NCBI RefSeq assembly: GCF_040438885.1
Contig: NZ_CP159218.1
Location: 3,100,001-3,164,000, forward strand
Direction: 5' to 3'
Source: Nakamurella sp. A5-74
GTDB taxonomy: Bacteria; Actinomycetota; Actinomycetes; Mycobacteriales; Nakamurellaceae
Length of the DNA: 64,000 bases
In this document: positions 1-64,000 of the stretch, piece by piece
Position numbering within the stretch: the stretch's first letter is position 1
How the letters are laid out: the number at the start of each line of letters is the position of its first letter
Translations under genes and position numbers: made by a program
Notes under the pieces: generated by a model
What the model was told of the DNA's origin: nothing
Databases searched by the model: none
Seen by the model: the letters and a program-made list of their open reading frames with translations, nothing else

Positions 1-2325
1 GGACAGGTCGCCCGTCTTGGCCAACAGATACCTGTCCAGCACGTCGGTCGAATCGGTGCGCCACTGTCCGACCCGCCCGGCCGCAGCGGCGTACAACGAC
101 AGGAAGTACCAGGCGTTCCAGAGCGGCAGCTGTGCCTGCCGGACACCCTCGCGGATACCCTCCTCGGTGACGACGAGGTTGCCGCCGCGCAGGATGGGGC
201 TGCTCATCAGGAACCACCGCATCGCATCGGCGCCGTCCCGGTCGAACACCTCCCGCACATCCGGATAGTTGTTCAGGGACTTCGACATCTTCAGCCCGTC
301 GTTGCCCAACACGATCCCGTGGCTGATGCAGGTGGAGAAGGCCGGCCGGTCGAACAGCGCGCTGGCCAGGATGTGAAGGGTGTAGAACCAGCCGCGGGTC
401 TGACCGATGTACTCGACGATGAAATCGGCCGGGAAATGGTTCTCGAACCAGTCACCGCTCTCGAACGGGTAGTGCACCTGGGCGTAGCTCATCGACCCGG
501 AGTCGAACCAGACGTCGAGCACATCGGCCACCCGACGCATCGTCGAGCGACCCGTCGGGTCGTCCGGGTTGGGGCGCGTCAGGTCGTCGACGAACGGCCG
601 GTGCAGATCGGGGTTGCCGTCTCGATCCTGCGGCACCGCACCGAAATCGCGCTCCAGTTCGGCGAAGGACCCGTAGACGTCGAGCCGCGGGTACGCAGGG
701 TCGTCGCTCTTCCACACCGGAACAGGGCTGCCCCAGAAGCGATTCCGGGTGATCGACCAGTCGCGCGCGTTCTCCAGCCACTTGCCGAACTGGCCGTCCT
801 TGATGTGCGCCGGCACCCAGTTGATCTGCTCGTTGAGTGCGAGCATCCGCTCCTTGATCGCCGTCACCTTCACGAACCAGGACGAGACCCCCTTGTAGAT
901 CAGGGGTTCGCGGCACCGCCAACAGTGCGGATAGCTGTGGTCGTAGGTCTCCTGGCGCAGCAGCACGGTTCCCGGTGTCACCGACGACCCGCGAGCGGAG
1001 CGAGCTGGGTCGTTCGGAGCATCAGATCCGGGGAGCGCAGCGACCTCGACCTGGTTCGGGGGGATCCCGGGGGGCGGAGCCCCCCGGGTGTTGGACTTCA
1101 GGGCGTCGATGATTTGCGGGTTCGCGTCGAACACCAGCATGCCCTCGTACTCGACGACCGGCGCGGTGAAACGGCCGTCCTTGCCGACCGGCATCACCGG
1201 CTCGATGCCCTCCCGATCGGTGACCACCTTGTCGTCCTCGCCGAACGCCCCTGCGGTGTGCACCAGGCCGGTGCCGTCGGTGGTGGTGACGAACTCGGCC
1301 GCGACGATCCGGAAGGCGTTCTCGTGGTCGAGGTAGTAGGCGAACGGCGGCAGGTAGTGCCGTCCGACCAGCTCGGCGCCGGTCCAGCGGGAGATGACGA
1401 CCGGCTCCTCGCCGAGCTCACGGGCGTACGCGGCCAGCCGGGTCTGTGCGAGCAAGTACCTGGCAGTCGCATCGCTGCCGGGGATCGCTGCCTCGACCAC
1501 GACATACTCGATGTCCGCACCGACCATGATCGCCAGGTTGGACGGCAGGGTCCACGGCGTGGTGGTCCAGACCAGTGCGCGGACGCCTACCAGCGGATCG
1601 TCGTCTCCGAGCCCGGGATCTGCGGCGATCTCCAGACCGACGGTGACGGCGGGATCCTGCCGCATCCGGTAGACCTCGTCGTCCATCCGGAGCTCGTGGT
1701 TGGACAGCGGTGTCTCGTCGTTCCAGCAGTAGGGCAGCACCCGGAAGCCCTCGTAGACCAGGCCCTTGTCGTGCAAGCTCTTGAACGCCCAGATCACCGA
1801 CTCCATGTAGTCGGGATTCATGGTGCGGTAGTCGTTGTCGAAATCGACCCAGCGGGCCTGGCGGGTGACGTACTCCCGCCAGTCGCCGGTGTACTTCATC
1901 ACCGACTCGCGGCAGGCCTCGTTGAACTTCTCGATCCCCAGCTCGAGGATCTCGTCGGTGGTCTTGATGCCGTTCAGTCGCATGGCCTCCAGCTCGGCCG
2001 GCAGCCCGTGGGTGTCCCAGCCGAAGCGCCGCTCGACCTTGCTCCCGCGCATCGTGCGGTAGCGCGGGACTACATCCTTGACGTACCCGGTGAGCAGGTG
2101 ACCGTAGTGCGGCAGGCCGTTGGCGAACGGTGGCCCGTCGTAGAAGACAAACTCGTTGGCGCCGTCCTCGCCGCCGTCCCGAGCATCGATCGAAGCCTGG
2201 AACGTGCCGTCGGCTGCCCAGAATCGCAGCACGGACTCTTCGATCGCGGGGAACTTCGGCTGGGCGCTGACGCCGGCCGCCGGTACACCGTCGAAGCCGG
2301 CCAGGGGGTAGCGGTCGTGCTGCAT
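1..2325 (-). CDS. ileS: Isoleucyl-tRNA synthetase, 3' end cut by window edge
   Basis: Class I aminoacyl-tRNA synthetase that charges tRNA-Ile in the cytoplasm. About 775 residues are visible; the C-terminal part lies beyond base 1. The HIGH-type motif HYGH is at residues 73-76 and KMSKS at 679-683 (bases 277-291). The editing domain and a CWRC zinc-type pair lie between them. The ATG at 2323-2325 is preceded by GAGGAG seven nt upstream. The gene is the last of the dcw/divIVA strand, behind a T-box leader and a strong terminator, so it forms its own unit. Oddity: residues about 412-451 are a low-complexity insertion just before the conserved [16 protein letters not shown] segment, encoded by palindrome-rich DNA (separate entry). 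Identification is certain. Confidence 0.97.
973..1092 (-). repeat. Palindrome-rich in-frame insertion inside ileS
   Basis: These 120 nt (40 codons) encode a Pro/Gly/Ala/Ser-rich stretch that I do not recall in IleS proteins of related bacteria. The DNA looks intergenic: a perfect 9-bp hairpin (arms 1066-1074 and 1080-1088, CCCGGGGGG against CCCCCCGGG), an outer ACGACCC/GGGTCGT pair (984-990 and 1007-1013), and the GAGCGGAGCGAG type of core common in dispersed actinobacterial repeats. The length is a multiple of three and there is no stop in the ileS frame. The boundaries are inferred from where normal IleS sequence resumes. Confidence 0.6.
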
Positions 2326-2335
2326 CGCGGTGCTC

Positions 2336-2520
2336 CTCGTCGTCTGCTCGTTGATCTGGACGGGTGCCAGATCGTGCAGGGACGAGTCGGTGTCCGTCTG
2401 GTCGACGTCCACCGTCCCGCGGTACCACCCCGCTTGCCACCGGACCCGGTGGTACCGGATCCGACGACCGCTCGTTCCGGGGTTGTCCTGGCTCGATGCC
2501 CGGAAACCCCGTCCGGCTGT
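2336..2520 (-). promoter_or_regulatory. T-box riboswitch (ultrashort stem I, Ile specifier) upstream of ileS
   Basis: On the minus strand the canonical T-box GGGGTGGTACCGCG lies at 2418-2431 and can pair with an upstream GGTACCACC arm. Further upstream, arms TTCCGGG (2499-2505) and CCCGGAA (2475-2481) close a 17-nt loop that presents ATC (2495-2497), an isoleucine codon. This matches the short specifier hairpin known for actinobacterial ileS T-boxes. There is no U-tract terminator before the ATG. A CTCGTC segment can pair with GACGAG at the ribosome site, and CGCGG of the T-box can pair with CCGCG just before the ATG. Control at translation initiation is therefore inferred: uncharged tRNA-Ile would free the ribosome site. 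Confidence 0.88.
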
Positions 2521-2670
2521 GTCGGGCCGGACCCGTCCGGTTCTAGTGAGCAGCGCGTCTGGTGAGCACCGAGCTGCCGTTCTTCCGGATGGCTCGCCGG
2601 TGATGGCCGGGTCATCGCCAGGTATGCCTGGGACTACATGCCCACCATCGTATCGCTCCGCGGCAAGCAG

Positions 2671-2702
2671 GAAGGACCGGGAGCATCAGCTCCCGGTCCT
2701 TC
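2671..2702 (-). terminator. Perfect 14-bp hairpin after divIVA
   Basis: Arms 2671-2684 and 2689-2702 are perfectly complementary around an ATCA loop, 27 nt beyond the divIVA stop. There is no clear U-tract, as is common for hairpin terminators in high-GC actinobacteria. It separates divIVA from the ileS T-box transcript. Confidence 0.8.
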
Positions 2703-2728
2703 CCGGTGACTCTCGTGTGCGGCCGCTG

Positions 2729-3562
2729 TTACTTACGGGCCGGCTCGTCCTGCGGCGCAGCGGCAGCGTTGTTGCCCTCGTCCAGCTGGGAGAGCTGCTC
2801 GGTGATCCACCCCTTGAGGCGGCTGCGGTACTCACGCTCGTACGTCCGCAGATCGTCGATCTTCTTCTCCAGGGCGGTGCGCTGCTCGGTGAGCTGCGTC
2901 ATCACCTCGCCGTACTTGCGCTGGGCCTCACGGTCCATCGCCTCCGCCTTGAGCTGACTGTCCCGGGTAGCGGCCTCGGCCGCAGCATTCGCGTCGGCGA
3001 CGGTCTTCTCGGACCGGTTCTTGGCATCGCTGAGCGTCTGCTCGGACCGGTTCTTCGCGTCGCTGAGCAGCGCCTCCGACTCGGCCTTCGCCGACGACCG
3101 GACCTGCTCCGCCTCTTCGGCAGCTTCGTCGGTCAGGCGCTGCGCGGTCTCCTCGGCGAGGCCGAGCAGCCGAGCAGCATGTACGTGATGATCCGCGGTA
3201 CCCGGCGCCTTCTGGGCAGGTGCCTGCTGGACGGGAACGGGGGTCGGCTCCGGCTGCGGAACCTGCTCAACCACGGGCTCCGGCTTCGCCATCACAGGCT
3301 GCGGTGCCGGCTCGACGACCGCCGACTGCTGCTCGACCGGCTGCTCGGGCACCTGCTGTTCGGGAGCGACCGGCGCGGACGCCTGCCCCGACTCAGTGGC
3401 CGACAGCCGCAGGGTCAGTTCGTTGTTCTCCTCGATCAGTCGGCTCAGCTCCGCCTCGACCAGGTCCAGGAAGGCATCGACCTCGTCCTCGTCGTAGCCA
3501 CGCTTGCCGATGGACGGCTTCTTGAAGGCGACGTTGTGCACGTCGGCGGGCGTCAGCCGCAT
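2729..3562 (-). CDS. divIVA: DivIVA/Wag31 polar-growth and septum-site coiled-coil protein
   Basis: Cytoplasmic scaffold that binds curved membrane at poles and septa and recruits wall-synthesis machinery in actinobacteria. The N-terminal lipid-binding domain is clear (MRLTPADVHN at 1-10, then IGKRGYDEDEVDAFLD). A Pro/Val/Gln-rich linker spans about 60-125 and a long coiled coil rich in SDAKNRSEQ-like heptads runs about 130-265. I chose the ATG at 3560-3562, which has GAGGAG five nt upstream; a GTG at 3568 overlaps that ribosome site. At 277 residues it has normal size. Its position after yggT and before ileS is the usual actinobacterial order. Confidence 0.96.
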   Translation of the reverse strand: MRLTPADVHNVAFKKPSIGKRGYDEDEVDAFLDLVEAELSRLIEENNELTLRLSATESGQASAPVAPEQQVPEQPVEQQSAVVEPAPQPVMAKPEPVVEQVPQPEPTPVPVQQAPAQKAPGTADHHVHAARLLGLAEETAQRLTDEAAEEAEQVRSSAKAESEALLSDAKNRSEQTLSDAKNRSEKTVADANAAAEAATRDSQLKAEAMDREAQRKYGEVMTQLTEQRTALEKKIDDLRTYEREYRSRLKGWITEQLSQLDEGNNAAAAPQDEPARK

Positions 3563-3708
3563 TCTCACTCCTCACAGATCGCAACCACTCAGGATCGCGG
3601 TCGACTCCCAGCCCGATGCGGTTCGGCACCGGACACTGCTCCCCCGCCGTAGCGGTGGCCCTGCCTGTCGTGCAAGTACAAGTGCTCGGTACCGCTCGGG
3701 TCCAACTG

Positions 3709-4011
3709 TCAGAGCAGCGTGGTCCAGGCGAATCGACCGACCACGCTCATCAGTATGACAAGAAGGATGAGCAGAACGATAACGCTGAGGTCGAACCCTA
3801 CTCCCCCGATCCGCACGGTCGGCAGCACACGTCGGAGCGCTCTGATGGGCGGATCCGTCGTGGTGTAGATGACCTCTACAGCCATGGCGCCGACCCCGGC
3901 CGGCCGCCACCGGCGGGCGAAGATCCTGACGAAATCGACGATCAGCCGGGCGATGATCAGCCAGCGGACGGCCCACAGCACCAGGTACAGGACCTGCCAG
4001 AGGGTGTTCAC
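3709..4011 (-). CDS. YggT family membrane protein
   Basis: A 100-residue integral membrane protein of the YggT family with two hydrophobic regions (about 3-30 and 72-95) and the family's central motif of small residues plus TDPP-x-R. It starts at a GTG (4009-4011). Function is not settled; the gene lies between sepF and divIVA in most actinobacteria and firmicutes, suggesting a part in division or envelope work. The 146 bp between it and divIVA probably carry a divIVA promoter, but I cannot point to convincing hexamers. Confidence 0.88.
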   Translation of the reverse strand: MNTLWQVLYLVLWAVRWLIIARLIVDFVRIFARRWRPAGVGAMAVEVIYTTTDPPIRALRRVLPTVRIGGVGFDLSVIVLLILLVILMSVVGRFAWTTLL

Positions 4012-4082
4012 CAGACCACTTCTACCCGATCAGGTTCCGGACGCGCCAAGACGGTCACTCTCGTCACTGGCGGCGGGCGGTC

Positions 4083-4895
4083 TCAGCGGCCGGAGCGATC
4101 GGTGTCGCCGTCCGGCTGGTGCAGCATGAAGACCTTGGTGGTGACCTTGTCGATCGAGCCACGGACGGCGAACGCCAGGCCGGCGGCGAAGTCGACCATC
4201 CGGCGCGCCTCGGCATCAGTCAGCTCGGTCATGTCGAGGATGACGGCCTGACCCGTGCGGTACAGCTCACCGACCTCCCGGGCGTCGGCGAAGCCGGTCA
4301 GGCTGACGGTGGACGGCTTGGCGCTGGCCGGATCGACCGCGGCGACCTCGGCGGGCAGCGGCTGCACTGCGAGCGCGCCCTGGGTGCTGTAATCGACGTC
4401 CTCGCTCTGCCGACCCGCGCCGCGACCGGACTTCGACCGTCGTCCACCGAGCGCGGAGTGGGCCCGCGGCTCGGCCGGCCGGCTCCGGTCGGCGCCGGTG
4501 TACGGCGAGGAGCCTGCATGATCGGAAGCGGGGTGGTCGGCAGTGTTGTCCGCAGGGGAATCGGCGTAGCGGCCCGCGTATTCGAGTTCGCGACGGCCGT
4601 GGTCCCCGGCCTCGCTGTGGTGGGTGTCGGCCGCGTAGTCGCCGTAGGCGTCGACGCCGGTGCTGATGGAGGCGTCCGCCGCGTAGTCATCCCGCTGGTA
4701 GTCATCCGTGGCGTATCCGGCCCGGTCGCCGCCGTCGACAGGATAATCGGCATCGTCGCCGTCGTACCGCGGGTGGTGGTCGCCGTCCTGCTCGTCGACG
4801 GCGTAGTGGTCGGCCTGCTCACCGCGGGCTGCGTACCGATCGGATTCGTCCGGGACCAGGCCGAGGAACGCCCCCATCTTTCGCAACGTGCCCAT
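4083..4895 (-). CDS. sepF: SepF, FtsZ membrane anchor
   Basis: SepF bundles FtsZ and tethers it to the membrane; it is the main anchor where FtsA is absent, as here. The start MGTLRKMGAFLGLVPDES (ATG 4893-4895, ribosome site AAGGGA) is the conserved amphipathic membrane-binding helix. Residues about 20-165 form an unusually Asp/Tyr/His-rich acidic linker. The last 80 residues are the SepF core (STVSLTGFAD... ILDMTELTDAEARRMVDFAAGL). At 270 residues it is at the long end for the family because of the linker. An in-frame extension to 4967 has no support. Confidence 0.95.
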   Translation of the reverse strand: MGTLRKMGAFLGLVPDESDRYAARGEQADHYAVDEQDGDHHPRYDGDDADYPVDGGDRAGYATDDYQRDDYAADASISTGVDAYGDYAADTHHSEAGDHGRRELEYAGRYADSPADNTADHPASDHAGSSPYTGADRSRPAEPRAHSALGGRRSKSGRGAGRQSEDVDYSTQGALAVQPLPAEVAAVDPASAKPSTVSLTGFADAREVGELYRTGQAVILDMTELTDAEARRMVDFAAGLAFAVRGSIDKVTTKVFMLHQPDGDTDRSGR

Positions 4896-5073
4896 GTCGG
4901 TCCCTTCGTGTGCCGGAGTCCCGAGGCAGGTGGCGCCCGGGCTGATGCGGTGCGCGGCGGTCCGCACATCGCATGGAACAAACGCTAATCGGGTGGTCGC
5001 ACCCGACCGTGTTGCGACACGCGAGAACCCTGGGGCTGGTGCGACTTCCAGCCGGCACGTCGCGCTCGCCCGC

Positions 5074-5811
5074 TCAGTTCTCGAGCCAGATCAGACCGGC
5101 CTGGCGGCCGGTGGTGGTACCCGACCGCTGGGCTCGGCGGTGCGAGAAGAGCTCGTCGTCGGTCATCGTGCACCGCTCGTCGACGGCGACCGCGGCCACG
5201 CCCGCTTCCAGAGCCTGGCGGCGCAGACCCGCCCGTAGGTCCAGACCCGGTGTCCCCCAGGAGGTCTCGCACGCCGATCCGGGCAGGACATGCTCCACCT
5301 CGGCCTGCAGGGCGGACGGTACCTCGTAGCAGCTCCCGCAGATCGCGGGCCCGAGCAGCAGGTCGATCCCGTCGAGCCGCGCACCGGCGTCGAGCATCCG
5401 CTGCACCAGGATCGGGACGATGCCGTCCGCAGCCCCCACCCGGCCCGCATGTGCCGCACCGATGACACCGGCGGCGGGATCGGCCGCCAGCACCGGCACA
5501 CAGTCGGCCACCAGGACCGCCAGCACCAGGCCGGGGGTGGTGGTCACCACTCCGTCGGTGGCGTCCAGCTGTTCGACGTGACCCACCCTGGCCACCGTGC
5601 TGGAGTGCGTCTGGCCCATCCACTGCAGGTCGGACGGATCTGCGCCGATCCGCCCCGCGATCCGTGATCTGTTGCGGCGCACGGCTTCCGGATCGTCGCC
5701 GACGGCGCCGCCGAGATTGCAGCTGTCGTACGGGGCGGCGGAGACACCTCCGGCCCGGCCGGTCATCACCCGATGGACCGCACCTGCCGGTGGAGCGGAC
5801 GAACTCGTCAC
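5074..5811 (-). CDS. pgeF: PgeF/YfiH-type polyphenol oxidase family protein
   Basis: Member of the DUF152 (laccase-domain) family; in E. coli PgeF edits peptidoglycan precursors by removing misplaced L-Ser, and other members act on purine nucleosides. The zinc-site residues are visible: H69 in the QTHS motif, C104 in ADCVPVL and H121 in AHAGRVG, followed by [11 protein letters not shown]. It starts at a GTG whose bases overlap the ftsZ stop as GTGA, so the two are translationally coupled. Its 245 residues are normal. In most relatives yggS follows; here the next gene is sepF, 178 bp away. Confidence 0.92.
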
Positions 5812-7061
5812 CGCTTCATGAAGGGGGGCACGTCCACGTCGTCATCGTCGACCAGCGGCACGGCGGAGCGGTGCGGGGGTGCCTGGGGCGGGGTCGGCGG
5901 GGTGTAGGGCTGCGCGGACGGGCCCTGCTGGTCACCGGAGCGCTGCTGCGGGGCCTGCTGGTGCCCGGACTGCTGGTAGGGCGCCGGCTGGTGCCCGGAC
6001 TGCTGGTAGGGCGCCTGCTGGGCGGGCTGGTCGCGGCGAACGGCACCGGCGGCCGCCCCTGCGATCGGCGCACCGGCGGACCGCTGACCACCGACCGGCA
6101 GACCGGGGTTGGTCGGCGTCGAGTCGAAGCCGGCCGCGATCACCGTCACCCGCACCTCGTCGCCGAGGGAGTCGTCGATGACGGTGCCGAAGATGATGTT
6201 GGCATCCTCGTGGGCTGCCTCCTGGACCAGGGTCGCAGCCTCGTTGATCTCGAACAGGCCGAGGTCACTGCCGCCGGCGATCGACAGCAGCACGCCGAGG
6301 GCGCCGTCCATCGAGGCCTCCAGCAGCGGTGAGTTGATCGCCTTCTGGGCCGCCTCGACGGCTCGGCCCTCGCCGCGGGCGGACCCGATGCCCATCAATG
6401 CAGTACCGGCGCCGGCCATCACGCTCTTGACGTCCGCGAAGTCGACGTTGATCAGGCCAGGAGTGGTGATCAGATCGGTGATGCCCTGGACGCCGTTCAG
6501 CAGCACCTCGTCGGCCGAGCGGAACGCGTCCATCAACGTCACACCCTGGTCGCCGAGCTGCAGCAGCCGGTCGTTGGGGATGACGATGAGGGTGTCGCAC
6601 TCGGCGCGGAGCGCGTTGATCCCGTCCTCCGCCTGACCGCCGCGGCGGCGGCCCTCGAAGGTGAACGGGCGGGTGACGACACCGATGGTGAGCGCGCCGA
6701 GGCTCCGGGCGATCGAGGCGACGACCGGAGCACCACCGGTGCCGGTGCCGCCGCCCTCGCCCGCCGTCACGAAGACCATGTCGGCGCCCTTGAGGACCTC
6801 CTCGATCTCGGCGCGGTGGTCCTCGGCAGCCTTGGCGCCCACGTCGGGGTTGGCACCGGCACCGAGGCCTCTGGTGTTCTCCCGGCCGACGTCGAGCTTG
6901 ACGTCGGCGTCGCTCATCAGCAGCGCCTGCGCATCGGTGTTGATCGCGATGAACTCGACGCCGCGCAGGCCGACCTCGATCATCCGGTTCACGGCGTTGA
7001 CGCCGCCGCCGCCGATACCGACGACCTTGATCACCGCGAGGTAGTTGTGCGGAGGTGTCAT
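5808..7061 (-). CDS. ftsZ: FtsZ, tubulin-like division GTPase
   Basis: GTP-dependent polymer-forming protein that builds the Z ring. The tubulin signature GGGTGTG is at 103-109, the N-terminal nucleotide loop GIGGGG at 15-20, and the synergy-loop segment NVDFADV at 205-211. The C-terminal tail ends DVPPFMKR, the docking peptide for SepF. The intrinsically disordered linker (about 315-405) carries three tandem decapeptides, APYQQSGHQ-like, at 350-379. The ATG at 7059-7061 has GGGAAGG upstream. The gene stands 319 bp from ftsQ and so has room for its own promoters. At 417 residues it is complete. Confidence 0.98.
5925..6014 (-). repeat. 30-bp tandem repeat in the FtsZ linker
   Basis: Three 30-bp units encode residues 350-359, 360-369 and 370-379 of FtsZ. 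The first two are almost identical ([10 protein letters not shown] and [10 protein letters not shown]); the third has diverged ([10 protein letters not shown]). The repeat sits wholly in the disordered linker between the GTPase core and the C-terminal docking peptide. Confidence 0.85.
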
Positions 7062-7380
7062 GGGGTGCCTTCCCTCGTGAACGCGGACGCTGCCGGTCGC
7101 GCCGTGTGCTGGTGTCGTACTGCGGGTGCAGCCTGGTCCCGCCGGGTGAGGGGGCGTACCGCTTCCCCGCGACCGCCCGAGAAGGTCGACCCGCTCCCGC
7201 GAGTCTCAACTCTCGACCTCAACCACAGCGTTATAGTTATGTCAAGTGGTGCTCCCGCAACGGTAGGCGGAGCGCACCCCTCGATGCGGCAGGAGACTGC
7301 GCGTGTCGCCCTTCGACGTCCAAGTTCGGGACGGGTCCGGTCGAGCTGCTGCCTGCCGGAAGCCGAGGGCCACGGTCGTA
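7062..7380 (-). promoter_or_regulatory. ftsQ-ftsZ intergenic region with conserved ftsZ upstream block
   Basis: The 319-bp gap holds no gene. On the minus strand it contains TTGACATAACTATAAC (7230-7245), AT-rich in a GC-rich setting, followed downstream by two TTGAG motifs within 7202-7222. As far as I recall, a very similar block precedes ftsZ in many actinobacteria, so this is the likely ftsZ promoter and control area. TTGACA and TATAAC are only four bp apart, so they cannot be the -35 and -10 of one promoter; overlapping promoters or a protein site are alternatives. Confidence 0.55.
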
Positions 7381-8094
7381 CTACTTGACCGACACCATGG
7401 TCGGGTCGGACAGGTCGAAGACGGATCCCGGCTGCCGCAGCATCACCGGCAGCACCTTGGCCTTCTGCTCCCCCGCCGACGAGTCGCCCCAGATCACCGT
7501 CCGCTTGTCCGCGAGCAACAACTCGATCCGGTACGGGCTGGCGGCCCGGACCGAGGAGACCAGGGCGGAGACCGAGGCCGGCAGGGAATCCACCACCGAC
7601 AGCGCCGCGGTCGTCGACGGATCCTGCGCACCGGGGGTGGCCAGCTCGATCTGCATCAGCTTGGCCGGCTTCACCTTCGTCGGCGCGAACGGGACCCCGC
7701 TCGCATCCAGCGACCACCAGGCGTCGTTGGCCTTCGTCACCGCGACGGCGACCCGCTGCCGGACGGTCACCCGCAGACCGTTGGGCCAGCTCCGGTCGAC
7801 CGTGGTCGCCGCGATGTCCGGGATACCGGCCAGCGCCTGCTGCAGCTCCGCGGTGTCGACCTCGGCCAGCGGCGCCCCGACCTGCGGGGCGAGCTGCGCG
7901 CGGACCTGCTGTTCGACCGACTGTTCGGCGCCGACGACGGACACCGTGCGCAGCGCCAGCACCGAGGTGAAGTAGACGACGTAGACGGCGGATCCGGCGA
8001 GCGCGACGACGAGTCCGACGGCCAGCAGCAGGGGCCACCGCCGGGGAGCGTGGTCCGGTCTGGGACGCGGCGCGCGGGGGTGGGCCTCACGCAT
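7381..8094 (-). CDS. ftsQ: FtsQ/DivIB, bitopic divisome protein
   Basis: Membrane-anchored divisome connector that works with FtsL and FtsB-type partners. The basic, Pro-rich cytoplasmic tail covers residues 1-19, one transmembrane helix about 21-42, and a POTRA domain starts near residue 45 (LRTVSVVGAEQ). The rest is the beta domain (SWPNGLRVTVRQR). I chose the ATG at 8092-8094, which overlaps the end of murC by 8 nt; the in-frame ATG at 8127 would overlap by 41 nt and has no ribosome site. Length 237 residues, normal for actinobacteria. Confidence 0.93.
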   Translation of the reverse strand: MREAHPRAPRPRPDHAPRRWPLLLAVGLVVALAGSAVYVVYFTSVLALRTVSVVGAEQSVEQQVRAQLAPQVGAPLAEVDTAELQQALAGIPDIAATTVDRSWPNGLRVTVRQRVAVAVTKANDAWWSLDASGVPFAPTKVKPAKLMQIELATPGAQDPSTTAALSVVDSLPASVSALVSSVRAASPYRIELLLADKRTVIWGDSSAGEQKAKVLPVMLRQPGSVFDLSDPTMVSVK

Positions 8095-9565
8095 GACCCA
8101 ACGCCCCGTCCGGATCAGGTCCGGCATCCAGCCGGTCGAGGATCTCCGGTCCGAGCATCGTCACGTCGCCGGCGCCCATCGTGACCACCACGTCATCGAC
8201 GCGGACGAGCCCAGCCACCACGTCGGCCGCCCTGGCCAGGCTGGGCTCGAAGATCACCTCGGGTGCGGACACGGCATCGGCGATCAGCGCGCCGGTGACC
8301 CCCGGCTGCGGATCCTCCCTGGCGCCGTAGACGTCGAGCACCACGACCACGTCGGCCAGCGACAACGCGGCGGCGAACTCGGGGGCGAAGGTCGCCGTGC
8401 GGGAGTACAGGTGCGGTTGGAACACCACGACCAATCGACCGCCGCCGACCGGGACGACGGTGCGGGCGGCCTCGAGCTGGGCCCGTACCTCGGTCGGGTG
8501 GTGCGCATAGTCGTCGTAGACAGTCACGCCGGCGGCCCTGCCCTTGAACTGGAAGCGCCGACGGACGCCGGTGTAGCTCGCCAGCCCCTCGACCATCGTC
8601 GCGGGAGAGACCCCGGCCAACACTCCGGCGGTGAACGCCGCTGTGGCGTTGCGCAGCATGTGCTCGCCGGGGACGGCGAGCTCGATCGCGGCGGACGTGC
8701 CGTCCGGCAGCACGAGTTCGGCGCGGGAGAACGGCCCGTCGGCCCCGAAGGCGGTGATCCGGATCGGGGCGTCGGCCGCGGTTCCGTAGCCAATCACCCG
8801 CAGCCCCTCCGGCACCCCTGAGGGGTTGCGCTGCAGGCGATCCAGCAGTGCCCGCACGCCTGCGTCGTCGAGGCAGACGATCAGGAAACCGCCGGGGACG
8901 ATCCGCCGGACGAAGGCGTCGAAGACGGCCGCATAGGCCTCCGCGCTGCCGTGGTGGTCGAGGTGGTCGGGCTCCAGGTTGGTGATGATCGCGCCCTGCG
9001 GCGCGAAGGCCAGGAACGAGGAATCGGATTCGTCCGCCTCCGCGATGAACAGATCGCCGCTGCCGTGGTGCGCGCCGGATCCCGACTCGTTGAGCTCGCC
9101 GCCGATCGCGAACGACGGGTCGACCCCGGCGTGCTGGAGCGCCACCGTCAACATCGAGGTGGTGGACGTCTTGCCGTGGGTCCCGGCGATGCAGATGCTG
9201 CGCCGTCCGATCATCAACGCGGCCAACGCATCTGCGCGCCTGACGACCGCGATGCCGCGGTCCCGGGCGGCGACGAGCTCCGGGTTGTCCGGCCGGATCG
9301 CGGTCGACACCACCACTGCGGTGGGGCCCTGCTCGCCGAACAGGTCGAGGTTCTCCGGGCGATGACCGACGACGGTACGCACCCCCCGTACCGACAACGC
9401 CGCGAGCACCGCGGAGTCCTTCACGTCCGATCCGGAGACGTCCAGTCCCCGGTCGGCGAGGATCCGGGCGATCGCACTCATTCCCGCACCACCGACCCCG
9501 ACCAGATGGATGCGGGCGAGCACCACGCCGGCGGCGGTCGTCGGTGCGGGTTCGGGGGGCATCAT
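8087..9565 (-). CDS. murC: MurC, UDP-MurNAc:L-alanine ligase
   Basis: ATP-dependent ligase that adds L-Ala to UDP-MurNAc, the first step of stem-peptide synthesis. The Rossmann loop GVGGAGMS is at 23-30 and the ligase P-loop GTHGKTST at 128-135; later motifs include [10 protein letters not shown] and [10 protein letters not shown]. The start ATG (9563-9565) overlaps the murG stop as ATGA, and its 3' end overlaps ftsQ. At 492 residues it is complete. Confidence 0.97.
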
Positions 9566-10755
9566 CGGGGTCCTCTCCTGCGTGCCGATCGGTCTGCCCG
9601 GCCCGCTCGGCCGTCGGCGGCGATCTGCAGGATGCGGTCGGCCAGCAGCGCGCCCACGTCGGCAGCGCCGAGCTGTTGGGCGGCAGCACGCATGGCCGCG
9701 AAGCGCAGCGTCCCGGCCGCGTCGACGGCCGCACCGGACACGGCGAGCAACGGGATGACGGTGCGGCGCACCAGGTCTGCGTCGAACTCGGCGTCCGGGA
9801 CGACGAGCGCGGAGCCGGCATCGAGCTGGCCGCGGGCATTGAGGCTCTGCTCACCGTTGCCGTGCGGGAGCGGGACGTAGATCGCCGGCAACCCGACGGC
9901 ACCGGTCTCGGCGACCGTCATCGCCCCGGATCGACCGACCACCAGGTCGGCGGCGGCGAAGGCGAGGTCCATCCGCTCGAGGTAGGGCACCCCGACATAG
10001 GCCGGCGCACCGGGCACGGGTGCGCCGTGGACGGCGATCTCGTTCTTGCGGCCGTAGGCGTGCAGGACGCCGATCCCGGCGGCGGCGAGATCGGCGGCAG
10101 CAGCGCTGACCGCCTCGTTGATCCGGACGGCGCCCTGCGACCCACCGGAGACCAGCAGCGTCGGCGCGTCCTCATCGAGCCCGAAGAAGGCGCGGGCCTG
10201 CGCCCGCAGACCCGCCCTGTCCAGGTGCGCGACCGACTGTCGGACGGGGATGCCGACCACTTCCGCGTGCGCCAGCCCGGATCCGGCGACCGCGGCGAAC
10301 ACCGCTCCGGCCCACCGGGCGCCGACCTTGTTGGCCAAGCCGGCGCGCGCGTTGGCCTCGTGGATCACCACCGGGACCCGCCCGCGGGCGGCCAGGTAGG
10401 CGGGCAGTGCAACGTATCCGCCGAACCCGACGACCACGTCGACATCGTGCTGACGAAGCACGGCGCGGACCTCGCGGACGGCGGCACGCATCCGGACCGG
10501 CAGCGTCAGCAGATCCTTGGACGGCTTGCGCGGCAACGGCACGGGGCGGATGAGTTCCAGCGGGTAGCCGCGCTGCGGGACGAGCGTTGTCTCCAGTCCC
10601 CTGGCCGTACCCAACGCCACGACCGCTGTCCGCGGAGCGGCTGCCCGGATCGCATCGGCGACGGCGAGGGCTGGTTCGATGTGTCCGGCGGTACCGCCAC
10701 CGGCGATCAGCACCGACAGCGGACGCTCGGCAGCAGGCGCTCCGGCGCCGGTCAC
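9562..10755 (-). CDS. murG: MurG, lipid II-forming GlcNAc transferase
   Basis: Peripheral membrane GT28 glycosyltransferase that adds GlcNAc to lipid I. The N-terminal glycine loop GGGTAGH is at residues 19-25, and the C-terminal donor-binding region contains SGGSQGA and [11 protein letters not shown]. The GTG start (10753-10755) overlaps the ftsW stop as GTGA. The reading frame stays open well into ftsW, but that upstream part is antisense-like shadow and has no MurG similarity. Length 397 residues. Confidence 0.96.
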
Positions 10756-12152
10756 TGCCGCGTCCCCCAGCCGAGCCAGCGGGCCATCCGGCCCGGCCCG
10801 TTCTCGCGGAGCGCCGCAGCCGCCGCGGGTTCGTTGCGTGCGAAGTTGGCCAGCAGCCCGAACACCGCCATCGTCACCAGCAGCGATGTGCCGCCGGAGG
10901 AGATCATCGGCAGCGTCAGCCCGGTGGTCGGCAACGCACCGACGACGTAGCCGATGTTGATGCTGGCCTGGCCGACCAGCCAGACCGTGCAGGCGCCGGC
11001 AGCGATCTTGGAGAACGGGTCGACGCTGCGCCGCACGATCCGCATGCCGGTGTAGGCGAGCAGGGCGAACAGCGCGATCACCAGGCCGGCGCCGATCAGG
11101 CCCAGCTCCTCGCCGATGACGGCGAAGATGAAGTCGGAGTTGGCGTACGGCAGCCACGACCATTTCGCCCGGGACTCCCCCAGCCCGACGCCGAACCAGC
11201 TACCGCGGCCCATCCCGTACAGCCCCTGCAGCAGTTGGTAGGAGATCTTCGGGTATTCGGTCGGGTCGATGAGGGCTCTGATGCGGTTGAGTCGGTACTC
11301 GGCGCTGAACGACAGGTACGCGAGACCGCCGAGGCCGAGCACTGCGGCGGAGATGAACCAGCGCAGCTGCGCGCCGGCGAACCAGAGCACCGCGGCGATC
11401 ACGATCGCCATTGTCACCAGCGTGCCGACATCGGGCTGCAGCACGATCAGCCCGCCCATCAGGAGCGTCACCGGGATCACCGGGAAGAAGAGCTGCTTGA
11501 AGTTGCCGAGAGTGGAGCGGCGGGCCGCGAACACGTGAGCAGACCAGAGCAGCAGCGACAGCTTCGCGACCTCGGACGGCTGGAAACTCAGCCCCTTGCT
11601 GATCCCGATCCAGCTCTGCGCGCCGTTGATGTTCAGCCCGATCCCCGGGACCAGCACTGCGACCAGCATGACGAGCGACGTCATCACCATGGCCGTCGAC
11701 CACGCCCTGATCACCTTCACCGGCAGCTTGGCGACGAAGTAGAAGGCCACCAGGCCGATCGCGGCAAAGATCGACTGCTTCTGGAAGTCGGCGAACGCAG
11801 TCGTCGTGGACGTGGGCTTGAGTGCCATTGCCGACGATGCGGACAACACCATGGTCAACCCGATCGCCAGTAGCAGCAGGAAGATCGCGATCACCAGGTG
11901 CAGTGACGTCATGGGGCGATCCATCCACGACCGCCCGCGGGAGAAGGCCCCGCGCAGACGGGCCCGGCCGGACGTCCCGGCGCTCGGCGACGACCTGCTC
12001 GGCAGCGGCCTTGTCGTGGACCCGGCCCTGGTTGCGGACTGAGGCGTAGACCCGGGATGCGGTGCGGTCCCCGAATGCGGTGCGGTCCTCGAGTGTGGTG
12101 CGGTCCTCGAGTGCGGTGCGGTCTTCGAGTCGCGCGGGGACAGTGCTGTCAC
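10752..12152 (-). CDS. ftsW: FtsW, SEDS-family peptidoglycan polymerase
   Basis: Polytopic SEDS glycosyltransferase that polymerises lipid II at the septum together with FtsI. The membrane part starts near residue 82 and has about ten helices; family motifs [18 protein letters not shown] and [16 protein letters not shown] are visible. The first 80 residues are a cytoplasmic, basic, Ser/Pro/Thr-rich tail with tandem TAPHSR hexapeptides at 11-34. The GTG start overlaps the murD stop as GTGA. It lies between murD and murG as usual, so it is FtsW rather than RodA. Confidence 0.96.
12051..12122 (-). repeat. 18-bp tandem repeat in the FtsW N-terminal tail
   Basis: About four 18-bp units encode [18 protein letters not shown] and TAPHPG at FtsW residues 11-34. 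Copies are imperfect at third positions. The repeat is confined to the cytoplasmic tail ahead of the first membrane helix. Confidence 0.85.
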
Positions 12153-13705
12153 GACTGCGTCCCGGGGAGGGTGGAACCACCCTGGACGGGACCGAGCTCA
12201 CCAGCTCCGGACCGCGACGGCCGATCGGCGAGCGCGCGGACGGCCGCGGTGAAGGCATCGCCCCTGGCCCCGTACGAGGTGAACATGTCGAGCGAGGCGG
12301 CGGCCGGGGCGAGAGCGACCGTCACGGCCGCAGCGGGTGCGCCGCCGGCGGGTCGGGCCATTGCCCACGCAGCATCCAGCACCTCACCCATCGCTCCATC
12401 GTCGGTTCTGGAGACGACGATCCGCGGGACATCCGGCGCGTGTCGGCGCAGCGCCTGCTCGATGACCTCCGCGTCCACCCCGAGCAGGACGACACCGACG
12501 AGCCGCTCCCGGACCGCCTGCACCAGATCGTCGACGGACGCTCCCTTGAGCTGTCCGCCGGCGATCCACACCACCGCATCGAGCGCCGACAACGACGCGG
12601 CGGCGGCGTGCGGGTTGGTGGCCTTGGAGTCGTCCAGGAACCGGACGCCGTCCAGCTCGAAGACCCACTGGGCCCGGTGGGCGCCCGGTCGGTAGGCCGC
12701 CAGGGCGGCCGCGATCGGCGCCGCGGGCACCCGCACCGCGCGGGCCAGGGTGGCTGCGGCCATCGCGTTGGTCAGCTGGTGCGGACCGGACGCGCCGAGG
12801 TCGGCGACCCGGAACAACGTGCCACCACCGAGGGCGGTGTCGACGACCTCGGCCGTGCCGAGGGTGCTGCGTACCCCCACTCCGGACGCACCTGGATCCC
12901 CTGCGGTGACCGGGATGCGGCGGCCCGCTGGTGCTGCCGCGAGCAGCGCGGCGGCGCCGGCGTCGTCGACGACGGCCACCGCGATCTCGCCGGTCAGCGC
13001 GACCGCCTTGGCCGCCGCATAGGAGGTGAGGTCGCCGTGCCACTCGAGGTGGTCCTCGGCGAGGTTGAGCACCACGCCGGCCCGGGGGCGGATGCTCGGG
13101 CCGTAGTGCAGTTGGAAGCTGGACAGTTCGACGGCGATGACGTCCTGCCGCGGCCGGTCCGAGCCGGCGGGTCCGTCGGCGAGCACCGCCTCCAACAGCG
13201 GCCACCCCACATTGCCGCAGGCGGTGGCCTGCAACCCCGCCGCGCGCAGGATCGCTGCGAGCATCTCGACGGTGCTGGTCTTGCCGTTGGTCCCGGTGAC
13301 GGCCAGCCATGGCCGCGCGCCCCGGGGATCCTGCTGGTCGACGAGCCAGGCGAGCTCCACCTCGCCGACCACCGGAACCCCGGCAGCGGTAGCAGCCGCG
13401 GGCAGCGGTCGGTGCGGCGCGATGCCGGCGCTCATCACCACCAGCGACGTGCCGTGCGGCGGTGCGGTCAGATCGCCGGCGAAGCTGACGTCGCCCTCGA
13501 TCTCCGCGAGCGCCGCCGGCGGCGGACGGTCGGAGGTGACGAGCACGGTGCAGCGGCGGGCGGCGAGGAACCGGATCACCGGCAGGCCGGTGATCCCGGC
13601 GCCGGCGGCGACGACCAGGTCGCCGGGTCCGGGCAGCGCGGTCAGGCCGGCGGGGGCCGCCGCTCCAGGTCCGGCAGCATCGGACACGCCGGCGTCGGAC
13701 ATCAC
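12149..13705 (-). CDS. murD: MurD, UDP-MurNAc-L-Ala:D-glutamate ligase
   Basis: Adds D-Glu to UDP-MurNAc-L-Ala in the cytoplasm. The P-loop GTNGKTST is at 138-145, with ELSSFQLHY and NLAEDHLEWHGD downstream and a C-terminal DDSKATNP motif, all typical of MurD. It starts directly after mraY, either at GTG 13705 or at the adjacent ATG 13702. The N-terminus is Ala/Gly-rich and somewhat extended (518 residues against about 450-490 typical). Its 3' end overlaps ftsW. Confidence 0.96.
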   Translation of the reverse strand: MMSDAGVSDAAGPGAAAPAGLTALPGPGDLVVAAGAGITGLPVIRFLAARRCTVLVTSDRPPPAALAEIEGDVSFAGDLTAPPHGTSLVVMSAGIAPHRPLPAAATAAGVPVVGEVELAWLVDQQDPRGARPWLAVTGTNGKTSTVEMLAAILRAAGLQATACGNVGWPLLEAVLADGPAGSDRPRQDVIAVELSSFQLHYGPSIRPRAGVVLNLAEDHLEWHGDLTSYAAAKAVALTGEIAVAVVDDAGAAALLAAAPAGRRIPVTAGDPGASGVGVRSTLGTAEVVDTALGGGTLFRVADLGASGPHQLTNAMAAATLARAVRVPAAPIAAALAAYRPGAHRAQWVFELDGVRFLDDSKATNPHAAAASLSALDAVVWIAGGQLKGASVDDLVQAVRERLVGVVLLGVDAEVIEQALRRHAPDVPRIVVSRTDDGAMGEVLDAAWAMARPAGGAPAAAVTVALAPAAASLDMFTSYGARGDAFTAAVRALADRPSRSGAGELGPVQGGSTLPGTQS

Positions 13706-14800
13706 TCAGCCGCCGGTCAGCGAGAGCCAGTCGGCGTAGAAGAGTCCGAGACCGATCGCCGCCGCAATTGCGGCCAGCAACCAGAACCGCACCAGCACCG
13801 TGGTTTCCGCCCACCCGGACAGCTCGAAGTGGTGGTGGAACGGTGCCATCCGGAACACCCGCACCTTGCGGACCTTGAAGACCGCCACCTGAATCACCAC
13901 CGACAGCATCTCGATCACGAACAGCCCGGCGATCACCACCAACAGCAGTTCGGTCTTGGTGAGGATCGACAGCCCGGCGATCAGGCCGCCGAGGGCCAGC
14001 GAACCGGTGTCCCCCATGAAGATCCGGGCCGGGTGCGCGTTCCACCACAGGAAGCCGATGCAGCCGCCGAGGGCCGCTGCGGCAACGACGCCGATGTCCA
14101 ACGGATCTCGGACGGAGTAGCAACCTGCGCGCGCTGCTGTGGACAGCAGGTCGTTGAAACAGCTGTTGCGGAACTGGAAGAAGCTGATGAACACGTAGCT
14201 GCCGAGCACCATCACCGACGAACCGGCAGCCAGCCCGTCCAGACCGTCGGTCAGGTTGACGGCGTTGGACCACGCGGAGATCAGCAGGAACGCGACGACG
14301 ACGAAACCGATGGCGCCGAAGGAGATGAACGCCAGATCGTGGGTGTAGGACAACCGGATCGACGCGGGCGTACCGCGGGACCCGCCGAACAGCAGCGCGC
14401 CGACCGCGAACGCCACCGCGATGACCGTCTGACCGGCCAGCTTGGCCCGCTTGTTGAGCCCGAGGTTCCGCTTGCGACGGATCTTGATGAAGTCGTCGAG
14501 GAACCCGACGAGCCCCATGCCGGTGGTCAGGAACAGCAGCAGCCATGCCGACGCCGTCGGGCCGGCACGGCCGCCGCTCATGACGTCGAGCAGGATCGTC
14601 ACCAGGTAGCCGACCCACATCGCCACCAGGATCGCGACGCCGCCCATGGTCGGCGTCCCGCGCTTGGTCTGGTGCGACTGCGGCCCGTCCTCGCGGATCT
14701 CCTGACCGAAGCCCGGCCGGGAGAAGACCTTGATCAGGTACGGCGTGAGCAGGATCGCGACGACCAGCCCCACCACCGCAGCGATCAGGATGTTCTTCAT
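13706..14800 (-). CDS. mraY: MraY, phospho-MurNAc-pentapeptide translocase
   Basis: Ten-helix membrane enzyme that makes lipid I from UDP-MurNAc-pentapeptide and undecaprenyl phosphate. The family motifs are intact: FLDD at 100-103, NLTDGLDGL from 182, FMGDTGS at 261-267 and PFHHHFE at 320-326. The ATG start overlaps the murF stop as ATGA. At 364 residues it is full length. Confidence 0.97.
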
Positions 14801-16260
14801 GCGGTGGCTCCTTCCTGGATCTCGGCGCCGTGCGCGCGGGCGACCCGGTCGCCCAGATGGCGCAGGCCGGAGTCGCGGCTCGACTTGAACAGCACCACAT
14901 CGCCCGGAGTGAGTATCTCCGCCAGGAGTTGCTCGGCCGAGTCCGGGTCGGGAACCAGCCGCACCTGGGTCCCCGGGCCGCTCACCCCGTCGGCGATCGG
15001 CGCCGCCTCGCCCACCGCGATCACCATGTCCAGACCGAGTTCCGCTGCCTGAGCGCCGACCGCGGCATGCAGCCGATCCGAATCCGGACCGAGTTCCCGC
15101 ATCGCGCCGAGTACCGCGACGGTCCGGCGGCCCGAGCGCATCGCCGCGAGCGCGCGCAGGGCCGCGCGCATCGACTCGGGGTTGGCGTTGTAGGCATCGT
15201 TGACCAGGGTGATCCCGTCCGGCAGGTCGTGGACCTCCATCCGCCAGCGGCTCAGCACCGTGGCCGAGGCGACGGCGCCCACTGCCGCCAGGACCGGCAC
15301 CCCAGCGGCGGCCGCCGCCGCGATGACAGCGAGCACGTTGCCGATCTGGTGCTCTCCGGGGGCGGCGAGTCGGTCGATGACCGCGTCCAGCTGTTCGTCA
15401 CCGACGGGGGTGCGCACCCGGCCGCGCACCCGGAACCCGGCACAGCCGCGCGCGTCGATGCTGACGTCCGTCGCCCGCAGATCGGCCCGCTCGCCGCGCC
15501 CGACCGACACGACGTGGGCCGGGGTGGCTGCTGCCATCGCAGCGACCAGCTCGTCGTCGGCGTTGAGCACCGCGACGCCGTTCGCCGGAAGTGCCTGCAC
15601 CAGTTCGGATTTGGTGGTCGCGATGGCCTCCACCGAGCCGAACGGGCCGAGGTGCGCGCTGCCGACGTTGAGCACCACACCGATGCTCGGCGGCGCGATC
15701 GTCGTCAGGTAACGGATGTGCCCGACCCCCGAGGCGCCCATCTCCGCGACCAGGAACCGGGTCGATCCCGTGACCCGGCAGGCCGTCAGCGGGACGCCGA
15801 CCTCGGAGTTGAGCGAGCCGACAGGGGCGATCGTCTCGCCCGCGGTCCGCAGCACCTGGGCCAACAGGTCCTTGGTGGTGGTCTTGCCGGAGGAGCCGGT
15901 GATGCCGATGATCGACAGTCCCTGGCAGCGACGGAGCACCTCGGCGCCGAGCGCAGCGAACGCGTCCTGGACGTCGGTGACGACGACGGTCGGGTGCACC
16001 CCCACCGGCCGGAGCCCCAGGGTGGCAACGGCTCCGCGCTCGGCGGCTGCTGCGGCGAAGTCGTGGCCGTCGGCGTGCTCGCCGATCCTGGCCACGTAGA
16101 GACTGCCCGGTGTCGCCTGCCGGGAATCGGTGACGACCGCGGACGACACGACGACGGCGCCGACCTCGGGTGCCGCAGCGGCGTCCCCGGCGTCAGCAGC
16201 GGGCGGGACCAGCCGGCCGTGAACCGCCACGGCGATCTCGTCGAGCGTCATCGCGATCAC
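14797..16260 (-). CDS. murF: MurF, D-Ala-D-Ala adding ligase
   Basis: Adds D-Ala-D-Ala to UDP-MurNAc-tripeptide. P-loop GSSGKTTT at 122-129, [14 protein letters not shown] near 44, then [12 protein letters not shown] and [11 protein letters not shown], all characteristic. GTG at 16260 overlaps the murE stop as GTGA; an ATG three codons later is also possible. Length 487 residues. Confidence 0.96.
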
Positions 16261-17849
16261 TGCGCACCGCCGGGCAGCGGCAGTCGGCGCAGCGCAGCAG
16301 TGAGCTCGGCCTCGTCCGAGAACGGATGCTTCACGCCGTGGATCTCCTGCCCCGTCTCGTGCCCCTTGCCCGCGATCACCACGGCGTCTCCAGGACGCGC
16401 GGCGGCGACAGCGGTTCCGATCGCGGCCCGTCGATCACCGATCTCCCGGACCTCGATGTCGCGATCTTCGCCGCGTGCACCGCGCAGGACCGCTGCCCGG
16501 ATGGTGCCGGGGTCCTCGGAGCGGGGGTTGTCGTCGGTGACGATCACCAGGTCGGCCCGCGCGACGGCGGCCGCGCCCATCAGGGCTCGTTTGCCGCTGT
16601 CCCGGTCGCCGCCGGCCCCGATCACCGCGATCACCCGGCCCGGGACCGATCCCCGGACGGCGTCCAGCACGGCGGCGATCGCCGCCGGTTTGTGGGCGTA
16701 GTCGATGACGGCCAGGAACTGCTGGCCGACGTCGATGCGTTGCATCCGGCCGGGGACCTGGACCCCTTCCAGCGCCCTGGCGGCGAGCTCCGGATCCAGC
16801 CCGGCGGCGTCGATGCAGGCGATCGCGGTGAGCGCGTTCGCCACGTTGTAGGACCCCGGGATGGCCAGATCGCAGCGGATCTGCTGGCCGGCAGGGCCGG
16901 TGAGTCGCAGGTGCTGGCGCCCGGTGGGATCGCTGCCGACGACGGCTGCCCGCCAACTCGCGGATACGTCCGGCCGGGTCGACACGGTGAGCGCTCCCGG
17001 GTTCTCCTGCGCCAGCCGGGTGCCCCATTCGTCGTCGATGACCACGACCGCAGCATCACTTCGCCCGTCGAACAGCTTGGCCTTGGCCGCGAAGTAGTCG
17101 TCCATGTCGGGATGGAAGTCGAGGTGGTCCTGGCTCAGGTTGGTGAACGCGCCGACCGCGAACCGGGTCCCGCCCACCCGGCCGAGGGCCAGCGCATGGG
17201 AGGAGACCTCCATCGTCACCGCCTGCACCCCACGTTCGACCATCACCGCCAGCAGCGCCTGCAGGTCCGGCGCCTCCGGGGTGGTGAACGCGCTGGGGAT
17301 CACCTCGTCCGCGGGCGCGTCGGGATCACCGGCCCCGCCGCCGATCCGCGTCATCACGGTGCCGATCAGCCCGGTCCGCAGTCCCTGGGCAGCCAGCGCC
17401 GCCTCGATCAGGAAGCAGGTGGTCGTCTTGCCCGACGTCCCGGTGACCCCGATCATCCTGAGCCGGGTGGACGGGTAGCCGTAGATCGCGGCGGACACCG
17501 GCCCGAGAGCGCTCCGGGGATCTGCGGTGACGAGCACCGGCAGCGCGACACCGTGGTCGGCAATCAGGGAAGCACCGACCGGGTCGGTGAGCACCGCGAC
17601 CGCTCCGGCCGCGGCTGCGTCGGCCGCGAACTGGGCGCCGTGCGTGCGAGCGCCCGGGAGCGCACCGAACAGATCGCCGGGTCGGACCTCGTGGCCCCGC
17701 AACGAGGCCCCGGTGACCTGCACTGCTGCAGCCGATCCGAAGTCCGTCGGGGGCCGCTCAACGGACTCCGGCAGCAGCCCGGCGAGAGCGCTCAACGGGA
17801 CGCCGACGACGCTCGTGGGGCGCAGCGGCGAGAGGGACACGTCCGGCAA
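16257..17849 (-). CDS. murE: MurE, meso-diaminopimelate adding ligase
   Basis: Adds the third residue of the stem peptide. P-loop GTSGKTTT is at 137-144. The DNPR motif at 440-443 marks meso-DAP rather than lysine as substrate, which agrees with dapF elsewhere in the window. The frame begins with a rare TTG (17847-17849) two nt after the ftsI stop; a GTG three codons inside is the alternative. No strong ribosome site is seen at close range, so coupling to ftsI translation is likely. Length 530 residues. Confidence 0.95.
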   Translation of the reverse strand: MPDVSLSPLRPTSVVGVPLSALAGLLPESVERPPTDFGSAAAVQVTGASLRGHEVRPGDLFGALPGARTHGAQFAADAAAAGAVAVLTDPVGASLIADHGVALPVLVTADPRSALGPVSAAIYGYPSTRLRMIGVTGTSGKTTTCFLIEAALAAQGLRTGLIGTVMTRIGGGAGDPDAPADEVIPSAFTTPEAPDLQALLAVMVERGVQAVTMEVSSHALALGRVGGTRFAVGAFTNLSQDHLDFHPDMDDYFAAKAKLFDGRSDAAVVVIDDEWGTRLAQENPGALTVSTRPDVSASWRAAVVGSDPTGRQHLRLTGPAGQQIRCDLAIPGSYNVANALTAIACIDAAGLDPELAARALEGVQVPGRMQRIDVGQQFLAVIDYAHKPAAIAAVLDAVRGSVPGRVIAVIGAGGDRDSGKRALMGAAAVARADLVIVTDDNPRSEDPGTIRAAVLRGARGEDRDIEVREIGDRRAAIGTAVAAARPGDAVVIAGKGHETGQEIHGVKHPFSDEAELTAALRRLPLPGGAQ

Positions 17850-17851
17850 CG

Positions 17852-20245
17852 CTACCCGTTCTCCCCCGCCGGAACGGTGAAGAAGGGCGTGTAGTCGGGA
17901 GCCTTGGTGGTCGACGGCGGGACGTCCATCGCGTCCGTCAGATAGCTGCCGACGTCGTGGAACAGCGGTGCAGCGTTGGTGCCGCCCTCGCGGTCACCCT
18001 TGGTCGGGCGATCCAACGAGAGGGTGATCACGTATTGCGGTTTGTCGGCCGGCAGGAAGCCGGCGAACGTGGTGGTGAACTCCGTCTTGGAGTAGACACC
18101 GTCGACGACCTGCTGGGCGGTGCCGGTCTTCCCGGCGACCTGGTAGCCGTTGATCGCGGCGAACGGGGCGGTGCCGTGGTTCTCGGCGCCCTCGCCGTCC
18201 TGCATGGTGGCGGTCAACCACTTCTGCAGGGTGCGCGCGGTCTTCGCGCTCATCACCCGCACCCCGGCGCCGCGGGAGCTCTGCTCGACCTTGCCGTCGG
18301 GCGAGGTCGTCGATTGGATGATCGAGGGTTTGACCAGCACCCCGTCGTTGGCGATCGCCTGGTACATGGTGGCCAGCTGCACCATTGTCATCGACAAGCC
18401 CTGGCCGATCGGCAGGTTCGCGAACGAGCCGGCACTCCATTCGGACTTCGCGGGGTCCGGATCGTAGGGCGGCAGGAATCCCGAGTCCTCGTTGTTGAGC
18501 TCGACACCGGTCTTGACGCCGATACCGAACTTGCGCTCCATGTCGTAGAACGCCTGCTTCCCGACCTGCTGGGCGATCATCAGGGTGCCGACGTTGCTCG
18601 ACTTGGCCAGGATGCCCTGGACCTTCATGTCCAGCAGCGGGTGCACCCAGGCATCGCGCACCGTGGTGCCGCCGTCGAAGGTGATGTCGTAGCCGACCGG
18701 CAGCACCATCTTCTCGTTGATCTTGCCCGCCTCCAGCGCGGCGGCGAAGGTGACAACCTTGTTCACCGAACCGGGCTCGATCCGGTTGGTGATCGCGCCG
18801 TTGCCGGACTCGGTCGGCGTCTTGCGAGCCTTGCAGCTGGCCATCGCGAACAGTTTGTTGGTCTTCGCGTCGGTGACGACGATGTCCCCGCCCTGCGCAC
18901 CGGTCTGGGTGACGGTGTCGCAGAGCAGCTGCTGGATCACGTACTGCCCCGAGGCGTTGATCGACAGCTGGATCGACGAGCCGTCGGTCGCGGGGGTCTC
19001 GGACGTCACCGTGCCGGGGATCGGGGTGCCGGAGGGTTGGATGTCGAACGTCCGGGAACCCGCCGTGCCGGCCAGCAGCGAGTCGAAGCGGTTCTCGACC
19101 CCGGACAGCCCGTGGCCGTCCCAGCCCAGGGTGCCGACGATGGCGTCGCCGATGCTCTGCGAGGGGTACTCGCGGATCGACTGCGACTCGGTGGAGACGG
19201 CGTTGATCACCTTGTCCTTCTGCTTCACCGTCAGCTTCAGGCGCTTGTTCTTGTCGGTGAGGATGTCGTAGACGGAGGCCATGATCACGTCGGCCTGCGC
19301 GGGCGTCAGCTTGTCCGCGACGTAGAGGTACGTCTTGCCGGACTTCATCTTCGCCAGCAACTGCTCGCGAGTGATCGTGCCGTCCGCCTGGGTGCCCTTC
19401 AGGCCGGCCATGATCTTGTCGGCCACCTGACCGCGCTGGATGTCGTCGGAGAAGACCGTCGGCCGGATCGCCAACCGGCGCCCCTCGACACTGAACGCGA
19501 ACGGGGTCCCGGTGGCGTCGGTGATCCGACCCCGCTGGGCGGGCAGCTCGATGGTGCGCTGACGCTGGTCGGCGCCGATGGCCGCGTAGCTGTCGGCATT
19601 GACCACCTGGACGAAGACCAGCTTGACCATCGCGGCAGCGAGCAGCGACAGCATCAGCGTCAGGGCCACCCGGCCGCGCACCTTCTGGTTGATCCGGGCC
19701 GCGCGCTTGTTGACCCGACGCCCGCGCACCGACCGGGTCTTGGCCCGCGCCCTGACCGGTCGGCTGACGACCCGCTGGCCGTCGGGACGGGCACCCCGCT
19801 CGGTCGGACGCCGCCGGCCGGTGGACTCCGGTGCTGCGGCGGGGCGCGGGGTGCGGACGGTGCGCTCGGGGGTGGCGGCGCGGTCCGCGTGCGGACGGCC
19901 GACCCCGCGGTCACGGGCAGCCCGTGGGCGCTCGAGGGGGGTCGTCGGGGCGGCGGTGCGTCTCGGCGTGCGCCGCTCGTCGGCGCGAGGGGCGCGGTCC
20001 GAGGTGCCTCCGGTGGACCGCTGGGTGGCGCGAGCTCGGTCGGCGCGTGGTTCGGTGGGGCGCGGCTCGGTGCGGCGCGGCTCGGTGCGGCGCGGCTCGG
20101 TGCGGCGCGGCTCGGTGCGGCGCGGCTCGGTGCGGCGCGGCACGGCCGGACGGCCGGACGGGGTGGCGGCCCGCCGACGCGGATCGCTCGGCGGATTGCC
20201 GCCGGTGGACCGGTCGCCGCGGCTCGGGTTCGGTGGCGGCGTCAT
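17852..20245 (-). CDS. ftsI: FtsI/PbpB, septal class B penicillin-binding protein
   Basis: Transpeptidase that crosslinks septal peptidoglycan with FtsW. One transmembrane helix at about 193-215, a PBP dimerisation domain, then the catalytic motifs SVNK (493-496, Ser nucleophile), SSN (549-551) and KTGT (706-709). The cytoplasmic N-terminus of about 190 residues is very long, Arg/Pro/Thr-rich, and contains five RRTEP repeats plus one RPTEP (37-66). I chose the ATG at 20243-20245, which overlaps the upstream stop as ATGA. Total 797 residues, longer than usual because of the tail. Confidence 0.96.
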   Translation of the reverse strand: MTPPPNPSRGDRSTGGNPPSDPRRRAATPSGRPAVPRRTEPRRTEPRRTEPRRTEPRRTEPRPTEPRADRARATQRSTGGTSDRAPRADERRTPRRTAAPTTPLERPRAARDRGVGRPHADRAATPERTVRTPRPAAAPESTGRRRPTERGARPDGQRVVSRPVRARAKTRSVRGRRVNKRAARINQKVRGRVALTLMLSLLAAAMVKLVFVQVVNADSYAAIGADQRQRTIELPAQRGRITDATGTPFAFSVEGRRLAIRPTVFSDDIQRGQVADKIMAGLKGTQADGTITREQLLAKMKSGKTYLYVADKLTPAQADVIMASVYDILTDKNKRLKLTVKQKDKVINAVSTESQSIREYPSQSIGDAIVGTLGWDGHGLSGVENRFDSLLAGTAGSRTFDIQPSGTPIPGTVTSETPATDGSSIQLSINASGQYVIQQLLCDTVTQTGAQGGDIVVTDAKTNKLFAMASCKARKTPTESGNGAITNRIEPGSVNKVVTFAAALEAGKINEKMVLPVGYDITFDGGTTVRDAWVHPLLDMKVQGILAKSSNVGTLMIAQQVGKQAFYDMERKFGIGVKTGVELNNEDSGFLPPYDPDPAKSEWSAGSFANLPIGQGLSMTMVQLATMYQAIANDGVLVKPSIIQSTTSPDGKVEQSSRGAGVRVMSAKTARTLQKWLTATMQDGEGAENHGTAPFAAINGYQVAGKTGTAQQVVDGVYSKTEFTTTFAGFLPADKPQYVITLSLDRPTKGDREGGTNAAPLFHDVGSYLTDAMDVPPSTTKAPDYTPFFTVPAGENG
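20048..20137 (-). repeat. 15-bp tandem repeat in the FtsI cytoplasmic tail
   Basis: Six 15-bp units encode RRTEP five times and then RPTEP (FtsI residues 37-66). The middle units are identical at DNA level (plus-strand unit GCGGCGCGGCTCGGT), which suggests recent slippage or recombination. Confidence 0.9.
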
Positions 20246-20823
20246 CCGTTGCCGGCCGGAGCAGCCGAGCCCGACGGCTTGATGACGACGCACGGCGTGC
20301 GGTTGCAGTCGATGATCGCACTGTTGCTCGCCGGGACCAGACCGAGGGCCTTGGCCCGGTCAGCGAGGTTCGGCGTCGAGTCGAGCGAGGCGACCTCGCG
20401 CTGCAGCGTTTCGATGTCGAGCTGGTACCGATCGGCCAGATCCTGGCTCCGGCCGATCTGCACGCCGGTCTCCGATGTCCGGGTGTTCAGCACCAGCACG
20501 CCGACCGCTCCGACAGCGAGGACGAGAATGATCAGGGCGATGAACGGAACCTTCGACAGCGACCCGCGAATGGTGCGCCCACCGTGATCGACCCGGTCGT
20601 GCGCGATCCGCCCGGTGCGTCTGCGCCGACGCTCGTACGCCCGGTCGGCGGCGGTGGTGGTGACCGCTCCCGTGCGGTCGGCGACGCGCGAGCCGGCCAC
20701 GGGAGACCGGGTGGCGCTGCGCGAGCCGGCGGTGCTGCGCGCCCCTGCGGAGATCGTCCGCGCCGCGGACGCGCGCCCGGCGACCGGAGCACGACGGCTG
20801 CGACGAATCGGTGTCTGGGTCAT
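20242..20823 (-). CDS. ftsL: FtsL-like divisome protein
   Basis: Small bitopic protein in the ftsL position between rsmH and ftsI. Residues 1-90 are a basic, Ser/Arg-rich cytoplasmic tail, one transmembrane helix is at about 92-112, and a short coiled coil ([19 protein letters not shown]) follows, then [13 protein letters not shown], which is typical of the FtsL/septum-formation-initiator type. Its start overlaps the rsmH stop as ATGA. Sequence conservation in this family is low, so the name rests mainly on topology and position. Confidence 0.85.
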
Positions 20824-21872
20824 GCTGCGCTCCGGATGCGTTGTGCTGCACGTAGTTTGGCCGAATTGGCGCGGGGATTCTGGACGATCTCGGCGGCGGA
20901 CGGTGCCTGCATCCCACGGGTCACGAGTCGGAACTCCGGGTCGTGTCCCGGCAGGTCCATCGGCAGGTCGAGCGGTGTGGTGGAGGTACTCCGGGCCACG
21001 AACTCCTGCTTGACGATTCGGTCCTCGAGGGAGTGGAAACTCATCACGACGATCCGGCCGTCGACGGCCAGTGCGTCCATCGCCGCCGGCACCGCCCTGC
21101 GCACCGTCCCGAGCTCGTCGTTCACCTCGATCCGCAGTGCCTGGAAGGTGCGCTTGCCGGGATGCCCTCCGGTGCGGCGGGCGGCCGCGGGAATGCTGCT
21201 GCGGATCAACTCGACGAGCTCGGCGCTGCTGGCCAGCGGAGCCGCCGTCCGCCGGCGGTCGATCGCCGAGGCGATCCGCGGCGCGAACTTCTCCTCGCCG
21301 TACTGACGCAGGATCCGCACGAGTTCGGAGACCGAGTAGGTGTTGACGACCTCGGCCGCGGTCAGCGGAGCCGTCGGATCCATCCGCATGTCCAGCGGCG
21401 CGTCGACCGAGTAGGCGAACCCTCGCTCGGTGCGATCCAGCTGGAGCGAGGAGACCCCGAGATCGAACAGCACGGCGTTCACGGTGCCGTCCGACCGCAG
21501 CGCCAGATCGGCGATGACGGCCGAGAGCTCGTCGTTGACGGCGTGGACGAGGTGCGCCCGGTCGGCGAAACCGGCGGCGTGGATGCGCGCGCCGGCGATC
21601 TGGAGGGCCTGGGGATCCCGGTCGACGCCGATCAACCGCAGCTGCGGGTGGTCCGTGAGCATCCGTAGTGCATGCCCTGCCATGCCGAGCGTCGCATCGA
21701 CGTACACGGCGTCCGGCGCACCCAGTGCCGGCGCCAGCAGCTCCGCGATGCGGTCGATGAGGATCGGGGTGTGGATGTCGTCGAGTTCGCGCGGTGGTGC
21801 GGCGGTGTCCGCGGCTGTGTCCGCGGCTGTGTCTGCGGCACGGTCGGGGAGGTCACCGGACTGGTCGTTCAT
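20820..21872 (-). CDS. rsmH: RsmH (MraW), 16S rRNA m4C1402 methyltransferase
   Basis: SAM-dependent N4-methyltransferase for C1402 of 16S rRNA. The SAM motif [10 protein letters not shown] is at 58-67, and [25 protein letters not shown] and [13 protein letters not shown] follow as in the family. The ATG at 21870-21872 has AGGGGG five nt upstream. Residues 14-25 are DTAA three times, from a 12-bp tandem repeat (21798-21833). First gene after mraZ, 249 bp from it. Length 350 residues. Confidence 0.96.
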
Positions 21873-22121
21873 CGATCCCCCTCTCGCTGCGCTGGCCGGG
21901 TTGCTGATGTGTCTGGTGGAGCGCGGCACCGGCGGGTGCGGGCTCCGGTCGATCGTCGGGAGGAGTGCTGCGGGGTGGGGGCGCCGATCCGGGTGAACCT
22001 GCCGCCTGGTCCCCACCCGCCGGATGCGGTGCCTGGCGCGGGGGAAGTCGCGTCAGGAACCGATCGACGGGTGCAGGCCGGGTCGCAGGTGCGTTCCGTC
22101 TGCTGCCCATGGATGCTCAGG

Positions 22122-22556
22122 TCACAGCAGGGTCCCCCGTTCGGGACTGGCGTAGGCCGCCTCCTGGCGGGCCTCGTACCGCTCCCACTCCGCGGCGTCC
22201 CAGATCTCCATCCGCAGCCCGGCGCCGACGATCACGACGTCCTTGGACAGCTGCGCGTACTGCCGCATCCGGACCGGGACGGAGACCCGCCCCTGACCGT
22301 CGGGTGTCTGCTCGTCGGTGTTGGCGAGCATGTAGCGCTGGAACCCACGAGCCCGCTCGTCGGTGACGTCGGCCTTGATGGCGTCGGCAGCGAACTGCTC
22401 GAACCCGTCACGGGTGAGCACGTAGACGCAGTGGTCCTGACCCTTCACCAACATCACGCCCCCAGCGAACTGGTCGCGGTACCGGGCAGGCAGGGTGACG
22501 CGGCCCTTGTCGTCCATGCGGGGGGTGTAGGTACCGAAGAAGCCCGCTGTCGCCAT
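22122..22556 (-). CDS. mraZ: MraZ, dcw-cluster transcriptional regulator
   Basis: DNA-binding regulator of the dcw cluster with two AbrB-like halves: DDKGRVTLPARYR at 15-27 and DGQGRVSVPVRMR at 86-98. The ATG at 22554-22556 is preceded by GGAGGTG; the frame continues upstream but has no support there. A four-unit repeat matching the MraZ site lies 65-100 bp upstream, so autoregulation is expected. Length 144 residues. Confidence 0.96.
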   Translation of the reverse strand: MATAGFFGTYTPRMDDKGRVTLPARYRDQFAGGVMLVKGQDHCVYVLTRDGFEQFAADAIKADVTDERARGFQRYMLANTDEQTPDGQGRVSVPVRMRQYAQLSKDVVIVGAGLRMEIWDAAEWERYEARQEAAYASPERGTLL

Positions 22557-23203
22557 GAGCTGCTCACCTCCTCCACCTCCACCATGTCCGGCTGTGTTGC
22601 AACCCCGCAGCCCTTTTCGACCCTCACTGTGCCACAGCCCCCCACTTTCTGCCACCAACTGCCGAGATGTCGCCGAACATTCCAGCGTTCGAGTGAAGGA
22701 GCGACTGTTTACCCAGGTCACGGCAGTGGCAGGAAGTGGGTGGTGGGAGTCGACAGCGGCCCATCGGCGGCATGAATCCGGCGGTCAGCAGACCGGTTCA
22801 CCCACAGCCGGGCGCTGCCGCGCGCGGGACGGCACGGATCGCGCGGCCGGCACGCTGCTCGGGCGGCTCGCGGTGGGGCGGAGTGGGGAAGCGGGCGGGC
22901 GGGGTTGGGACGACGGGCGTGGCGGGGTGCGGACCGCAAGTGGGCGGGGTGGGAACGCCGAGGAGGCAGATCCGGTCGTCTGGCCCGGAGCCGGCGCGGG
23001 TCCTCCGCGGTGCGTCCTTTCGGGCGGCAGTCGGACAAGATCGGCCCATCCCGGTGATCTTTTGGCAAACTGACCACAACCTCGGAAAACCCGTCCGCGC
23101 GCCGGTCTCGCATCGTCGTCGTCGACTCGGGTCGCCGAGGAACCGTGGGCGTCACCTCCGACTGCACCGGCTGTCGGGGCGCCCAGCGACCGGAAGGACG
23201 CCT
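22557..23203. other. Divergent mraZ-moxR intergenic region, G-rich core
   Basis: 647 bp without a credible gene. The mraZ side holds the MraZ operator. Bases about 22871-22955 are strongly G-skewed on the plus strand, with many runs of three or four G and two GTGGGG units exactly 10 bp apart (22873, 22883); this could fold as a G-quadruplex or resemble the MraZ repeat. The rest probably contains the moxR promoter, but no clear hexamers stand out. Confidence 0.5.
22621..22655 (-). promoter_or_regulatory. MraZ operator, four 10-bp-spaced repeats
   Basis: Read on the minus strand, five-base units GTGGC, GTGGG, GTGGC and GAGGG recur exactly every 10 bp (plus-strand starts 22651, 22641, 22631, 22621). 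MraZ of other bacteria binds GTGGG-type repeats with 5-bp spacers, so this fits in spacing, sequence and place. Confidence 0.8.
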
Positions 23204-24271
23204 GTGGCTCAGCACTCGACGACCGATGCCCAACAGCGGACGGTCGGCGATCCCGCCGGCGGACCGATCAACGGGGCACCGCACTCCTCGGCCGCAACGG
23301 GAGCCGCAGGCGGCCCGCTGGATCCGGTGACCATCGCCGACCTCGGTCGCCGCATCGCCGCCTCGATGGCGAAGGTCCTGCTCGGCAAGCCGGAGGTGCT
23401 GCGCCTGGCGACCATTTCGTTGCTGACGGAGGGCCATCTGCTCATCGAGGACGTGCCCGGTACCGGGAAGACCAGCCTCGCCAAGGCCCTGGCCAAGTCG
23501 GTGGGCGGCAGCGTCAGCCGCGTGCAGTTCACCCCCGACCTGATGCCCTCCGACGTCACGGGGGTGAGCATCTACGACCGCGCCAGCAGTGCCTTCGAGT
23601 TCCGGCCGGGTCCGGTGTTCGCCAACATCGTCGTCGCCGACGAGATCAACCGGGCCTCACCGAAGACCCAGTCGGCCCTGCTCGAATCGATGGAGGAGCG
23701 GCAGGTCAGTGTCGATGGCACGACCTATCCGCTGTCCCGCCCGTTCCTGGTGCTGGCCACCCAGAACCCGGTGGAGATGGAGGGCACCTATCCGCTGCCG
23801 GAGGCGCAGCGCGACCGCTTCCTGGCCAGGACCTCGATCGGTTACCCCGATGCGGCCTCGGAGGTGGCGATGCTCGGCGACCGGGACGTCGTCGACCCGC
23901 TGGGATCGCTGTCCCCGGTGGTGGATGTCGAGACCGTGAGCCGGATGATCGACGGCGTCAACCGGATCCACATCGCCCCGGAGCTCCGCAACTACCTGGT
24001 CGAGCTGGTCGGCGCGACCCGTCGCACGCCCGATGTGCGGCTCGGCGCCTCCCCGCGGGCGATCCTGCACCTGGCGCGGGCGTCGAAGGCCGCAGCAGCG
24101 CTGGACGGTCGCCCGTTCGTCGTTCCGGACGACATCCAGCGTCTTGCCCCCGCCGTACTGGCGCACCGGCTGCTGCTGACCGTCGAGGCGCACGCAGCCC
24201 ATCGCTCCGCCGAGGGGATCATCACCGACCTGCTGGGCCGGGTCCGGGTGCCGAGAGGCGCTGGGGGATGA
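23204..24271 (+). CDS. MoxR-family AAA+ ATPase
   Basis: Chaperone-like AAA+ ATPase. Walker A VPGTGKTS starts at residue 84, Walker B VADEINR is at 144-150, and the sensor segments ATQNPVEMEGTYPLPEAQRDRF belong to the MoxR clade (shown here in part). I chose the GTG at 23204, with GGAAGGA six nt upstream; the frame stays open to 22736 without MoxR similarity. First gene of a moxR-DUF58-transglutaminase operon, whose members often work together on an envelope or secreted target. Length 355 residues. Confidence 0.93.
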   Translation: MAQHSTTDAQQRTVGDPAGGPINGAPHSSAATGAAGGPLDPVTIADLGRRIAASMAKVLLGKPEVLRLATISLLTEGHLLIEDVPGTGKTSLAKALAKSVGGSVSRVQFTPDLMPSDVTGVSIYDRASSAFEFRPGPVFANIVVADEINRASPKTQSALLESMEERQVSVDGTTYPLSRPFLVLATQNPVEMEGTYPLPEAQRDRFLARTSIGYPDAASEVAMLGDRDVVDPLGSLSPVVDVETVSRMIDGVNRIHIAPELRNYLVELVGATRRTPDVRLGASPRAILHLARASKAAAALDGRPFVVPDDIQRLAPAVLAHRLLLTVEAHAAHRSAEGIITDLLGRVRVPRGAGG

Positions 24272-24380
24272 CGGAACACCCCCGCGCGGCCGGAGCCGGC
24301 AGCTCCACGGGCAGCCCGTGATGGGCACCGAAAGCAGCAAGGGCAAGCGGGCCGGCGGGAACATTGGTGGGAGGACTGCT

Positions 24381-25679
24381 GTGCGCGACGGCGGCCCGGT
24401 GCGCGGTCTCACCACCCGCGGCCGGTGTCTGTTGGCCGGCGGGGTGGCTGCCGCCGTGTGCGCATTCCTGCTCGACGAGCGGGACCTGCTGCGGGTCGGG
24501 ATCTTCGCGATCATCATCCCGTTGCTGGCGATCGCGGTGACCGCCACCCGCCGTCCGAAGCTCGAGGTCACCCACCAGGTACACCCCGACCGCCTCACCC
24601 CGGGCATCACCGGCCAGGTCGCTGTCTCGGTCGCCAACGCTGGGTCCAGCAGGGCCAGGGCGTTCGAGTTCGTGGAACCGGCGATCCCCGGTCTCACCCG
24701 CGGGGTCAGGCGCCTCGTCCCCGGTCTGCGCAGTGGACACGGCTACCGGATGACCTACCCGGTCTCGGCCGCCCGCCGAGGTCGCTTCCAGGTGGGACCG
24801 GCACTGGCGCTCACCCACGACGTGTTCGGGCTCTGGGAGGACGCGACCGACCTGCCAGGCACCTCCGATGTGCTGGTCGTCCCCCAGGTCGTCCGGCTCA
24901 CCGGTCTTCCGCTCGGCGCCGGCAACCGCTCGGCGTCCTCCGGTCGGGCGGCCACCGGTACCACCGGCGGAGATCCGGACGTCGGGGTCCGCAACTACCG
25001 CAGCGGCGACGACATCCGCACGATCCACTGGCGAGCCTCCGCCCGACACGACGAGCTGATGGTCCGACTGGACGAACCCGTCTCCCACGGTGGCGCCGTC
25101 GTCCTGCTGGACCATCGCGCCGGCGTGCACCGCGGGGCCGACGCGGACTCCAGCCTCGAGCTCGCGGTGGTGCTCGCCGCCTCGGTCAGCCTGCACCTGT
25201 TGAACACCGATCACGAGGTCCGGCTGGCCGGTCACCAGAGCACCATCGTGCACGGTCACGACATCACCGACAGCGTGCTCAGCGGACTTGCCGAGCTCGA
25301 GGCAGACGACGTCCGCACGCTGGGTTTCCCGCCGGTCGGGTCCGCAGGGATGGTCATCGCCATCCTCGGTGCCCTCGACCTGGCGACCATCAGCGCGCTC
25401 GTCGCGGGCCGTCCGCGGGGCATCCAGGGCGTCGCGCTGCTGATCGAGACCGCCGACTGGGCGCAGCCCGGCGAGGCGACGGGGATGCCCGTCACCGCTG
25501 CCCGCAGCGCGCTGCAGGCAGCCGGCTGGCGCACCGTGTCCATCCGACGGGGTGACGATCTGGCAACCGCCTGGCGACGTGTCTGTACCGTCGGCAGTGA
25601 GGACGTCGAGCAGGCCGGTCAGGTCGATCCGGCTGCCGGCCGGGCCCGTCAGTACCAGGAGCAGGTGAGATCCCGATGA
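24381..25679 (+). CDS. DUF58 membrane protein
   Basis: DUF58 protein with two N-terminal membrane helices (about 15-31 and 36-55), a beta-rich middle, and the family motif GDDIRTIHWRASAR at 209-222. The remainder resembles a degenerate von Willebrand A fold (VVLLDHRAG). I chose the GTG at 24381 because GGGAGG lies seven nt upstream; starts at 24318/24321 are possible but lack a site. It overlaps the next gene as ATGA. Precise function is unknown; pairing with MoxR ATPases is the rule. Confidence 0.88.
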   Translation: MRDGGPVRGLTTRGRCLLAGGVAAAVCAFLLDERDLLRVGIFAIIIPLLAIAVTATRRPKLEVTHQVHPDRLTPGITGQVAVSVANAGSSRARAFEFVEPAIPGLTRGVRRLVPGLRSGHGYRMTYPVSAARRGRFQVGPALALTHDVFGLWEDATDLPGTSDVLVVPQVVRLTGLPLGAGNRSASSGRAATGTTGGDPDVGVRNYRSGDDIRTIHWRASARHDELMVRLDEPVSHGGAVVLLDHRAGVHRGADADSSLELAVVLAASVSLHLLNTDHEVRLAGHQSTIVHGHDITDSVLSGLAELEADDVRTLGFPPVGSAGMVIAILGALDLATISALVAGRPRGIQGVALLIETADWAQPGEATGMPVTAARSALQAAGWRTVSIRRGDDLATAWRRVCTVGSEDVEQAGQVDPAAGRARQYQEQVRSR

Positions 25680-28045
25680 CCCTGCTGTCCGATCCACCGG
25701 TCCCGCCGGCCGTCGCCGGGCCGCCCGGACCCCCGGCCGCACCCGCTGGGGTGGTGCCCGCCGCCGGACCGCCCCGTCAGGTGCGAGCCCCGATCGACGA
25801 CCGCGTCTCGCTGGTTCCCAGTCTGTTGGCCGTCCTCGCGCTGCTCGCCGGCTCCGCTGCACTGAGCTCGGTGCTCGAGAAACCGACCTGGGTCCTGCCG
25901 ATCGTCGAAGTGGTCGGCATCGTGTGGCTGCTCGGTGTCGGCTGTCGCCTGCTGCGCTCCCCCGCCCCGATCACCGTGCTGGTCCAGTTCGCCGGCTTCC
26001 TGGTCGTGCTGACGAGCCTGTTCACCTCGTCGGGGATCGGTGGTCTGATCCCCACCGCCGCGGCCTTCCGCGATGCGGGGGACCTGCTGCGCGACGCCTG
26101 GGCGCAGATCCTGGCCACCGTCCCGCCCGCACCGACGACGCCCGCGCTCACCTTCCTGGCGGCGCTCGCGCTGGGCACGACTGCCCTCATCGTCGACTTC
26201 CTGGTGGCCGAGGCGAAGGCCCCGGCGCTGGTCGCACTCCCCCTGCTGTGCCTGTACTCGGTGCCGGCGTCGATCTCCACCCAGTCGCTGCCGTGGTGGA
26301 CGTTCGTCGCACCGGCCCTGCTGTATGCCGCGCTGCTGGCCAGTACCGGCTCCCTGCTCACCCGGCGACTCGGGCGAGCCTCGGTCGGACTCGTCGTGTC
26401 CGGCGTGCTCGTCGCGGGTGTGGGTGCCGGAGCTGGGGTGTTCGGCGGCGACTCGGTCACGGCTGTCGGGACCGAGGGACACCTGCCCCGAAACGGTGTG
26501 AGCGGCGGCCAGATCGGATTGAGCCCGTTCACGTCGCTGCGCGGCGACCTGAAGCGCGGCGAACCCGTCGAGCTGCTGTTGGTCCGCGACCAGCCCGTCG
26601 ACGACTACCTGCGGGTGGTGGCGCTGCAGGTGTGGCGCTCCGGTCAGGACGCGGGATTCAGCTTCGGCGCACTCACCGACGACGGCGACCCACTCAGCGG
26701 GATCAGCGCGACGACCCCGGGTGGCGCCCCCGTTGAGGTGACGGTCGAGTCGCTGCGCTGGGCCGACAAGTGGTTGCCGATGTTCGCCGGTACCCAGGCG
26801 ATCCAGGGCCTCGGTCCCGATTGGCAGTACGACCGCTCGCTCTCGACGGTCTACCGCGAGCAGGAGCAGAACCCGAAGTCCTACCGCTTGCTCACCTCCT
26901 TCGAGATGCCGACCGCCGCAGACCTGCGCACCGACACGGTGACGCCGACCGCAGAGCTCCTTGACACCACCGGCATCCCCGATTCGGTTCGGAACACCGC
27001 GGCCAACGTGGTGGCCGGCCAGCAGACGCCGTTCGCCAAGGCCGATGCTCTGCTGAAGTACTTCACGAATCCCGCCAACGGTTTCACCTACTCGTTGCAG
27101 GTTCCCCCCGGCAGCAGCGGCAACCAGCTCGCCGACTTCCTGGAGAACAAGCAGGGGTACTGCGAGCAGTACGCATCGGCGATGGCGGCGATGCTGCGCA
27201 CCGTCGGGATTCCGTCGCGGGTCGCTGTCGGTTTCACCCAGGGTGAGCTGAAGAACGACGGGACGCGGGTCATCACCACCAACGACGCGCACGCCTGGGT
27301 GGAGGTCCGCTTCGACGAACACGGGTGGGTGCGGTTCGATCCCACTCCGCTGACCGGTGGGACCGGTCGCGAGAACGGCTTCACCGAAGGCGGCACCGGT
27401 TCCGGCGACGGCACCGGCGATACGAGTTCGGCGTCCGAGACGGTCGGCCCGTCCACGGAGACGAGCGTGGACACCACCGGTCGCGGCGACCAGCAGCCGG
27501 GTCTTAATCCCGACGACGGCGGCACCGACAGCTCGAGCACGACCGCGGCCCAGGTCGCCGAACCCGCGACGCCGACCGGTCTGGCCGCGGTCCCGCGCTG
27601 GGTGTGGTGGGGCCTCGGACTGGTCGCGCTGCTGGTGGTGCTCGCGATGGTCCCCGGCCTGGTCCGCGGTCAACGGCGGCGCAACAGGGTGCAGGTGGCG
27701 AGCAGCGGCGGACCGGGCGCCGCGACTGCGGCCTGGGCGGAGATCGAGGATCTGATGCTCGACCACCGGGTGGCCTTGATCCCGACCGAATCCACTCGGA
27801 CGACCGCCAACCGGGTTGCGAAGGTGGGCGGACTGAACCAGGCCGGCCGGACCCAGCTCCGCTCGCTGGTGATCGCTGCCGAGCAGCAGTGGTATGCCGA
27901 CGGGCACTCCTCGGTGGCGGTCGCGGCACCACCGCAGGAGGATCTGGCCCCAGCGATCCAAGCCGTCCGCGCCGGACTGACCCAGGCGATCCCGCTCCGA
28001 GCCGCCGAGCGTTGGCTTCCGAGAAGCCTGCGGCCCCGGGTCTGA
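25676..28045 (+). CDS. TgpA-like transmembrane transglutaminase protein
   Basis: 789-residue membrane protein: about six helices in residues 45-255, an extracytoplasmic transglutaminase-like domain, a Thr/Ser/Gly-rich linker (about 560-620), a further helix near 640-660 and a cytoplasmic DUF4129-like tail. The catalytic triad is visible: C496 in GYCEQYA, H539 in DAHAWVEV and D555 in RFDPTP. Actinobacterial relatives are essential or envelope-related; the actual substrate is unknown. The ATG overlaps the DUF58 stop. Confidence 0.92.
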   Translation: MTLLSDPPVPPAVAGPPGPPAAPAGVVPAAGPPRQVRAPIDDRVSLVPSLLAVLALLAGSAALSSVLEKPTWVLPIVEVVGIVWLLGVGCRLLRSPAPITVLVQFAGFLVVLTSLFTSSGIGGLIPTAAAFRDAGDLLRDAWAQILATVPPAPTTPALTFLAALALGTTALIVDFLVAEAKAPALVALPLLCLYSVPASISTQSLPWWTFVAPALLYAALLASTGSLLTRRLGRASVGLVVSGVLVAGVGAGAGVFGGDSVTAVGTEGHLPRNGVSGGQIGLSPFTSLRGDLKRGEPVELLLVRDQPVDDYLRVVALQVWRSGQDAGFSFGALTDDGDPLSGISATTPGGAPVEVTVESLRWADKWLPMFAGTQAIQGLGPDWQYDRSLSTVYREQEQNPKSYRLLTSFEMPTAADLRTDTVTPTAELLDTTGIPDSVRNTAANVVAGQQTPFAKADALLKYFTNPANGFTYSLQVPPGSSGNQLADFLENKQGYCEQYASAMAAMLRTVGIPSRVAVGFTQGELKNDGTRVITTNDAHAWVEVRFDEHGWVRFDPTPLTGGTGRENGFTEGGTGSGDGTGDTSSASETVGPSTETSVDTTGRGDQQPGLNPDDGGTDSSSTTAAQVAEPATPTGLAAVPRWVWWGLGLVALLVVLAMVPGLVRGQRRRNRVQVASSGGPGAATAAWAEIEDLMLDHRVALIPTESTRTTANRVAKVGGLNQAGRTQLRSLVIAAEQQWYADGHSSVAVAAPPQEDLAPAIQAVRAGLTQAIPLRAAERWLPRSLRPRV

Positions 28046-28276
28046 GCCGACTCTGTGCCGGTCCCGCGACTTCTGAGGTGATCGAGCAAGAGAGGAACGA
28101 ACGCGTCGAGATCCCGGAGTCCCGGTGATCTGGCGAGGTCCCTGCGTTGACCTGACGGGGTCTCGACGCACTTCGTTTGCTCGACCACCTGGGAAACGCG
28201 AGCGGGCGAAGAAGAAGGAAGGTCCGACGCATTCAGAACATCAACGCGGCGGAGCTGGGAGATGCCCGCCCGGGAC

Positions 28277-28654
28277 CTACTCCTGCTCGTCGAACCTACG
28301 ACGCAGGCGCTCTTCCAGCTTCGACGAGACGGTGCCGGCGGGCTTGGGCTTCGCCGGGGTGACGGTGGCGTTCTTGCCGCGGCCAGGAATTCCGAAGACG
28401 AACAGACCGGCGCCGGCGACCATGGCCAGGAAGCCGATCACCGAGACGATCACGCCGAGGGTGAGCACACTCTGGGTGGTGATGACGCCGACGACCAGGC
28501 AGACCAACCCGACGACGAACACCGCAGCAGCAGCGATCGGCCGACGACGACGGATCCGCGTGACGTCGACCGACGTGGCGAACTTCGGGTCGTCGTCGTA
28601 GAGCGCGCGTTCGATCTGGTCGAACATGTGCTGCTCGTGCTCGGAGAGCGGCAT
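28277..28654 (-). CDS. DUF3040 small membrane protein
   Basis: The start MPLSEHEQHMFDQIERALYDDDP is the hallmark of the DUF3040 family, shown here in part. Two membrane helices (about 41-62 and 66-90) follow, then a basic tail. The ATG at 28652-28654 has GAGGAGGG upstream. Relatives lie near mraZ/dcw genes in many actinobacteria; function unknown. The 231 bp between it and the transglutaminase gene contain only a weak GGTCTCGA/TCGACC inverted pair (about 28160-28187). Confidence 0.88.
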   Translation of the reverse strand: MPLSEHEQHMFDQIERALYDDDPKFATSVDVTRIRRRRPIAAAAVFVVGLVCLVVGVITTQSVLTLGVIVSVIGFLAMVAGAGLFVFGIPGRGKNATVTPAKPKPAGTVSSKLEERLRRRFDEQE

Positions 28655-28830
28655 GGTCCCTCCTCGGGCGTCGGGTGTCACGGCCGGGAGGTCGTGGCCC
28701 CGTCAAGATGATGAATTGGTGCGGGTTCTTCCGTGCTGAAATCGGATGCTGATCCACCCGGCCGGTACTCGGCTGCCAGGTGGAGCGGGACCTGCTGTCC
28801 ACAGTACGAGCAACCGAGCCCGTCCACTAC

Positions 28831-30165
28831 CTACTCTGCCAACCCGTTATGGCGAATCTGCCCATCAGGGGACTCTCCCGGCATCACTCGGGGGGCTCTG
28901 GTCCGATCGTGCCGGGGTGCAGACACCGCCAACAGGCTCGCCGGACGGATCGCCGCGGACCCGAACCGGGCGGCCACCTCGTCGACCGTCGTCTCCGCCC
29001 TGCGCCAGTCTGCATCGATCAGGGACGCCATCGGATCGACGTCGAACGCGAGTTGCGCCGATGCCTCGCCCGGCAGCACCAGCCCCTCGAGCCGGACGCC
29101 CACCAGTCGGACGGGGCGAGTGGCGCCCAGCGTGTCGAGCAGGCCGACAACGGCGGCGTGGATGTCGCGACTCAGATCGAGCGGCTCGGCGAGGGTGACC
29201 GATCGGAAGACGGTGCTGAAGTCGTCGTAGCGGACCTTGAGGGCCACCGTCCGCCCCCGGACGCCACCCGCTCTGGCTCTGCGCGCGGTGCGGTCTGCGA
29301 GCGCCAACAGCTCACGGTCCAGGATCCGCCGGTCCGCCGTGTCCACAGCGAAGGTCGTCTCGGCGCCGATGGATGCCTCGGCCACGTCCGTGGTCACCGA
29401 TCGTCCGTCGATCCCGTTCGCCAAATCGTGCAGCTTGCTACCGGCAGCCTGGCCGATCTGCTTGACCAGCCACGATCGGGAGGTCGCGGCGATGTCGCCG
29501 ACGGTGGTCAGACCGAGGGCGAGCAACGCCTTCTCCTGGGCCGGCCCCACTCCCCACAGCGCCCGGACCGGGAGCGGCCGGAGCAGCTGCTCCACCTCGC
29601 CAGGGGGGACCACCAGCAGCCCGTCGGGTTTGGCCAGACCGGAGGAGAGCTTGGCGACGAACTTGGTGGCGGCGGCGCCCACAGTGGCGACGAGCCCCAG
29701 CTCGTCGGCGATCCGCTGACGCAGTCGGATCGCGATCTGCACCGGACGTCCCTGGCCCCGACCCGCCCCGGACACGTCCAGGAACGCCTCGTCGACCGAG
29801 AGCGGTTCGACCAGCGGTGTCACGTCGCGGAACATCGACATCACCTGGTCGGAGACCTCGCTGTAGAGGCCGTGCTCCGGGGGCACCACGACGATCCCGG
29901 GGCAGAGCGCACGCGCTCGTCCGGTCGGTATCCCGGAGCGCACCCCGGTGGCGCGCGCCGCGTAGGTGGCGGACAGGACGACGCTGCGCGGACCTGTCCC
30001 GGCAACCATCATCGGACGACCGCGCAGTTCCGGGTGACGACGCAGCTCGACCAGGGCGAAGAAGGCGTCCATGTCGACGTGCAGAATCGTGCAGGCCGAG
30101 TCATCCACCGACTCGGGATCCTCCGTCGTCCGACGGCGAGACGTGCTCGTCCCCATCAGCAGCAT
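28831..30165 (-). CDS. dinB: DNA polymerase IV (DinB), Y-family
   Basis: Error-prone translesion polymerase. Catalytic carboxylates are in VDMDAFFALVE (D31, D33) and SVDEAFLD (D125, E126); the fingers motif ATYAARATGVRSGIP and the little-finger domain follow. Length 444 residues from ATG 30165 (AGGAG close upstream); ATG 30156 is an alternative. It starts 79 bp after the HEPN gene on the same strand, and the only strong LexA box nearby is in front of that gene, so the pair is probably one SOS-controlled unit. Confidence 0.94.
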   Translation of the reverse strand: MLLMGTSTSRRRTTEDPESVDDSACTILHVDMDAFFALVELRRHPELRGRPMMVAGTGPRSVVLSATYAARATGVRSGIPTGRARALCPGIVVVPPEHGLYSEVSDQVMSMFRDVTPLVEPLSVDEAFLDVSGAGRGQGRPVQIAIRLRQRIADELGLVATVGAAATKFVAKLSSGLAKPDGLLVVPPGEVEQLLRPLPVRALWGVGPAQEKALLALGLTTVGDIAATSRSWLVKQIGQAAGSKLHDLANGIDGRSVTTDVAEASIGAETTFAVDTADRRILDRELLALADRTARRARAGGVRGRTVALKVRYDDFSTVFRSVTLAEPLDLSRDIHAAVVGLLDTLGATRPVRLVGVRLEGLVLPGEASAQLAFDVDPMASLIDADWRRAETTVDEVAARFGSAAIRPASLLAVSAPRHDRTRAPRVMPGESPDGQIRHNGLAE

Positions 30166-30244
30166 CCACTCCTGCGCGCCACGCGAACCGCTCCCACCGG
30201 GAGCGGGGCGCCGTCGTCGCCCCGGACCGCCAGCCTAGTGCCGC

Positions 30245-30790
30245 TCAGCCCGAGCGATCCTGGCGCGCGCTGATCAACGATTCGACCAGATCGATGAACT
30301 CGCCGGTCTGCCGGATCAGATCGTCGGTCTCCCGCACCCCGATCGCCCGGCCGATCCCGGCTTCCGCCAACTGGCGCTTGCCGATCCCCGCCCGGTAGAA
30401 CGCGGCCCACTCGGCGAGCTCCGGCGCGACCCGCTCGAGCAGATCCCACACGTTGCCGCGGCCACCTGCCCGGCTGGGCCGGACACGTGCTGCGTTCGAG
30501 GCGCTTGCGGCAGTGCGACCGGACGAGGGGCTCGCACGTACCGCCAGCAGAGCTGCGGCGGCACGCAGACCGGCCAGGTGCGCCGCGGCGTAGCGGTCGG
30601 CGGTGCCGGTGGCCCGGATGGCGGACCCGAGCCCCCGACCTGCGTCGGCAATCAGTTCGCGGGCAGCAGCCTGACCGACCGGACCTCCGGCGGGACCGGA
30701 CGGACTCGGCCTGCTCGCCGTCCGTCGACCGCGACCGGGCCCTCGGTTCTGCGTCGAGCTCTCGGCTCGGGACGACGATCTGGTCACCAT
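30245..30790 (-). CDS. SAV_6107-type HEPN domain protein
   Basis: 181-residue all-alpha protein resembling the SAV_6107 HEPN family found next to dinB in actinobacteria. Residues 1-40 are a basic, disordered tail. The helix DRYAAAHLAGLRAAAALL (65-82) contains R66-x4-H71, the R-x4-6-H pattern used by HEPN ribonucleases. A second helical block covers 113-175. ATG 30788-30790 has GGAGG seven nt upstream. A perfect LexA box lies 72 bp upstream. RNase activity is inference; a non-catalytic HEPN role is possible. Confidence 0.8.
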   Translation of the reverse strand: MVTRSSSRAESSTQNRGPGRGRRTASRPSPSGPAGGPVGQAAARELIADAGRGLGSAIRATGTADRYAAAHLAGLRAAAALLAVRASPSSGRTAASASNAARVRPSRAGGRGNVWDLLERVAPELAEWAAFYRAGIGKRQLAEAGIGRAIGVRETDDLIRQTGEFIDLVESLISARQDRSG

Positions 30791-30861
30791 GCAGTTCCTC
30801 CACTCACCGTGCACCCGCACCCCGGAACGTCGTGCGATGCGTCAACCTGGCGGCGTCGTTG

Positions 30862-30877
30862 TCGAACACCTGTTCGA
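30862..30877 (-). promoter_or_regulatory. Perfect LexA (SOS) box upstream of HEPN-dinB
   Basis: TCGAACACCTGTTCGA has perfectly inverted TCGAAC/GTTCGA arms with the four-base spacer of the Gram-positive LexA site. It is in the gap between the HEPN gene (minus) and the GNAT gene (plus), 72 bp from the HEPN start. The family assignment matches two further boxes at lexA in this window. Confidence 0.85.
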
Positions 30878-31001
30878 TACAGTACGCCCGCATCACTGCC
30901 CCGTCCAGGGTTCCGTCCGGCTCCGCGGCCTGCGTCGTCCGCGACGCGTCAGCCCTGCTCGGCAGGTCGGGAACGGCGAAACGTGATGTCATGGAGTGAT
31001 G

Positions 31002-31580
31002 GTGTCCCACCACTCCGACAGTCATGCCCGGACGGTGAGCGCCAACCAGGGACTCTCGCTGTGCCCGGTCGACGCCGAGGGCTTCCTGGCGCTGGTGGAC
31101 GAGTTCATCGGGATCTACTCCGCGGCCATGGGATACCCCGCCGAGCAGGCTTCCGCGCGCCGTCAGCTCTGGGAACAGCACGCGCTGCGCGCCGGGTTCA
31201 GCTGTGTGGCCGTCTTCGACCGCTGCGGGCATCCGGTGGCCTTCGCCTACGGCTACTCGGGTCGCCGCGGACAGTGGTGGAACACCGAGGTGGCCAGGGG
31301 TGTGCGCGGCACCCCGGCCGAGGCGTGGTTGGCCGACTATGCCGAGCTCACGGAGTTGCACGTCCGCCCGGACCACCAGGGCCAGGGGCTCGGCGAGCGG
31401 ACCCTCCGCGCCTTCCTCGCCTCGCGGACCGAGCCCCAGGTGCTGCTGTCGACGCCGGAGGGCGACAACCGGGCCTGGCGGTTGTACCGCCGGCTGGGTT
31501 TCCAGGACGTGTTGCGCAGCTACCGGTTCACCGGTGACGGTCGGCCCTTCGGGATCCTCGGGCTGGTCCTGCCGGTCTGA
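31002..31580 (+). CDS. GNAT family N-acetyltransferase
   Basis: About 192 residues with the GNAT core: ELTELHVRPDHQGQGLGERTL (acetyl-CoA loop Q-x-x-G-x-G/L, shown in part) and the C-terminal WRLYRRLGF element. Substrate cannot be told from sequence. The start is uncertain: GTG 31002 has GGAG five nt upstream, ATG 30999 and GTG 30996 are close alternatives. Divergent from the HEPN-dinB unit. Confidence 0.85.
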   Translation: MSHHSDSHARTVSANQGLSLCPVDAEGFLALVDEFIGIYSAAMGYPAEQASARRQLWEQHALRAGFSCVAVFDRCGHPVAFAYGYSGRRGQWWNTEVARGVRGTPAEAWLADYAELTELHVRPDHQGQGLGERTLRAFLASRTEPQVLLSTPEGDNRAWRLYRRLGFQDVLRSYRFTGDGRPFGILGLVLPV

Positions 31581-31628
31581 TCCGGGTCGGCGCGCGGCAC
31601 CCTGCCCGCTCGAGACGCGAGCGGTGAC

Positions 31629-31970
31629 TCAGGAGCGCGGGTCGTCCTCGACGGGCTCGGTGGTCCGATCCGGTTCGCCGGTGTGTCTGACCGTGTCCCG
31701 ATAGGCCTCCCGGACCACCAGGTGCGCTGACACCGGTGCGGTGAACAGCTGCAGCACGACGATCAGCACCAGTTGCCCGATCACCGCCCAGGTCCCCAGT
31801 CGCAGGCCGACCCCGAGCATCAGCAGCATGATCCCCAGTACCTGCGGCTTGGTCGCCGCGTGCACCCGCGACTCGGTGTCCGGGAACCGCAGGACGGCGA
31901 TCCCGGCCAGCGCCGACAGCAGCGCGCCGGCGATCAGCGCGATCGCGGAGAGCAGGTCGACGGTCATCAT
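31629..31970 (-). CDS. mrpG: MrpG/MnhG subunit of Mrp cation/proton antiporter
   Basis: 113-residue subunit with three membrane helices and the family motif RFPDTESRVHAATKPQVLG (31-49). Last gene of the mrp operon; its ATG overlaps the mrpF stop as ATGA and GGGAGGG lies upstream. The C-terminal tail is acidic and hydrophilic. Confidence 0.92.
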   Translation of the reverse strand: MMTVDLLSAIALIAGALLSALAGIAVLRFPDTESRVHAATKPQVLGIMLLMLGVGLRLGTWAVIGQLVLIVVLQLFTAPVSAHLVVREAYRDTVRHTGEPDRTTEPVEDDPRS

Positions 31971-32320
31971 CGGCCCTCCCGTTCCACGTCGGTTGCCGGA
32001 TCGTCGGCTGTCGGTGCCGTCGCGGCTGCGTCCGGCGGCGGTGTACGGCCCCGGGTCGCCTCGCGGGGCAGCAACCGCGCCAGGCTGGCCGTCCCGAGGA
32101 ATCCGAGCAGCGCGACGACCACACCGACCACCAGCGTCACCGAACTGCGCGACAGCGCGGCGGCCAGCATGATCACACCCACCGTGATGGCCAGCAGGAC
32201 GTCCAGCGCCGCCGCGCGGTCGAGCGCCCCGGGACCGCGCCGCAGCCGGACCGTTGCCGTCACAGCGCCGATCGCGAACAGGGCTCCGGCCACGATCGCC
32301 GTCACCGTCATGACCGTCAT
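31967..32320 (-). CDS. mrpF: MrpF/MnhF subunit
   Basis: 117 residues, three membrane helices; RLRRGPGALDRAAALDVLLA (25-44) matches the MrpF pattern R-x-GP-x-x-x-DR-x-x-A-x-D. The ATG at 32318-32320 overlaps the mrpE stop. The last 30 residues are hydrophilic. The frame is open far upstream inside mrpE, without similarity. Confidence 0.9.
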   Translation of the reverse strand: MTVMTVTAIVAGALFAIGAVTATVRLRRGPGALDRAAALDVLLAITVGVIMLAAALSRSSVTLVVGVVVALLGFLGTASLARLLPREATRGRTPPPDAAATAPTADDPATDVEREGR

Positions 32321-33012
32321 CCCGTCGCACCTGACGTCGCACCCGTGAGTTCCCGGTAGTGCTGCCGGACCTCCCGGTTGCCGAACGCCATGGTGATGCG
32401 TCGTTCCTGGGCCAGCACCCGGCCGGTCACTTCCCGCTCGGAGTCGTCGTGCGCATCCAGGACATGGATCAGCAGGCTGCGTTCGCCGTCGTCCCGACTC
32501 CCGCCGGTGTCCGCCTCGATGATCAGACTGCCGGGGACCAGCGACACCGCCAGTGCGGTGAGGTGCTGCAGCAGGTCGGTCGTGCCGGCCAACACCACCC
32601 TGATGACGATGCTCTGCGGCTGCCGCGGACGGATCGCGATCCAGGCCACCCCGACACTGGACACCATGACGTCGTACAGGAACCGCAGCACCAACCACAC
32701 GGTCGCCACCGGGTGCAGACCGAACTCGAAAGCCGTGTGCGGCAACGGGAACAGCCACAACACCAGCACCGCAGAGGTCAGTCCGACCAGCAGCAGCGAG
32801 GGCTGCAGCGAACCCCACAGCATGATCCACAGCAGCATCAGCAGGAGGACCGTGATGAGGTAGGCACGCCAGCCGCCGCGACCGGAGGGGATGCGCATCT
32901 TCTCGTGCTCGTCAGCGAGCGCGGGCTTGCGGGGCTGGTGGTGCTGCAGGGGACGGTTCCGCTGGTGGCGGCGGCCGGCCCTGCCCCCGCCGCCCTGGCT
33001 GCGCGGGCTCAT
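32317..33012 (-). CDS. mrpE: MrpE/MnhE subunit
   Basis: 231-residue Na+/H+ antiporter subunit E. Two or three N-terminal membrane helices (about 50-85, 100-125), then the conserved cytoplasmic part TALAVSLVPGSLIIEAD. The first 45 residues are an unusual basic, Gln/His/Arg-rich extension. Start and stop both overlap neighbours. Confidence 0.92.
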   Translation of the reverse strand: MSPRSQGGGGRAGRRHQRNRPLQHHQPRKPALADEHEKMRIPSGRGGWRAYLITVLLLMLLWIMLWGSLQPSLLLVGLTSAVLVLWLFPLPHTAFEFGLHPVATVWLVLRFLYDVMVSSVGVAWIAIRPRQPQSIVIRVVLAGTTDLLQHLTALAVSLVPGSLIIEADTGGSRDDGERSLLIHVLDAHDDSEREVTGRVLAQERRITMAFGNREVRQHYRELTGATSGATG

Positions 33013-34676
33013 CTACCCGACCCCAGCACCGCGCTGATGTAGGCGACGTTGCCCGTCAGGTCGTCGGCCGTCCGGTCGGCGTAGCCGTAGAACACGCCAC
33101 CGAAGATCATCAACGCCAGCCCGGCAGCAACCACCACGAGCGTGGCGCCGACCATGCCGACCGGCATCGACCGCAGATCCGCGCCGGTCGAGATGCCCTG
33201 ACGGACCCGCGCGGGCTGCCGGTCGTCGTCGGGCGCGGCGCCGGTTGCCGGGGCGTCCCGGTGCGCCCGGCCGCGGCCACCCTCGCGTCCCTGACGACCC
33301 TGCGGCGTACCGCCGACCCGGTGCTCCGGCCGCGGGTCACCGTCCTCGACCTCCGGGCGGGGGCGCCAGAACGCCCGACCCCAGACCCGCACGATCGCCA
33401 GCAGCGTCAGCAGGCTGGTGAGCGCACCGCCGGCGACCACCACGATCGCGGTCACGCTGCCCGTCGCGATCCCCGCCTCGAACAGCCCGACCTTCCCGAG
33501 GAAGCCGGAGAACGGCGGCACCCCACCGAGATTCATCGCCGGGATGAAGAACAGCACCGCCAACGCCGGCGCGGTCTTCGCCAGGCCGCCCAGCCGGTCG
33601 ATCCTGGTCGTCCCGGTGATGTGTTCCACCAGCCCGGTCGCCAGGAACAGCGCGGTCTGCACGAGGATGTGGTGCGCGACGTAGAACACGGTCGCCGCCA
33701 GGCCGGCCTGGGTGCCGATGGCGACGCCGAACACCAGATAGCCGATGTGGCTGACCAGGGTGAAGGACAGCAGGCGTTTGATCTCGTTCTGCGCGATCGC
33801 ACCCAGGATGCCGATCACCATCGTCGCCAGTCCGATGATCATCAGCAACGTCTGGAATCCGCCGGGGAACAACAATGTCTGGGTGCGGATGATCGCGTAG
33901 ATACCGACCTTCGTCAGCAGGCCCGCGAAGACCGCAGTCACCGGAGCGGATGCCGTCGGATAGGAGTCCGGCAGCCAGGCGGACATCGGCCAGATCGCCG
34001 CCTTCACCCCGAACGCGATGAGCAGCAACGACTGCAGCACGACCATCAGCGTCGCCGGCAGTGCCTGCAGCCGGCCGGCCAGGTCGGCCATGTTCAGCGT
34101 TCCGGTGGCGGCGTAGATCATCCCGATGCCCGACAGGAAGATGATCGAGGAGACGATCGAGATCACCACATACGGTGCACCGGAACGGATCCGCTCCAGC
34201 GTGCTGCCCAGCGTCAGGAGCACATAGCTTGCGGTGAGCAGGATCTCGAAGCTGACGTAGAGGTTGAACAGGTCACCGGCCACGAAGGCGTTCGAGACCC
34301 CTGCGGCCATGATCAGGAACGCCGGGTGGAACACCGACACCGGCGCTTCCCGGGATTCGCCGTCCGAATGTCCTTGGGCGATCGCATAGACCAGCACCGC
34401 GAGCGTGACGAGCGTCGAGACGACCAGCATCAGCGCCGACAACCGGTCGGCGACCAGGGTGATCCCGACGGGTGAGTCCCAGCCGCCGATGTGCATCACC
34501 AGCGGCCCGTGCGCATCGACCTGGATCAGCATCAGGATCTCGAAGACGAACTGGATCGACAGCGATCCGACGGCGACCGCCCGCTGGGCCTTGGGTCGCC
34601 TGCTGGTGAGCAGGGCGAGAGCGGCTCCGAGCAGCGGCATCATCACCGACAACGGCAGCAGGGTCGCGGCTGTCAT
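33009..34676 (-). CDS. mrpD: MrpD/MnhD subunit, NADH-dehydrogenase-like
   Basis: 555-residue proton-antiporter subunit homologous to complex I ND2/ND4/ND5 proteins, with about 14 helices. Typical stretches are SFEILLTASYVLL, FGVKAAIWPMSAWLPDSYP and LTKVGIYAIIR. Lysine and glutamate residues in the membrane (AFGVKA, FEILL) are those used in proton transfer in the family. Residues about 438-503 are a hydrophilic Gly/Arg/Asp-rich segment before the last helix. Overlaps mrpC and mrpE. Confidence 0.95.
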   Translation of the reverse strand: MTAATLLPLSVMMPLLGAALALLTSRRPKAQRAVAVGSLSIQFVFEILMLIQVDAHGPLVMHIGGWDSPVGITLVADRLSALMLVVSTLVTLAVLVYAIAQGHSDGESREAPVSVFHPAFLIMAAGVSNAFVAGDLFNLYVSFEILLTASYVLLTLGSTLERIRSGAPYVVISIVSSIIFLSGIGMIYAATGTLNMADLAGRLQALPATLMVVLQSLLLIAFGVKAAIWPMSAWLPDSYPTASAPVTAVFAGLLTKVGIYAIIRTQTLLFPGGFQTLLMIIGLATMVIGILGAIAQNEIKRLLSFTLVSHIGYLVFGVAIGTQAGLAATVFYVAHHILVQTALFLATGLVEHITGTTRIDRLGGLAKTAPALAVLFFIPAMNLGGVPPFSGFLGKVGLFEAGIATGSVTAIVVVAGGALTSLLTLLAIVRVWGRAFWRPRPEVEDGDPRPEHRVGGTPQGRQGREGGRGRAHRDAPATGAAPDDDRQPARVRQGISTGADLRSMPVGMVGATLVVVAAGLALMIFGGVFYGYADRTADDLTGNVAYISAVLGSGR

Positions 34677-35035
34677 TCGTCACCACCTCCACTCATCTCG
34701 TCGACGGCGATGTCGTCCGGATCGTCCGGGACCTCGTTCTTGCGGGTGAGCTGGTAGTTCCGGTAGATCATCGCGAGCAGGAAGCAGCTGATCGCGAAGG
34801 TGATGACGATCGACGTGAGCACCAGGGCTTGCGGGATCGGGTCGGCGCTGACGCCGTCCTCCCCCACGATCGGCGCCGATCCACTGCGGCCGGCGGACAA
34901 CAGCAGCAGGTTCGCGCCGTGCCCGATGAGCAGGAAGCCCAGCAGCACCCGGATCAGGTTCCGCGACAGCATCAGGTAGACGCCGGAGGCGAACAGCACC
35001 CCGATCAGCCCGGCGAAGACGACGTTGGCGGTCAT
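34673..35035 (-). CDS. mrpC: MrpC/MnhC subunit, NuoK-like
   Basis: 120 residues with three helices; homologous to NuoK. GVYLMLSRNLIRVLLGFLLI and LVLTSIVITFAISCFLLA are typical. ATG 35033-35035 overlaps the mrpA stop as ATGA. Acidic C-terminal tail. Confidence 0.93.
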   Translation of the reverse strand: MTANVVFAGLIGVLFASGVYLMLSRNLIRVLLGFLLIGHGANLLLLSAGRSGSAPIVGEDGVSADPIPQALVLTSIVITFAISCFLLAMIYRNYQLTRKNEVPDDPDDIAVDEMSGGGDE

Positions 35036-37902
35036 CTCGGCCCCCTCGCATCTGCCCGGACCCGACGCCTGCGGGGCGGCGCGGCCAGCGCCTGCCGGTC
35101 GAGTTCCGCGCCCAGCGAGTGCAGCACGTCCAGCACCAGGCCGATGACGACCAGGTACACCCCGATGTCGAAGAACGACGAGGTGACGATCTTGAACTCC
35201 CCGAGCACCGGCCAGTCCCACTTCCAGATGTGCGACTCCAGTGCCGCGCCGCCGCCCAGCATTCCGCCGACGGCCGAGATGCAGACGATCACCATGCCGA
35301 CGCCCAGCAGTCGCCCGGCATCCACCGGAGCGGCCTCGCCGAGTTCATAGGGCCCGCCGGCGATGTATCTCAGGGTGAGTGCGAGGCCGACGATCATCCC
35401 GGCCGCGAACCCACCGCCGGGCAGGTTGTGACCGACGAACAGCACGTACACGGAGAACATCACGATGATCGGGAAGATCAGCCGGGTGGCGACCTCCAGC
35501 AGCAGAGAGCGGCCGGAGGTCCCGGCACCGGGCGACCAGTTGGTCGGCAGGACGCTGTCCTGACCACGGCGCGGACGCCTCGGTGCGGAGCCGGTGCGCC
35601 TGGACTGGAAGATCAGGCTGGCGACCCCGGTCGCAGCGGCGACCAGCACGGACAGTTCGCCGAAGGTGTCCCAGCCGCGGACGTCCACCAGGATGACGTT
35701 CACCAGATTCTGACCGCCGCCGAAGCTGACGGCCGGACCCTCAAGCCCCGTCGACACCGGGGTGGCGGTGCGGATCCCGGGGATCACCAGCGCGAGCGTG
35801 GCCATCACGACGCCGACACCGACGGCGATCACCAGCGAGACGCGTTTGCCGCGGGTCCCGCGGGTGGACTCCTCGTTGGCGGAGCCGGGCGGCATCCTGG
35901 TCAGCACCAGCAGCGCGATCACCAGCGACACCGACTCCATCAGCATCTGGGTGAGCGCCAGGTCGGGGGCCCCGCGCAGGATGAACAGCACCGACATCGC
36001 GTAGCCGATGCCGCCGACCACCATCATCGCGACGACCGCCCGCTTGGCCCGCAGCACCGCCGGGATCAACGTCAGCACGACGAGCGCCAACACCAGCTGT
36101 GCGGGCGCCAACGGCTCGATCGGGCTGATCTGTGCGCCGGAGCGCAGCAGCAGGGTCCCCGGGAAGATGACCAGCACCACCAGTACCGAACCGAGCGAGA
36201 TCGGGACCGAGCCGCGCTGGGTGGTGGCGGTCGTCCGCGCGGCAGCGTGCTCAACGCCGCGGATCGCGGCGCGGTAGGCGATGCCGGGCTGCCACAGCGG
36301 CTCCGCCAGACCGCTGCGGACGTCGGTGCTGCGTTGCAGCAGGTAGATCCCGGCGCCGATCGCGATGCCGAGCACCGACAGGCCGAGCGCTGGGGTGAAG
36401 CCGTGCCAGAGCGCAAGCGCGTTCTCGTGGACTTCTCCCGACGTGCTGGCGTACGACGCGACGACCGGCTCCCAGAGCATCGGCAGCGCACCCAGCAGGA
36501 ACCCGAGCCCCACCAGGAACCAGGTGGGTGCCGTCATCAGGACGGGTGGCCGCTCCGGCGTGCTGGGCTCGACCCCTGGCTTGGTGCTGAACGCTCCCCA
36601 GAGGAACCGGCCGGTGTAGGCGACGGTCAGCGCCGAGCCCGCAGTCATGACGACGGCTGCCACCAGCCCCCACCCACCGCCTTCCAGCAGCCCGGCATAG
36701 CCGGCCTCCTTGGCGACGAAGCCGATCATCGGTGGGATGCCGGCCATCGATCCGGCGGCCAGGAACGCGGCGACCGCCAGTGCCGGCATCCGTCGCCCGA
36801 CGCCGGACAGCTCGGTCAGCTTCCGGGTGCCGGCCTGGGTGTCGATGATGCCGACCACGAAGAACAGCGCGCCCTTGAAGGTGGCGTGGGCCACCAGCAT
36901 CGCCAGGCCGGCGAGCAGCGCGTCGGCATTGCCCGCACCCATGAGCAGGGTGAGCAGGCCGAGTTGGCTGACCGTCCCGAACGCCAGCAACAGCTTGAGG
37001 TCCCGCTGCCGCAGGGCCGCGACGGCGCCGAAGATCATCGTCGCGCCGCCGAGGCCGATCAGCACCGGTTTCCACGCGGGGTTGTCGGCGAAGCCGGGCG
37101 CGAACCGGGCGAACAGGTAGATGCCGGCCTTCACCATGGTGGCCGCGTGCAGGTACGCGCTGGCCGGTGTCGGGGCCGCCATCGCGCCGGGCAGCCAGAA
37201 CTGGAACGGCACGATCGCCGATTTGCTGATGCCGCCCACCAGGATCAGCACCAGCGCTGCGGTGACGCCCGGTCCGGTCGGTGGCGCGGTGATGATGGCC
37301 GAGATCGAGTAGGTACCCGCGTGCTCGCCCATCATGACGGTGCCGATCAGCATCACCAGGCCGCCGCCGGTGGTGGTGATCAAGGCCTGGGTGGCAGCCA
37401 CCCGGGCCGGACGGTTGCCGACCCGGTGCGCGATGAGCAGGTAGCTCAAGACCCCTGTGAGCTCCCACGCGATCACCAGCAGCAGCAGGTTGTCGGCCAG
37501 GACCAGCACGATCATCGCGCCGGCGAAGGCGATCAGCGATCCCGCGTACTTCGCCCGACCGTCGTCCCCGATCGGGAAGTAGCGGGCGGAGTACAGCAGC
37601 ACCAGGGTGCCGAGCAACGAGATGACGGCGACCATGACGACCGACAGCGCATCGAAGCGCAGGTCGATCGCGAGCGACAGCTGCGGGATCCAGGTCAGAT
37701 GCACCGATCGAACGGCGCCGTCCAGGGTGCCGGGCAGCAGGGCAGCGGCCCAGACGGTGGTCAGCGCCGGCAGGACAGCCAGGCCGATCAGCGCGGACCG
37801 GTCGTAGCGCCGAGCGGTGGCCGGAGCCACCATGGCGACGAGGACGTGCGCGAGCACGATCGGGACGGCGAAGGATTCGAGCGTCACCGATTCGAGCGTC
37901 AC
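35032..37902 (-). CDS. mrpA: MrpA with fused MrpB domain
   Basis: 956-residue large subunit. The N-terminal about 500 residues are NuoL-like (AWELTGVLSYLLI, PFQFWLPGAMAAPTPASAYLH). The middle holds the MrpA C-terminal helices (APDLALTQMLMESVSLVIALL). The last 170 residues are the MrpB domain (MFSVYVLFVGHNLPGGGFAAG, in part), so mrpB is fused and no separate gene exists. The start is a GTG at 37902; a 15-bp duplication supplies a second in-frame GTG five codons later. First gene of mrpA(B)CDEFG, which exports Na+ or other cations in exchange for protons. Confidence 0.94.
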   Translation of the reverse strand: MTLESVTLESFAVPIVLAHVLVAMVAPATARRYDRSALIGLAVLPALTTVWAAALLPGTLDGAVRSVHLTWIPQLSLAIDLRFDALSVVMVAVISLLGTLVLLYSARYFPIGDDGRAKYAGSLIAFAGAMIVLVLADNLLLLVIAWELTGVLSYLLIAHRVGNRPARVAATQALITTTGGGLVMLIGTVMMGEHAGTYSISAIITAPPTGPGVTAALVLILVGGISKSAIVPFQFWLPGAMAAPTPASAYLHAATMVKAGIYLFARFAPGFADNPAWKPVLIGLGGATMIFGAVAALRQRDLKLLLAFGTVSQLGLLTLLMGAGNADALLAGLAMLVAHATFKGALFFVVGIIDTQAGTRKLTELSGVGRRMPALAVAAFLAAGSMAGIPPMIGFVAKEAGYAGLLEGGGWGLVAAVVMTAGSALTVAYTGRFLWGAFSTKPGVEPSTPERPPVLMTAPTWFLVGLGFLLGALPMLWEPVVASYASTSGEVHENALALWHGFTPALGLSVLGIAIGAGIYLLQRSTDVRSGLAEPLWQPGIAYRAAIRGVEHAAARTTATTQRGSVPISLGSVLVVLVIFPGTLLLRSGAQISPIEPLAPAQLVLALVVLTLIPAVLRAKRAVVAMMVVGGIGYAMSVLFILRGAPDLALTQMLMESVSLVIALLVLTRMPPGSANEESTRGTRGKRVSLVIAVGVGVVMATLALVIPGIRTATPVSTGLEGPAVSFGGGQNLVNVILVDVRGWDTFGELSVLVAAATGVASLIFQSRRTGSAPRRPRRGQDSVLPTNWSPGAGTSGRSLLLEVATRLIFPIIVMFSVYVLFVGHNLPGGGFAAGMIVGLALTLRYIAGGPYELGEAAPVDAGRLLGVGMVIVCISAVGGMLGGGAALESHIWKWDWPVLGEFKIVTSSFFDIGVYLVVIGLVLDVLHSLGAELDRQALAAPPRRRRVRADARGPR

Positions 37903-38137
37903 GCGCGCACCATCCGCCGCCTCTGCAGGGAGTCGGCGACAGGGTGCACGTCATCTCCCGGGAGTTCGGCGAATGGGTTGATACGGCCAGTTTATCGGTC
38001 CGGGTGGACGCAGCTACCGGTGGAGGACGACCTCCGGCACGAATCTGGCATCACTCCGGGATTGCTTCCGGTGCTGCTTCGCGATCTTCGGGCGTCGGTT
38101 TAATTGAACGCTCATCTTTCTGTGGGAGACTGCCTGC

Positions 38138-38932
38138 ATGACCTCCGTCAACACCCCAGGACCCATGCCGGTGCTGTACCTCTCGCACGGCGCTCCCCCG
38201 CTCCCCGACGACCAGGTGTGGTCTGCGGAGCTCGCGGCCTGGTCGGCGCAGTTGTCACGTCCCGAGTCGGTGTTGGTGGTGTCGGCACACTGGGAGGACG
38301 CCCCTTTGACGGTCTCCTCGACCACCGGCGCTCCGCTGCTGTACGACTTCTGGGGCTTTCCGGACAAGTACTACGACGTCACCTACGACGCCCCGGGCGC
38401 GCCCGAGCTCGCCGACGACGTGGCCGCCCTGTTGGGCGCCGGCAAGGTACAGCGGGACGAGTCCCGCGGGCTCGACCACGGCGCGTACGTCCCGCTGGTG
38501 GAGATGTTCCCCGAGGCCGACATCCCCGTCCTGCAGCTGTCGATGCCCACGCTGGATCCGGTGGCGTTGTTCGAGCTCGGGCGCAAGCTCGCGCCTCTGC
38601 GCGAGTCGGGAACGCTGATCGTCGGGTCGGGCTTCACCACCCACAACCTCTCGGCGCTGCAGGAGGTCTCCGGTCGTAACGGTGCGGCGCCCGGCTGGTC
38701 GACGGAGTTCGACGCCTGGGTGCAGGAGGTGATGGCGGCCGACGACGTCGACGCCGTTCTCGACTTCGCGTCGAGGGCGCCCGCGCCCCGGCTGGCGCAT
38801 CCGCGCACCGAGCACTTCGCGCCGCTGTTCGTGGCGCTGGGCGCTGCGCACGCCATCGGAAAACCGGTGAGCCGCAGCATCATCGAGGGATTCTGGTACG
38901 GCTTGTCCAAGCGGTCCTGGCAGCTCGGCTGA
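38138..38932 (+). CDS. DODA-type extradiol dioxygenase family protein
   Basis: 264-residue LigB-fold protein of the 4,5-DOPA extradiol dioxygenase (YgiD) type. Putative metal and catalytic histidines are H17 (LSHGAP), H51 (SAHWE), H114 (DHGAYVPL) and H226 (TEHFAPLF); GSGFTTHN is at 163-170. These are complete, so an active metal enzyme on a catechol-like substrate is plausible. ATG with GGGAG upstream. Single gene; the substrate is unknown. The 235 bp between it and mrpA is divergent promoter space with an AT-rich stretch at about 38096-38110. Confidence 0.9.
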   Translation: MTSVNTPGPMPVLYLSHGAPPLPDDQVWSAELAAWSAQLSRPESVLVVSAHWEDAPLTVSSTTGAPLLYDFWGFPDKYYDVTYDAPGAPELADDVAALLGAGKVQRDESRGLDHGAYVPLVEMFPEADIPVLQLSMPTLDPVALFELGRKLAPLRESGTLIVGSGFTTHNLSALQEVSGRNGAAPGWSTEFDAWVQEVMAADDVDAVLDFASRAPAPRLAHPRTEHFAPLFVALGAAHAIGKPVSRSIIEGFWYGLSKRSWQLG

Positions 38933-38949
38933 ACGCCGTGCTTGCCCCA

Positions 38950-39025
38950 CCGCTGGCGAAAAGTGTTGTCGCTGGCGTTGTTTCCACCCTTCAAGCCAGC
39001 AACAACACGTAACACCAGCGACAAC
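38950..39025. repeat. 76-bp foldable repeat, copy 1
   Basis: First of two direct copies between the dioxygenase gene and nrdJ. It holds three related arms: TGTTGTCGCTGGC (38964-38976), GCCAGCAACAACA and CACCAGCGACAAC (39013-39025). The first can pair with either of the other two, so two alternative hairpins exist. About 85 percent identical to copy 2. Confidence 0.85.
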
Positions 39026-39154
39026 CAGAGCCCGGTGCCCCACGCCGGTTGGGCACACAGCCGCTCACGTTCGGCGCGGACGCTCATGTTCGATCGTGAG
39101 CAACGGACCGCAGCGTGAGCAGCCGTTCCCGGCCCCGGCGCACCGCCGACCACT

Positions 39155-39230
39155 CCGCTGGCGAAAGGTGTTGTCGCTGGCACTGTTTCCACCCCTGAAG
39201 CCAGCAACAGCACCTGACACCAGCGGCAAC
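39155..39230. repeat. 76-bp foldable repeat, copy 2
   Basis: Same length and orientation as copy 1, starting 205 bp later. Several differences keep pairing possible: the third arm reads CACCAGCGGCAAC, giving G-U instead of A-U with the first arm. The 129 bp between the copies hold two GCTCA-type inverted pairs but no gene. The whole 369-bp gap 38933-39301 otherwise contains only the nrdJ terminator. Confidence 0.85.
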
Positions 39231-39255
39231 AGGGGCCGTAGCCGGCACACGTAGA

Positions 39256-39285
39256 ACCGCCCGCCCCCTCGCGGGGACGGGCGGT
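39256..39285 (-). terminator. GC-rich hairpin after nrdJ
   Basis: ACCGCCCG...CGGGCGGT arms with an inner CCCC/GGGG pair and one mismatch, 17 nt beyond the nrdJ stop. It lacks a U-tract in the nrdJ direction; the A-run at 39287-39292 is on the gene side. Its core is shared with the tatA terminator. Confidence 0.65.
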
Positions 39286-39301
39286 CAAAAAACAGCTGCG
39301 G

Positions 39302-42253
39302 TCAGCTGCAGCCGCTGGTGGAGCCGCAGCCCTCGCAGACGTAGCAGGCGCCTGACGGGCGCATCTTGGTGCCGCAGGTGAAGCACAGCGGCGCATCGGA
39401 GTGCCGACCCGTCACCATCTCCAGCAGCTCCGTTGACGATCCCGCCCTGGTCGGCGCGGCGGCCTTCGCCACCGTCCGGGCAGCCTGGACGTCGTCGGTG
39501 GCCGGGTCGGCGGTCCCCGCCGCGTTGGCTGCCTTCTCCGCGGCCGTCGTCACCGCAGGAGTTGCATCGACCCCGGCCTGCAGGTCGGCGCCGCGAAGAT
39601 CACCACCGACCAGATCGTCGTCGACCGACACGTCCTGCGCCGAGATGTCCTTGCCGGCCACCTGGGCGCTCCGCTCCGAGGCCGAGAAGATACCCAGCTC
39701 GGCACGCTTCTCCAGGGTCAGGTAGTCCAGCGCGATCCGGCGGAACAGGTAGTCCATGACCGAGGTCGACAGCCGGATGTCCGGGTCGTCGGTCATGCCG
39801 GCCGGTTCGAACCGGAGGTTGGTGAACTTGCTGACGTAGCTCTCCAGGGGAATGCCGTACTGCAGACCCACCGACACCGCGATCGAGAAGGCGTCCATCA
39901 CACCGGCCAACGTGGATCCCTGCTTGCCGAGCTTCACGAAGATCTCGCCGAGGCCGTCGTCCGGGTAGGAGCCGGTGGTCAGATAGCCCTCCGCGCCGCC
40001 GACGGTGAACGAGACCGTTTGCGACGGCCGCTTCTTCGGGAGCCGACGACGCACCGGAGTGTGCGGCTCGGCAACGACGGCCGCCACCGTCTTGTTCGTG
40101 CTCCGGTCGTCGTTCTTCTTCGAGGCAGACAGCGGTTGGCCGACCTTGCAGTTGTCGCGGTAGATCGCCAGCGCCTTCAGGCCGAGCTTCCAGCCCTGGG
40201 TGTAGATCTCCGCGACGTCGGCGACGGTGGCGTTCTCCGACATGTTGACCGTCTTGGAGATCGCCCCCGAGATGAACGGCTGGATGGCCGCCATCATCCG
40301 GACGTGGCCCATCGGCGCGATGGTGCGCTCACCCATGGCGCAGTCGAAGATCGAGTAGTGCTCGTGCTTGAGTCCCGGCGCGTCGACGACATGGCCGTTC
40401 TCCGAGATGAACTCGACGATCGCCTCGATCTGCTCCTGCTGGTAGCCGAGCGTCTGCAGGGCCCGCGGCACGGTCTGGTTGACGATCTTCATCGAGCCAC
40501 CGCCGACGAGCTTCTTGAACTTCACCAGCGCCAGGTCGGGCTCGACACCGGTGGTGTCGCAGTCCATCATCAGGCCGATCGTGCCGGTGGGCGCCAGCAC
40601 CGAGGCCTGCGCATTGCGGTAGCCGTGCTGCTCTCCGAGCGAGACCGTCTGCTCCCACGCACGACCGGCGAGCTTGAGGACCGCGGCATCGTCGGTGCCG
40701 ACGGTACGGACCTGATCGCCTGCGGCAGCGTGCTTGCGGATGACCCGCTTGTGGGCGTCGGCGTTGCGGGCGTAGCCGCGGTACGGACCCACCACTGCCG
40801 CCAGCTCGGCCGACCGCTTGTAGGCGGTCGCCTGCATCAGGGAGGTGATGGCGGCCGCGAGGGTGCGACCACCCTCGGAGTCGTAGGCGTGGGCGGTGGC
40901 CATCAGCAGGGCACCGAGATTCGCGTATCCGATGCCCAGCTGACGGAAGTTCCGGGTCGTCTCGGCGATCGGTTCGGTCGGGAAATCGGCGAAGCAGATC
41001 GAGATGTCCATCGCGGTGAAGACCAGCTCGACGGCCTTCGCGAACGTGTCGGCCCGGAAGGTGCCGTCGTCGGCCAGGAACTTCATCAGGTTGAGCGACG
41101 CGAGATTGCACGAGGAGTTGTCCAGGTGCATGTACTCCGAACACGGGTTGCTGGCGTTGATCCGTCCCGACTCCGGGCAGGTGTGCCAGTCATTGATGAT
41201 GTCGTCGTACTGGATGCCCGGATCCGCGCAGGACCAGGCGGCCTCGTTGATCTTGGTGAACAGCTCGCGGGCGTCGACGGTGTCGACGACCTCACCGTGC
41301 ATGCGCCCGCGCAGTGCGAACGGGGTGCCGGCCTCGACCGCGCGCATGAACTCATCGGATACCCGGACGGAGTTGTTGGCATTCTGGTACTGGACCGAGA
41401 CGATGTCCTGGCCGCCGAGATCCATGTCGAAGCCGGCGTCCCGCAGGGCGCGGATCTTGTTCTCCTCCTTGGCCTTCGTCTCGACGAACTCGACGATGTC
41501 CGGGTGGTCGACATCCAGCACCACCATCTTGGCCGCACGCCGGGTCGCGCCGCCGGACTTGATGGTGCCGGCGGAGGCATCGGCGCCCCGCATGAACGAG
41601 ACCGGACCGGAGGCGGTCCCGCCGGAGGACAGCAGCTCCTTGGACGACCGGATGCGCGACAGGTTGAGACCGGCGCCCGACCCGCCCTTGAAGATCAGGC
41701 CTTCCTCGCGGTACCAGTTCAGGATCGAGTCCATGGTGTCGTCGACGGCGAGGATGAAACACGCCGAGACCTGTTGCGGCGACGAAGTTCCGACGTTGAA
41801 CCAGACCGGCGAGTTGAACGAGAAGACCTGGTGCAGCAGCATCCAGGTGAGCTCGTGATCGAAGATCACGGCGTCGTCGTCGGAGGCGAAGTAGCCGTTG
41901 TCGCGACCCGCATCGGTGTACTTCGTGACCACCCGATCGATGATGTCGCGCAGGCTGCGCTCGCGGGTGTCGGACCCGACGGCGCCGCGGAAGTACTTGC
42001 TGGTGACGATGTTGGTCGCATTCACCGACCAGAAATCCGGGAACTCGACCCCGCGCTGCTCGAAGTTGACGGTGCCGTCGCGCCAGTTGGTCATCACCAC
42101 GTCGCGCCGCTCCCAGTCGACCTCGTCGTAGGGGTGCGTCCCGGCAGTGGTGAAGATGCGCTCGAACGCGAGCACGCTCCGCTCACCGTCCGACGCGCCG
42201 CCGGCGCTGGAGCCGTTGCTGGAGCCGCTGCTGGAATGGACGGTCTCGGTCAT
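39302..42253 (-). CDS. nrdJ: Class II (B12-dependent) ribonucleotide reductase NrdJ
   Basis: Makes dNTPs from rNDPs using adenosylcobalamin, oxygen-independent. 983 residues: active-site C165 (SACFIL), NPCSE at 369-373 carrying a second active cysteine, C382 nearby, the ATP-independent radical domain, and at the end a cysteine-rich zinc-ribbon tail (C957, C960, C970, C973, C976, C982) that serves as a reducing module. An Ala/Thr-rich linker precedes the tail. Cotranscribed with nrdR 76 bp upstream. Confidence 0.96.
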   Translation of the reverse strand: MTETVHSSSGSSNGSSAGGASDGERSVLAFERIFTTAGTHPYDEVDWERRDVVMTNWRDGTVNFEQRGVEFPDFWSVNATNIVTSKYFRGAVGSDTRERSLRDIIDRVVTKYTDAGRDNGYFASDDDAVIFDHELTWMLLHQVFSFNSPVWFNVGTSSPQQVSACFILAVDDTMDSILNWYREEGLIFKGGSGAGLNLSRIRSSKELLSSGGTASGPVSFMRGADASAGTIKSGGATRRAAKMVVLDVDHPDIVEFVETKAKEENKIRALRDAGFDMDLGGQDIVSVQYQNANNSVRVSDEFMRAVEAGTPFALRGRMHGEVVDTVDARELFTKINEAAWSCADPGIQYDDIINDWHTCPESGRINASNPCSEYMHLDNSSCNLASLNLMKFLADDGTFRADTFAKAVELVFTAMDISICFADFPTEPIAETTRNFRQLGIGYANLGALLMATAHAYDSEGGRTLAAAITSLMQATAYKRSAELAAVVGPYRGYARNADAHKRVIRKHAAAGDQVRTVGTDDAAVLKLAGRAWEQTVSLGEQHGYRNAQASVLAPTGTIGLMMDCDTTGVEPDLALVKFKKLVGGGSMKIVNQTVPRALQTLGYQQEQIEAIVEFISENGHVVDAPGLKHEHYSIFDCAMGERTIAPMGHVRMMAAIQPFISGAISKTVNMSENATVADVAEIYTQGWKLGLKALAIYRDNCKVGQPLSASKKNDDRSTNKTVAAVVAEPHTPVRRRLPKKRPSQTVSFTVGGAEGYLTTGSYPDDGLGEIFVKLGKQGSTLAGVMDAFSIAVSVGLQYGIPLESYVSKFTNLRFEPAGMTDDPDIRLSTSVMDYLFRRIALDYLTLEKRAELGIFSASERSAQVAGKDISAQDVSVDDDLVGGDLRGADLQAGVDATPAVTTAAEKAANAAGTADPATDDVQAARTVAKAAAPTRAGSSTELLEMVTGRHSDAPLCFTCGTKMRPSGACYVCEGCGSTSGCS

Positions 42254-42329
42254 GGGTGGATCCCTTCGATGGTGCTACGACTCGTGGCGGCCGGGCAGGA
42301 GATGGAGGACGATCGGTGGCGACAGACGG

Positions 42330-42839
42330 TCAACGGTCCGGCGGGCCGGTGGCGATCGAGGCAGGTTCCGCGGTCGGACCGGTCGCGTCGTCAGGTCGGT
42401 CATGCTGGAGGCGGGCGATCTCGGCGATGAAATCGTCGGCCGACGTGAAGGCCCGGTAGACGGAGGCGAATCGCAGGTAGGCAACTTCGTCGAGATCACG
42501 TAGCGGACCGAGGATCGCCAGGCCCACGTCCTGACTCGGAACCTCCGGCAGACCGATCGCGCGGACCGCGTCCTCGACCTGCTGCGCCAGCAGGGCGAGT
42601 GCGTCCTCGTCGACAGGACGACCCTGACACGCCCGCCGCACACCGTCGACAACCTTGGACCGACTGAACGGCTCGGTGACGCCGCTGCGCTTGACCACAG
42701 CGAGCACAGATTCCTCGACGGTCGTGAAACGGCGCGAGCACGCCTGACAGGATCGACGCCGACGGATGGCCTGACCGTCGTCGACCTCCCGGGAGTCGAT
42801 CACCCGCGAATCTGAGTGACGACAGAATGGGCACCGCAC
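42330..42839 (-). CDS. nrdR: NrdR, ATP-cone transcriptional repressor of nrd genes
   Basis: Zinc-finger plus ATP-cone repressor that senses (d)ATP. VRCPFC at the start gives C3 and C6; C31 and C34 complete the zinc ribbon; the ATP-cone covers about 46-136 ([24 protein letters not shown] region). GTG 42837-42839 has GGGGAGG eight nt upstream, which excludes the longer frame beginning at 43004. A Pro/Ala/Thr tail follows. 169 residues. Confidence 0.96.
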
Positions 42840-42906
42840 CCGCGTCACCTCCCCGTCCGTGCTGATTCCGAGCGATGGTCCGATCGGCCACCGCTGCCGT
42901 GGCGCG

Positions 42907-43046
42907 TTGTCCACATCGATGTCCACAGGTCCACCGAATGGCAGTGGACAGCAGGTGGACAACCGATACCCGCCCGCGTGACGGGCCGACAACCGTGTGG
43001 ACAACCGGTGGATGCATCAGAGTGCGACTACCCCACCTGTGGACAA
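42907..43046 (-). promoter_or_regulatory. DnaA-box array upstream of nrdR-nrdJ
   Basis: Five copies of the actinobacterial DnaA box TTGTCCACA or its complement lie in 140 bp: perfect at 42907-42915, 42996-43004 and 43038-43046; one mismatch at 42919-42927 and 42954-42962. Starts 42954, 42996 and 43038 are exactly 42 bp apart, four helical turns, all in the same orientation. The rest of the 331-bp gap 42840-43170 holds the NrdR box and no gene. Confidence 0.75.
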
Positions 43047-43061
43047 CTTGCACCCGTGTTA

Positions 43062-43077
43062 CCACTAGATGTTGTGG
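43062..43077 (-). promoter_or_regulatory. Candidate NrdR box
   Basis: On the minus strand CCACAACATCTAGTGG, a 16-bp imperfect palindrome with 11 matches to the classical NrdR consensus. It abuts a TTGACC hexamer (43076-43081) that may be the -35 element, so NrdR binding would block the nrdRJ promoter. A second box at the usual spacing is not convincing; only a CCAC half-match at 43033. Confidence 0.7.
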
Positions 43078-43170
43078 TCAACAGCCTATGCAGACTCCAG
43101 CGACGAAGCAAGACGGGAGCGGCGTGTCGACGGGTGGATCGCCCGGACCAAGCAGGCGTGGTCGAGGTAC

Positions 43171-43662
43171 TCAGCCGGTGGGAACCTGCAGCACCAGGCC
43201 GCCGGGGAGAGCCGCGTCCGCACCGGTGCCGTCGAGTGCATTGCCGGCACGGATCCGGTCCACGACGTCGCCGACCGCTGCTGGTGAGGCGTCGGGCCCG
43301 ACCGCGTCACGAGCGATCGACCACACCGTCTGGCCCGGGGTCGTCACGACCTCGACAGCGCCCCCGGCGCCATTCGGTTGCCCGCCGAAGATCAGGATGA
43401 GGGCGCCGGCCAGCACGCTCAGGGTGACCGCGAGTCGGGCCCATCGGCCCATCCGGTAGCCGCGCTCCAAGGTGCTGCCGCCCACGGTGCCGGCACATCC
43501 GACCGCGGGGCGCGGTGCAGGCAGGGTGACCGAAGACGGACGGGTGGCGGGACGGCTGACAGCCTGCCGCCGCACCGGAGCGTCCGGTCGGACGGGGGTG
43601 AACACCGACGGAGTGCCCTCGTCGGAGCGCCCCTGCGGACGATCCAGGATTGCTGTGCTCAT
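43171..43662 (-). CDS. LysM-domain membrane protein divergent from lexA
   Basis: 163 residues: a basic cytoplasmic tail (1-72), one membrane helix (about 76-93) and a C-terminal LysM domain (103-162, TTPGQTVWSIARDAVGP). ATG 43660-43662 has GAGGTG seven nt upstream. Place and architecture match the mycobacterial Rv2719c/ChiZ type, a DNA-damage-induced inhibitor of division divergent from lexA. Two LexA boxes in the shared promoter region support SOS control. No catalytic hydrolase domain is visible. Confidence 0.88.
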   Translation of the reverse strand: MSTAILDRPQGRSDEGTPSVFTPVRPDAPVRRQAVSRPATRPSSVTLPAPRPAVGCAGTVGGSTLERGYRMGRWARLAVTLSVLAGALILIFGGQPNGAGGAVEVVTTPGQTVWSIARDAVGPDASPAAVGDVVDRIRAGNALDGTGADAALPGGLVLQVPTG

Positions 43663-43989
43663 CTCGTCACCTCTGTTCGCTGGGCCCCGGCCGATCCGGG
43701 ACTGCCATCCCACGAATGCCCTGCCCATGAGGACTCTCGTCGCACGTCCGCAGTGGGACACACGTTCGCTTCCACTGCTTCCAACAGTGACGACCGGATG
43801 CGTGTTCCCGGGCCACTTCCTGATCAGGAGCTTGCCGAACAGCACCGACATCGGCCCTGACCTGCACTGATGCCTCGAGCGACCGGACCTCCCGCAGCTG
43901 GGCGACTCGGGCCGACCAGCTGACCTGTGAGAACTCACGCGACAGACTCGGACTGACGGGCTCGATCCACCGGCCCACGAATCGCAGAG

Positions 43990-44005
43990 TCGAACGCGTG
44001 TTCCA
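43990..44005. promoter_or_regulatory. LexA box 1 in the LysM-lexA intergenic region
   Basis: TCGAACGCGTGTTCCA: perfect left arm, one mismatch in the right arm, four-base spacer. It lies 328 bp before the LysM gene and 153 bp before lexA within the 480-bp divergent gap, which holds no gene. Confidence 0.75.
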
Positions 44006-44069
44006 TCGAACACCTGACCGAAGTTCTACACGGCGAATCCGGACGACGGAAGAGTTTTCGGCGTGTCGA

Positions 44070-44085
44070 TCGAACGCATGTTTGA
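44070..44085 (+). promoter_or_regulatory. LexA box 2 at the lexA promoter
   Basis: TCGAACGCATGTTTGA, one mismatch to the palindrome. It overlaps a likely -35 TTGAAT (44082-44087), which is 17 bp from a -10 TAGGCT (44105-44110). LexA bound here would block its own transcription. Confidence 0.82.
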
Positions 44086-44142
44086 ATCGTGACCCGTTCT
44101 TGCCTAGGCTCAGACCTCGACGGACCGACCAGGGAGGCTCCC

Positions 44143-45009
44143 GTGCCCACAAGCACCAGCGGTGGCAATGGCAGTGGCAGGAACGACAGCGCACGCGGTG
44201 TGCCGGGCACAGGTACCGGCCGCGGCTCGGACGGTGCGGACGACGCCACCGAGCGCTCGGCCACCGTCCACCAGTTCCCCGAGATGTCGGCCGATGGCTC
44301 CGGCCCCGTCCCGACGGACGACGTGCCGGAGGGCACGGTCGCCGACCAGGTCGTCGAGCGACCACTGCGCCCCCTGACCATGCGTCAGCAGAAGGTCCTC
44401 AAGGTGATCAGGGACTCCGTGGCCCGCCGCGGGTATCCGCCGAGTGTGCGCGAGATCGGCGAGCTGGTCGGCCTGAAGTCACCGTCGTCGGTGGCCCACC
44501 AGCTGACTGCGCTGGAGCGCCGCGGCCTGCTCCGACGCGATCCGAACAAGCCTCGCGCGGTCGATGTCCGGACGGCGGAGGAGCGGGAGCCGGTCGATCC
44601 GGAGATGACGGAGAACGGTCTGTCGGCTCGTCCCACCCCGACGTACGTCCCGGTGGTCGGCAGGATCGCCGCGGGCGGTCCGATCCTGGCCGAGCAGGCC
44701 ATCGAGGACATCTTCCCGCTCCCGCGTGAGCTCGTCGGCGAAGGTGATCTGTTCCTGCTGCGGGTGGTGGGGGAATCGATGATCGACGCTGCCATCGCCG
44801 ACGGCGACTGGGTCGTCGTGCATCAACAGCAAACGGCGGAGAACGGTGAGATCGTCGCAGCGATGATCGACGGTGAGGCCACCGTCAAGTCGCTGCGTCG
44901 CAAGGACGGGCACGTCTGGCTGATGCCGCACAACCCTGCCTTCGACCCGATTCCCGGCGACGAGGCGACCATCCTCGGCCGGGTCGCGGCCGTGCTCCGC
45001 AAGCTCTGA
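44143..45009 (+). CDS. lexA: LexA, SOS repressor
   Basis: Represses SOS genes and self-cleaves with activated RecA. Winged helix at about 80-132 ([20 protein letters not shown]), cleavage site A177-G178 in RIAAGGP, catalytic S212 (GESM) and K249 (TVKSL). About 75 N-terminal residues are a disordered Gly/Ser/Asp-rich extension. GTG 44143 has GGGAGG five nt upstream. Length 288 residues. Confidence 0.97.
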
Positions 45010-45032
45010 CCCCTACACCCGGCAACGGTTCC

Positions 45033-45072
45033 GACGAAGCCCTGACCTCCGATCGGAGGTCAGGGCTTCGTC
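45033..45072. terminator. Perfect 18-bp hairpin between lexA and nfo
   Basis: Arms 45033-45050 and 45055-45072 are fully complementary around GATC, 24 nt after the lexA stop. It lies between two convergent genes and probably works in both directions. Beyond it are two copies of GCCCCACCGGACCGT. Confidence 0.85.
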
Positions 45073-45139
45073 GTGCGCCGCCGGTCGGTGCCCCACCGGA
45101 CCGTGCCCCACCGGACCGTGCCCGACCTGCCCGTGCCCG

Positions 45140-45904
45140 TCAGGCCAGGCCCGCGCGGATCACGGCGATGTCGTCCGCCTGTCCGTCGGGATGGGTCTCG
45201 ACGATGGCCGGCGCCCCCGATCCCTTGACCACGGCCACCACGAGCGCAGGATCCAGCAGGGACTCCGAGAAGTTGGCGTGCCGGTCCCGAGCGGAACCGA
45301 ACTCGTCCCGAGATCCGTTGGCGTGCACCAGATCGATTCGGCCGGTGATCGCCATCAGTTCGTCGACGACGTTCTCCAGCGGGAGACCGGCGGCGTGGGC
45401 ATGGCAGGTGTCCAGACAGAGACCGGCCCCGAACTCGCCGACCGCGTCCCACAACTGCTTGATCGCCTCGAGCGACCGCGCCATGGCGTTCTCGCCGCCG
45501 GCGGTGTTCTCGATCAGGATCGGCACCGGGAAGCTCTCCCTCTCGAACAGCTTGCGCCAGTTCTCGAATCCCTTCGCGGCGTCGTCGCCGTCACCGACGT
45601 GCCCGCCGTGCACGATCAGACCGTTCGCACCGATGGCCGCCGCAGCCGCTGCGTGCTGGGACAGCAGCTTGCGGCTGGGCACCCTGATGCGGTTGTTGGT
45701 GGTCGCGACGTTGATCCGGTAGGGCGCGTGGATGAAGATCCGGGTGCTCTCGCCGGCAGCCACCAGCTGTGCGGCGTCGTCGCGGACCGGCGGAGCCAAC
45801 CACGCCTGCGGGTCGGTGAGGAAGAACTGGACGGCGTCGCCGCCGATCGCGGTGGTCCTGGCGATGGGGTCGTCGTCGGCCACATGGGCTCCGATGGGCT
45901 GCAT
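45140..45904 (-). CDS. nfo: Deoxyribonuclease IV (AP endonuclease, Nfo type)
   Basis: TIM-barrel zinc endonuclease of base-excision repair that cuts at abasic sites. Metal-ligand motifs run in order: IHAPY, HGGHVGD, IENTAGGEN, LDTCHAHAAG, HANGSRDEFGS with DRHANF, and IVETHPDG. At 254 residues it is near the usual 270-285. ATG 45902-45904; no strong ribosome site. It faces lexA and lies downstream of tatA. Confidence 0.92.
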   Translation of the reverse strand: MQPIGAHVADDDPIARTTAIGGDAVQFFLTDPQAWLAPPVRDDAAQLVAAGESTRIFIHAPYRINVATTNNRIRVPSRKLLSQHAAAAAAIGANGLIVHGGHVGDGDDAAKGFENWRKLFERESFPVPILIENTAGGENAMARSLEAIKQLWDAVGEFGAGLCLDTCHAHAAGLPLENVVDELMAITGRIDLVHANGSRDEFGSARDRHANFSESLLDPALVVAVVKGSGAPAIVETHPDGQADDIAVIRAGLA

Positions 45905-45963
45905 GACCCGACGCTACCGAGCACCGCCGACAGCGGGCCAGCCGGACCGACCGTAGAAACGCG

Positions 45964-45995
45964 ACTCGCCCGCCCCTGGGAGGGGACGGGCGAGT
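45964..45995 (-). terminator. Hairpin after tatA
   Basis: Arms ACTCGCCCG and CGGGCGAGT with inner CCCC/GGGG pairing and one mismatch, 14 nt after the tatA stop. The core CGCCCGCCCC and GGGGACGGGCG, plus the flank CGTAGAA, recurs at the nrdJ terminator. Confidence 0.75.
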
Positions 45996-46008
45996 GCGGA
46001 GAAGAGAC

Positions 46009-46428
46009 TCAGGAACCGGTCGGCCGGGTCGGATCGCTGAACTGCTCGGCTGCCCGGGGTACCGGAACGGCAGCGGGAGCCGCCTGTGCCGGAATGGGCT
46101 GGACGGGCACCGGCTGGACGGGCACCGGCTGGACCGGAACCGCCTGCACCGGAACGGACTGTGCGGGAACCGACTGGACCGCGACCTGGTGCACAGGGGC
46201 AGCGGGTTCGAGCTGCGCGGTCGGAGTCGGTTCTGACGCCGAGGCATCTGTCTCCGACGGCTTCTTCTCGCGCTTCTCGTCATCCTCGTGCATCGCGTTC
46301 ACCTCGGACTTCAGGATCCGCAAGGAGCGACCGACACCGCGGGCGGCATCAGGCAGCTTGCGGGCCCCGAAGATCAGGATGAACGCTGCGATGATGATCA
46401 GCCAGTGCCACCAGCTGAGACCGCCCAT
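46009..46428 (-). CDS. tatA: TatA/E-type twin-arginine translocase subunit
   Basis: 139 residues: a membrane helix (5-20, [16 protein letters not shown]), then the amphipathic helix [21 protein letters not shown] and an acidic patch, as in TatA. Residues 85-115 are tandem pentapeptides of the QPVPV type. No tatC lies nearby. ATG with AGGAGG upstream. A housekeeping TatA is likely, but it could be a paralogue of the main tatAC genes. Confidence 0.92.
46084..46176 (-). repeat. 15-bp tandem repeat in the TatA tail
   Basis: Six imperfect 15-bp units encode [25 protein letters not shown] and QPIPA (TatA residues 85-114). The unit on the plus strand is close to GGCTGGACGGGCACC. Confidence 0.85.
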
Positions 46429-46593
46429 ATCGATTTCCTCCTCGTCAACGACTTCTTCGATGTCGCCGGTGGTTCGCGACCGACCCTCCAGCCGATTGGC
46501 CGGGACCGGGAACTTCCGGGCAACGATGCAACTCGGCGGACGATCACGCAGTGCTCATCCGCTGTGACCCAGCCTACCCGCTGTCCTCGATTG

Positions 46594-46627
46594 CGCACCG
46601 GCGGCCGGTGCGTGGGACGCACCCACG
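46594..46627 (-). terminator. Two adjacent hairpins after hflX
   Basis: CGCACCGG/CCGGTGCG (46594-46612, loop CGG) and CGTGGG/CCCACG (46611-46627) lie 26-59 nt beyond the hflX stop. They share two bases, so only one may form at a time. Confidence 0.55.
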
Positions 46628-46652
46628 CCGGAGCGCCCCGGGCGCTGAACTG

Positions 46653-48182
46653 TCAGCCGACCGCGATGTGCTGGGTGAGCTGTCCGGCAAGCTCCGGCGA
46701 CACCTTGGCCACCAGACGGGTTCCGTGTTCGGTGTGCTCTTCCTGGAGCACGGTGCCCTCCGCATGCACCCGAGCGACGAGAGCGCCCTCGGTGTAGGGC
46801 ACCAGCACCTCGATGGTCACCGCGGGATCCGGCAGCGCCCCGGCGATCCGATCGCGCAGTTCCGCGATGCCCTCGCCGGTCCGCGCGGAGACGAACGCTG
46901 CTCCCGGGAGCAGGTGTCGGAGCCGGACGACGGTGTCGTGATCCGCCCGGTCGATCTTGTTGACGACCACCAACTCGGGGACCTCGGAGGCGTCGATCTC
47001 CGCCAGCACCTCCCGCACGGCCGCGAACTGGGCCTCCGGCGAGGGGTCGGAACCGTCGATGACGTGCAGCACGAGATCGGCGTCGGCGATCTCCTCGAGC
47101 GTCGATCTGAACGATTCGACGAGCTGATGGGGCAGGTGCCGGACGAACCCGACGGTGTCGGTGAGGGTGTAGACCCGGCCGTCCTCTGTGGTGGTCCTGC
47201 GGGTCGTCGGATCGAGCGTGGCGAACAGCGAGTCGTCGACCAACACCCCGGCCTGGGTCAGCCGGTTGAGCAGCGAGGACTTCCCGGCGTTGGTGTATCC
47301 GGCGATCGAGACGGCGGGGACATGATTCGCCCGCCGCTGGGAGCGCTTGGTGTCCCGCACCTTCCGCATCGCGGTCAGGTCGTGGCGCAGCTGTGAGATC
47401 CGCTTGTGGATGCGCCGGCGGTCCAGTTCGAGCTTCGTCTCACCGGGGCCGCGGGAACCCATACCGGCACCGGCAGCGACCCGGCCGCCCTGCTGCCGGG
47501 ACAGCGACTCACCCCAGCCTCGCAGCCGGGGCAGGAAGTAGTTGAGCTGGGCGAGCTCGACCTGCGCCTTGCCCTCCTTGGATCGGGCGTGCTGGGCGAA
47601 GATGTCCAGGATCAGGGCGGTCCGGTCGATGACCTTGACCTTGAGCTTCTCCTCCAGGTTTCGGAGTTGACCGGGCGAGAGCTCACCGTCGCAGACCACG
47701 GTGTCCGCGCCGGTGGCGCGCACCACGTCCGCCAGTTCGGCGACCTTGCCGGAGCCGATGTAGGTCGCAGCATCGGGGTTCTTGCGGCGCTGCATCATCG
47801 CGTCGAGGATCACCGACCCCGCGGTCTCCGCCAGCCGGGACAGCTCGGCCATCGAGGCATCGGCGTCCGCAGCGGTCCCCTCGGTCCAGACCCCGACCAG
47901 CACCACCTGCTCGAGCTGGAGGTCGCGGTACTCGACCTCGGTGATGTCGGTGAGCTGGGTGGACAGGCCGACCACTCGCCGCAGGGCGCTGCGATCGCTG
48001 AGATCCGACTCGCCGCGGGTGGGGTCAGCCTCGAAGCTCGCGCGCTCGCTGAAGCGGGGCTCGGCGTCCTGCGGCCGGAGGTCGACCTGTGACTCCGCGA
48101 GGTGGGCGAGGGCAGCCTCGTCGGCAGCGGTCGCAACAGGGCGGGGCAGGCGTTGCGAGTTCGGGCGTTGTGAGTTCGTCAT
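46653..48182 (-). CDS. hflX: HflX ribosome-associated GTPase
   Basis: GTPase that splits or rescues stalled 70S ribosomes. The HflX-specific SRGPGETKLE is at 243-252, G1 GYTNAGKSS at 295-303, G3 DTVGF at 342-346, and G4 NKID follows. The N-terminal 65 residues are extra and disordered. 509 residues. In many actinobacteria it lies between lexA and dapF/miaA, as here. Confidence 0.95.
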   Translation of the reverse strand: MTNSQRPNSQRLPRPVATAADEAALAHLAESQVDLRPQDAEPRFSERASFEADPTRGESDLSDRSALRRVVGLSTQLTDITEVEYRDLQLEQVVLVGVWTEGTAADADASMAELSRLAETAGSVILDAMMQRRKNPDAATYIGSGKVAELADVVRATGADTVVCDGELSPGQLRNLEEKLKVKVIDRTALILDIFAQHARSKEGKAQVELAQLNYFLPRLRGWGESLSRQQGGRVAAGAGMGSRGPGETKLELDRRRIHKRISQLRHDLTAMRKVRDTKRSQRRANHVPAVSIAGYTNAGKSSLLNRLTQAGVLVDDSLFATLDPTTRRTTTEDGRVYTLTDTVGFVRHLPHQLVESFRSTLEEIADADLVLHVIDGSDPSPEAQFAAVREVLAEIDASEVPELVVVNKIDRADHDTVVRLRHLLPGAAFVSARTGEGIAELRDRIAGALPDPAVTIEVLVPYTEGALVARVHAEGTVLQEEHTEHGTRLVAKVSPELAGQLTQHIAVG

Positions 48183-48276
48183 GTGTCCACCAGCGTGCCA
48201 CGCAACCCCGACACTCGGCAGCCCCTTTTGCCCGGGGCGAACGAACAGCCGGGTACGCGCCGGCCGAACGCGGGCA

Positions 48277-48807
48277 TCAGTTGACCTCCGGGTGCACCGC
48301 CAGGAACATCGAGATCCGCGGTTGGTCGGTCGCCATCTGGTCCGCGGCGAACTCGTCGAACGTCTGCTGCAATCTCTCCCGCAGTTCAGCCAGCCGCTCC
48401 GGGCTCAGCTGCAGGCCCAACCGCGTGCACTCGACCGCGGATTCCGGAACGCCGGCCACCTCGTCCATGAAGGTCCTGAGCATCACGTTGTGGCGTTCGG
48501 GCGGGATTCCCGGCTGGGGGCCGAAGTCGAGCGCCCACGATCGACCGGTGGCGCGGTAGGGCAACTCGCGCGACCCTCGCGCCCCCCGTCGCGGGTCGCC
48601 GACCACCAGGAAACCGGTGTCGACCAGCGTCCGGACGTGATGCAGCACGGTCGCGGGATTGCGACCGAGCCGATCGGCGATCTGCCGATTGGTGAGTTCG
48701 GAGTAGCGGCACATCCGCAGGATCCGGAGCCGCACGACACTCGACAGGGCCCGTCGCTCGGCCTCGGTCGCGACCGGACGAACGTTCCCGGAATCGTCGA
48801 GGGACAT
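48277..48807 (-). CDS. ArsR-type winged-helix regulator
   Basis: 176 residues with an N-terminal winged helix (RLRILRMC, then ELTNRQIADRLGRNPATVLHH at 38-58). The C-terminal part is helical (LSPERLAELRERLQQTFDEF) and resembles regulators that bind an organic ligand; no metal-binding CxC motif is seen. Divergent from an MFS transporter with a palindrome between them, so it probably controls that pump. Confidence 0.85.
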   Translation of the reverse strand: MSLDDSGNVRPVATEAERRALSSVVRLRILRMCRYSELTNRQIADRLGRNPATVLHHVRTLVDTGFLVVGDPRRGARGSRELPYRATGRSWALDFGPQPGIPPERHNVMLRTFMDEVAGVPESAVECTRLGLQLSPERLAELRERLQQTFDEFAADQMATDQPRISMFLAVHPEVN

Positions 48808-48878
48808 GGGGCCAGCGTAGAAGATCCCTCTCCCGGCGCCACCGACCCGTGGCCGCACCGCGGACCGCGGATCATCAG

Positions 48879-48898
48879 TGATTGACTTTTCCCAATCA
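48879..48898. promoter_or_regulatory. Palindromic operator between ArsR and MFS genes
   Basis: TGATTG-N8-CAATCA, a perfect 6-bp inverted repeat, AT-rich in a GC-rich gap. It lies 72 bp from the regulator start and 19 bp before the chosen MFS start, as expected for a regulator site. Confidence 0.6.
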
Positions 48899-48916
48899 GT
48901 CGCTCAGGCTGACCCG

Positions 48917-50191
48917 GTGACGACACCCCCGGCCACCCGGAACCTGTGGCACCACGCAGATTTCAGACGGCTGTGGATCGGCGACACCGCGAGCCAACTG
49001 GGCGCAGCGCTCGGCGGTTTCGCGATCCCGTACCTGGCCGTGACCGCGCTCGGCGCGACCGAGTTCCAGATGGGCCTGCTCGGTACCCTGACCACCCTGG
49101 GGTTCCTGGTGGTCGGGCTGCCGTCCGGAGCGATCATCGATCGGTGGAACAAGCGCTCCGTCATGATCCTGGCCGACGTCGGCCGGTTCCTGTTGCTGGT
49201 GACACTGCCCATTGCCTGGTGGGCGGGGTGGCTGACCTTCGCACAGGTGGCGGCAGTCGCCACCGCGACCGGCATGCTGCAGGTCTTCTTCGACGTGTCG
49301 TACCAGAGCTACCTGCCCACCCTCGTGCACCGCGACCAGGTGGTCGAGGGCAACGCAAAACTCCAAGCCTCGCAATCGGTTTCGCAGGCCGTTGGTCCCG
49401 CGTTCGGCGGCTTCCTCATCAAGGTCGCCGGACCGATCGTGTCGATCGCGATCAACGCGGTCGGCTACCTGCTCTCGGCGCTGGCACTGCGCGCGATCGG
49501 GCATCGCGAGACTCCCCCGGCCAGGGAACACCGCCGTCGGCTGGTCACCGAGATCGCCGAGGGACTCAAGTTCGTCGTCGGACATCGCCTGCTGCGCAGG
49601 TTGATCGCCTGCACGGCGATCGGCAATCTGGCCGGTTCCATCGGAAACGTCCTGACGATCTACTACATGGTGCAGATCCTGCACCTGTCCGCGGTGACCA
49701 TCGGTTTCATCGAAGCAGCGATGGCGGTGGGCGGGTTGTGCGGGGCGCTGATCACCACCCGCCTCGCGAAGGCCATCGGCGAGGGGCTCACCATCATCGT
49801 CACCGCAGTCGTCTTCGTCGGCGCCCAGTTCTCCTGGGTGCTCGCCTCCGTGCTGCCGCCGATCCCGACGCTGGTGGTCGGCCTGTTCATCGCCGGCGTC
49901 GGGGTTGTTGCCTACAACATCGCCACCGTCAGCTTTCGGCAGCGTCTGTGCCCGCCGCCGCTGCTGGGTCGGATGAACGCTTCTGCTCGCTTCCTGGTCT
50001 GGGGCGGGATGCCCATCGGGTCGTTGATCGGCGGCATCCTGGGGCATCAGTTCGGCACATTGCCGACGCTGTGGGTGTCGGCCATCGCCGGTGTGCTGTC
50101 GCTGCTGCCGGTGCTCATCTCCCCGCTGTGGAACATCCGCATCCTGCCGTCCTACGAGGAGGACCCGGTGGCGGTGCAGCAGCTCAGCTGA
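48917..50191 (+). CDS. MFS transporter (drug-efflux or enterobactin-exporter type)
   Basis: 424 residues with about 12 helices and the MFS loop GAIIDRWNKRSVMILADVGR (loop 2-3, D-R-x-x-K-R). Relatives include the MFS_3 type (EntS-like). I chose GTG 48917, since the palindrome would lie in the coding region if the GTG at 48878 were used. Its 3' end overlaps dapF tail to tail by 8 bp. Substrate unknown. Confidence 0.87.
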   Translation: MTTPPATRNLWHHADFRRLWIGDTASQLGAALGGFAIPYLAVTALGATEFQMGLLGTLTTLGFLVVGLPSGAIIDRWNKRSVMILADVGRFLLLVTLPIAWWAGWLTFAQVAAVATATGMLQVFFDVSYQSYLPTLVHRDQVVEGNAKLQASQSVSQAVGPAFGGFLIKVAGPIVSIAINAVGYLLSALALRAIGHRETPPAREHRRRLVTEIAEGLKFVVGHRLLRRLIACTAIGNLAGSIGNVLTIYYMVQILHLSAVTIGFIEAAMAVGGLCGALITTRLAKAIGEGLTIIVTAVVFVGAQFSWVLASVLPPIPTLVVGLFIAGVGVVAYNIATVSFRQRLCPPPLLGRMNASARFLVWGGMPIGSLIGGILGHQFGTLPTLWVSAIAGVLSLLPVLISPLWNIRILPSYEEDPVAVQQLS

Positions 50192-50996
50192 GGATCGCCG
50201 GGTTGATCGTCCCGCTGTAGGACAGCACCGCCGGTCCGGTGAGAACTGCTGCCCCGTCGACGATCTCGACGACCACTCGACCGCCGGGAACCGTCACCTC
50301 CACAGATCCCGCACTGCGACCGTCGGCCGCCAACGCCACCGCGGCGGCCGCGACCGTACCCGTTCCGCAGGACCGGGTCTCCCCGGAACCGCGCTCGTAC
50401 ACCCGCATCGACGCCGCGTCCGGACCGACCCTGGCGATGAACTCGATGTTCACGCCCTCCGGGAACGCCTGCCGGTTGAAATCCGGCTGCACCGACAGGT
50501 CCAGCAGCGCCGGATCCTCGACCCAGCAGACCAGGTGCGGATTGCCGACATCCACTGCCGTGCCGACGATCTCGACCCCGGCCACGGTCACACTCGAGGA
50601 CATCCCGATGCTCACCGGCCCCATCCCGATGCTGACATCGCCGTCGGCTCCCAGCTCTGCCGAACGCGCGCCACCGCGGGTCTCGAAGTCGATCCGTCCC
50701 GGGACGGCCCACCCGGAATCGACCAGGAACCGGGCGAACACCCGGGCGCCGTTGCCGCACATCTCTGCGAGCGATCCGTCGGCGTTGCGGTAGTCCATGA
50801 AGAACCGCCCGTCAGCGCGACCGACGACGCGGATGACGCCGTCACCACCGGGGCCGGTGCGGCGTTCGCAGAGCAGCGCGGCCAGCTCAGCGGTCAGTGC
50901 GATGCGATCATCGCGGTCCGGGATCAGCACGAAATCGTTCTCGGTGCCGTGTCCCTTCACGAAAGGAAGTCCGGGGGGACCGGTCGGGGAGCTCAC
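50184..50996 (-). CDS. dapF: DapF, diaminopimelate epimerase
   Basis: Turns LL-DAP into meso-DAP for the wall and lysine. The two catalytic cysteines are C80 in EMCGNGAR and C210 in RSCGTG. Start GTG 50994-50996, 13 bp after miaA. 270 residues, complete. Provides the substrate for MurE of this window. Confidence 0.96.
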   Translation of the reverse strand: MSSPTGPPGLPFVKGHGTENDFVLIPDRDDRIALTAELAALLCERRTGPGGDGVIRVVGRADGRFFMDYRNADGSLAEMCGNGARVFARFLVDSGWAVPGRIDFETRGGARSAELGADGDVSIGMGPVSIGMSSSVTVAGVEIVGTAVDVGNPHLVCWVEDPALLDLSVQPDFNRQAFPEGVNIEFIARVGPDAASMRVYERGSGETRSCGTGTVAAAAVALAADGRSAGSVEVTVPGGRVVVEIVDGAAVLTGPAVLSYSGTINPAILS

Positions 50997-51009
50997 ACCG
51001 CCAGACTAG

Positions 51010-51912
51010 TCAGCCGGTCACCGCGGCCACCGCGGCCACCGCCAGGTCGGGGCGGGCGCCGTCCAGGTCGATCCGGCGACCGTCCCGACGGAACCAGGAA
51101 CGCTGCCGGCGGACGAACCGACGGGTGGCGGAGATCGTCCGCTGCACGGCGTCCTCCAGCGAGCAGAGCCCGTCCAGGGCCTCGATCAACGGTGCGTAGC
51201 CCAGCGCCCTGGACGCGGTGACACCCTCCCGCAGGCCGGCACCGAGCAGTTGCTCCACCTCGCCCGAGAAGCCGTCGTCCATCATCCGGTGCACCCGGAG
51301 CGCCAGCCGCTCGTCCAGGGTGTCCGGCTCCAGATCGAGGGTGAGCAGCACGGCACCGTAGCGGGCGGCACCGGAAACCGGCATGGTCGCGCTGAACGGC
51401 GCCCCGGTGAGCGCGACGACCTCGAGCGCACGGACGATGCGGCGGCCGTTCGAGGACAGGATGTGCTGTGCGGCAACAGGATCCACTCGATCGAGCTCGG
51501 CGTGCAAGGTCTCTGGACCCTCGGCTTCCAGTCGCTGCAGATAGTGCTCGCGCAGTTGCGGATCCGTCCCGGGGAAGGCGATCTCGTCGATCACCGACTG
51601 GATGTACAGCCCCGATCCGCCGACCAGCACGGGTGTACGGCCCGCGGCGATCAGCTGCTCGATGACCGCCCTGGCCTCCCGCTGGTAGGCCGCGACGCTC
51701 GCCCGCTCGGTCACGTCCAGCACGTCCAGCAGGTGGTGCGGAACCCCCCGACGCTGGTCGGGCGGGAGCTTGGCGGTGCCGATGTCCATTCCCCGGTAGA
51801 GCTGCATCGAGTCGGCGTTGACGACCTCGCCGTCCAGCCGCAGCGCCAGCTCTACAGCGAGATCGGACTTGCCGGTTCCGGTGGGTCCGGCGACGACGAC
51901 CAGCCGGCTCAT
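51010..51912 (-). CDS. miaA: MiaA, tRNA dimethylallyltransferase
   Basis: Adds a dimethylallyl group to A37 of tRNAs reading U-starting codons. P-loop GPTGTGKS is at 9-16, then DSMQLYRGMDIGTAK and the RRIVRALEV motif. ATG 51910-51912 overlaps the upstream gene's stop as ATGA; an ATG at 51924 is possible. 300 residues. miaB, the next enzyme of the same modification, is at 55-57 kb. Confidence 0.95.
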   Translation of the reverse strand: MSRLVVVAGPTGTGKSDLAVELALRLDGEVVNADSMQLYRGMDIGTAKLPPDQRRGVPHHLLDVLDVTERASVAAYQREARAVIEQLIAAGRTPVLVGGSGLYIQSVIDEIAFPGTDPQLREHYLQRLEAEGPETLHAELDRVDPVAAQHILSSNGRRIVRALEVVALTGAPFSATMPVSGAARYGAVLLTLDLEPDTLDERLALRVHRMMDDGFSGEVEQLLGAGLREGVTASRALGYAPLIEALDGLCSLEDAVQRTISATRRFVRRQRSWFRRDGRRIDLDGARPDLAVAAVAAVTG

Positions 51913-52628
51913 CGGCGTCCCCATCGCAGGATGTGGTGGCCGACGCCGTAGGGCATGACGAGGTCATGGGCGGAGACGTCCCAGCCGCCTGTGGATCCGG
52001 CAAGCGCGGTCAGTACCGCGGGCAGCACGGTCGGCAGGGTCGCCCCCAGGTCGGCCGCGAGCTGGGGGGACCCGGCTGTGGATCCGAGCCACTGCCGGGT
52101 CGCGGCCGGTCCACCGGTCAACGCCGCGTGCAGGGCCGCGTCGTAACCAGCTGCGCGCTCGTCGGGACCGCCGGGTGCTGGCTCGCCGTGGGCCGTGGAT
52201 CCGTCCGCCGCGACGAGCAGTGCGCTCCCGTCATCGTCCCTGTCCAGCTCGGCAAGTCCGTCGGTCACCGATGCGCGGTCGGCAGAATCCGCGTCACCCG
52301 GGAGGTCGCCGGGAGCCGACGGTGCGAGCGCTCCGGCGTCGAGCGGGACCACTCCCAGCAGGGCCCGGGCGACGAAGTGGCAGCCCGGGAAGCCGGCAAC
52401 ACAAGCCCCCCCGCGGTACGGATCGGTGCCCAGGTCCATGGGCAGGACCCGGTCCCACCGCGACCGACCGGTAGCGCTCACCCCCAACGCCGACCAGCGC
52501 GACACGTGCGTGGTGTCGATCAGCGCGCCGACGGATCGACGCAGCGCGCTCTGCTCGGCCAGCAACAACGGGGCCACCGACGGGATCAGCCACGGCGCGG
52601 CCGGGACGAAGAGGACGGCCGTGATCAC
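51909..52628 (-). CDS. Conserved hypothetical, possibly LigB-fold
   Basis: 239 residues, GTG start, coupled to miaA. It begins TAVLFVPAAPWLIPSVAP and has a region rich in Ala/Gly/Asp. I see some likeness to class III extradiol-dioxygenase-like hypothetical proteins located upstream of miaA in other actinobacteria, but the catalytic histidines are not clear. Function unknown. Co-occurrence with miaA is the only functional hint. Confidence 0.7.
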   Translation of the reverse strand: MITAVLFVPAAPWLIPSVAPLLLAEQSALRRSVGALIDTTHVSRWSALGVSATGRSRWDRVLPMDLGTDPYRGGACVAGFPGCHFVARALLGVVPLDAGALAPSAPGDLPGDADSADRASVTDGLAELDRDDDGSALLVAADGSTAHGEPAPGGPDERAAGYDAALHAALTGGPAATRQWLGSTAGSPQLAADLGATLPTVLPAVLTALAGSTGGWDVSAHDLVMPYGVGHHILRWGRR

Positions 52629-52794
52629 GCGCGCAGCCTAACCGCCGGACCGGTGCCGGACAGGGCCGCACTCGCCACCCAGGACGTCACCAGGCAGACT
52701 GGTCCTGCCGTCGACCTGGTCGACCGCACACGACCGGGGCGCTCGAGGTGCCCGGGGACTCCAGTCCCCCACGACGCAGGAGGGCATCACCGTC

Positions 52795-54627
52795 ATGACC
52801 GAACCGACCGCCACCCCCGACGCAGCAGAACCCACTCCGGACTCGGCGAGCGGATCGCCGTCCGCAGAACCGACGGTCGACGCCACCTCGTCCGAGTCCG
52901 GATCTGCTGACACCCACGTGAGTGCTGCGGACGCCCAGGTCGAACCGGTCGACGCCGTCGACGCGGTCCCGGCGGCAGCCGCAGCCCCCTCGGACGAGCC
53001 CGCGCCTGCGGCAGCCGAACCCGCAACTCCGGCCGAGCCCGAGCCTGCGGCAGCCGAACCCGCCACTCCGGCCGAGCCCGAGCCTGCGGCAGCCGAACCC
53101 GAGCCCGCAGCAACCGAGCCCGCACCCGAGCCCGCAGCCACGGAGCCGGCCACCCCTCCCGCGCCCGCAACAACCGAGGCGGCACCCGAGGCGGCACCCG
53201 AGGCGGCACCCGAACCCGCAGAGACCGAGCCGGCACCCGAGCCTGCGGCCGCCGAACCCGCAGAGACGCCGACCCCGGCGCCGGCGGACCGCCCCTCCGT
53301 GAAGCCGGGGTCCCCGGGAGGACGCCCCCGCTCGGGCAAGCCGTCCCGTCCGGGGCGACCGGGTGCACCCGGTGGCCGGCCCTCCGCTGCTGCCGTGGTC
53401 GAACCCCTCATCACCCCGACCGACCCGCACGAGTGGGGCCGCATCGACGACCAGGGAGTGGTTTTCGTGCGGACTGCGGACGCCGAGCGTCAGGTGGGTA
53501 TCTGGCAAGCGGGTGACGCCGAGGCCGGCCTGGCCCACTACGCCCGCCGCTTCGATGACTTCTCCACCGAGATCGCCGTGCTCGAGGCCCGGCTCGCCTC
53601 CGGCTCCGGCGACGCCAAGGCCACCCGCCAGCAGGCGCTGCAGCTCCGCGAACAGGTCGGCGAGCTCGCCGCGGTCGGCGATCTGGACTCCGCCGCCGCC
53701 CGCCTCGAGGTCGTGATCGGGGCTGCCGAGCAGGCGGTCGCCGGAGCCTCGCAGGCGAGGGCCGAAGCGCGTACCCGCTCGATCGCCGCCAAGGAGGCCC
53801 TCTGCGTCGAGGCCGAGGAACTTGCCACCTCCACCCAGTGGAAGACGGCAGGCGATCGGTTCAAGACGATCGTCGACGACTGGCGGAAGATCACCGGCAT
53901 CGACCGCAAGACCGACGACACCCTGTGGAAGCGGTTCGCCAAGGCGCGGGACACCTTCTCGCGTCACCGGGGTGCACACTTCGCCGAGCTGGACAAGCAG
54001 CGTGGCGCGGCGAAGTCCGTCAAGGAGACGCTGATCAAGCGTGCCGAGGAGCTCTCCAGCTCCACCGAGTGGGGTGACACCGCTGCGGCCTACCGCGACC
54101 TGATGGACGACTGGAAGGCCGCCGGCCGTGCTCCGCGTGAGGTGGAGGATGCCCTCTGGGGACGGTTCCGTGCCGCCCAGGAAGCATTCTTCGCGCGTCG
54201 CAACCAGGTCTTCTCCGAGCGCGACGCCGAGTTCGAGGGCAACGCGGCGATCAAGGAACAGCTCCTGCAGGAAGCCACCCCGATCGATCCGGTGGCCGAT
54301 CTGGACGCTGCGAAAGCAAAGCTGCGCTCGATCCAGGAACGTTGGGAGGCGGCCGGCAAGGTGCCGCGCGAACGGATCCGGGAACTCGACGGCAAGTTGC
54401 GCGCCATCGAAGACAGGGTGAAGGCCGCGGAGGACGCGCACTGGCGACGGACGGATCCGGAGACCTTGGCTCGGGTCGCCCAGTTCCGTGACCGGGTCGA
54501 GCAGTACCGCGGCCAGGCGGGGAAGGCCCGCGCTGCCGGCAACGAGCGCAAGGCCAAGGAGGCCGAGGCGCAGGCCGCGCAGTGGGAGCAGTGGCTCGCC
54601 ACCGCCGAGAACGCCGCGGAGAGCTGA
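52795..54627 (+). CDS. DUF349 protein with Ala/Pro/Glu-rich N-terminus
   Basis: 610 residues. Residues 1-200 are disordered, mainly AEPA/EPAAAEP repeats, then a basic PGGRPRSGKPSRPGRPG patch. The remaining 400 are helical DUF349 repeats, each with a W-x2-A/T-G-R/K-type core (QWKTAGDRFKTIVDDWRKI, EWGDTAAAYRDLMDDWKAAG, RWEAAGKVPRERI). The family is cytoplasmic and of unknown role. ATG with AGGAGGG upstream. Between it and the upstream gene are 166 bp with a small GGGGACT/AGTCCCC hairpin (52754-52769). Confidence 0.88.
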   Translation: MTEPTATPDAAEPTPDSASGSPSAEPTVDATSSESGSADTHVSAADAQVEPVDAVDAVPAAAAAPSDEPAPAAAEPATPAEPEPAAAEPATPAEPEPAAAEPEPAATEPAPEPAATEPATPPAPATTEAAPEAAPEAAPEPAETEPAPEPAAAEPAETPTPAPADRPSVKPGSPGGRPRSGKPSRPGRPGAPGGRPSAAAVVEPLITPTDPHEWGRIDDQGVVFVRTADAERQVGIWQAGDAEAGLAHYARRFDDFSTEIAVLEARLASGSGDAKATRQQALQLREQVGELAAVGDLDSAAARLEVVIGAAEQAVAGASQARAEARTRSIAAKEALCVEAEELATSTQWKTAGDRFKTIVDDWRKITGIDRKTDDTLWKRFAKARDTFSRHRGAHFAELDKQRGAAKSVKETLIKRAEELSSSTEWGDTAAAYRDLMDDWKAAGRAPREVEDALWGRFRAAQEAFFARRNQVFSERDAEFEGNAAIKEQLLQEATPIDPVADLDAAKAKLRSIQERWEAAGKVPRERIRELDGKLRAIEDRVKAAEDAHWRRTDPETLARVAQFRDRVEQYRGQAGKARAAGNERKAKEAEAQAAQWEQWLATAENAAES

Positions 54628-54645
54628 GCGCGTCGACCGGTCCGC

Positions 54646-55155
54646 TCAGGGCCGGTCGGGCGTCAGCTCGATCGTCAGGAACGCGCTGTGCGGGTCGTCG
54701 GCGTATTCCCCGAACGGCCCGCACGGGGTGAACCCGAGTCGTTCGTACAGCCTGCGGGCGGGGGCGAAGTAGTCCTGGGTGCCGGTCTCCAGGCTCACCC
54801 GGCAGATGCCGGCCTCCCTCGCTGTCGCCAGCAACCGTCGCACGACGTCCTGTGCGACCCCTGACCCGCGAGCGGCCGCCCGAGTGCGCATCGACTTGAT
54901 CTCAGCGAGCTCCGCCGAGAGTTGCTTGAGGGCTCCGATCCCGAGCAACTCGCCGTTCCTGCGCGCGGACAGGAACGTGATCGCGGGATGGACGAGGGCA
55001 TCAGGGTCCAGTGCGTGCACGCTCTCCGCCGGGGAGGTGGCGAACATGTCCTGCAGGTGCTCGGTGAGTAGGTCCAGCACGTCAGGTCGGCGCGGGTCGT
55101 CGACCCGGATGTCCACCGCCGCAACGGATTCCGGGCCCGGCTGGAGCTCAGCCAC
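54646..55155 (-). CDS. GNAT family N-acetyltransferase
   Basis: 169 residues. [19 protein letters not shown] (acetyl-CoA loop) and the C-terminal [18 protein letters not shown] are those of the PanZ/YjaB-like GNAT group; GEY-x-x-DP-x-SAFL is typical. Substrate not known. The ATG overlaps the miaB stop by 8 nt, so the two are likely coupled. Confidence 0.9.
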
Positions 55156-56701
55156 AGCCGTGGGCGGTCGGCTGGGGCGGTGACTGCGGACGACCCAACC
55201 CCGGCATGCCCAGTCCCACCCCTGGGGTGGTGGGTCGCTCCCCCGCCTCGGACTTGTCGCCGGCCCGGGTGCGGCGATGGGTCAGCAGGTCGCCGTCGGC
55301 GATCAGGTGGTGCGGCGCCGCAGCGGTCACCACCGAGGTGACGACGTCCCCCGGACGGATCTGCCGGTCGATACGTGGGCCGGTGGGCGTGAAGTGCACC
55401 AGCCGTCCGTCGCGAGCTCGGCCGGACATCCGCGCAGTGGCGGTGTCCTTGCGTCCTTCACCGGCGGCGACGAGCAGCTCGACCTGGCGTCCGATGATCT
55501 CGCGATTCCCGGCCCAAGCAGACTCCTCGACCACGGCGGTCAGCCGCTGGTACCGGTCCTTGACCACCTCCGGCGGGACCTGGTCCGGAAGCGTGGCTGC
55601 GGGCGTGCCGGGTCGCGGCGAGTACTGGAAGGTGAACGCGGCGGAGAACCGGGCGTCCCGGACCACGTCGAGGGTCTGCTGGAAGTCGTCCTCCGTCTCC
55701 CCGGGGAACCCGACGATGATGTCGGTGGTGATCGCCGCGTCCGGCATCATCGCCCGCACGTCCGCGAGGATCCCTGCGTACTTGGCCGTGCGGTAGGAGC
55801 GGCGCATGTGCTTCAGGATGCGGTCGGACCCGGACTGCAACGGCATGTGCAGCTGGTGGCAGACGTTGGGTGTCTGCGCCATCGCCTCGATCACGTCGGT
55901 GGTGAAGTCCTTGGGATGTGGCGAGGTGAACCGGACCCGCTCCAGACCGTCGATCTCGCCGCAGGCCCGCAGCAGCTTGCCGAACGCCTGCCGGTCGCCG
56001 AACTCGACGCCGTAGGAGTTGACGTTCTGCCCGAGCAGCGTCACCTCCAGCACACCTTCGGCGGCCAGCATCTGCACCTCTGCCAGCACGTCACCAGGAC
56101 GCCGATCCGATTCCTTGCCGCGCAGCGACGGGACGATGCAGAAAGTGCAGGTGTTGTTGCAGCCCACCGAGATCGACACCCAGCCGGCGTACGTCGAATC
56201 GCGCTTGGCCGGCAGCGAGGACGGGAACACCTCGAGCTGCTCGAGGATCTCGACCTGCGCGACCGCGTTGTGCCGGGCGCGCTCCAGCAGCGTCGGCAAC
56301 GATCCGACGTTGTGGGTGCCGAACACGACGTCGACCCAGGGCGCGCGTCGGACGATCTCGGTGCGGTCCTTCTGCGCGAGGCAACCACCGACCGCGATCT
56401 GCATGTCGGGGTTGTCGGCCTTCGCCGGCGCCAGCTGGCCGAGGTTTCCGTAGAGCTTGTTGTCGGCGTTCTCGCGGACCGCGCAGGTGTTGAACACCAC
56501 CACGTCCGCCGTACCGACCCCGGTCGCGGCGACGTAGCCCGCCGCCTCCAGCAGCCCAGCGAGCCGCTCGGAGTCGTGCACGTTCATCTGACAGCCGTAG
56601 GTCCGCACCTGGTAGGTGCGTGGGAGGCCGTCCGGACGGAGCGCGGCGGCAGCCGCACCCGCGACGGGCGCGGCGATCAGGGGGTTGTCGAGCACACTCA
56701 C
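55148..56701 (-). CDS. miaB: MiaB, tRNA-2-methylthio-N6-dimethylallyladenosine synthase
   Basis: Radical-SAM methylthiotransferase acting on i6A37 tRNA. MTTase cysteines C37 (YGCQMN), C73 (NTCAVREN) and C107 (GGCLAQ) hold one cluster; C181-x3-C185-x2-C188 holds the SAM cluster. A TRAM domain closes the fold, and the last 40 residues form a Pro/Gly-rich tail. Start is GTG 56701 or GTG 56695; the frame is open upstream without similarity. The 285 bp to gluA hold divergent promoters only; nothing specific is seen. Confidence 0.95.
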
Positions 56702-56986
56702 GACGATCAGCGTACGTCCGGCGCGGGGGTGCGCCCGAACACCGGCACGCGGCGAGCACGCTCGATCCGGCCGTCGACCGGACACCACGTCGGACGCCCT
56801 CGCCAGGCCCGCCGAAGAGTGCTGTCCCGAGGCAATCGAAGCAGGTCGGCGGCGCGGATTCCGGCTCCGGACCGCATAAAGATCAGGTAACCGATCGGTA
56901 CTCAACTGCGGACAGTGAGCGTTCCGTGTGAAAGTGTTGCTCAACCGCGGAAACTGCGGGGACATTCGCGCAGGACGAAAGGGCCC

Positions 56987-57766
56987 GTGTTGACCGAGCT
57001 GAGCAAGGACACCGCCGCGGGATCGACCGGTACACCGATGGTCGGGATGTACGCGGTCGAGAAGCACTTCGGTGATCTCCACGTGCTCAAGACGATCGAG
57101 CTGACGGTGCCTGCCGGGCAGGTCGTCGTGGTGCTGGGTCCGTCCGGATCGGGTAAGTCGACGTTGTGCCGGACCATCAACCGGTTGGAGCCGATCGACT
57201 CGGGACGGATCGAGATCGACGGCGCGGAACTGCCGGCCGAGGGCAAGGCGTTGGCGCAGCTGCGCTCCGAGGTCGGCATGGTGTTCCAGTCGTTCAACCT
57301 CTTTGCCCACAAGACGATCCTCGAGAACGTCATGCTCGGTCCGATCAAGGTCCGCAAGTTGGACAAGGGCAAGGCCAGGGAGCTGGCGATGTCGCTGTTG
57401 CAGCGCGTCGGGATCTCCGAGCAGGCGAACAAGCTGCCCGCCCAGCTCTCCGGCGGTCAGCAACAGCGGGTTGCGATCGCACGCGCACTGGCCATGCAGC
57501 CCAAGGTGATGCTCTTCGACGAGCCCACCTCCGCGCTCGATCCGGAGATGGTGCAGGAGGTCCTCGACGTCATGACGTCGCTGGCCAAGGAGGGGATGAC
57601 GATGCTCGTCGTCACGCACGAGATGGGCTTCGCCCGCCGCGCCGCCGACCGGGTGCTCTTCATGGCCGACGGCGAGATCGTCGAGGACTCGGTTCCCGAC
57701 GAGTTCTTCACGGCCCCGAAGTCGGGTCGCGCCAAGGACTTCCTCGGCAAGATCCTCACCCACTGA
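56987..57766 (+). CDS. gluA: GluA-type amino-acid ABC transporter ATPase
   Basis: ATPase of a polar amino-acid (glutamate/glutamine type) importer. Walker [10 protein letters not shown] at 51-59, Q-loop Q101, signature LSGGQ at 154-158, Walker B LFDEP, H-loop H211. GTG 56987 has AAAGGG upstream; TTG 56990 is also possible. 259 residues. First gene of gluABCD, placed between miaB and recX as in Streptomyces. Confidence 0.94.
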
Positions 57767-57881
57767 ACGGAACCCGTACGACCGTCGCCCGCACAGCAGC
57801 CTCGTTCGGGTGGCCCAGATGTCTCGGACCGGGACCGACCCGGTACCGCCATCCCATCAGGAATGACGGAAGGAATCATCC

Positions 57882-58733
57882 ATGAAGAACCGCATCCCAG
57901 GCCTCGTCGGCCTCACCGCGGTTGTCGCACTGGCGCTCTCCGCCTGCGGCAGCTCCGACCCTGCGGCACCCGCTGCCGGCGCCTCGTCCGTGATCGACAA
58001 GATCGCCTCGGACAAGAAGCTCACCATCGGCATCAAGTTCGACCAGCCTGGTCTGGGTCTGCGCAACCCGGACAACACCTACTCCGGCTTCGACGTCTCG
58101 GTGGCGAAGTACGTTGCCAAGGAGCTCGGCGTCGAGGAGTCGGCCATCACCTTCAAGGAGACCCCGTCAGCCTCCCGCGAGACGGCGCTCAAGAACAAGG
58201 AAGTCGACCTGATCTTCGCGACGTACTCCATCACGGACAAGCGCAAGGCCGAAGTCTCCTTCGCCGGTCCGTACTTCGTCGCCCACCAGGACCTCCTGGT
58301 GAAGTCCGACGCCGCCGACATCACCGGGCCGGATGCGATGGACGGCAAGATCCTCTGTTCGGTCAAGGGTTCGACGTCCGCCCTGAAGATCCAGACCGAC
58401 TACTCGAAGCAGGTGCAGCTGAAGGAGTACGGCGGCTACTCGGACTGCGTCAACGCGCTCAAGACCGGCGCGGTGGATGCGGTGACCACCGATGACATCA
58501 TCCTGGCCGGCTTCGCCGAGCAGAACGCCGGCGCGTTCAAGGTCGTCGGCAAGGGCTTCTCCGACGAGAAGTACGGTGTCGGCCTCTGGAAGGACGACAC
58601 CAAGACCCGCGACGCGGTGAACGCCGCTATCACCAAGATGCAGACGGACGGTTCCTGGAAGAAGGCCCTGGAAGAGGCGGTCGGCAAGTCCGGCTACGCC
58701 GTCCCCGAGCCGCCGGCCATCTCCGAGAAGTGA
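57882..58733 (+). CDS. gluB: Solute-binding lipoprotein of the glu transporter
   Basis: 283-residue SBP_bac_3 lipoprotein. Signal peptide with lipobox LSAC, C22 being the lipidated residue. The mature part shows KLTIGIKFDQPGLGLRN and SGFDVSVAKYVAKELG, as in glutamate-binding proteins. ATG with GGAAGGA upstream, 115 bp after gluA. A strong hairpin lies after it. Confidence 0.94.
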   Translation: MKNRIPGLVGLTAVVALALSACGSSDPAAPAAGASSVIDKIASDKKLTIGIKFDQPGLGLRNPDNTYSGFDVSVAKYVAKELGVEESAITFKETPSASRETALKNKEVDLIFATYSITDKRKAEVSFAGPYFVAHQDLLVKSDAADITGPDAMDGKILCSVKGSTSALKIQTDYSKQVQLKEYGGYSDCVNALKTGAVDAVTTDDIILAGFAEQNAGAFKVVGKGFSDEKYGVGLWKDDTKTRDAVNAAITKMQTDGSWKKALEEAVGKSGYAVPEPPAISEK

Positions 58734-58750
58734 CCCCAGTTCGCTGACTC

Positions 58751-58787
58751 CGCTGCCGGGCGATCCGCCCAGGATCGCCCGGCAGCG
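58751..58787 (+). terminator. Perfect 16-bp hairpin between gluB and gluC
   Basis: Arms 58751-58766 and 58772-58787 are fully complementary around GCCCA. No U-tract. It is likely a partial terminator or mRNA stabiliser that gives more binding protein than permease. Confidence 0.75.
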
Positions 58788-58824
58788 ATCGGTCCGACCA
58801 CCACCACCTCCACCGGGGAGCGGG

Positions 58825-59505
58825 ATGAACTTCGATTTCGTGTCCGAGTACGACGTACTCGGCGCCTTCTGGATGACGGTCCAGCTCACCTTCTGGTCGG
58901 CGATCGGGGCGCTCCTGTGGGGAACGATCCTGGCAGCGATGCGGGTCTCTCCCGTCCCGCTGATGCGAGGTTTCGGCACCGCGTACGTCAACATCGTCCG
59001 CAACATCCCGCTCACCCTGATCATCCTTGCGATGTCGGTCGTGCTGGCCGACACGTTGGGCATGAATCTGTCCTCGCGTGACTCCCCCACCTACATCGAC
59101 GACAACTCCTTCCGGCTGGCGGTCGTCGGCTTCATCCTTTACACCGCGACCTTCGTCTGCGAAGCCATCCGGTCCGGCATCAACACGGTGCCGCCCGGTC
59201 AAGCGGAAGCGGCCCGCGCCATCGGGCTCACCTTCCTGCAGAACATGCGCATCATCGTGCTCCCGCAGGCTTTCCGAGCGGTGATCGGGCCGCTCGCGAG
59301 CGTGCTCATCGCACTCACCAAGAACACCACGATCGCCTCCGCGATCGGGGTCGCCGAGGCCTCGTACCTGATGGCTCAGATCCTCGAGACCGAGGCTGCG
59401 CTGTTCGCCACCGCCGCCGTCATCGGCCTCGGATTCATCGTCCTCACCCTGCCGGTCGGACTGATCCTCGGTCGGGTCGCGAAGAAAGTCTCGGTGAAGC
59501 GCTGA
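58825..59505 (+). CDS. gluC: Amino-acid ABC transporter permease 1
   Basis: 226-residue permease of the HisM/GlnP type with about five helices. The EAA loop reads EAARAIGLTFLQNMRIIVLPQA (in part), which contacts the ATPase. Its TGA overlaps the gluD ATG by one base. Confidence 0.92.
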   Translation: MNFDFVSEYDVLGAFWMTVQLTFWSAIGALLWGTILAAMRVSPVPLMRGFGTAYVNIVRNIPLTLIILAMSVVLADTLGMNLSSRDSPTYIDDNSFRLAVVGFILYTATFVCEAIRSGINTVPPGQAEAARAIGLTFLQNMRIIVLPQAFRAVIGPLASVLIALTKNTTIASAIGVAEASYLMAQILETEAALFATAAVIGLGFIVLTLPVGLILGRVAKKVSVKR

Positions 59506-60401
59506 TGTCCGCCGCCTCCGTCCTGTACGACGCCCCCGGTCCGCGCGCCAAGGCACGCAACCTCGTCCTGACCATCATCTTCGCGATCCTCGTCGCCGGC
59601 ACCCTGTGGTGGGCCATCGACATCCTGGCCGGGACCGACCAGCTCGACGGCGACAAGTGGAACCCGTTCCTGACGGCAGGAGTCTGGACGACCTACCTGC
59701 TGCCCGGCCTGGCCGCCACCTTGGAAGCCGCTTTCTACGCCCTCATCGGGTCTCTGGTCCTGGGTGCGGTACTCGCGCTGGGACGACTCTCCGACCACGT
59801 GTGGGTGCGCCTGCCGGCCGCCTGGGTCGTCGAACTGTTCCGGTCGATCCCCGTGCTCGTCATGATGATCTTCTTCAAGCAGCTGTACGTCGACATCGAT
59901 CTCGGCACCCCCGACCAGCGACCGCTGTTCGCGGTGGTCACCGGGCTGGTGCTCTACAACGGTTCGGTGCTGGCCGAGGTGTTCCGCGCCGGGATCCTGT
60001 CGCTGCCCAACGGCCAGACCGAGGCTTCGAAGGCCATCGGCCTGCGCAAGGGTCAGATGATGCGGCTGATCCTGCTGCCCCAGGGCTTCACCGCGATGCT
60101 CCCGGCGACCGTCAGCCAGCTGGTGGTGATCGTCAAGGACACCGCTCTCGGCTCGATCATCCTGTACCCGGAGCTGCTGGCCGCCGGCCGTCAGATGACG
60201 ACGCAGTACGGCAACCCGGTCGCCACCTACGTCGGGCTTGCGCTGATCTTCGTGCTGGTCAACTTCATCCTGACGTCGCTGGCCGGCTTCCTGGACAAGT
60301 TCATGAACCGCAAGCGCCGAGGACCGAAGATCGACATCACCCAGGCAGCCGGGGGGCTGGGCGGGTCCAACATCGTTGTCCAGTCGGCGAGCGCCGTCTG
60401 A
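59505..60401 (+). CDS. gluD: Amino-acid ABC transporter permease 2
   Basis: 298-residue second permease; EAA loop EASKAIGLRKGQMMRLILLPQ (in part). Longer N- and C-termini than gluC, the C-terminal tail being basic then Gly/Ser-rich. Forms the heterodimeric pore with gluC. It ends 81 bp from the convergent RNase Y gene. Confidence 0.92.
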   Translation: MSAASVLYDAPGPRAKARNLVLTIIFAILVAGTLWWAIDILAGTDQLDGDKWNPFLTAGVWTTYLLPGLAATLEAAFYALIGSLVLGAVLALGRLSDHVWVRLPAAWVVELFRSIPVLVMMIFFKQLYVDIDLGTPDQRPLFAVVTGLVLYNGSVLAEVFRAGILSLPNGQTEASKAIGLRKGQMMRLILLPQGFTAMLPATVSQLVVIVKDTALGSIILYPELLAAGRQMTTQYGNPVATYVGLALIFVLVNFILTSLAGFLDKFMNRKRRGPKIDITQAAGGLGGSNIVVQSASAV

Positions 60402-60482
60402 GGCGGGGTCCGCAGCGTCCAAGCTGGGCACCGGACAGTCGTCCATGGCGCGCCTGGCGTCTGCCCGAAGGATGCGCTGCTC

Positions 60483-62357
60483 TCAGCGGGCGACCTCGGT
60501 TGCCCGCGACTCACGGATCACCGTCACCCGGACCTGGCCGGGATAGGTCAGCTCCTCCTCGATCTGCTTGGCCACCTCGCGCGCCAGCACGTGTGCCTCC
60601 AGGTCGTCGACGATCTCGGGCTTGACCATCACCCGCAGCTCCCGGCCGGCCTGCATGGCGAAGACCTTCTCGACGCCCTTCTTGGCCGACGCGATGGACT
60701 CGATCCGCTCCAGCCGCTGGACGTACGACTCGAGCGACTCGCGGCGCGCCCCCGGACGCCCACCGGAACAGGAGTCGGCCGCCTGCGTGAGGACTGCCTC
60801 GACGGTCGCCGGAGCCACCTCGTCGTGGTGCGCCTCGATGCAGTGGGCGACGTCGTCGCTCTCGCCGTACTTGCGGGCCAGCTCGGCCCCGACGATCGCG
60901 TGCGAGCCCTGGGCCTCGTGGGTCAGCGCCTTGCCGATGTCGTGCAGGAACGCACCGCGGGTGACGACCTTCGGGTCGACGCCCAGTTCGACTGCCATCC
61001 CCCGGGCGATGTGAGCGGTCTCGACCAGGTGACCCAACACGTTCTGCCCGTAGCTGGTGCGGTACTTCAGCCGCCCCACCAGGGTTCGCAGCTCCGGGTG
61101 CAGCTTCGAGATGCCGACGTCGAGCAGCGCATCGTCGGCCGCTCGGGCGCAGAGCGCCTCGACCTCGTCCACCGCCCGCAGGTAGGACTCCTCGATCCGG
61201 TGCGGATGGATCCGCCCGTCCTCGACAAGCATCTCCAGGGTCACCCGACCCACCTCACGCCGGACCGGATCGAAGCATGACAGCAGCACTGCCTCGGGGG
61301 TGTCGTCGATGATCACGTTCACGCCGGTGATCGTCTCGAAGGCGCGGATGTTGCGGCCCTCACGGCCGATGATCCGGCCCTTCACCTCATCGGACGGGAG
61401 GTGCAGCACCGACACCACAGTCTGGGCGGTCTGGTCGGAGGCCACCCGCTGGATCGCATCGGCCACGATCGCCCTGGCACGTTGTTTCGCCGTGGCCTCG
61501 GCCTCGGCCTCGATCGAGCGGACGAGCAGCGCCGCATCGCGTCGCGACAGCTCCTCCTGACGCGCCATCACTTCCGCTCTTGCGTTCTCCGGAGTCAGCG
61601 CGGCCACCCTGGACAGTTCGGCCTCGACAAGGCTCGCGCGTTCGTCCAGCTCCACGACCCGGCCGTCCAGCTGACGACGGAGCTCGGAGTACCTGCCGCG
61701 TTCGGCGGCGGCTTCCTCGGCCTGTTGGCGCGTCGACGCGAGCGATTCCCGCAGCGCGACCCGCGAGCGCTCGAGTTCGGCCTCGTCGGCCCGCAGTCGC
61801 TCACGATCGGCGGCGACCCTGCGCTGGTCGTCGGCGAGCGCGGACTGCACAGCGGTCAGTCGGTCCCGGCCGGCCTCCAGCTCTGCCTGTCGCGCGGCCA
61901 ACGGCCCGGCGGCCTCCTGCTGCCACCTGTCGTGCGCCAGACCGCGGTCGGCCCGCAACTCCGCCACCGTCGCGCGGAGCCCGTCCCGTTCGGTGGCAGC
62001 GCGCTCGCCCTCGCGGCGGGCCTGCTCGACCTGGGACCGGTGCTCGGCGAGCTCACCCGTGGTCTGCTCGATCCGGCTACTCACCTGGTCCCGTTCGGCG
62101 CGAGCCTGGGCCACTGCACGCTCGAGCTCCGTGACCCGCGCCCCGTTGTCCGGGCCGCCGGTCTCCTCCGGCAGGACGGGGGCACCGGCCGCTGCGGCGG
62201 ACGGCGTGGCTGGCAGCTCAGCCAGCGCGCGACGGACGACTTCCTGCAGCTCGTCGGGACGAAGGCCCGGCTGCGCCGGCGCTGGTTTTCGCCGCAGGAG
62301 CACCACCACGAGTACGACGACAGCAACGGCCAGAACGGCCAGCAGAACCTGATCCAT
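60483..62357 (-). CDS. rny: Ribonuclease Y
   Basis: Membrane-anchored endoribonuclease for mRNA decay. 624 residues: one N-terminal helix (3-22), a long coiled coil (about 70-310), a KH domain with GRIIGREGRN (327-336) and an HD domain with HD at 472-473 (LHDIGKALTHE). ATG 62355-62357 has AGGAG seven nt upstream; the open frame to 62537 has no support. RNase Y is not present in all actinobacteria, but this locus near recX and miaB is the one where it occurs. Confidence 0.94.
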   Translation of the reverse strand: MDQVLLAVLAVAVVVLVVVLLRRKPAPAQPGLRPDELQEVVRRALAELPATPSAAAAGAPVLPEETGGPDNGARVTELERAVAQARAERDQVSSRIEQTTGELAEHRSQVEQARREGERAATERDGLRATVAELRADRGLAHDRWQQEAAGPLAARQAELEAGRDRLTAVQSALADDQRRVAADRERLRADEAELERSRVALRESLASTRQQAEEAAAERGRYSELRRQLDGRVVELDERASLVEAELSRVAALTPENARAEVMARQEELSRRDAALLVRSIEAEAEATAKQRARAIVADAIQRVASDQTAQTVVSVLHLPSDEVKGRIIGREGRNIRAFETITGVNVIIDDTPEAVLLSCFDPVRREVGRVTLEMLVEDGRIHPHRIEESYLRAVDEVEALCARAADDALLDVGISKLHPELRTLVGRLKYRTSYGQNVLGHLVETAHIARGMAVELGVDPKVVTRGAFLHDIGKALTHEAQGSHAIVGAELARKYGESDDVAHCIEAHHDEVAPATVEAVLTQAADSCSGGRPGARRESLESYVQRLERIESIASAKKGVEKVFAMQAGRELRVMVKPEIVDDLEAHVLAREVAKQIEEELTYPGQVRVTVIRESRATEVAR

Positions 62358-62771
62358 GTCGTCGCTCCTGACGTCGGTCCGGTTCCCGCATCGACGTGCG
62401 GAGACTCGGACTACTGACAGGAGTGCCCGACACCAACCGGGTGGACGAAAGGCGGGGACGCTGACGCCCGACCTCACGATCGGTACGGCAGAGCAGACCC
62501 ACGGACGAACAGGGCTCTCGACTACTCGACTACTCAACGGATGCGGCCGACACGGCCCTTGATATCAACTGCGGAACTCCGCGGCTCCGGCCCCGAGGCC
62601 GGTGCACAGTTCCGTTTTGTAACACTCCTGTGACCACGACGATAGGGATCGCCCCCCAGCCGGTCAAGGCGACCGGCCGCCACCTCCCACCCGCACTCAC
62701 GGGGTCGTACAGAGCAACCGGGCACCGAGCAACCGGGCATCGGGTGCACGGCCGATCAGGAGCGGACCGGA
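62358..62771 (-). promoter_or_regulatory. rny upstream region with a palindrome
   Basis: 414 bp without a gene. On the plus strand GTAACACTCCTGTGAC (62619-62634) is a near-perfect GT-x-ACA-N4-TGT-x-AC palindrome, next to an AT-rich TTTTGTAA stretch; it could be a regulator site or part of the rny promoter. Near 62710-62740 the motif GAGCAACCGGGCA is repeated twice. Nothing else stands out. Confidence 0.4.
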
Positions 62772-63359
62772 TCAGGCGGACCCACGCTGCGCGGCCGCCG
62801 CCAGTGCCTCGTCGACCACAGAGACGGCGAGGGCCGATGAGTACCCGCGTCGCGAGAGTTGGCCGAGCAGTCTGCGACGAGCCGCCTCCGGTCCGGCAGC
62901 CAGCGCCGAGGCGAGCCGCTTGCCGATCAACTCCGTCGCACGGCGACGCTCGGCATCCTCGTCGATGGTGGTCACTGCGCCGCGGAGATCGTCCTCGGCA
63001 ACACCCTGCCTGCGGAGCTCGGCCTCGAGCCCGTAGCGACCAAGACCGCGGTCGCGATGTTTGGCAGTCACGTAGAGCTCGGCGTAGGCCTGATCGTCGA
63101 TCAGACCCAACTCGGTGTAGCGATCCAGCACAGCCTCGGCGACGTCGTCCGGAATCTCCTTGGCTTTCAGCTTCCCCGCCAGCACCGCCCGGGGCCGCGG
63201 CATCATCGCCAGTTGTCGCAGGACGATGTCCCGCGCCTTCGCCGCGTCGGCGCCCGGTGGTACGACGGTGGCGGTGGTCGGCTCCGCTGCCTGCCCCATC
63301 GCCGCGATGCTCGCGGCAAGCGCGATCAGGGCCTCGGCACGGGGGTCGTCGTTCGTCAT
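62772..63359 (-). CDS. recX: RecX, RecA modulator
   Basis: Binds RecA filaments and limits their activity. 195 residues with the three-helix RecX repeats (LIDDQAYAELYVTAKHRDRGLGRYGLEAELRRQGV region). The ATG has AGGAG upstream. It follows recA after a hairpin, so its level is probably below that of recA. Confidence 0.94.
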   Translation of the reverse strand: MTNDDPRAEALIALAASIAAMGQAAEPTTATVVPPGADAAKARDIVLRQLAMMPRPRAVLAGKLKAKEIPDDVAEAVLDRYTELGLIDDQAYAELYVTAKHRDRGLGRYGLEAELRRQGVAEDDLRGAVTTIDEDAERRRATELIGKRLASALAAGPEAARRRLLGQLSRRGYSSALAVSVVDEALAAAAQRGSA

Positions 63360-63380
63360 GGTGTCTCCTGCCCATCGGGT

Positions 63381-63412
63381 CGGCCCGCCTCCCTGAGCAG
63401 GGAGGCGGGCCG
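63381..63412 (-). terminator. 13-bp hairpin between recA and recX
   Basis: Arms 63381-63393 and 63400-63412 are perfectly complementary with a TGAGCA loop, 31 nt after the recA stop and 22 nt before recX. Read-through would give some recX expression. Confidence 0.8.
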
Positions 63413-63442
63413 TATCACGAGCGGTGATCGATCAGGTGATGA

Positions 63443-64000
63443 TCAGAAATCGACCGGGGCCGGCACCGGACTCTCGTCGTCCAGCCTGGCACCGACGCCC
63501 AGCTTCTCCTTGATGCGCTTGTCGAGCTCGTCGGAGATGTCCGGGTTCTCCTTGAGGAAGGTCCTGGCGTTCTCCTTGCCCTGGCCGAGCTGCTCGCCCT
63601 CGTAGGTGTACCAAGCGCCGGCCTTGCGGACGAAGCCCTGATCGACGCCCACGTCGATCAGCGAGCCCTCGCGGGAGATGCCCGATCCGTAGATGATGTC
63701 GAACTCGGCCTGCTTGAAGGGCGGCGCGACCTTGTTCTTGACGACCTTCACCCTGGTCCGGTTGCCGACCACGTCGGTGCCGTCCTTCAGTGCCTCGATC
63801 CGGCGGATGTCCAACCGCACGGAGGCGTAGAACTTCAGCGCCTTGCCGCCGGTCGTCGTCTCGGGCGAGCCGAACATGACGCCGATCTTCTCGCGCAGCT
63901 GGTTGATGAAGATCATCGTCGTGTTGGTGTTGGACAGCGCACCGGCGATCTTCCGCAGGGCCTGTGACATCAGGCGGGCCTGGAGTCCGACGTGACTGTC
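63443..64000 (-). CDS. recA: RecA recombinase, 5' part cut by window edge
   Basis: C-terminal 185 residues of Rec[18 protein letters not shown], the DNA-binding loop [22 protein letters not shown] region, then [15 protein letters not shown] and the C-terminal domain with a Pro/Asp-rich acidic end. No intein is seen in this part. Strand exchange and LexA co-protease functions are assumed from the family. Promoter and Walker A lie outside the window. Confidence 0.97.

Follow-up and report, generated by a model that had tools for sequence, protein, structure and literature searches.

A candidate composite NrdR/DnaA operator in the leader of the actinobacterial nrdRJ operon

How the supply of dNTPs is matched to the initiation of replication is, to our knowledge, understood mainly in E. 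coli. The stretch of Nakamurella sp. A5-74 DNA analysed here (64,000 nucleotides, hereafter the window), in which boxes of the DnaA type cluster beside NrdR boxes ahead of an nrdRJ operon, raises the question of whether the replication initiator and the repressor NrdR may share an operator on a B12-dependent ribonucleotide reductase (RNR).

The nrdRJ locus and its NrdR boxes

The operon lies on the minus strand and comprises the repressor gene nrdR (42330..42841; TIGR00244, 158 bits, cut-off 125) and, downstream of it, nrdJ (39302..42253; NF005122, 1592 bits, cut-off 859), which encodes an adenosylcobalamin-dependent (class II) RNR, so that curated models bear out the gene assignments of the first-pass annotation. 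The start of nrdR is the GTG at 42839-42841, as read from the sequence and from relatives by its MRCPFC-type N-terminus and the upstream GGGGAGG. Predicted promoter elements, placed by eye on the same strand, are a -35 element TTGCTT (43106..43111) and, 17 bp from it, a -10 element TAGGCT (43083..43088). The word TA-N3-T occurs within 16 bp ahead of NrdR box 1 in 98 of 106 nrdRJ leaders, a count that has no shuffle control, and its distance to box 1 is variable, so that a logo with fixed columns shows it weakly. Read along the minus strand, the order of elements is -35, -10, NrdR box 1, a 16-bp spacer, NrdR box 2, the DnaA-type boxes at 42996, 42954 and 42943, the opposite-facing boxes at 42919 and 42907, and nrdR. 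The array, which had been described as a promoter feature, thus belongs to the leader and lies beyond the predicted promoter. Elsewhere in the window, the end of lexA gave a weak match to the Rfam family naRNA4 (44977-45069; E 0.0011, 36 bits against a gathering score of 59.5), which is perhaps a terminator-like hairpin.

NrdR box 1 (CCACAACATCTAGTGG; 43062..43077, minus strand) was recognised by a pattern match and by conservation in relatives, and probably covers the transcription start. By itself it is weak evidence, because the 16-mer CCACTAGATGTTGTGG at 43062-43077, taken as a pattern with up to three mismatches, is expected 0.22 times in the window by chance; conservation in relatives is the test. 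Among 170 nrdR loci, box 1 was found in all 110 with an adjoining nrdJ and in one of the 60 without, namely a locus (L152) whose contig stops short of the place where nrdJ would lie and which was counted among the nrdRJ leaders. Removal of identical leaders from the 170 loci left 106 nrdRJ leaders and 59 others. In 84 of the 106, the core of box 2, CCACAGGTTG, begins at +35, counted from the first base of box 1 (32 bp from core to core, with a 16-bp spacer); in 18 more it begins at +34 or +36, and in four at +33 or +37. The boxes thus stand at the 15-17 bp spacing of an NrdR operator pair, and the C and G 9 bp apart that mark such a pair are kept at box 2 (C97/G94 of 106 leaders); the corresponding C100/G100 at box 1 reflects the fact that both positions were required to call that box. 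The arrangement is like that of the S. coelicolor nrdRJ operator, for which a structural study of NrdR on DNA describes two boxes, each with conserved G-C pairs 9 bp apart, separated by about three helical turns, and binding of NrdR in the presence of dATP plus ATP (PMC9110341). The same geometry is known from spacer tests (PMC12051234).

The spacer itself (43046..43061, minus strand) holds a palindrome, TTACA-N4-TGTAA, that is degenerate in the window and kept in relatives almost as well as the NrdR boxes (T16 98%, C19 94% and G26 93% of 81 leaders); it may be the site of a third protein or a bending element. Elsewhere in the same genome, three further weak NrdR-box matches were found (C1:624993, 1440142 and 4658757), and an NrdR-like box at C1:2590405 was set aside, since it falls inside a long coding frame. 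A second RNR large-subunit gene, of class I type (nrdA-like; C1:329218-330999), has no recognisable NrdR box and no DnaA cluster nearby. One locus of the relatives, CAMDFY010000012.1, is titled a Bifidobacterium breve MAG, yet its NrdR is 79% identical to that of the window and stands among mycobacterial matches of similar identity; it is perhaps a mis-binned contig.

A phased row of DnaA-type boxes

Farthest from the predicted promoter, an exact TTGTCCACA box (42907..42915, plus strand) and ATGTCCACA (42919..42927, plus strand; pattern match and oriC-derived matrix) form a double box with a 3-bp gap that faces against the others. On the minus strand follow CTGTCCACT (42943..42951; oriC-derived matrix), TTGTCCACC (42954..42962) and an exact TTGTCCACA (42996..43004), which are 95, 84 and 42 bp from the core of NrdR box 2, respectively, and are the only boxes of the window leader on that strand beyond box 2; the first two form another double box, with a 2-bp gap and starts 11 bp apart. 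Box 2 itself (43030..43045, minus strand; core CCACAGGTGG at 43033-43042), identified by its position in leaders, the logo and the dual constraint described below, overlaps with its left half an exact TTGTCCACA at 43038-43046 (minus strand), which makes it likely, as judged from the sequence, that the two form a shared NrdR/DnaA site. A sixth box of this type, TTGACCACA at 43073 (minus strand), overlaps NrdR box 1. All five TTGTCCACA-type boxes and the NrdR box listed in the first-pass annotation are therefore present. Its claim of three boxes 42 bp apart holds for their starts (42954, 42996 and 43038, exact and on one strand), but the one at 43038 is NrdR box 2.

Within the 249 bp from 42842 to 43090, six boxes have at most one mismatch, against a mean of 0.13 and a maximum of 3 in shuffled sequence, where none of 5000 shuffles reached 6, and no other 200 bp of the window is as rich in such boxes. 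Across the 4.75-Mb genome, exact TTGTCCACA occurs 57 times, against 27 for the reversed control pattern, and in this list of 57 the leader is the only site with three exact boxes within 150 bp. Separately, five genome sites carry two exact TTGTCCACA in tandem, the second followed by CC or CT: four with starts 18 bp apart (C1:1019173/1019191, 2475348/2475366, 2772924/2772942 and 3583645/3583663) and one at 19 bp (1368651/1368670). These pairs (loci L209, L210 and L212-L214) may represent either another DnaA-type arrangement or a small dispersed repeat.

For the relatives, a matrix was derived from 40 regions downstream of dnaA (presumed oriC), using the sites in them that differ from TTGTCCACA at one position at most, a choice that inflates the sharpness both of the matrix and of the presumed oriC logos. 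Beyond box 2, 103 of the 106 nrdRJ leaders (three being too short) hold 159 matrix matches, against 19.6 +/- 4.5 in shuffles. Of the 159, 132 have the orientation of nrdR; the matches are spread over 64 leaders, and the other 39 have none. Control regions fall below expectation, both at the 59 nrdR loci without nrdJ (3 matches, with 9.6 expected) and over the 150 bp that precede the promoter (11, with 20.6 expected). Counted from the core of box 2, same-strand sites fall at 11-12, 20-22, 31-33, 42-45, 53-57, 63-66 and 75-77 bp, with few between, and the commonest rungs are 32-33 and 42-43. A conserved spacing of 42 bp, whose presence in related nrdRJ loci had been proposed as a check, is ruled out by this distribution: relatives occupy any rung of a ladder of about 11 bp, of which the spacing in the window is one case.

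The period can be recovered without the matrix. In 69 leaders, obtained by clustering the 106 at 65% identity, the plain word TCCAC gives a period of 10.9 (n=85, power 59.3); logos were drawn only from sites above the matrix cut-off. Leaders from other orders of the class, 37 from 40 loci, together give 11.0 (words TCCAC and TCCCCA; n=54, power 33.8); of the remaining three loci, two (L231 and L262) have no box and one (L256) was dropped for a misplaced box call. The 37 include L226, in which no nrdJ was detected and which was left out of the per-family period and of the box 2 comparison. With one leader per family, 42 families yield 80 sites with a period of 11.0 and a power of 61.0, against at most 13.3 in 2000 jitter controls; leaders share ancestry, so that power values, like Fisher values, overstate independence. 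This set covers 42 of 47 families, f7, f18, f24, f44 and f45 being the others, and its 15 order-level representatives were chosen by hand as the first genome of the family, except in f10, f11 and f16. The rungs that are filled differ between lineages, which argues for turnover under a constraint on phase rather than plain inheritance.

The array carries two sequence marks of an oriC-type array, namely the relatives' own oriC 9-mer motif and a same-strand, helically phased spacing. Downstream of dnaA, same-strand spacings in 40 genomes have a period of 10.9 (n=202), and a G precedes the box in 77% of cases, as it does in 86% of the 23 sites at leader offset 32-33. Matrix sites are comparably dense in both places (15 per kb in nrdRJ leaders, 11 per kb downstream of dnaA), and in M. 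tuberculosis and S. coelicolor TTGTCCACA is given as a DnaA box of high affinity (PMC4285127). The nrdRJ array thus shares the 9-mer, the preceding G and the same-strand ladder of about 10.9 bp with actinobacterial oriC rows, and differs from them in its position in an RNR leader, in its mostly single orientation and in its distance from dnaA, which in eight single-contig genomes is 55-99% of a half-chromosome.

Box 2 and the distribution of the array

The ladder starts at box 2, where two sets of bases overlap. At this site, T at -3, a base of the DnaA box, is present in 28% of 106 leaders; among the 49 above the matrix cut-off it reaches 34%, and the NrdR half is kept (T 89, G 95 and G 95%). 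Sites at offset 32-33, selected by the same cut-off, show the reverse, with T at -3 in 95% and next to no information on the NrdR side (T7 0.05 bit, G9 0.04 bit). Since T at -3 is rare and the NrdR half is kept, the first of the three phased boxes is NrdR box 2.

The DnaA-type bases of box 2 are nevertheless under constraint where an array exists, in addition to its NrdR bases, as a comparison of sequences across leaders indicates. Between 56 leaders with at least two sites beyond box 2 and 38 with none, a grouping made without box 2 itself and with percentages uncorrected for shared ancestry, T-1 falls from 98 to 53%, the second C from 98 to 68%, C3 from 100 to 58% and A4 from 100 to 79%, and the NrdR half (T7, G9, G11) remains unchanged (50 of 56 leaders with an array, 34 of 38 without). 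TCCACA stands at box 2 in 53 of 56 leaders with an array, in 9 of 11 with one site and in 12 of 39 with none; three leaders with an array are without it. Positions 5 and 6 also relax where there is no array (G 71 to 55% and 86 to 58%), a change that is not specific to DnaA and is not predicted by the reading of box 2 as a shared site.

Conservation in sister species, on which the first-pass annotation had made its prediction depend, was found throughout the genus: in all 15 same-genus loci with nrdJ, counting that of the window, one or more matrix sites follow box 2 on the same strand, and the two same-genus loci without nrdJ (L015 and L017) have neither an NrdR box nor a matrix site within 300 bp of nrdR. 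Among the 42 family representatives, 27 have at least two same-strand sites, 32 have at least one and 10 have none. No same-strand site was found in the sampled representatives of f30, f15 and f12, which appear to be Streptomyces-, Micromonospora- and Frankia-like families, respectively, or beyond box 2 in Lentzea loci. The two leaders of apparently Streptomyces-like origin (L240 and L241; S. coelicolor itself lies outside the set) have no matrix site after box 2 and no TCCACA at box 2. From this distribution of sequence motifs, we infer that the composite operator is widespread in Actinomycetes and missing from several families.

Within family f7, which appears to correspond to the Mycobacteriaceae, different RNR operons can be compared. 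Two NrdR-like boxes 31-32 bp apart precede nrdHIE in 23 of 29 upstream regions (of 30 loci, L294 being class II), and 27 of these promoters, counted after L291 and L292 had been left aside for having no match to the second-box pattern, hold 3 matrix matches in 4050 bp. These class Ib operons (L265-L293) also carry, upstream of nrdHIE, a near-invariant CAC[TA]AGGTGTAGTGT-type box. Two f7 genomes that have no complete class Ib nrdE, looked at after the rule had been set, have nrdJ adjoining nrdR (81-82% identical to the window's), together with box 1, box 2 and ladder boxes at offsets 21, 53 and 65 in one and 43 and 55 in the other. In f7 genome G436, where nrdJ stands away from nrdR, the gene keeps box 1 and, 31 bp further along, a site resembling box 2, and no further DnaA box was found, a natural contrast to nrdRJ; a stand-alone nrdJ in another f7 genome, G261, has neither the NrdR pair nor the array. 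As these two stand-alone genes have no array, the array goes with the nrdRJ operon and not with every nrdJ.

Alternative readings and a proposed mechanism

The sites, their phase, their link to nrdRJ and the double constraint on box 2 are features of the sequences; what they do has to be read from them, and a composite NrdR/DnaA operator in the nrdRJ leader is the probable answer. The Streptomyces cluster D78 and datA and DARS of E. coli are titration or nucleotide-state sites. They resemble the nrdRJ array in being DnaA-box clusters outside the origin (datA and DARS are named in PMC11317965), whereas the latter is linked to an operon and also to another operator. It is unlikely that the array is itself such a reservoir, or a site of nucleotide exchange or hydrolysis that times initiation, with nrdRJ a mere neighbour: the singular concentration of three exact boxes and a site density comparable to that downstream of dnaA would suit this role, but the array is not seen in nrdR loci without nrdJ, stands in helical register with the NrdR boxes and, in the eight genomes, lies in the far half of the arc between dnaA and the point facing it across the chromosome, unlike a near-origin reservoir.

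Quite improbable is an extended NrdR operator, in which the downstream boxes would be additional NrdR boxes three or four turns apart. NrdR tolerates three turns and, less well, four (PMC12051234), and offsets 32-33 and 42-43 are the commonest rungs; nonetheless, at 32-33 the right half of the palindrome, which NrdR requires, is not kept, and the rungs at 11, 21, 54, 65 and 76 as well as the TT[GA]T side are left unexplained. An action of the repeats in the leader RNA, as a protein-binding or structured element, has a very low probability. Although the repeats lie in the predicted transcribed leader, predominantly on one strand, and a folding z below -2 is reached by 7 of 58 leaders, a little above chance, the mean z is -0.31, and neither excess folding nor a known family emerged, Rfam at the thresholds applied having given no leader match for the window or for 17 relatives; a helical ladder with missing rungs, whose motif and spacing are the same as downstream of dnaA, also speaks against RNA. 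Finally, TCCACA-rich words are not rare in these genomes, as the 57 exact boxes attest, yet chance or composition can practically be dismissed, being refuted by the window shuffles, by the excess across leaders and by the control regions below expectation.

For the composite operator, it is highly likely that DnaA binds the array, and likely that it thereby controls nrdRJ; that it represses rather than activates is only slightly favoured, direction and timing being inferred from the arrangement. At high dATP, NrdR would occupy box 1 at the transcription start and box 2 shortly beyond it. The mostly one-directional DnaA row would run on the same helical face as box 2, through the transcribed leader and into the left half of that box. 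DnaA, most likely as a cooperative DnaA-ATP oligomer, would nucleate at the near-consensus boxes and form a roadblock or repressor, which at box 2 would either compete with NrdR or act together with it, and the drop in DnaA-ATP after initiation would release nrdRJ and raise dNTP supply. Since the array follows the predicted start and shares bases with box 2, a block to transcription by a DnaA-ATP oligomer is the simplest reading.

A close known system is E. coli nrdAB, where DnaA and NrdR both act at an RNR operon and where double DnaA boxes 2-3 bp apart occur (PMC8203912, PMC11317965, PMC12176259). There, a high level of DnaA-ATP keeps nrdAB repressed, and activation is possible with DnaA-ADP or with little DnaA-ATP (PMC8203912); E. 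coli DnaA prefers such double boxes and binds at nrdA and nrdD (PMC11317965); the 11-12 bp rungs correspond to double boxes of this kind, of which the window has two (42943/42954 and 42907/42919). The E. coli enzyme is, however, of class Ia and from another phylum, with three DnaA boxes in the promoter region (PMC8203912), unlike the long phased row downstream of the nrdRJ promoter, which shares an NrdR box. The impression of novelty in the first-pass annotation is accordingly half sustained: the principle of DnaA control of an RNR is known in E. coli, and the nrdRJ form was not found in print. For the Propionibacterium (Cutibacterium) acnes nrdRJ system, the main text of its paper does not mention DnaA, and no report of a phased, oriC-like array inside the NrdR operator of a class II reductase was found in the open-access literature, a search that leaves out most subscription papers and does not prove absence. 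Within that literature, a long phased array of this kind on a class II enzyme, spread widely across Actinomycetes, appears to be new.

A bolder reading, to which we would give somewhat less than an even chance, is that box 2 is a dual-specificity site, bound by NrdR and DnaA through overlapping bases, which anchors an oriC-like DnaA filament and forms a long-conserved switch between initiation and class II dNTP supply across Actinomycetes, a switch that Streptomyces-like lineages and a few others would have lost. If so, the loss in Streptomyces-like lineages would explain the absence of the switch from the best-studied nrdRJ operon. The ladder provides a rule for the geometry of DnaA arrays outside oriC and makes the coupling of initiation to dNTP supply testable, with natural losses in the apparently Streptomyces-, Micromonospora- and Frankia-like families and in Lentzea, and a natural control in the nrdHIE promoters, which have NrdR boxes and almost no array. 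Sequence comparison thus predicts a direct and widely conserved DnaA-NrdR operator on a B12-dependent reductase, which in many actinobacteria would directly link the start of DNA copying to the supply of its building blocks.
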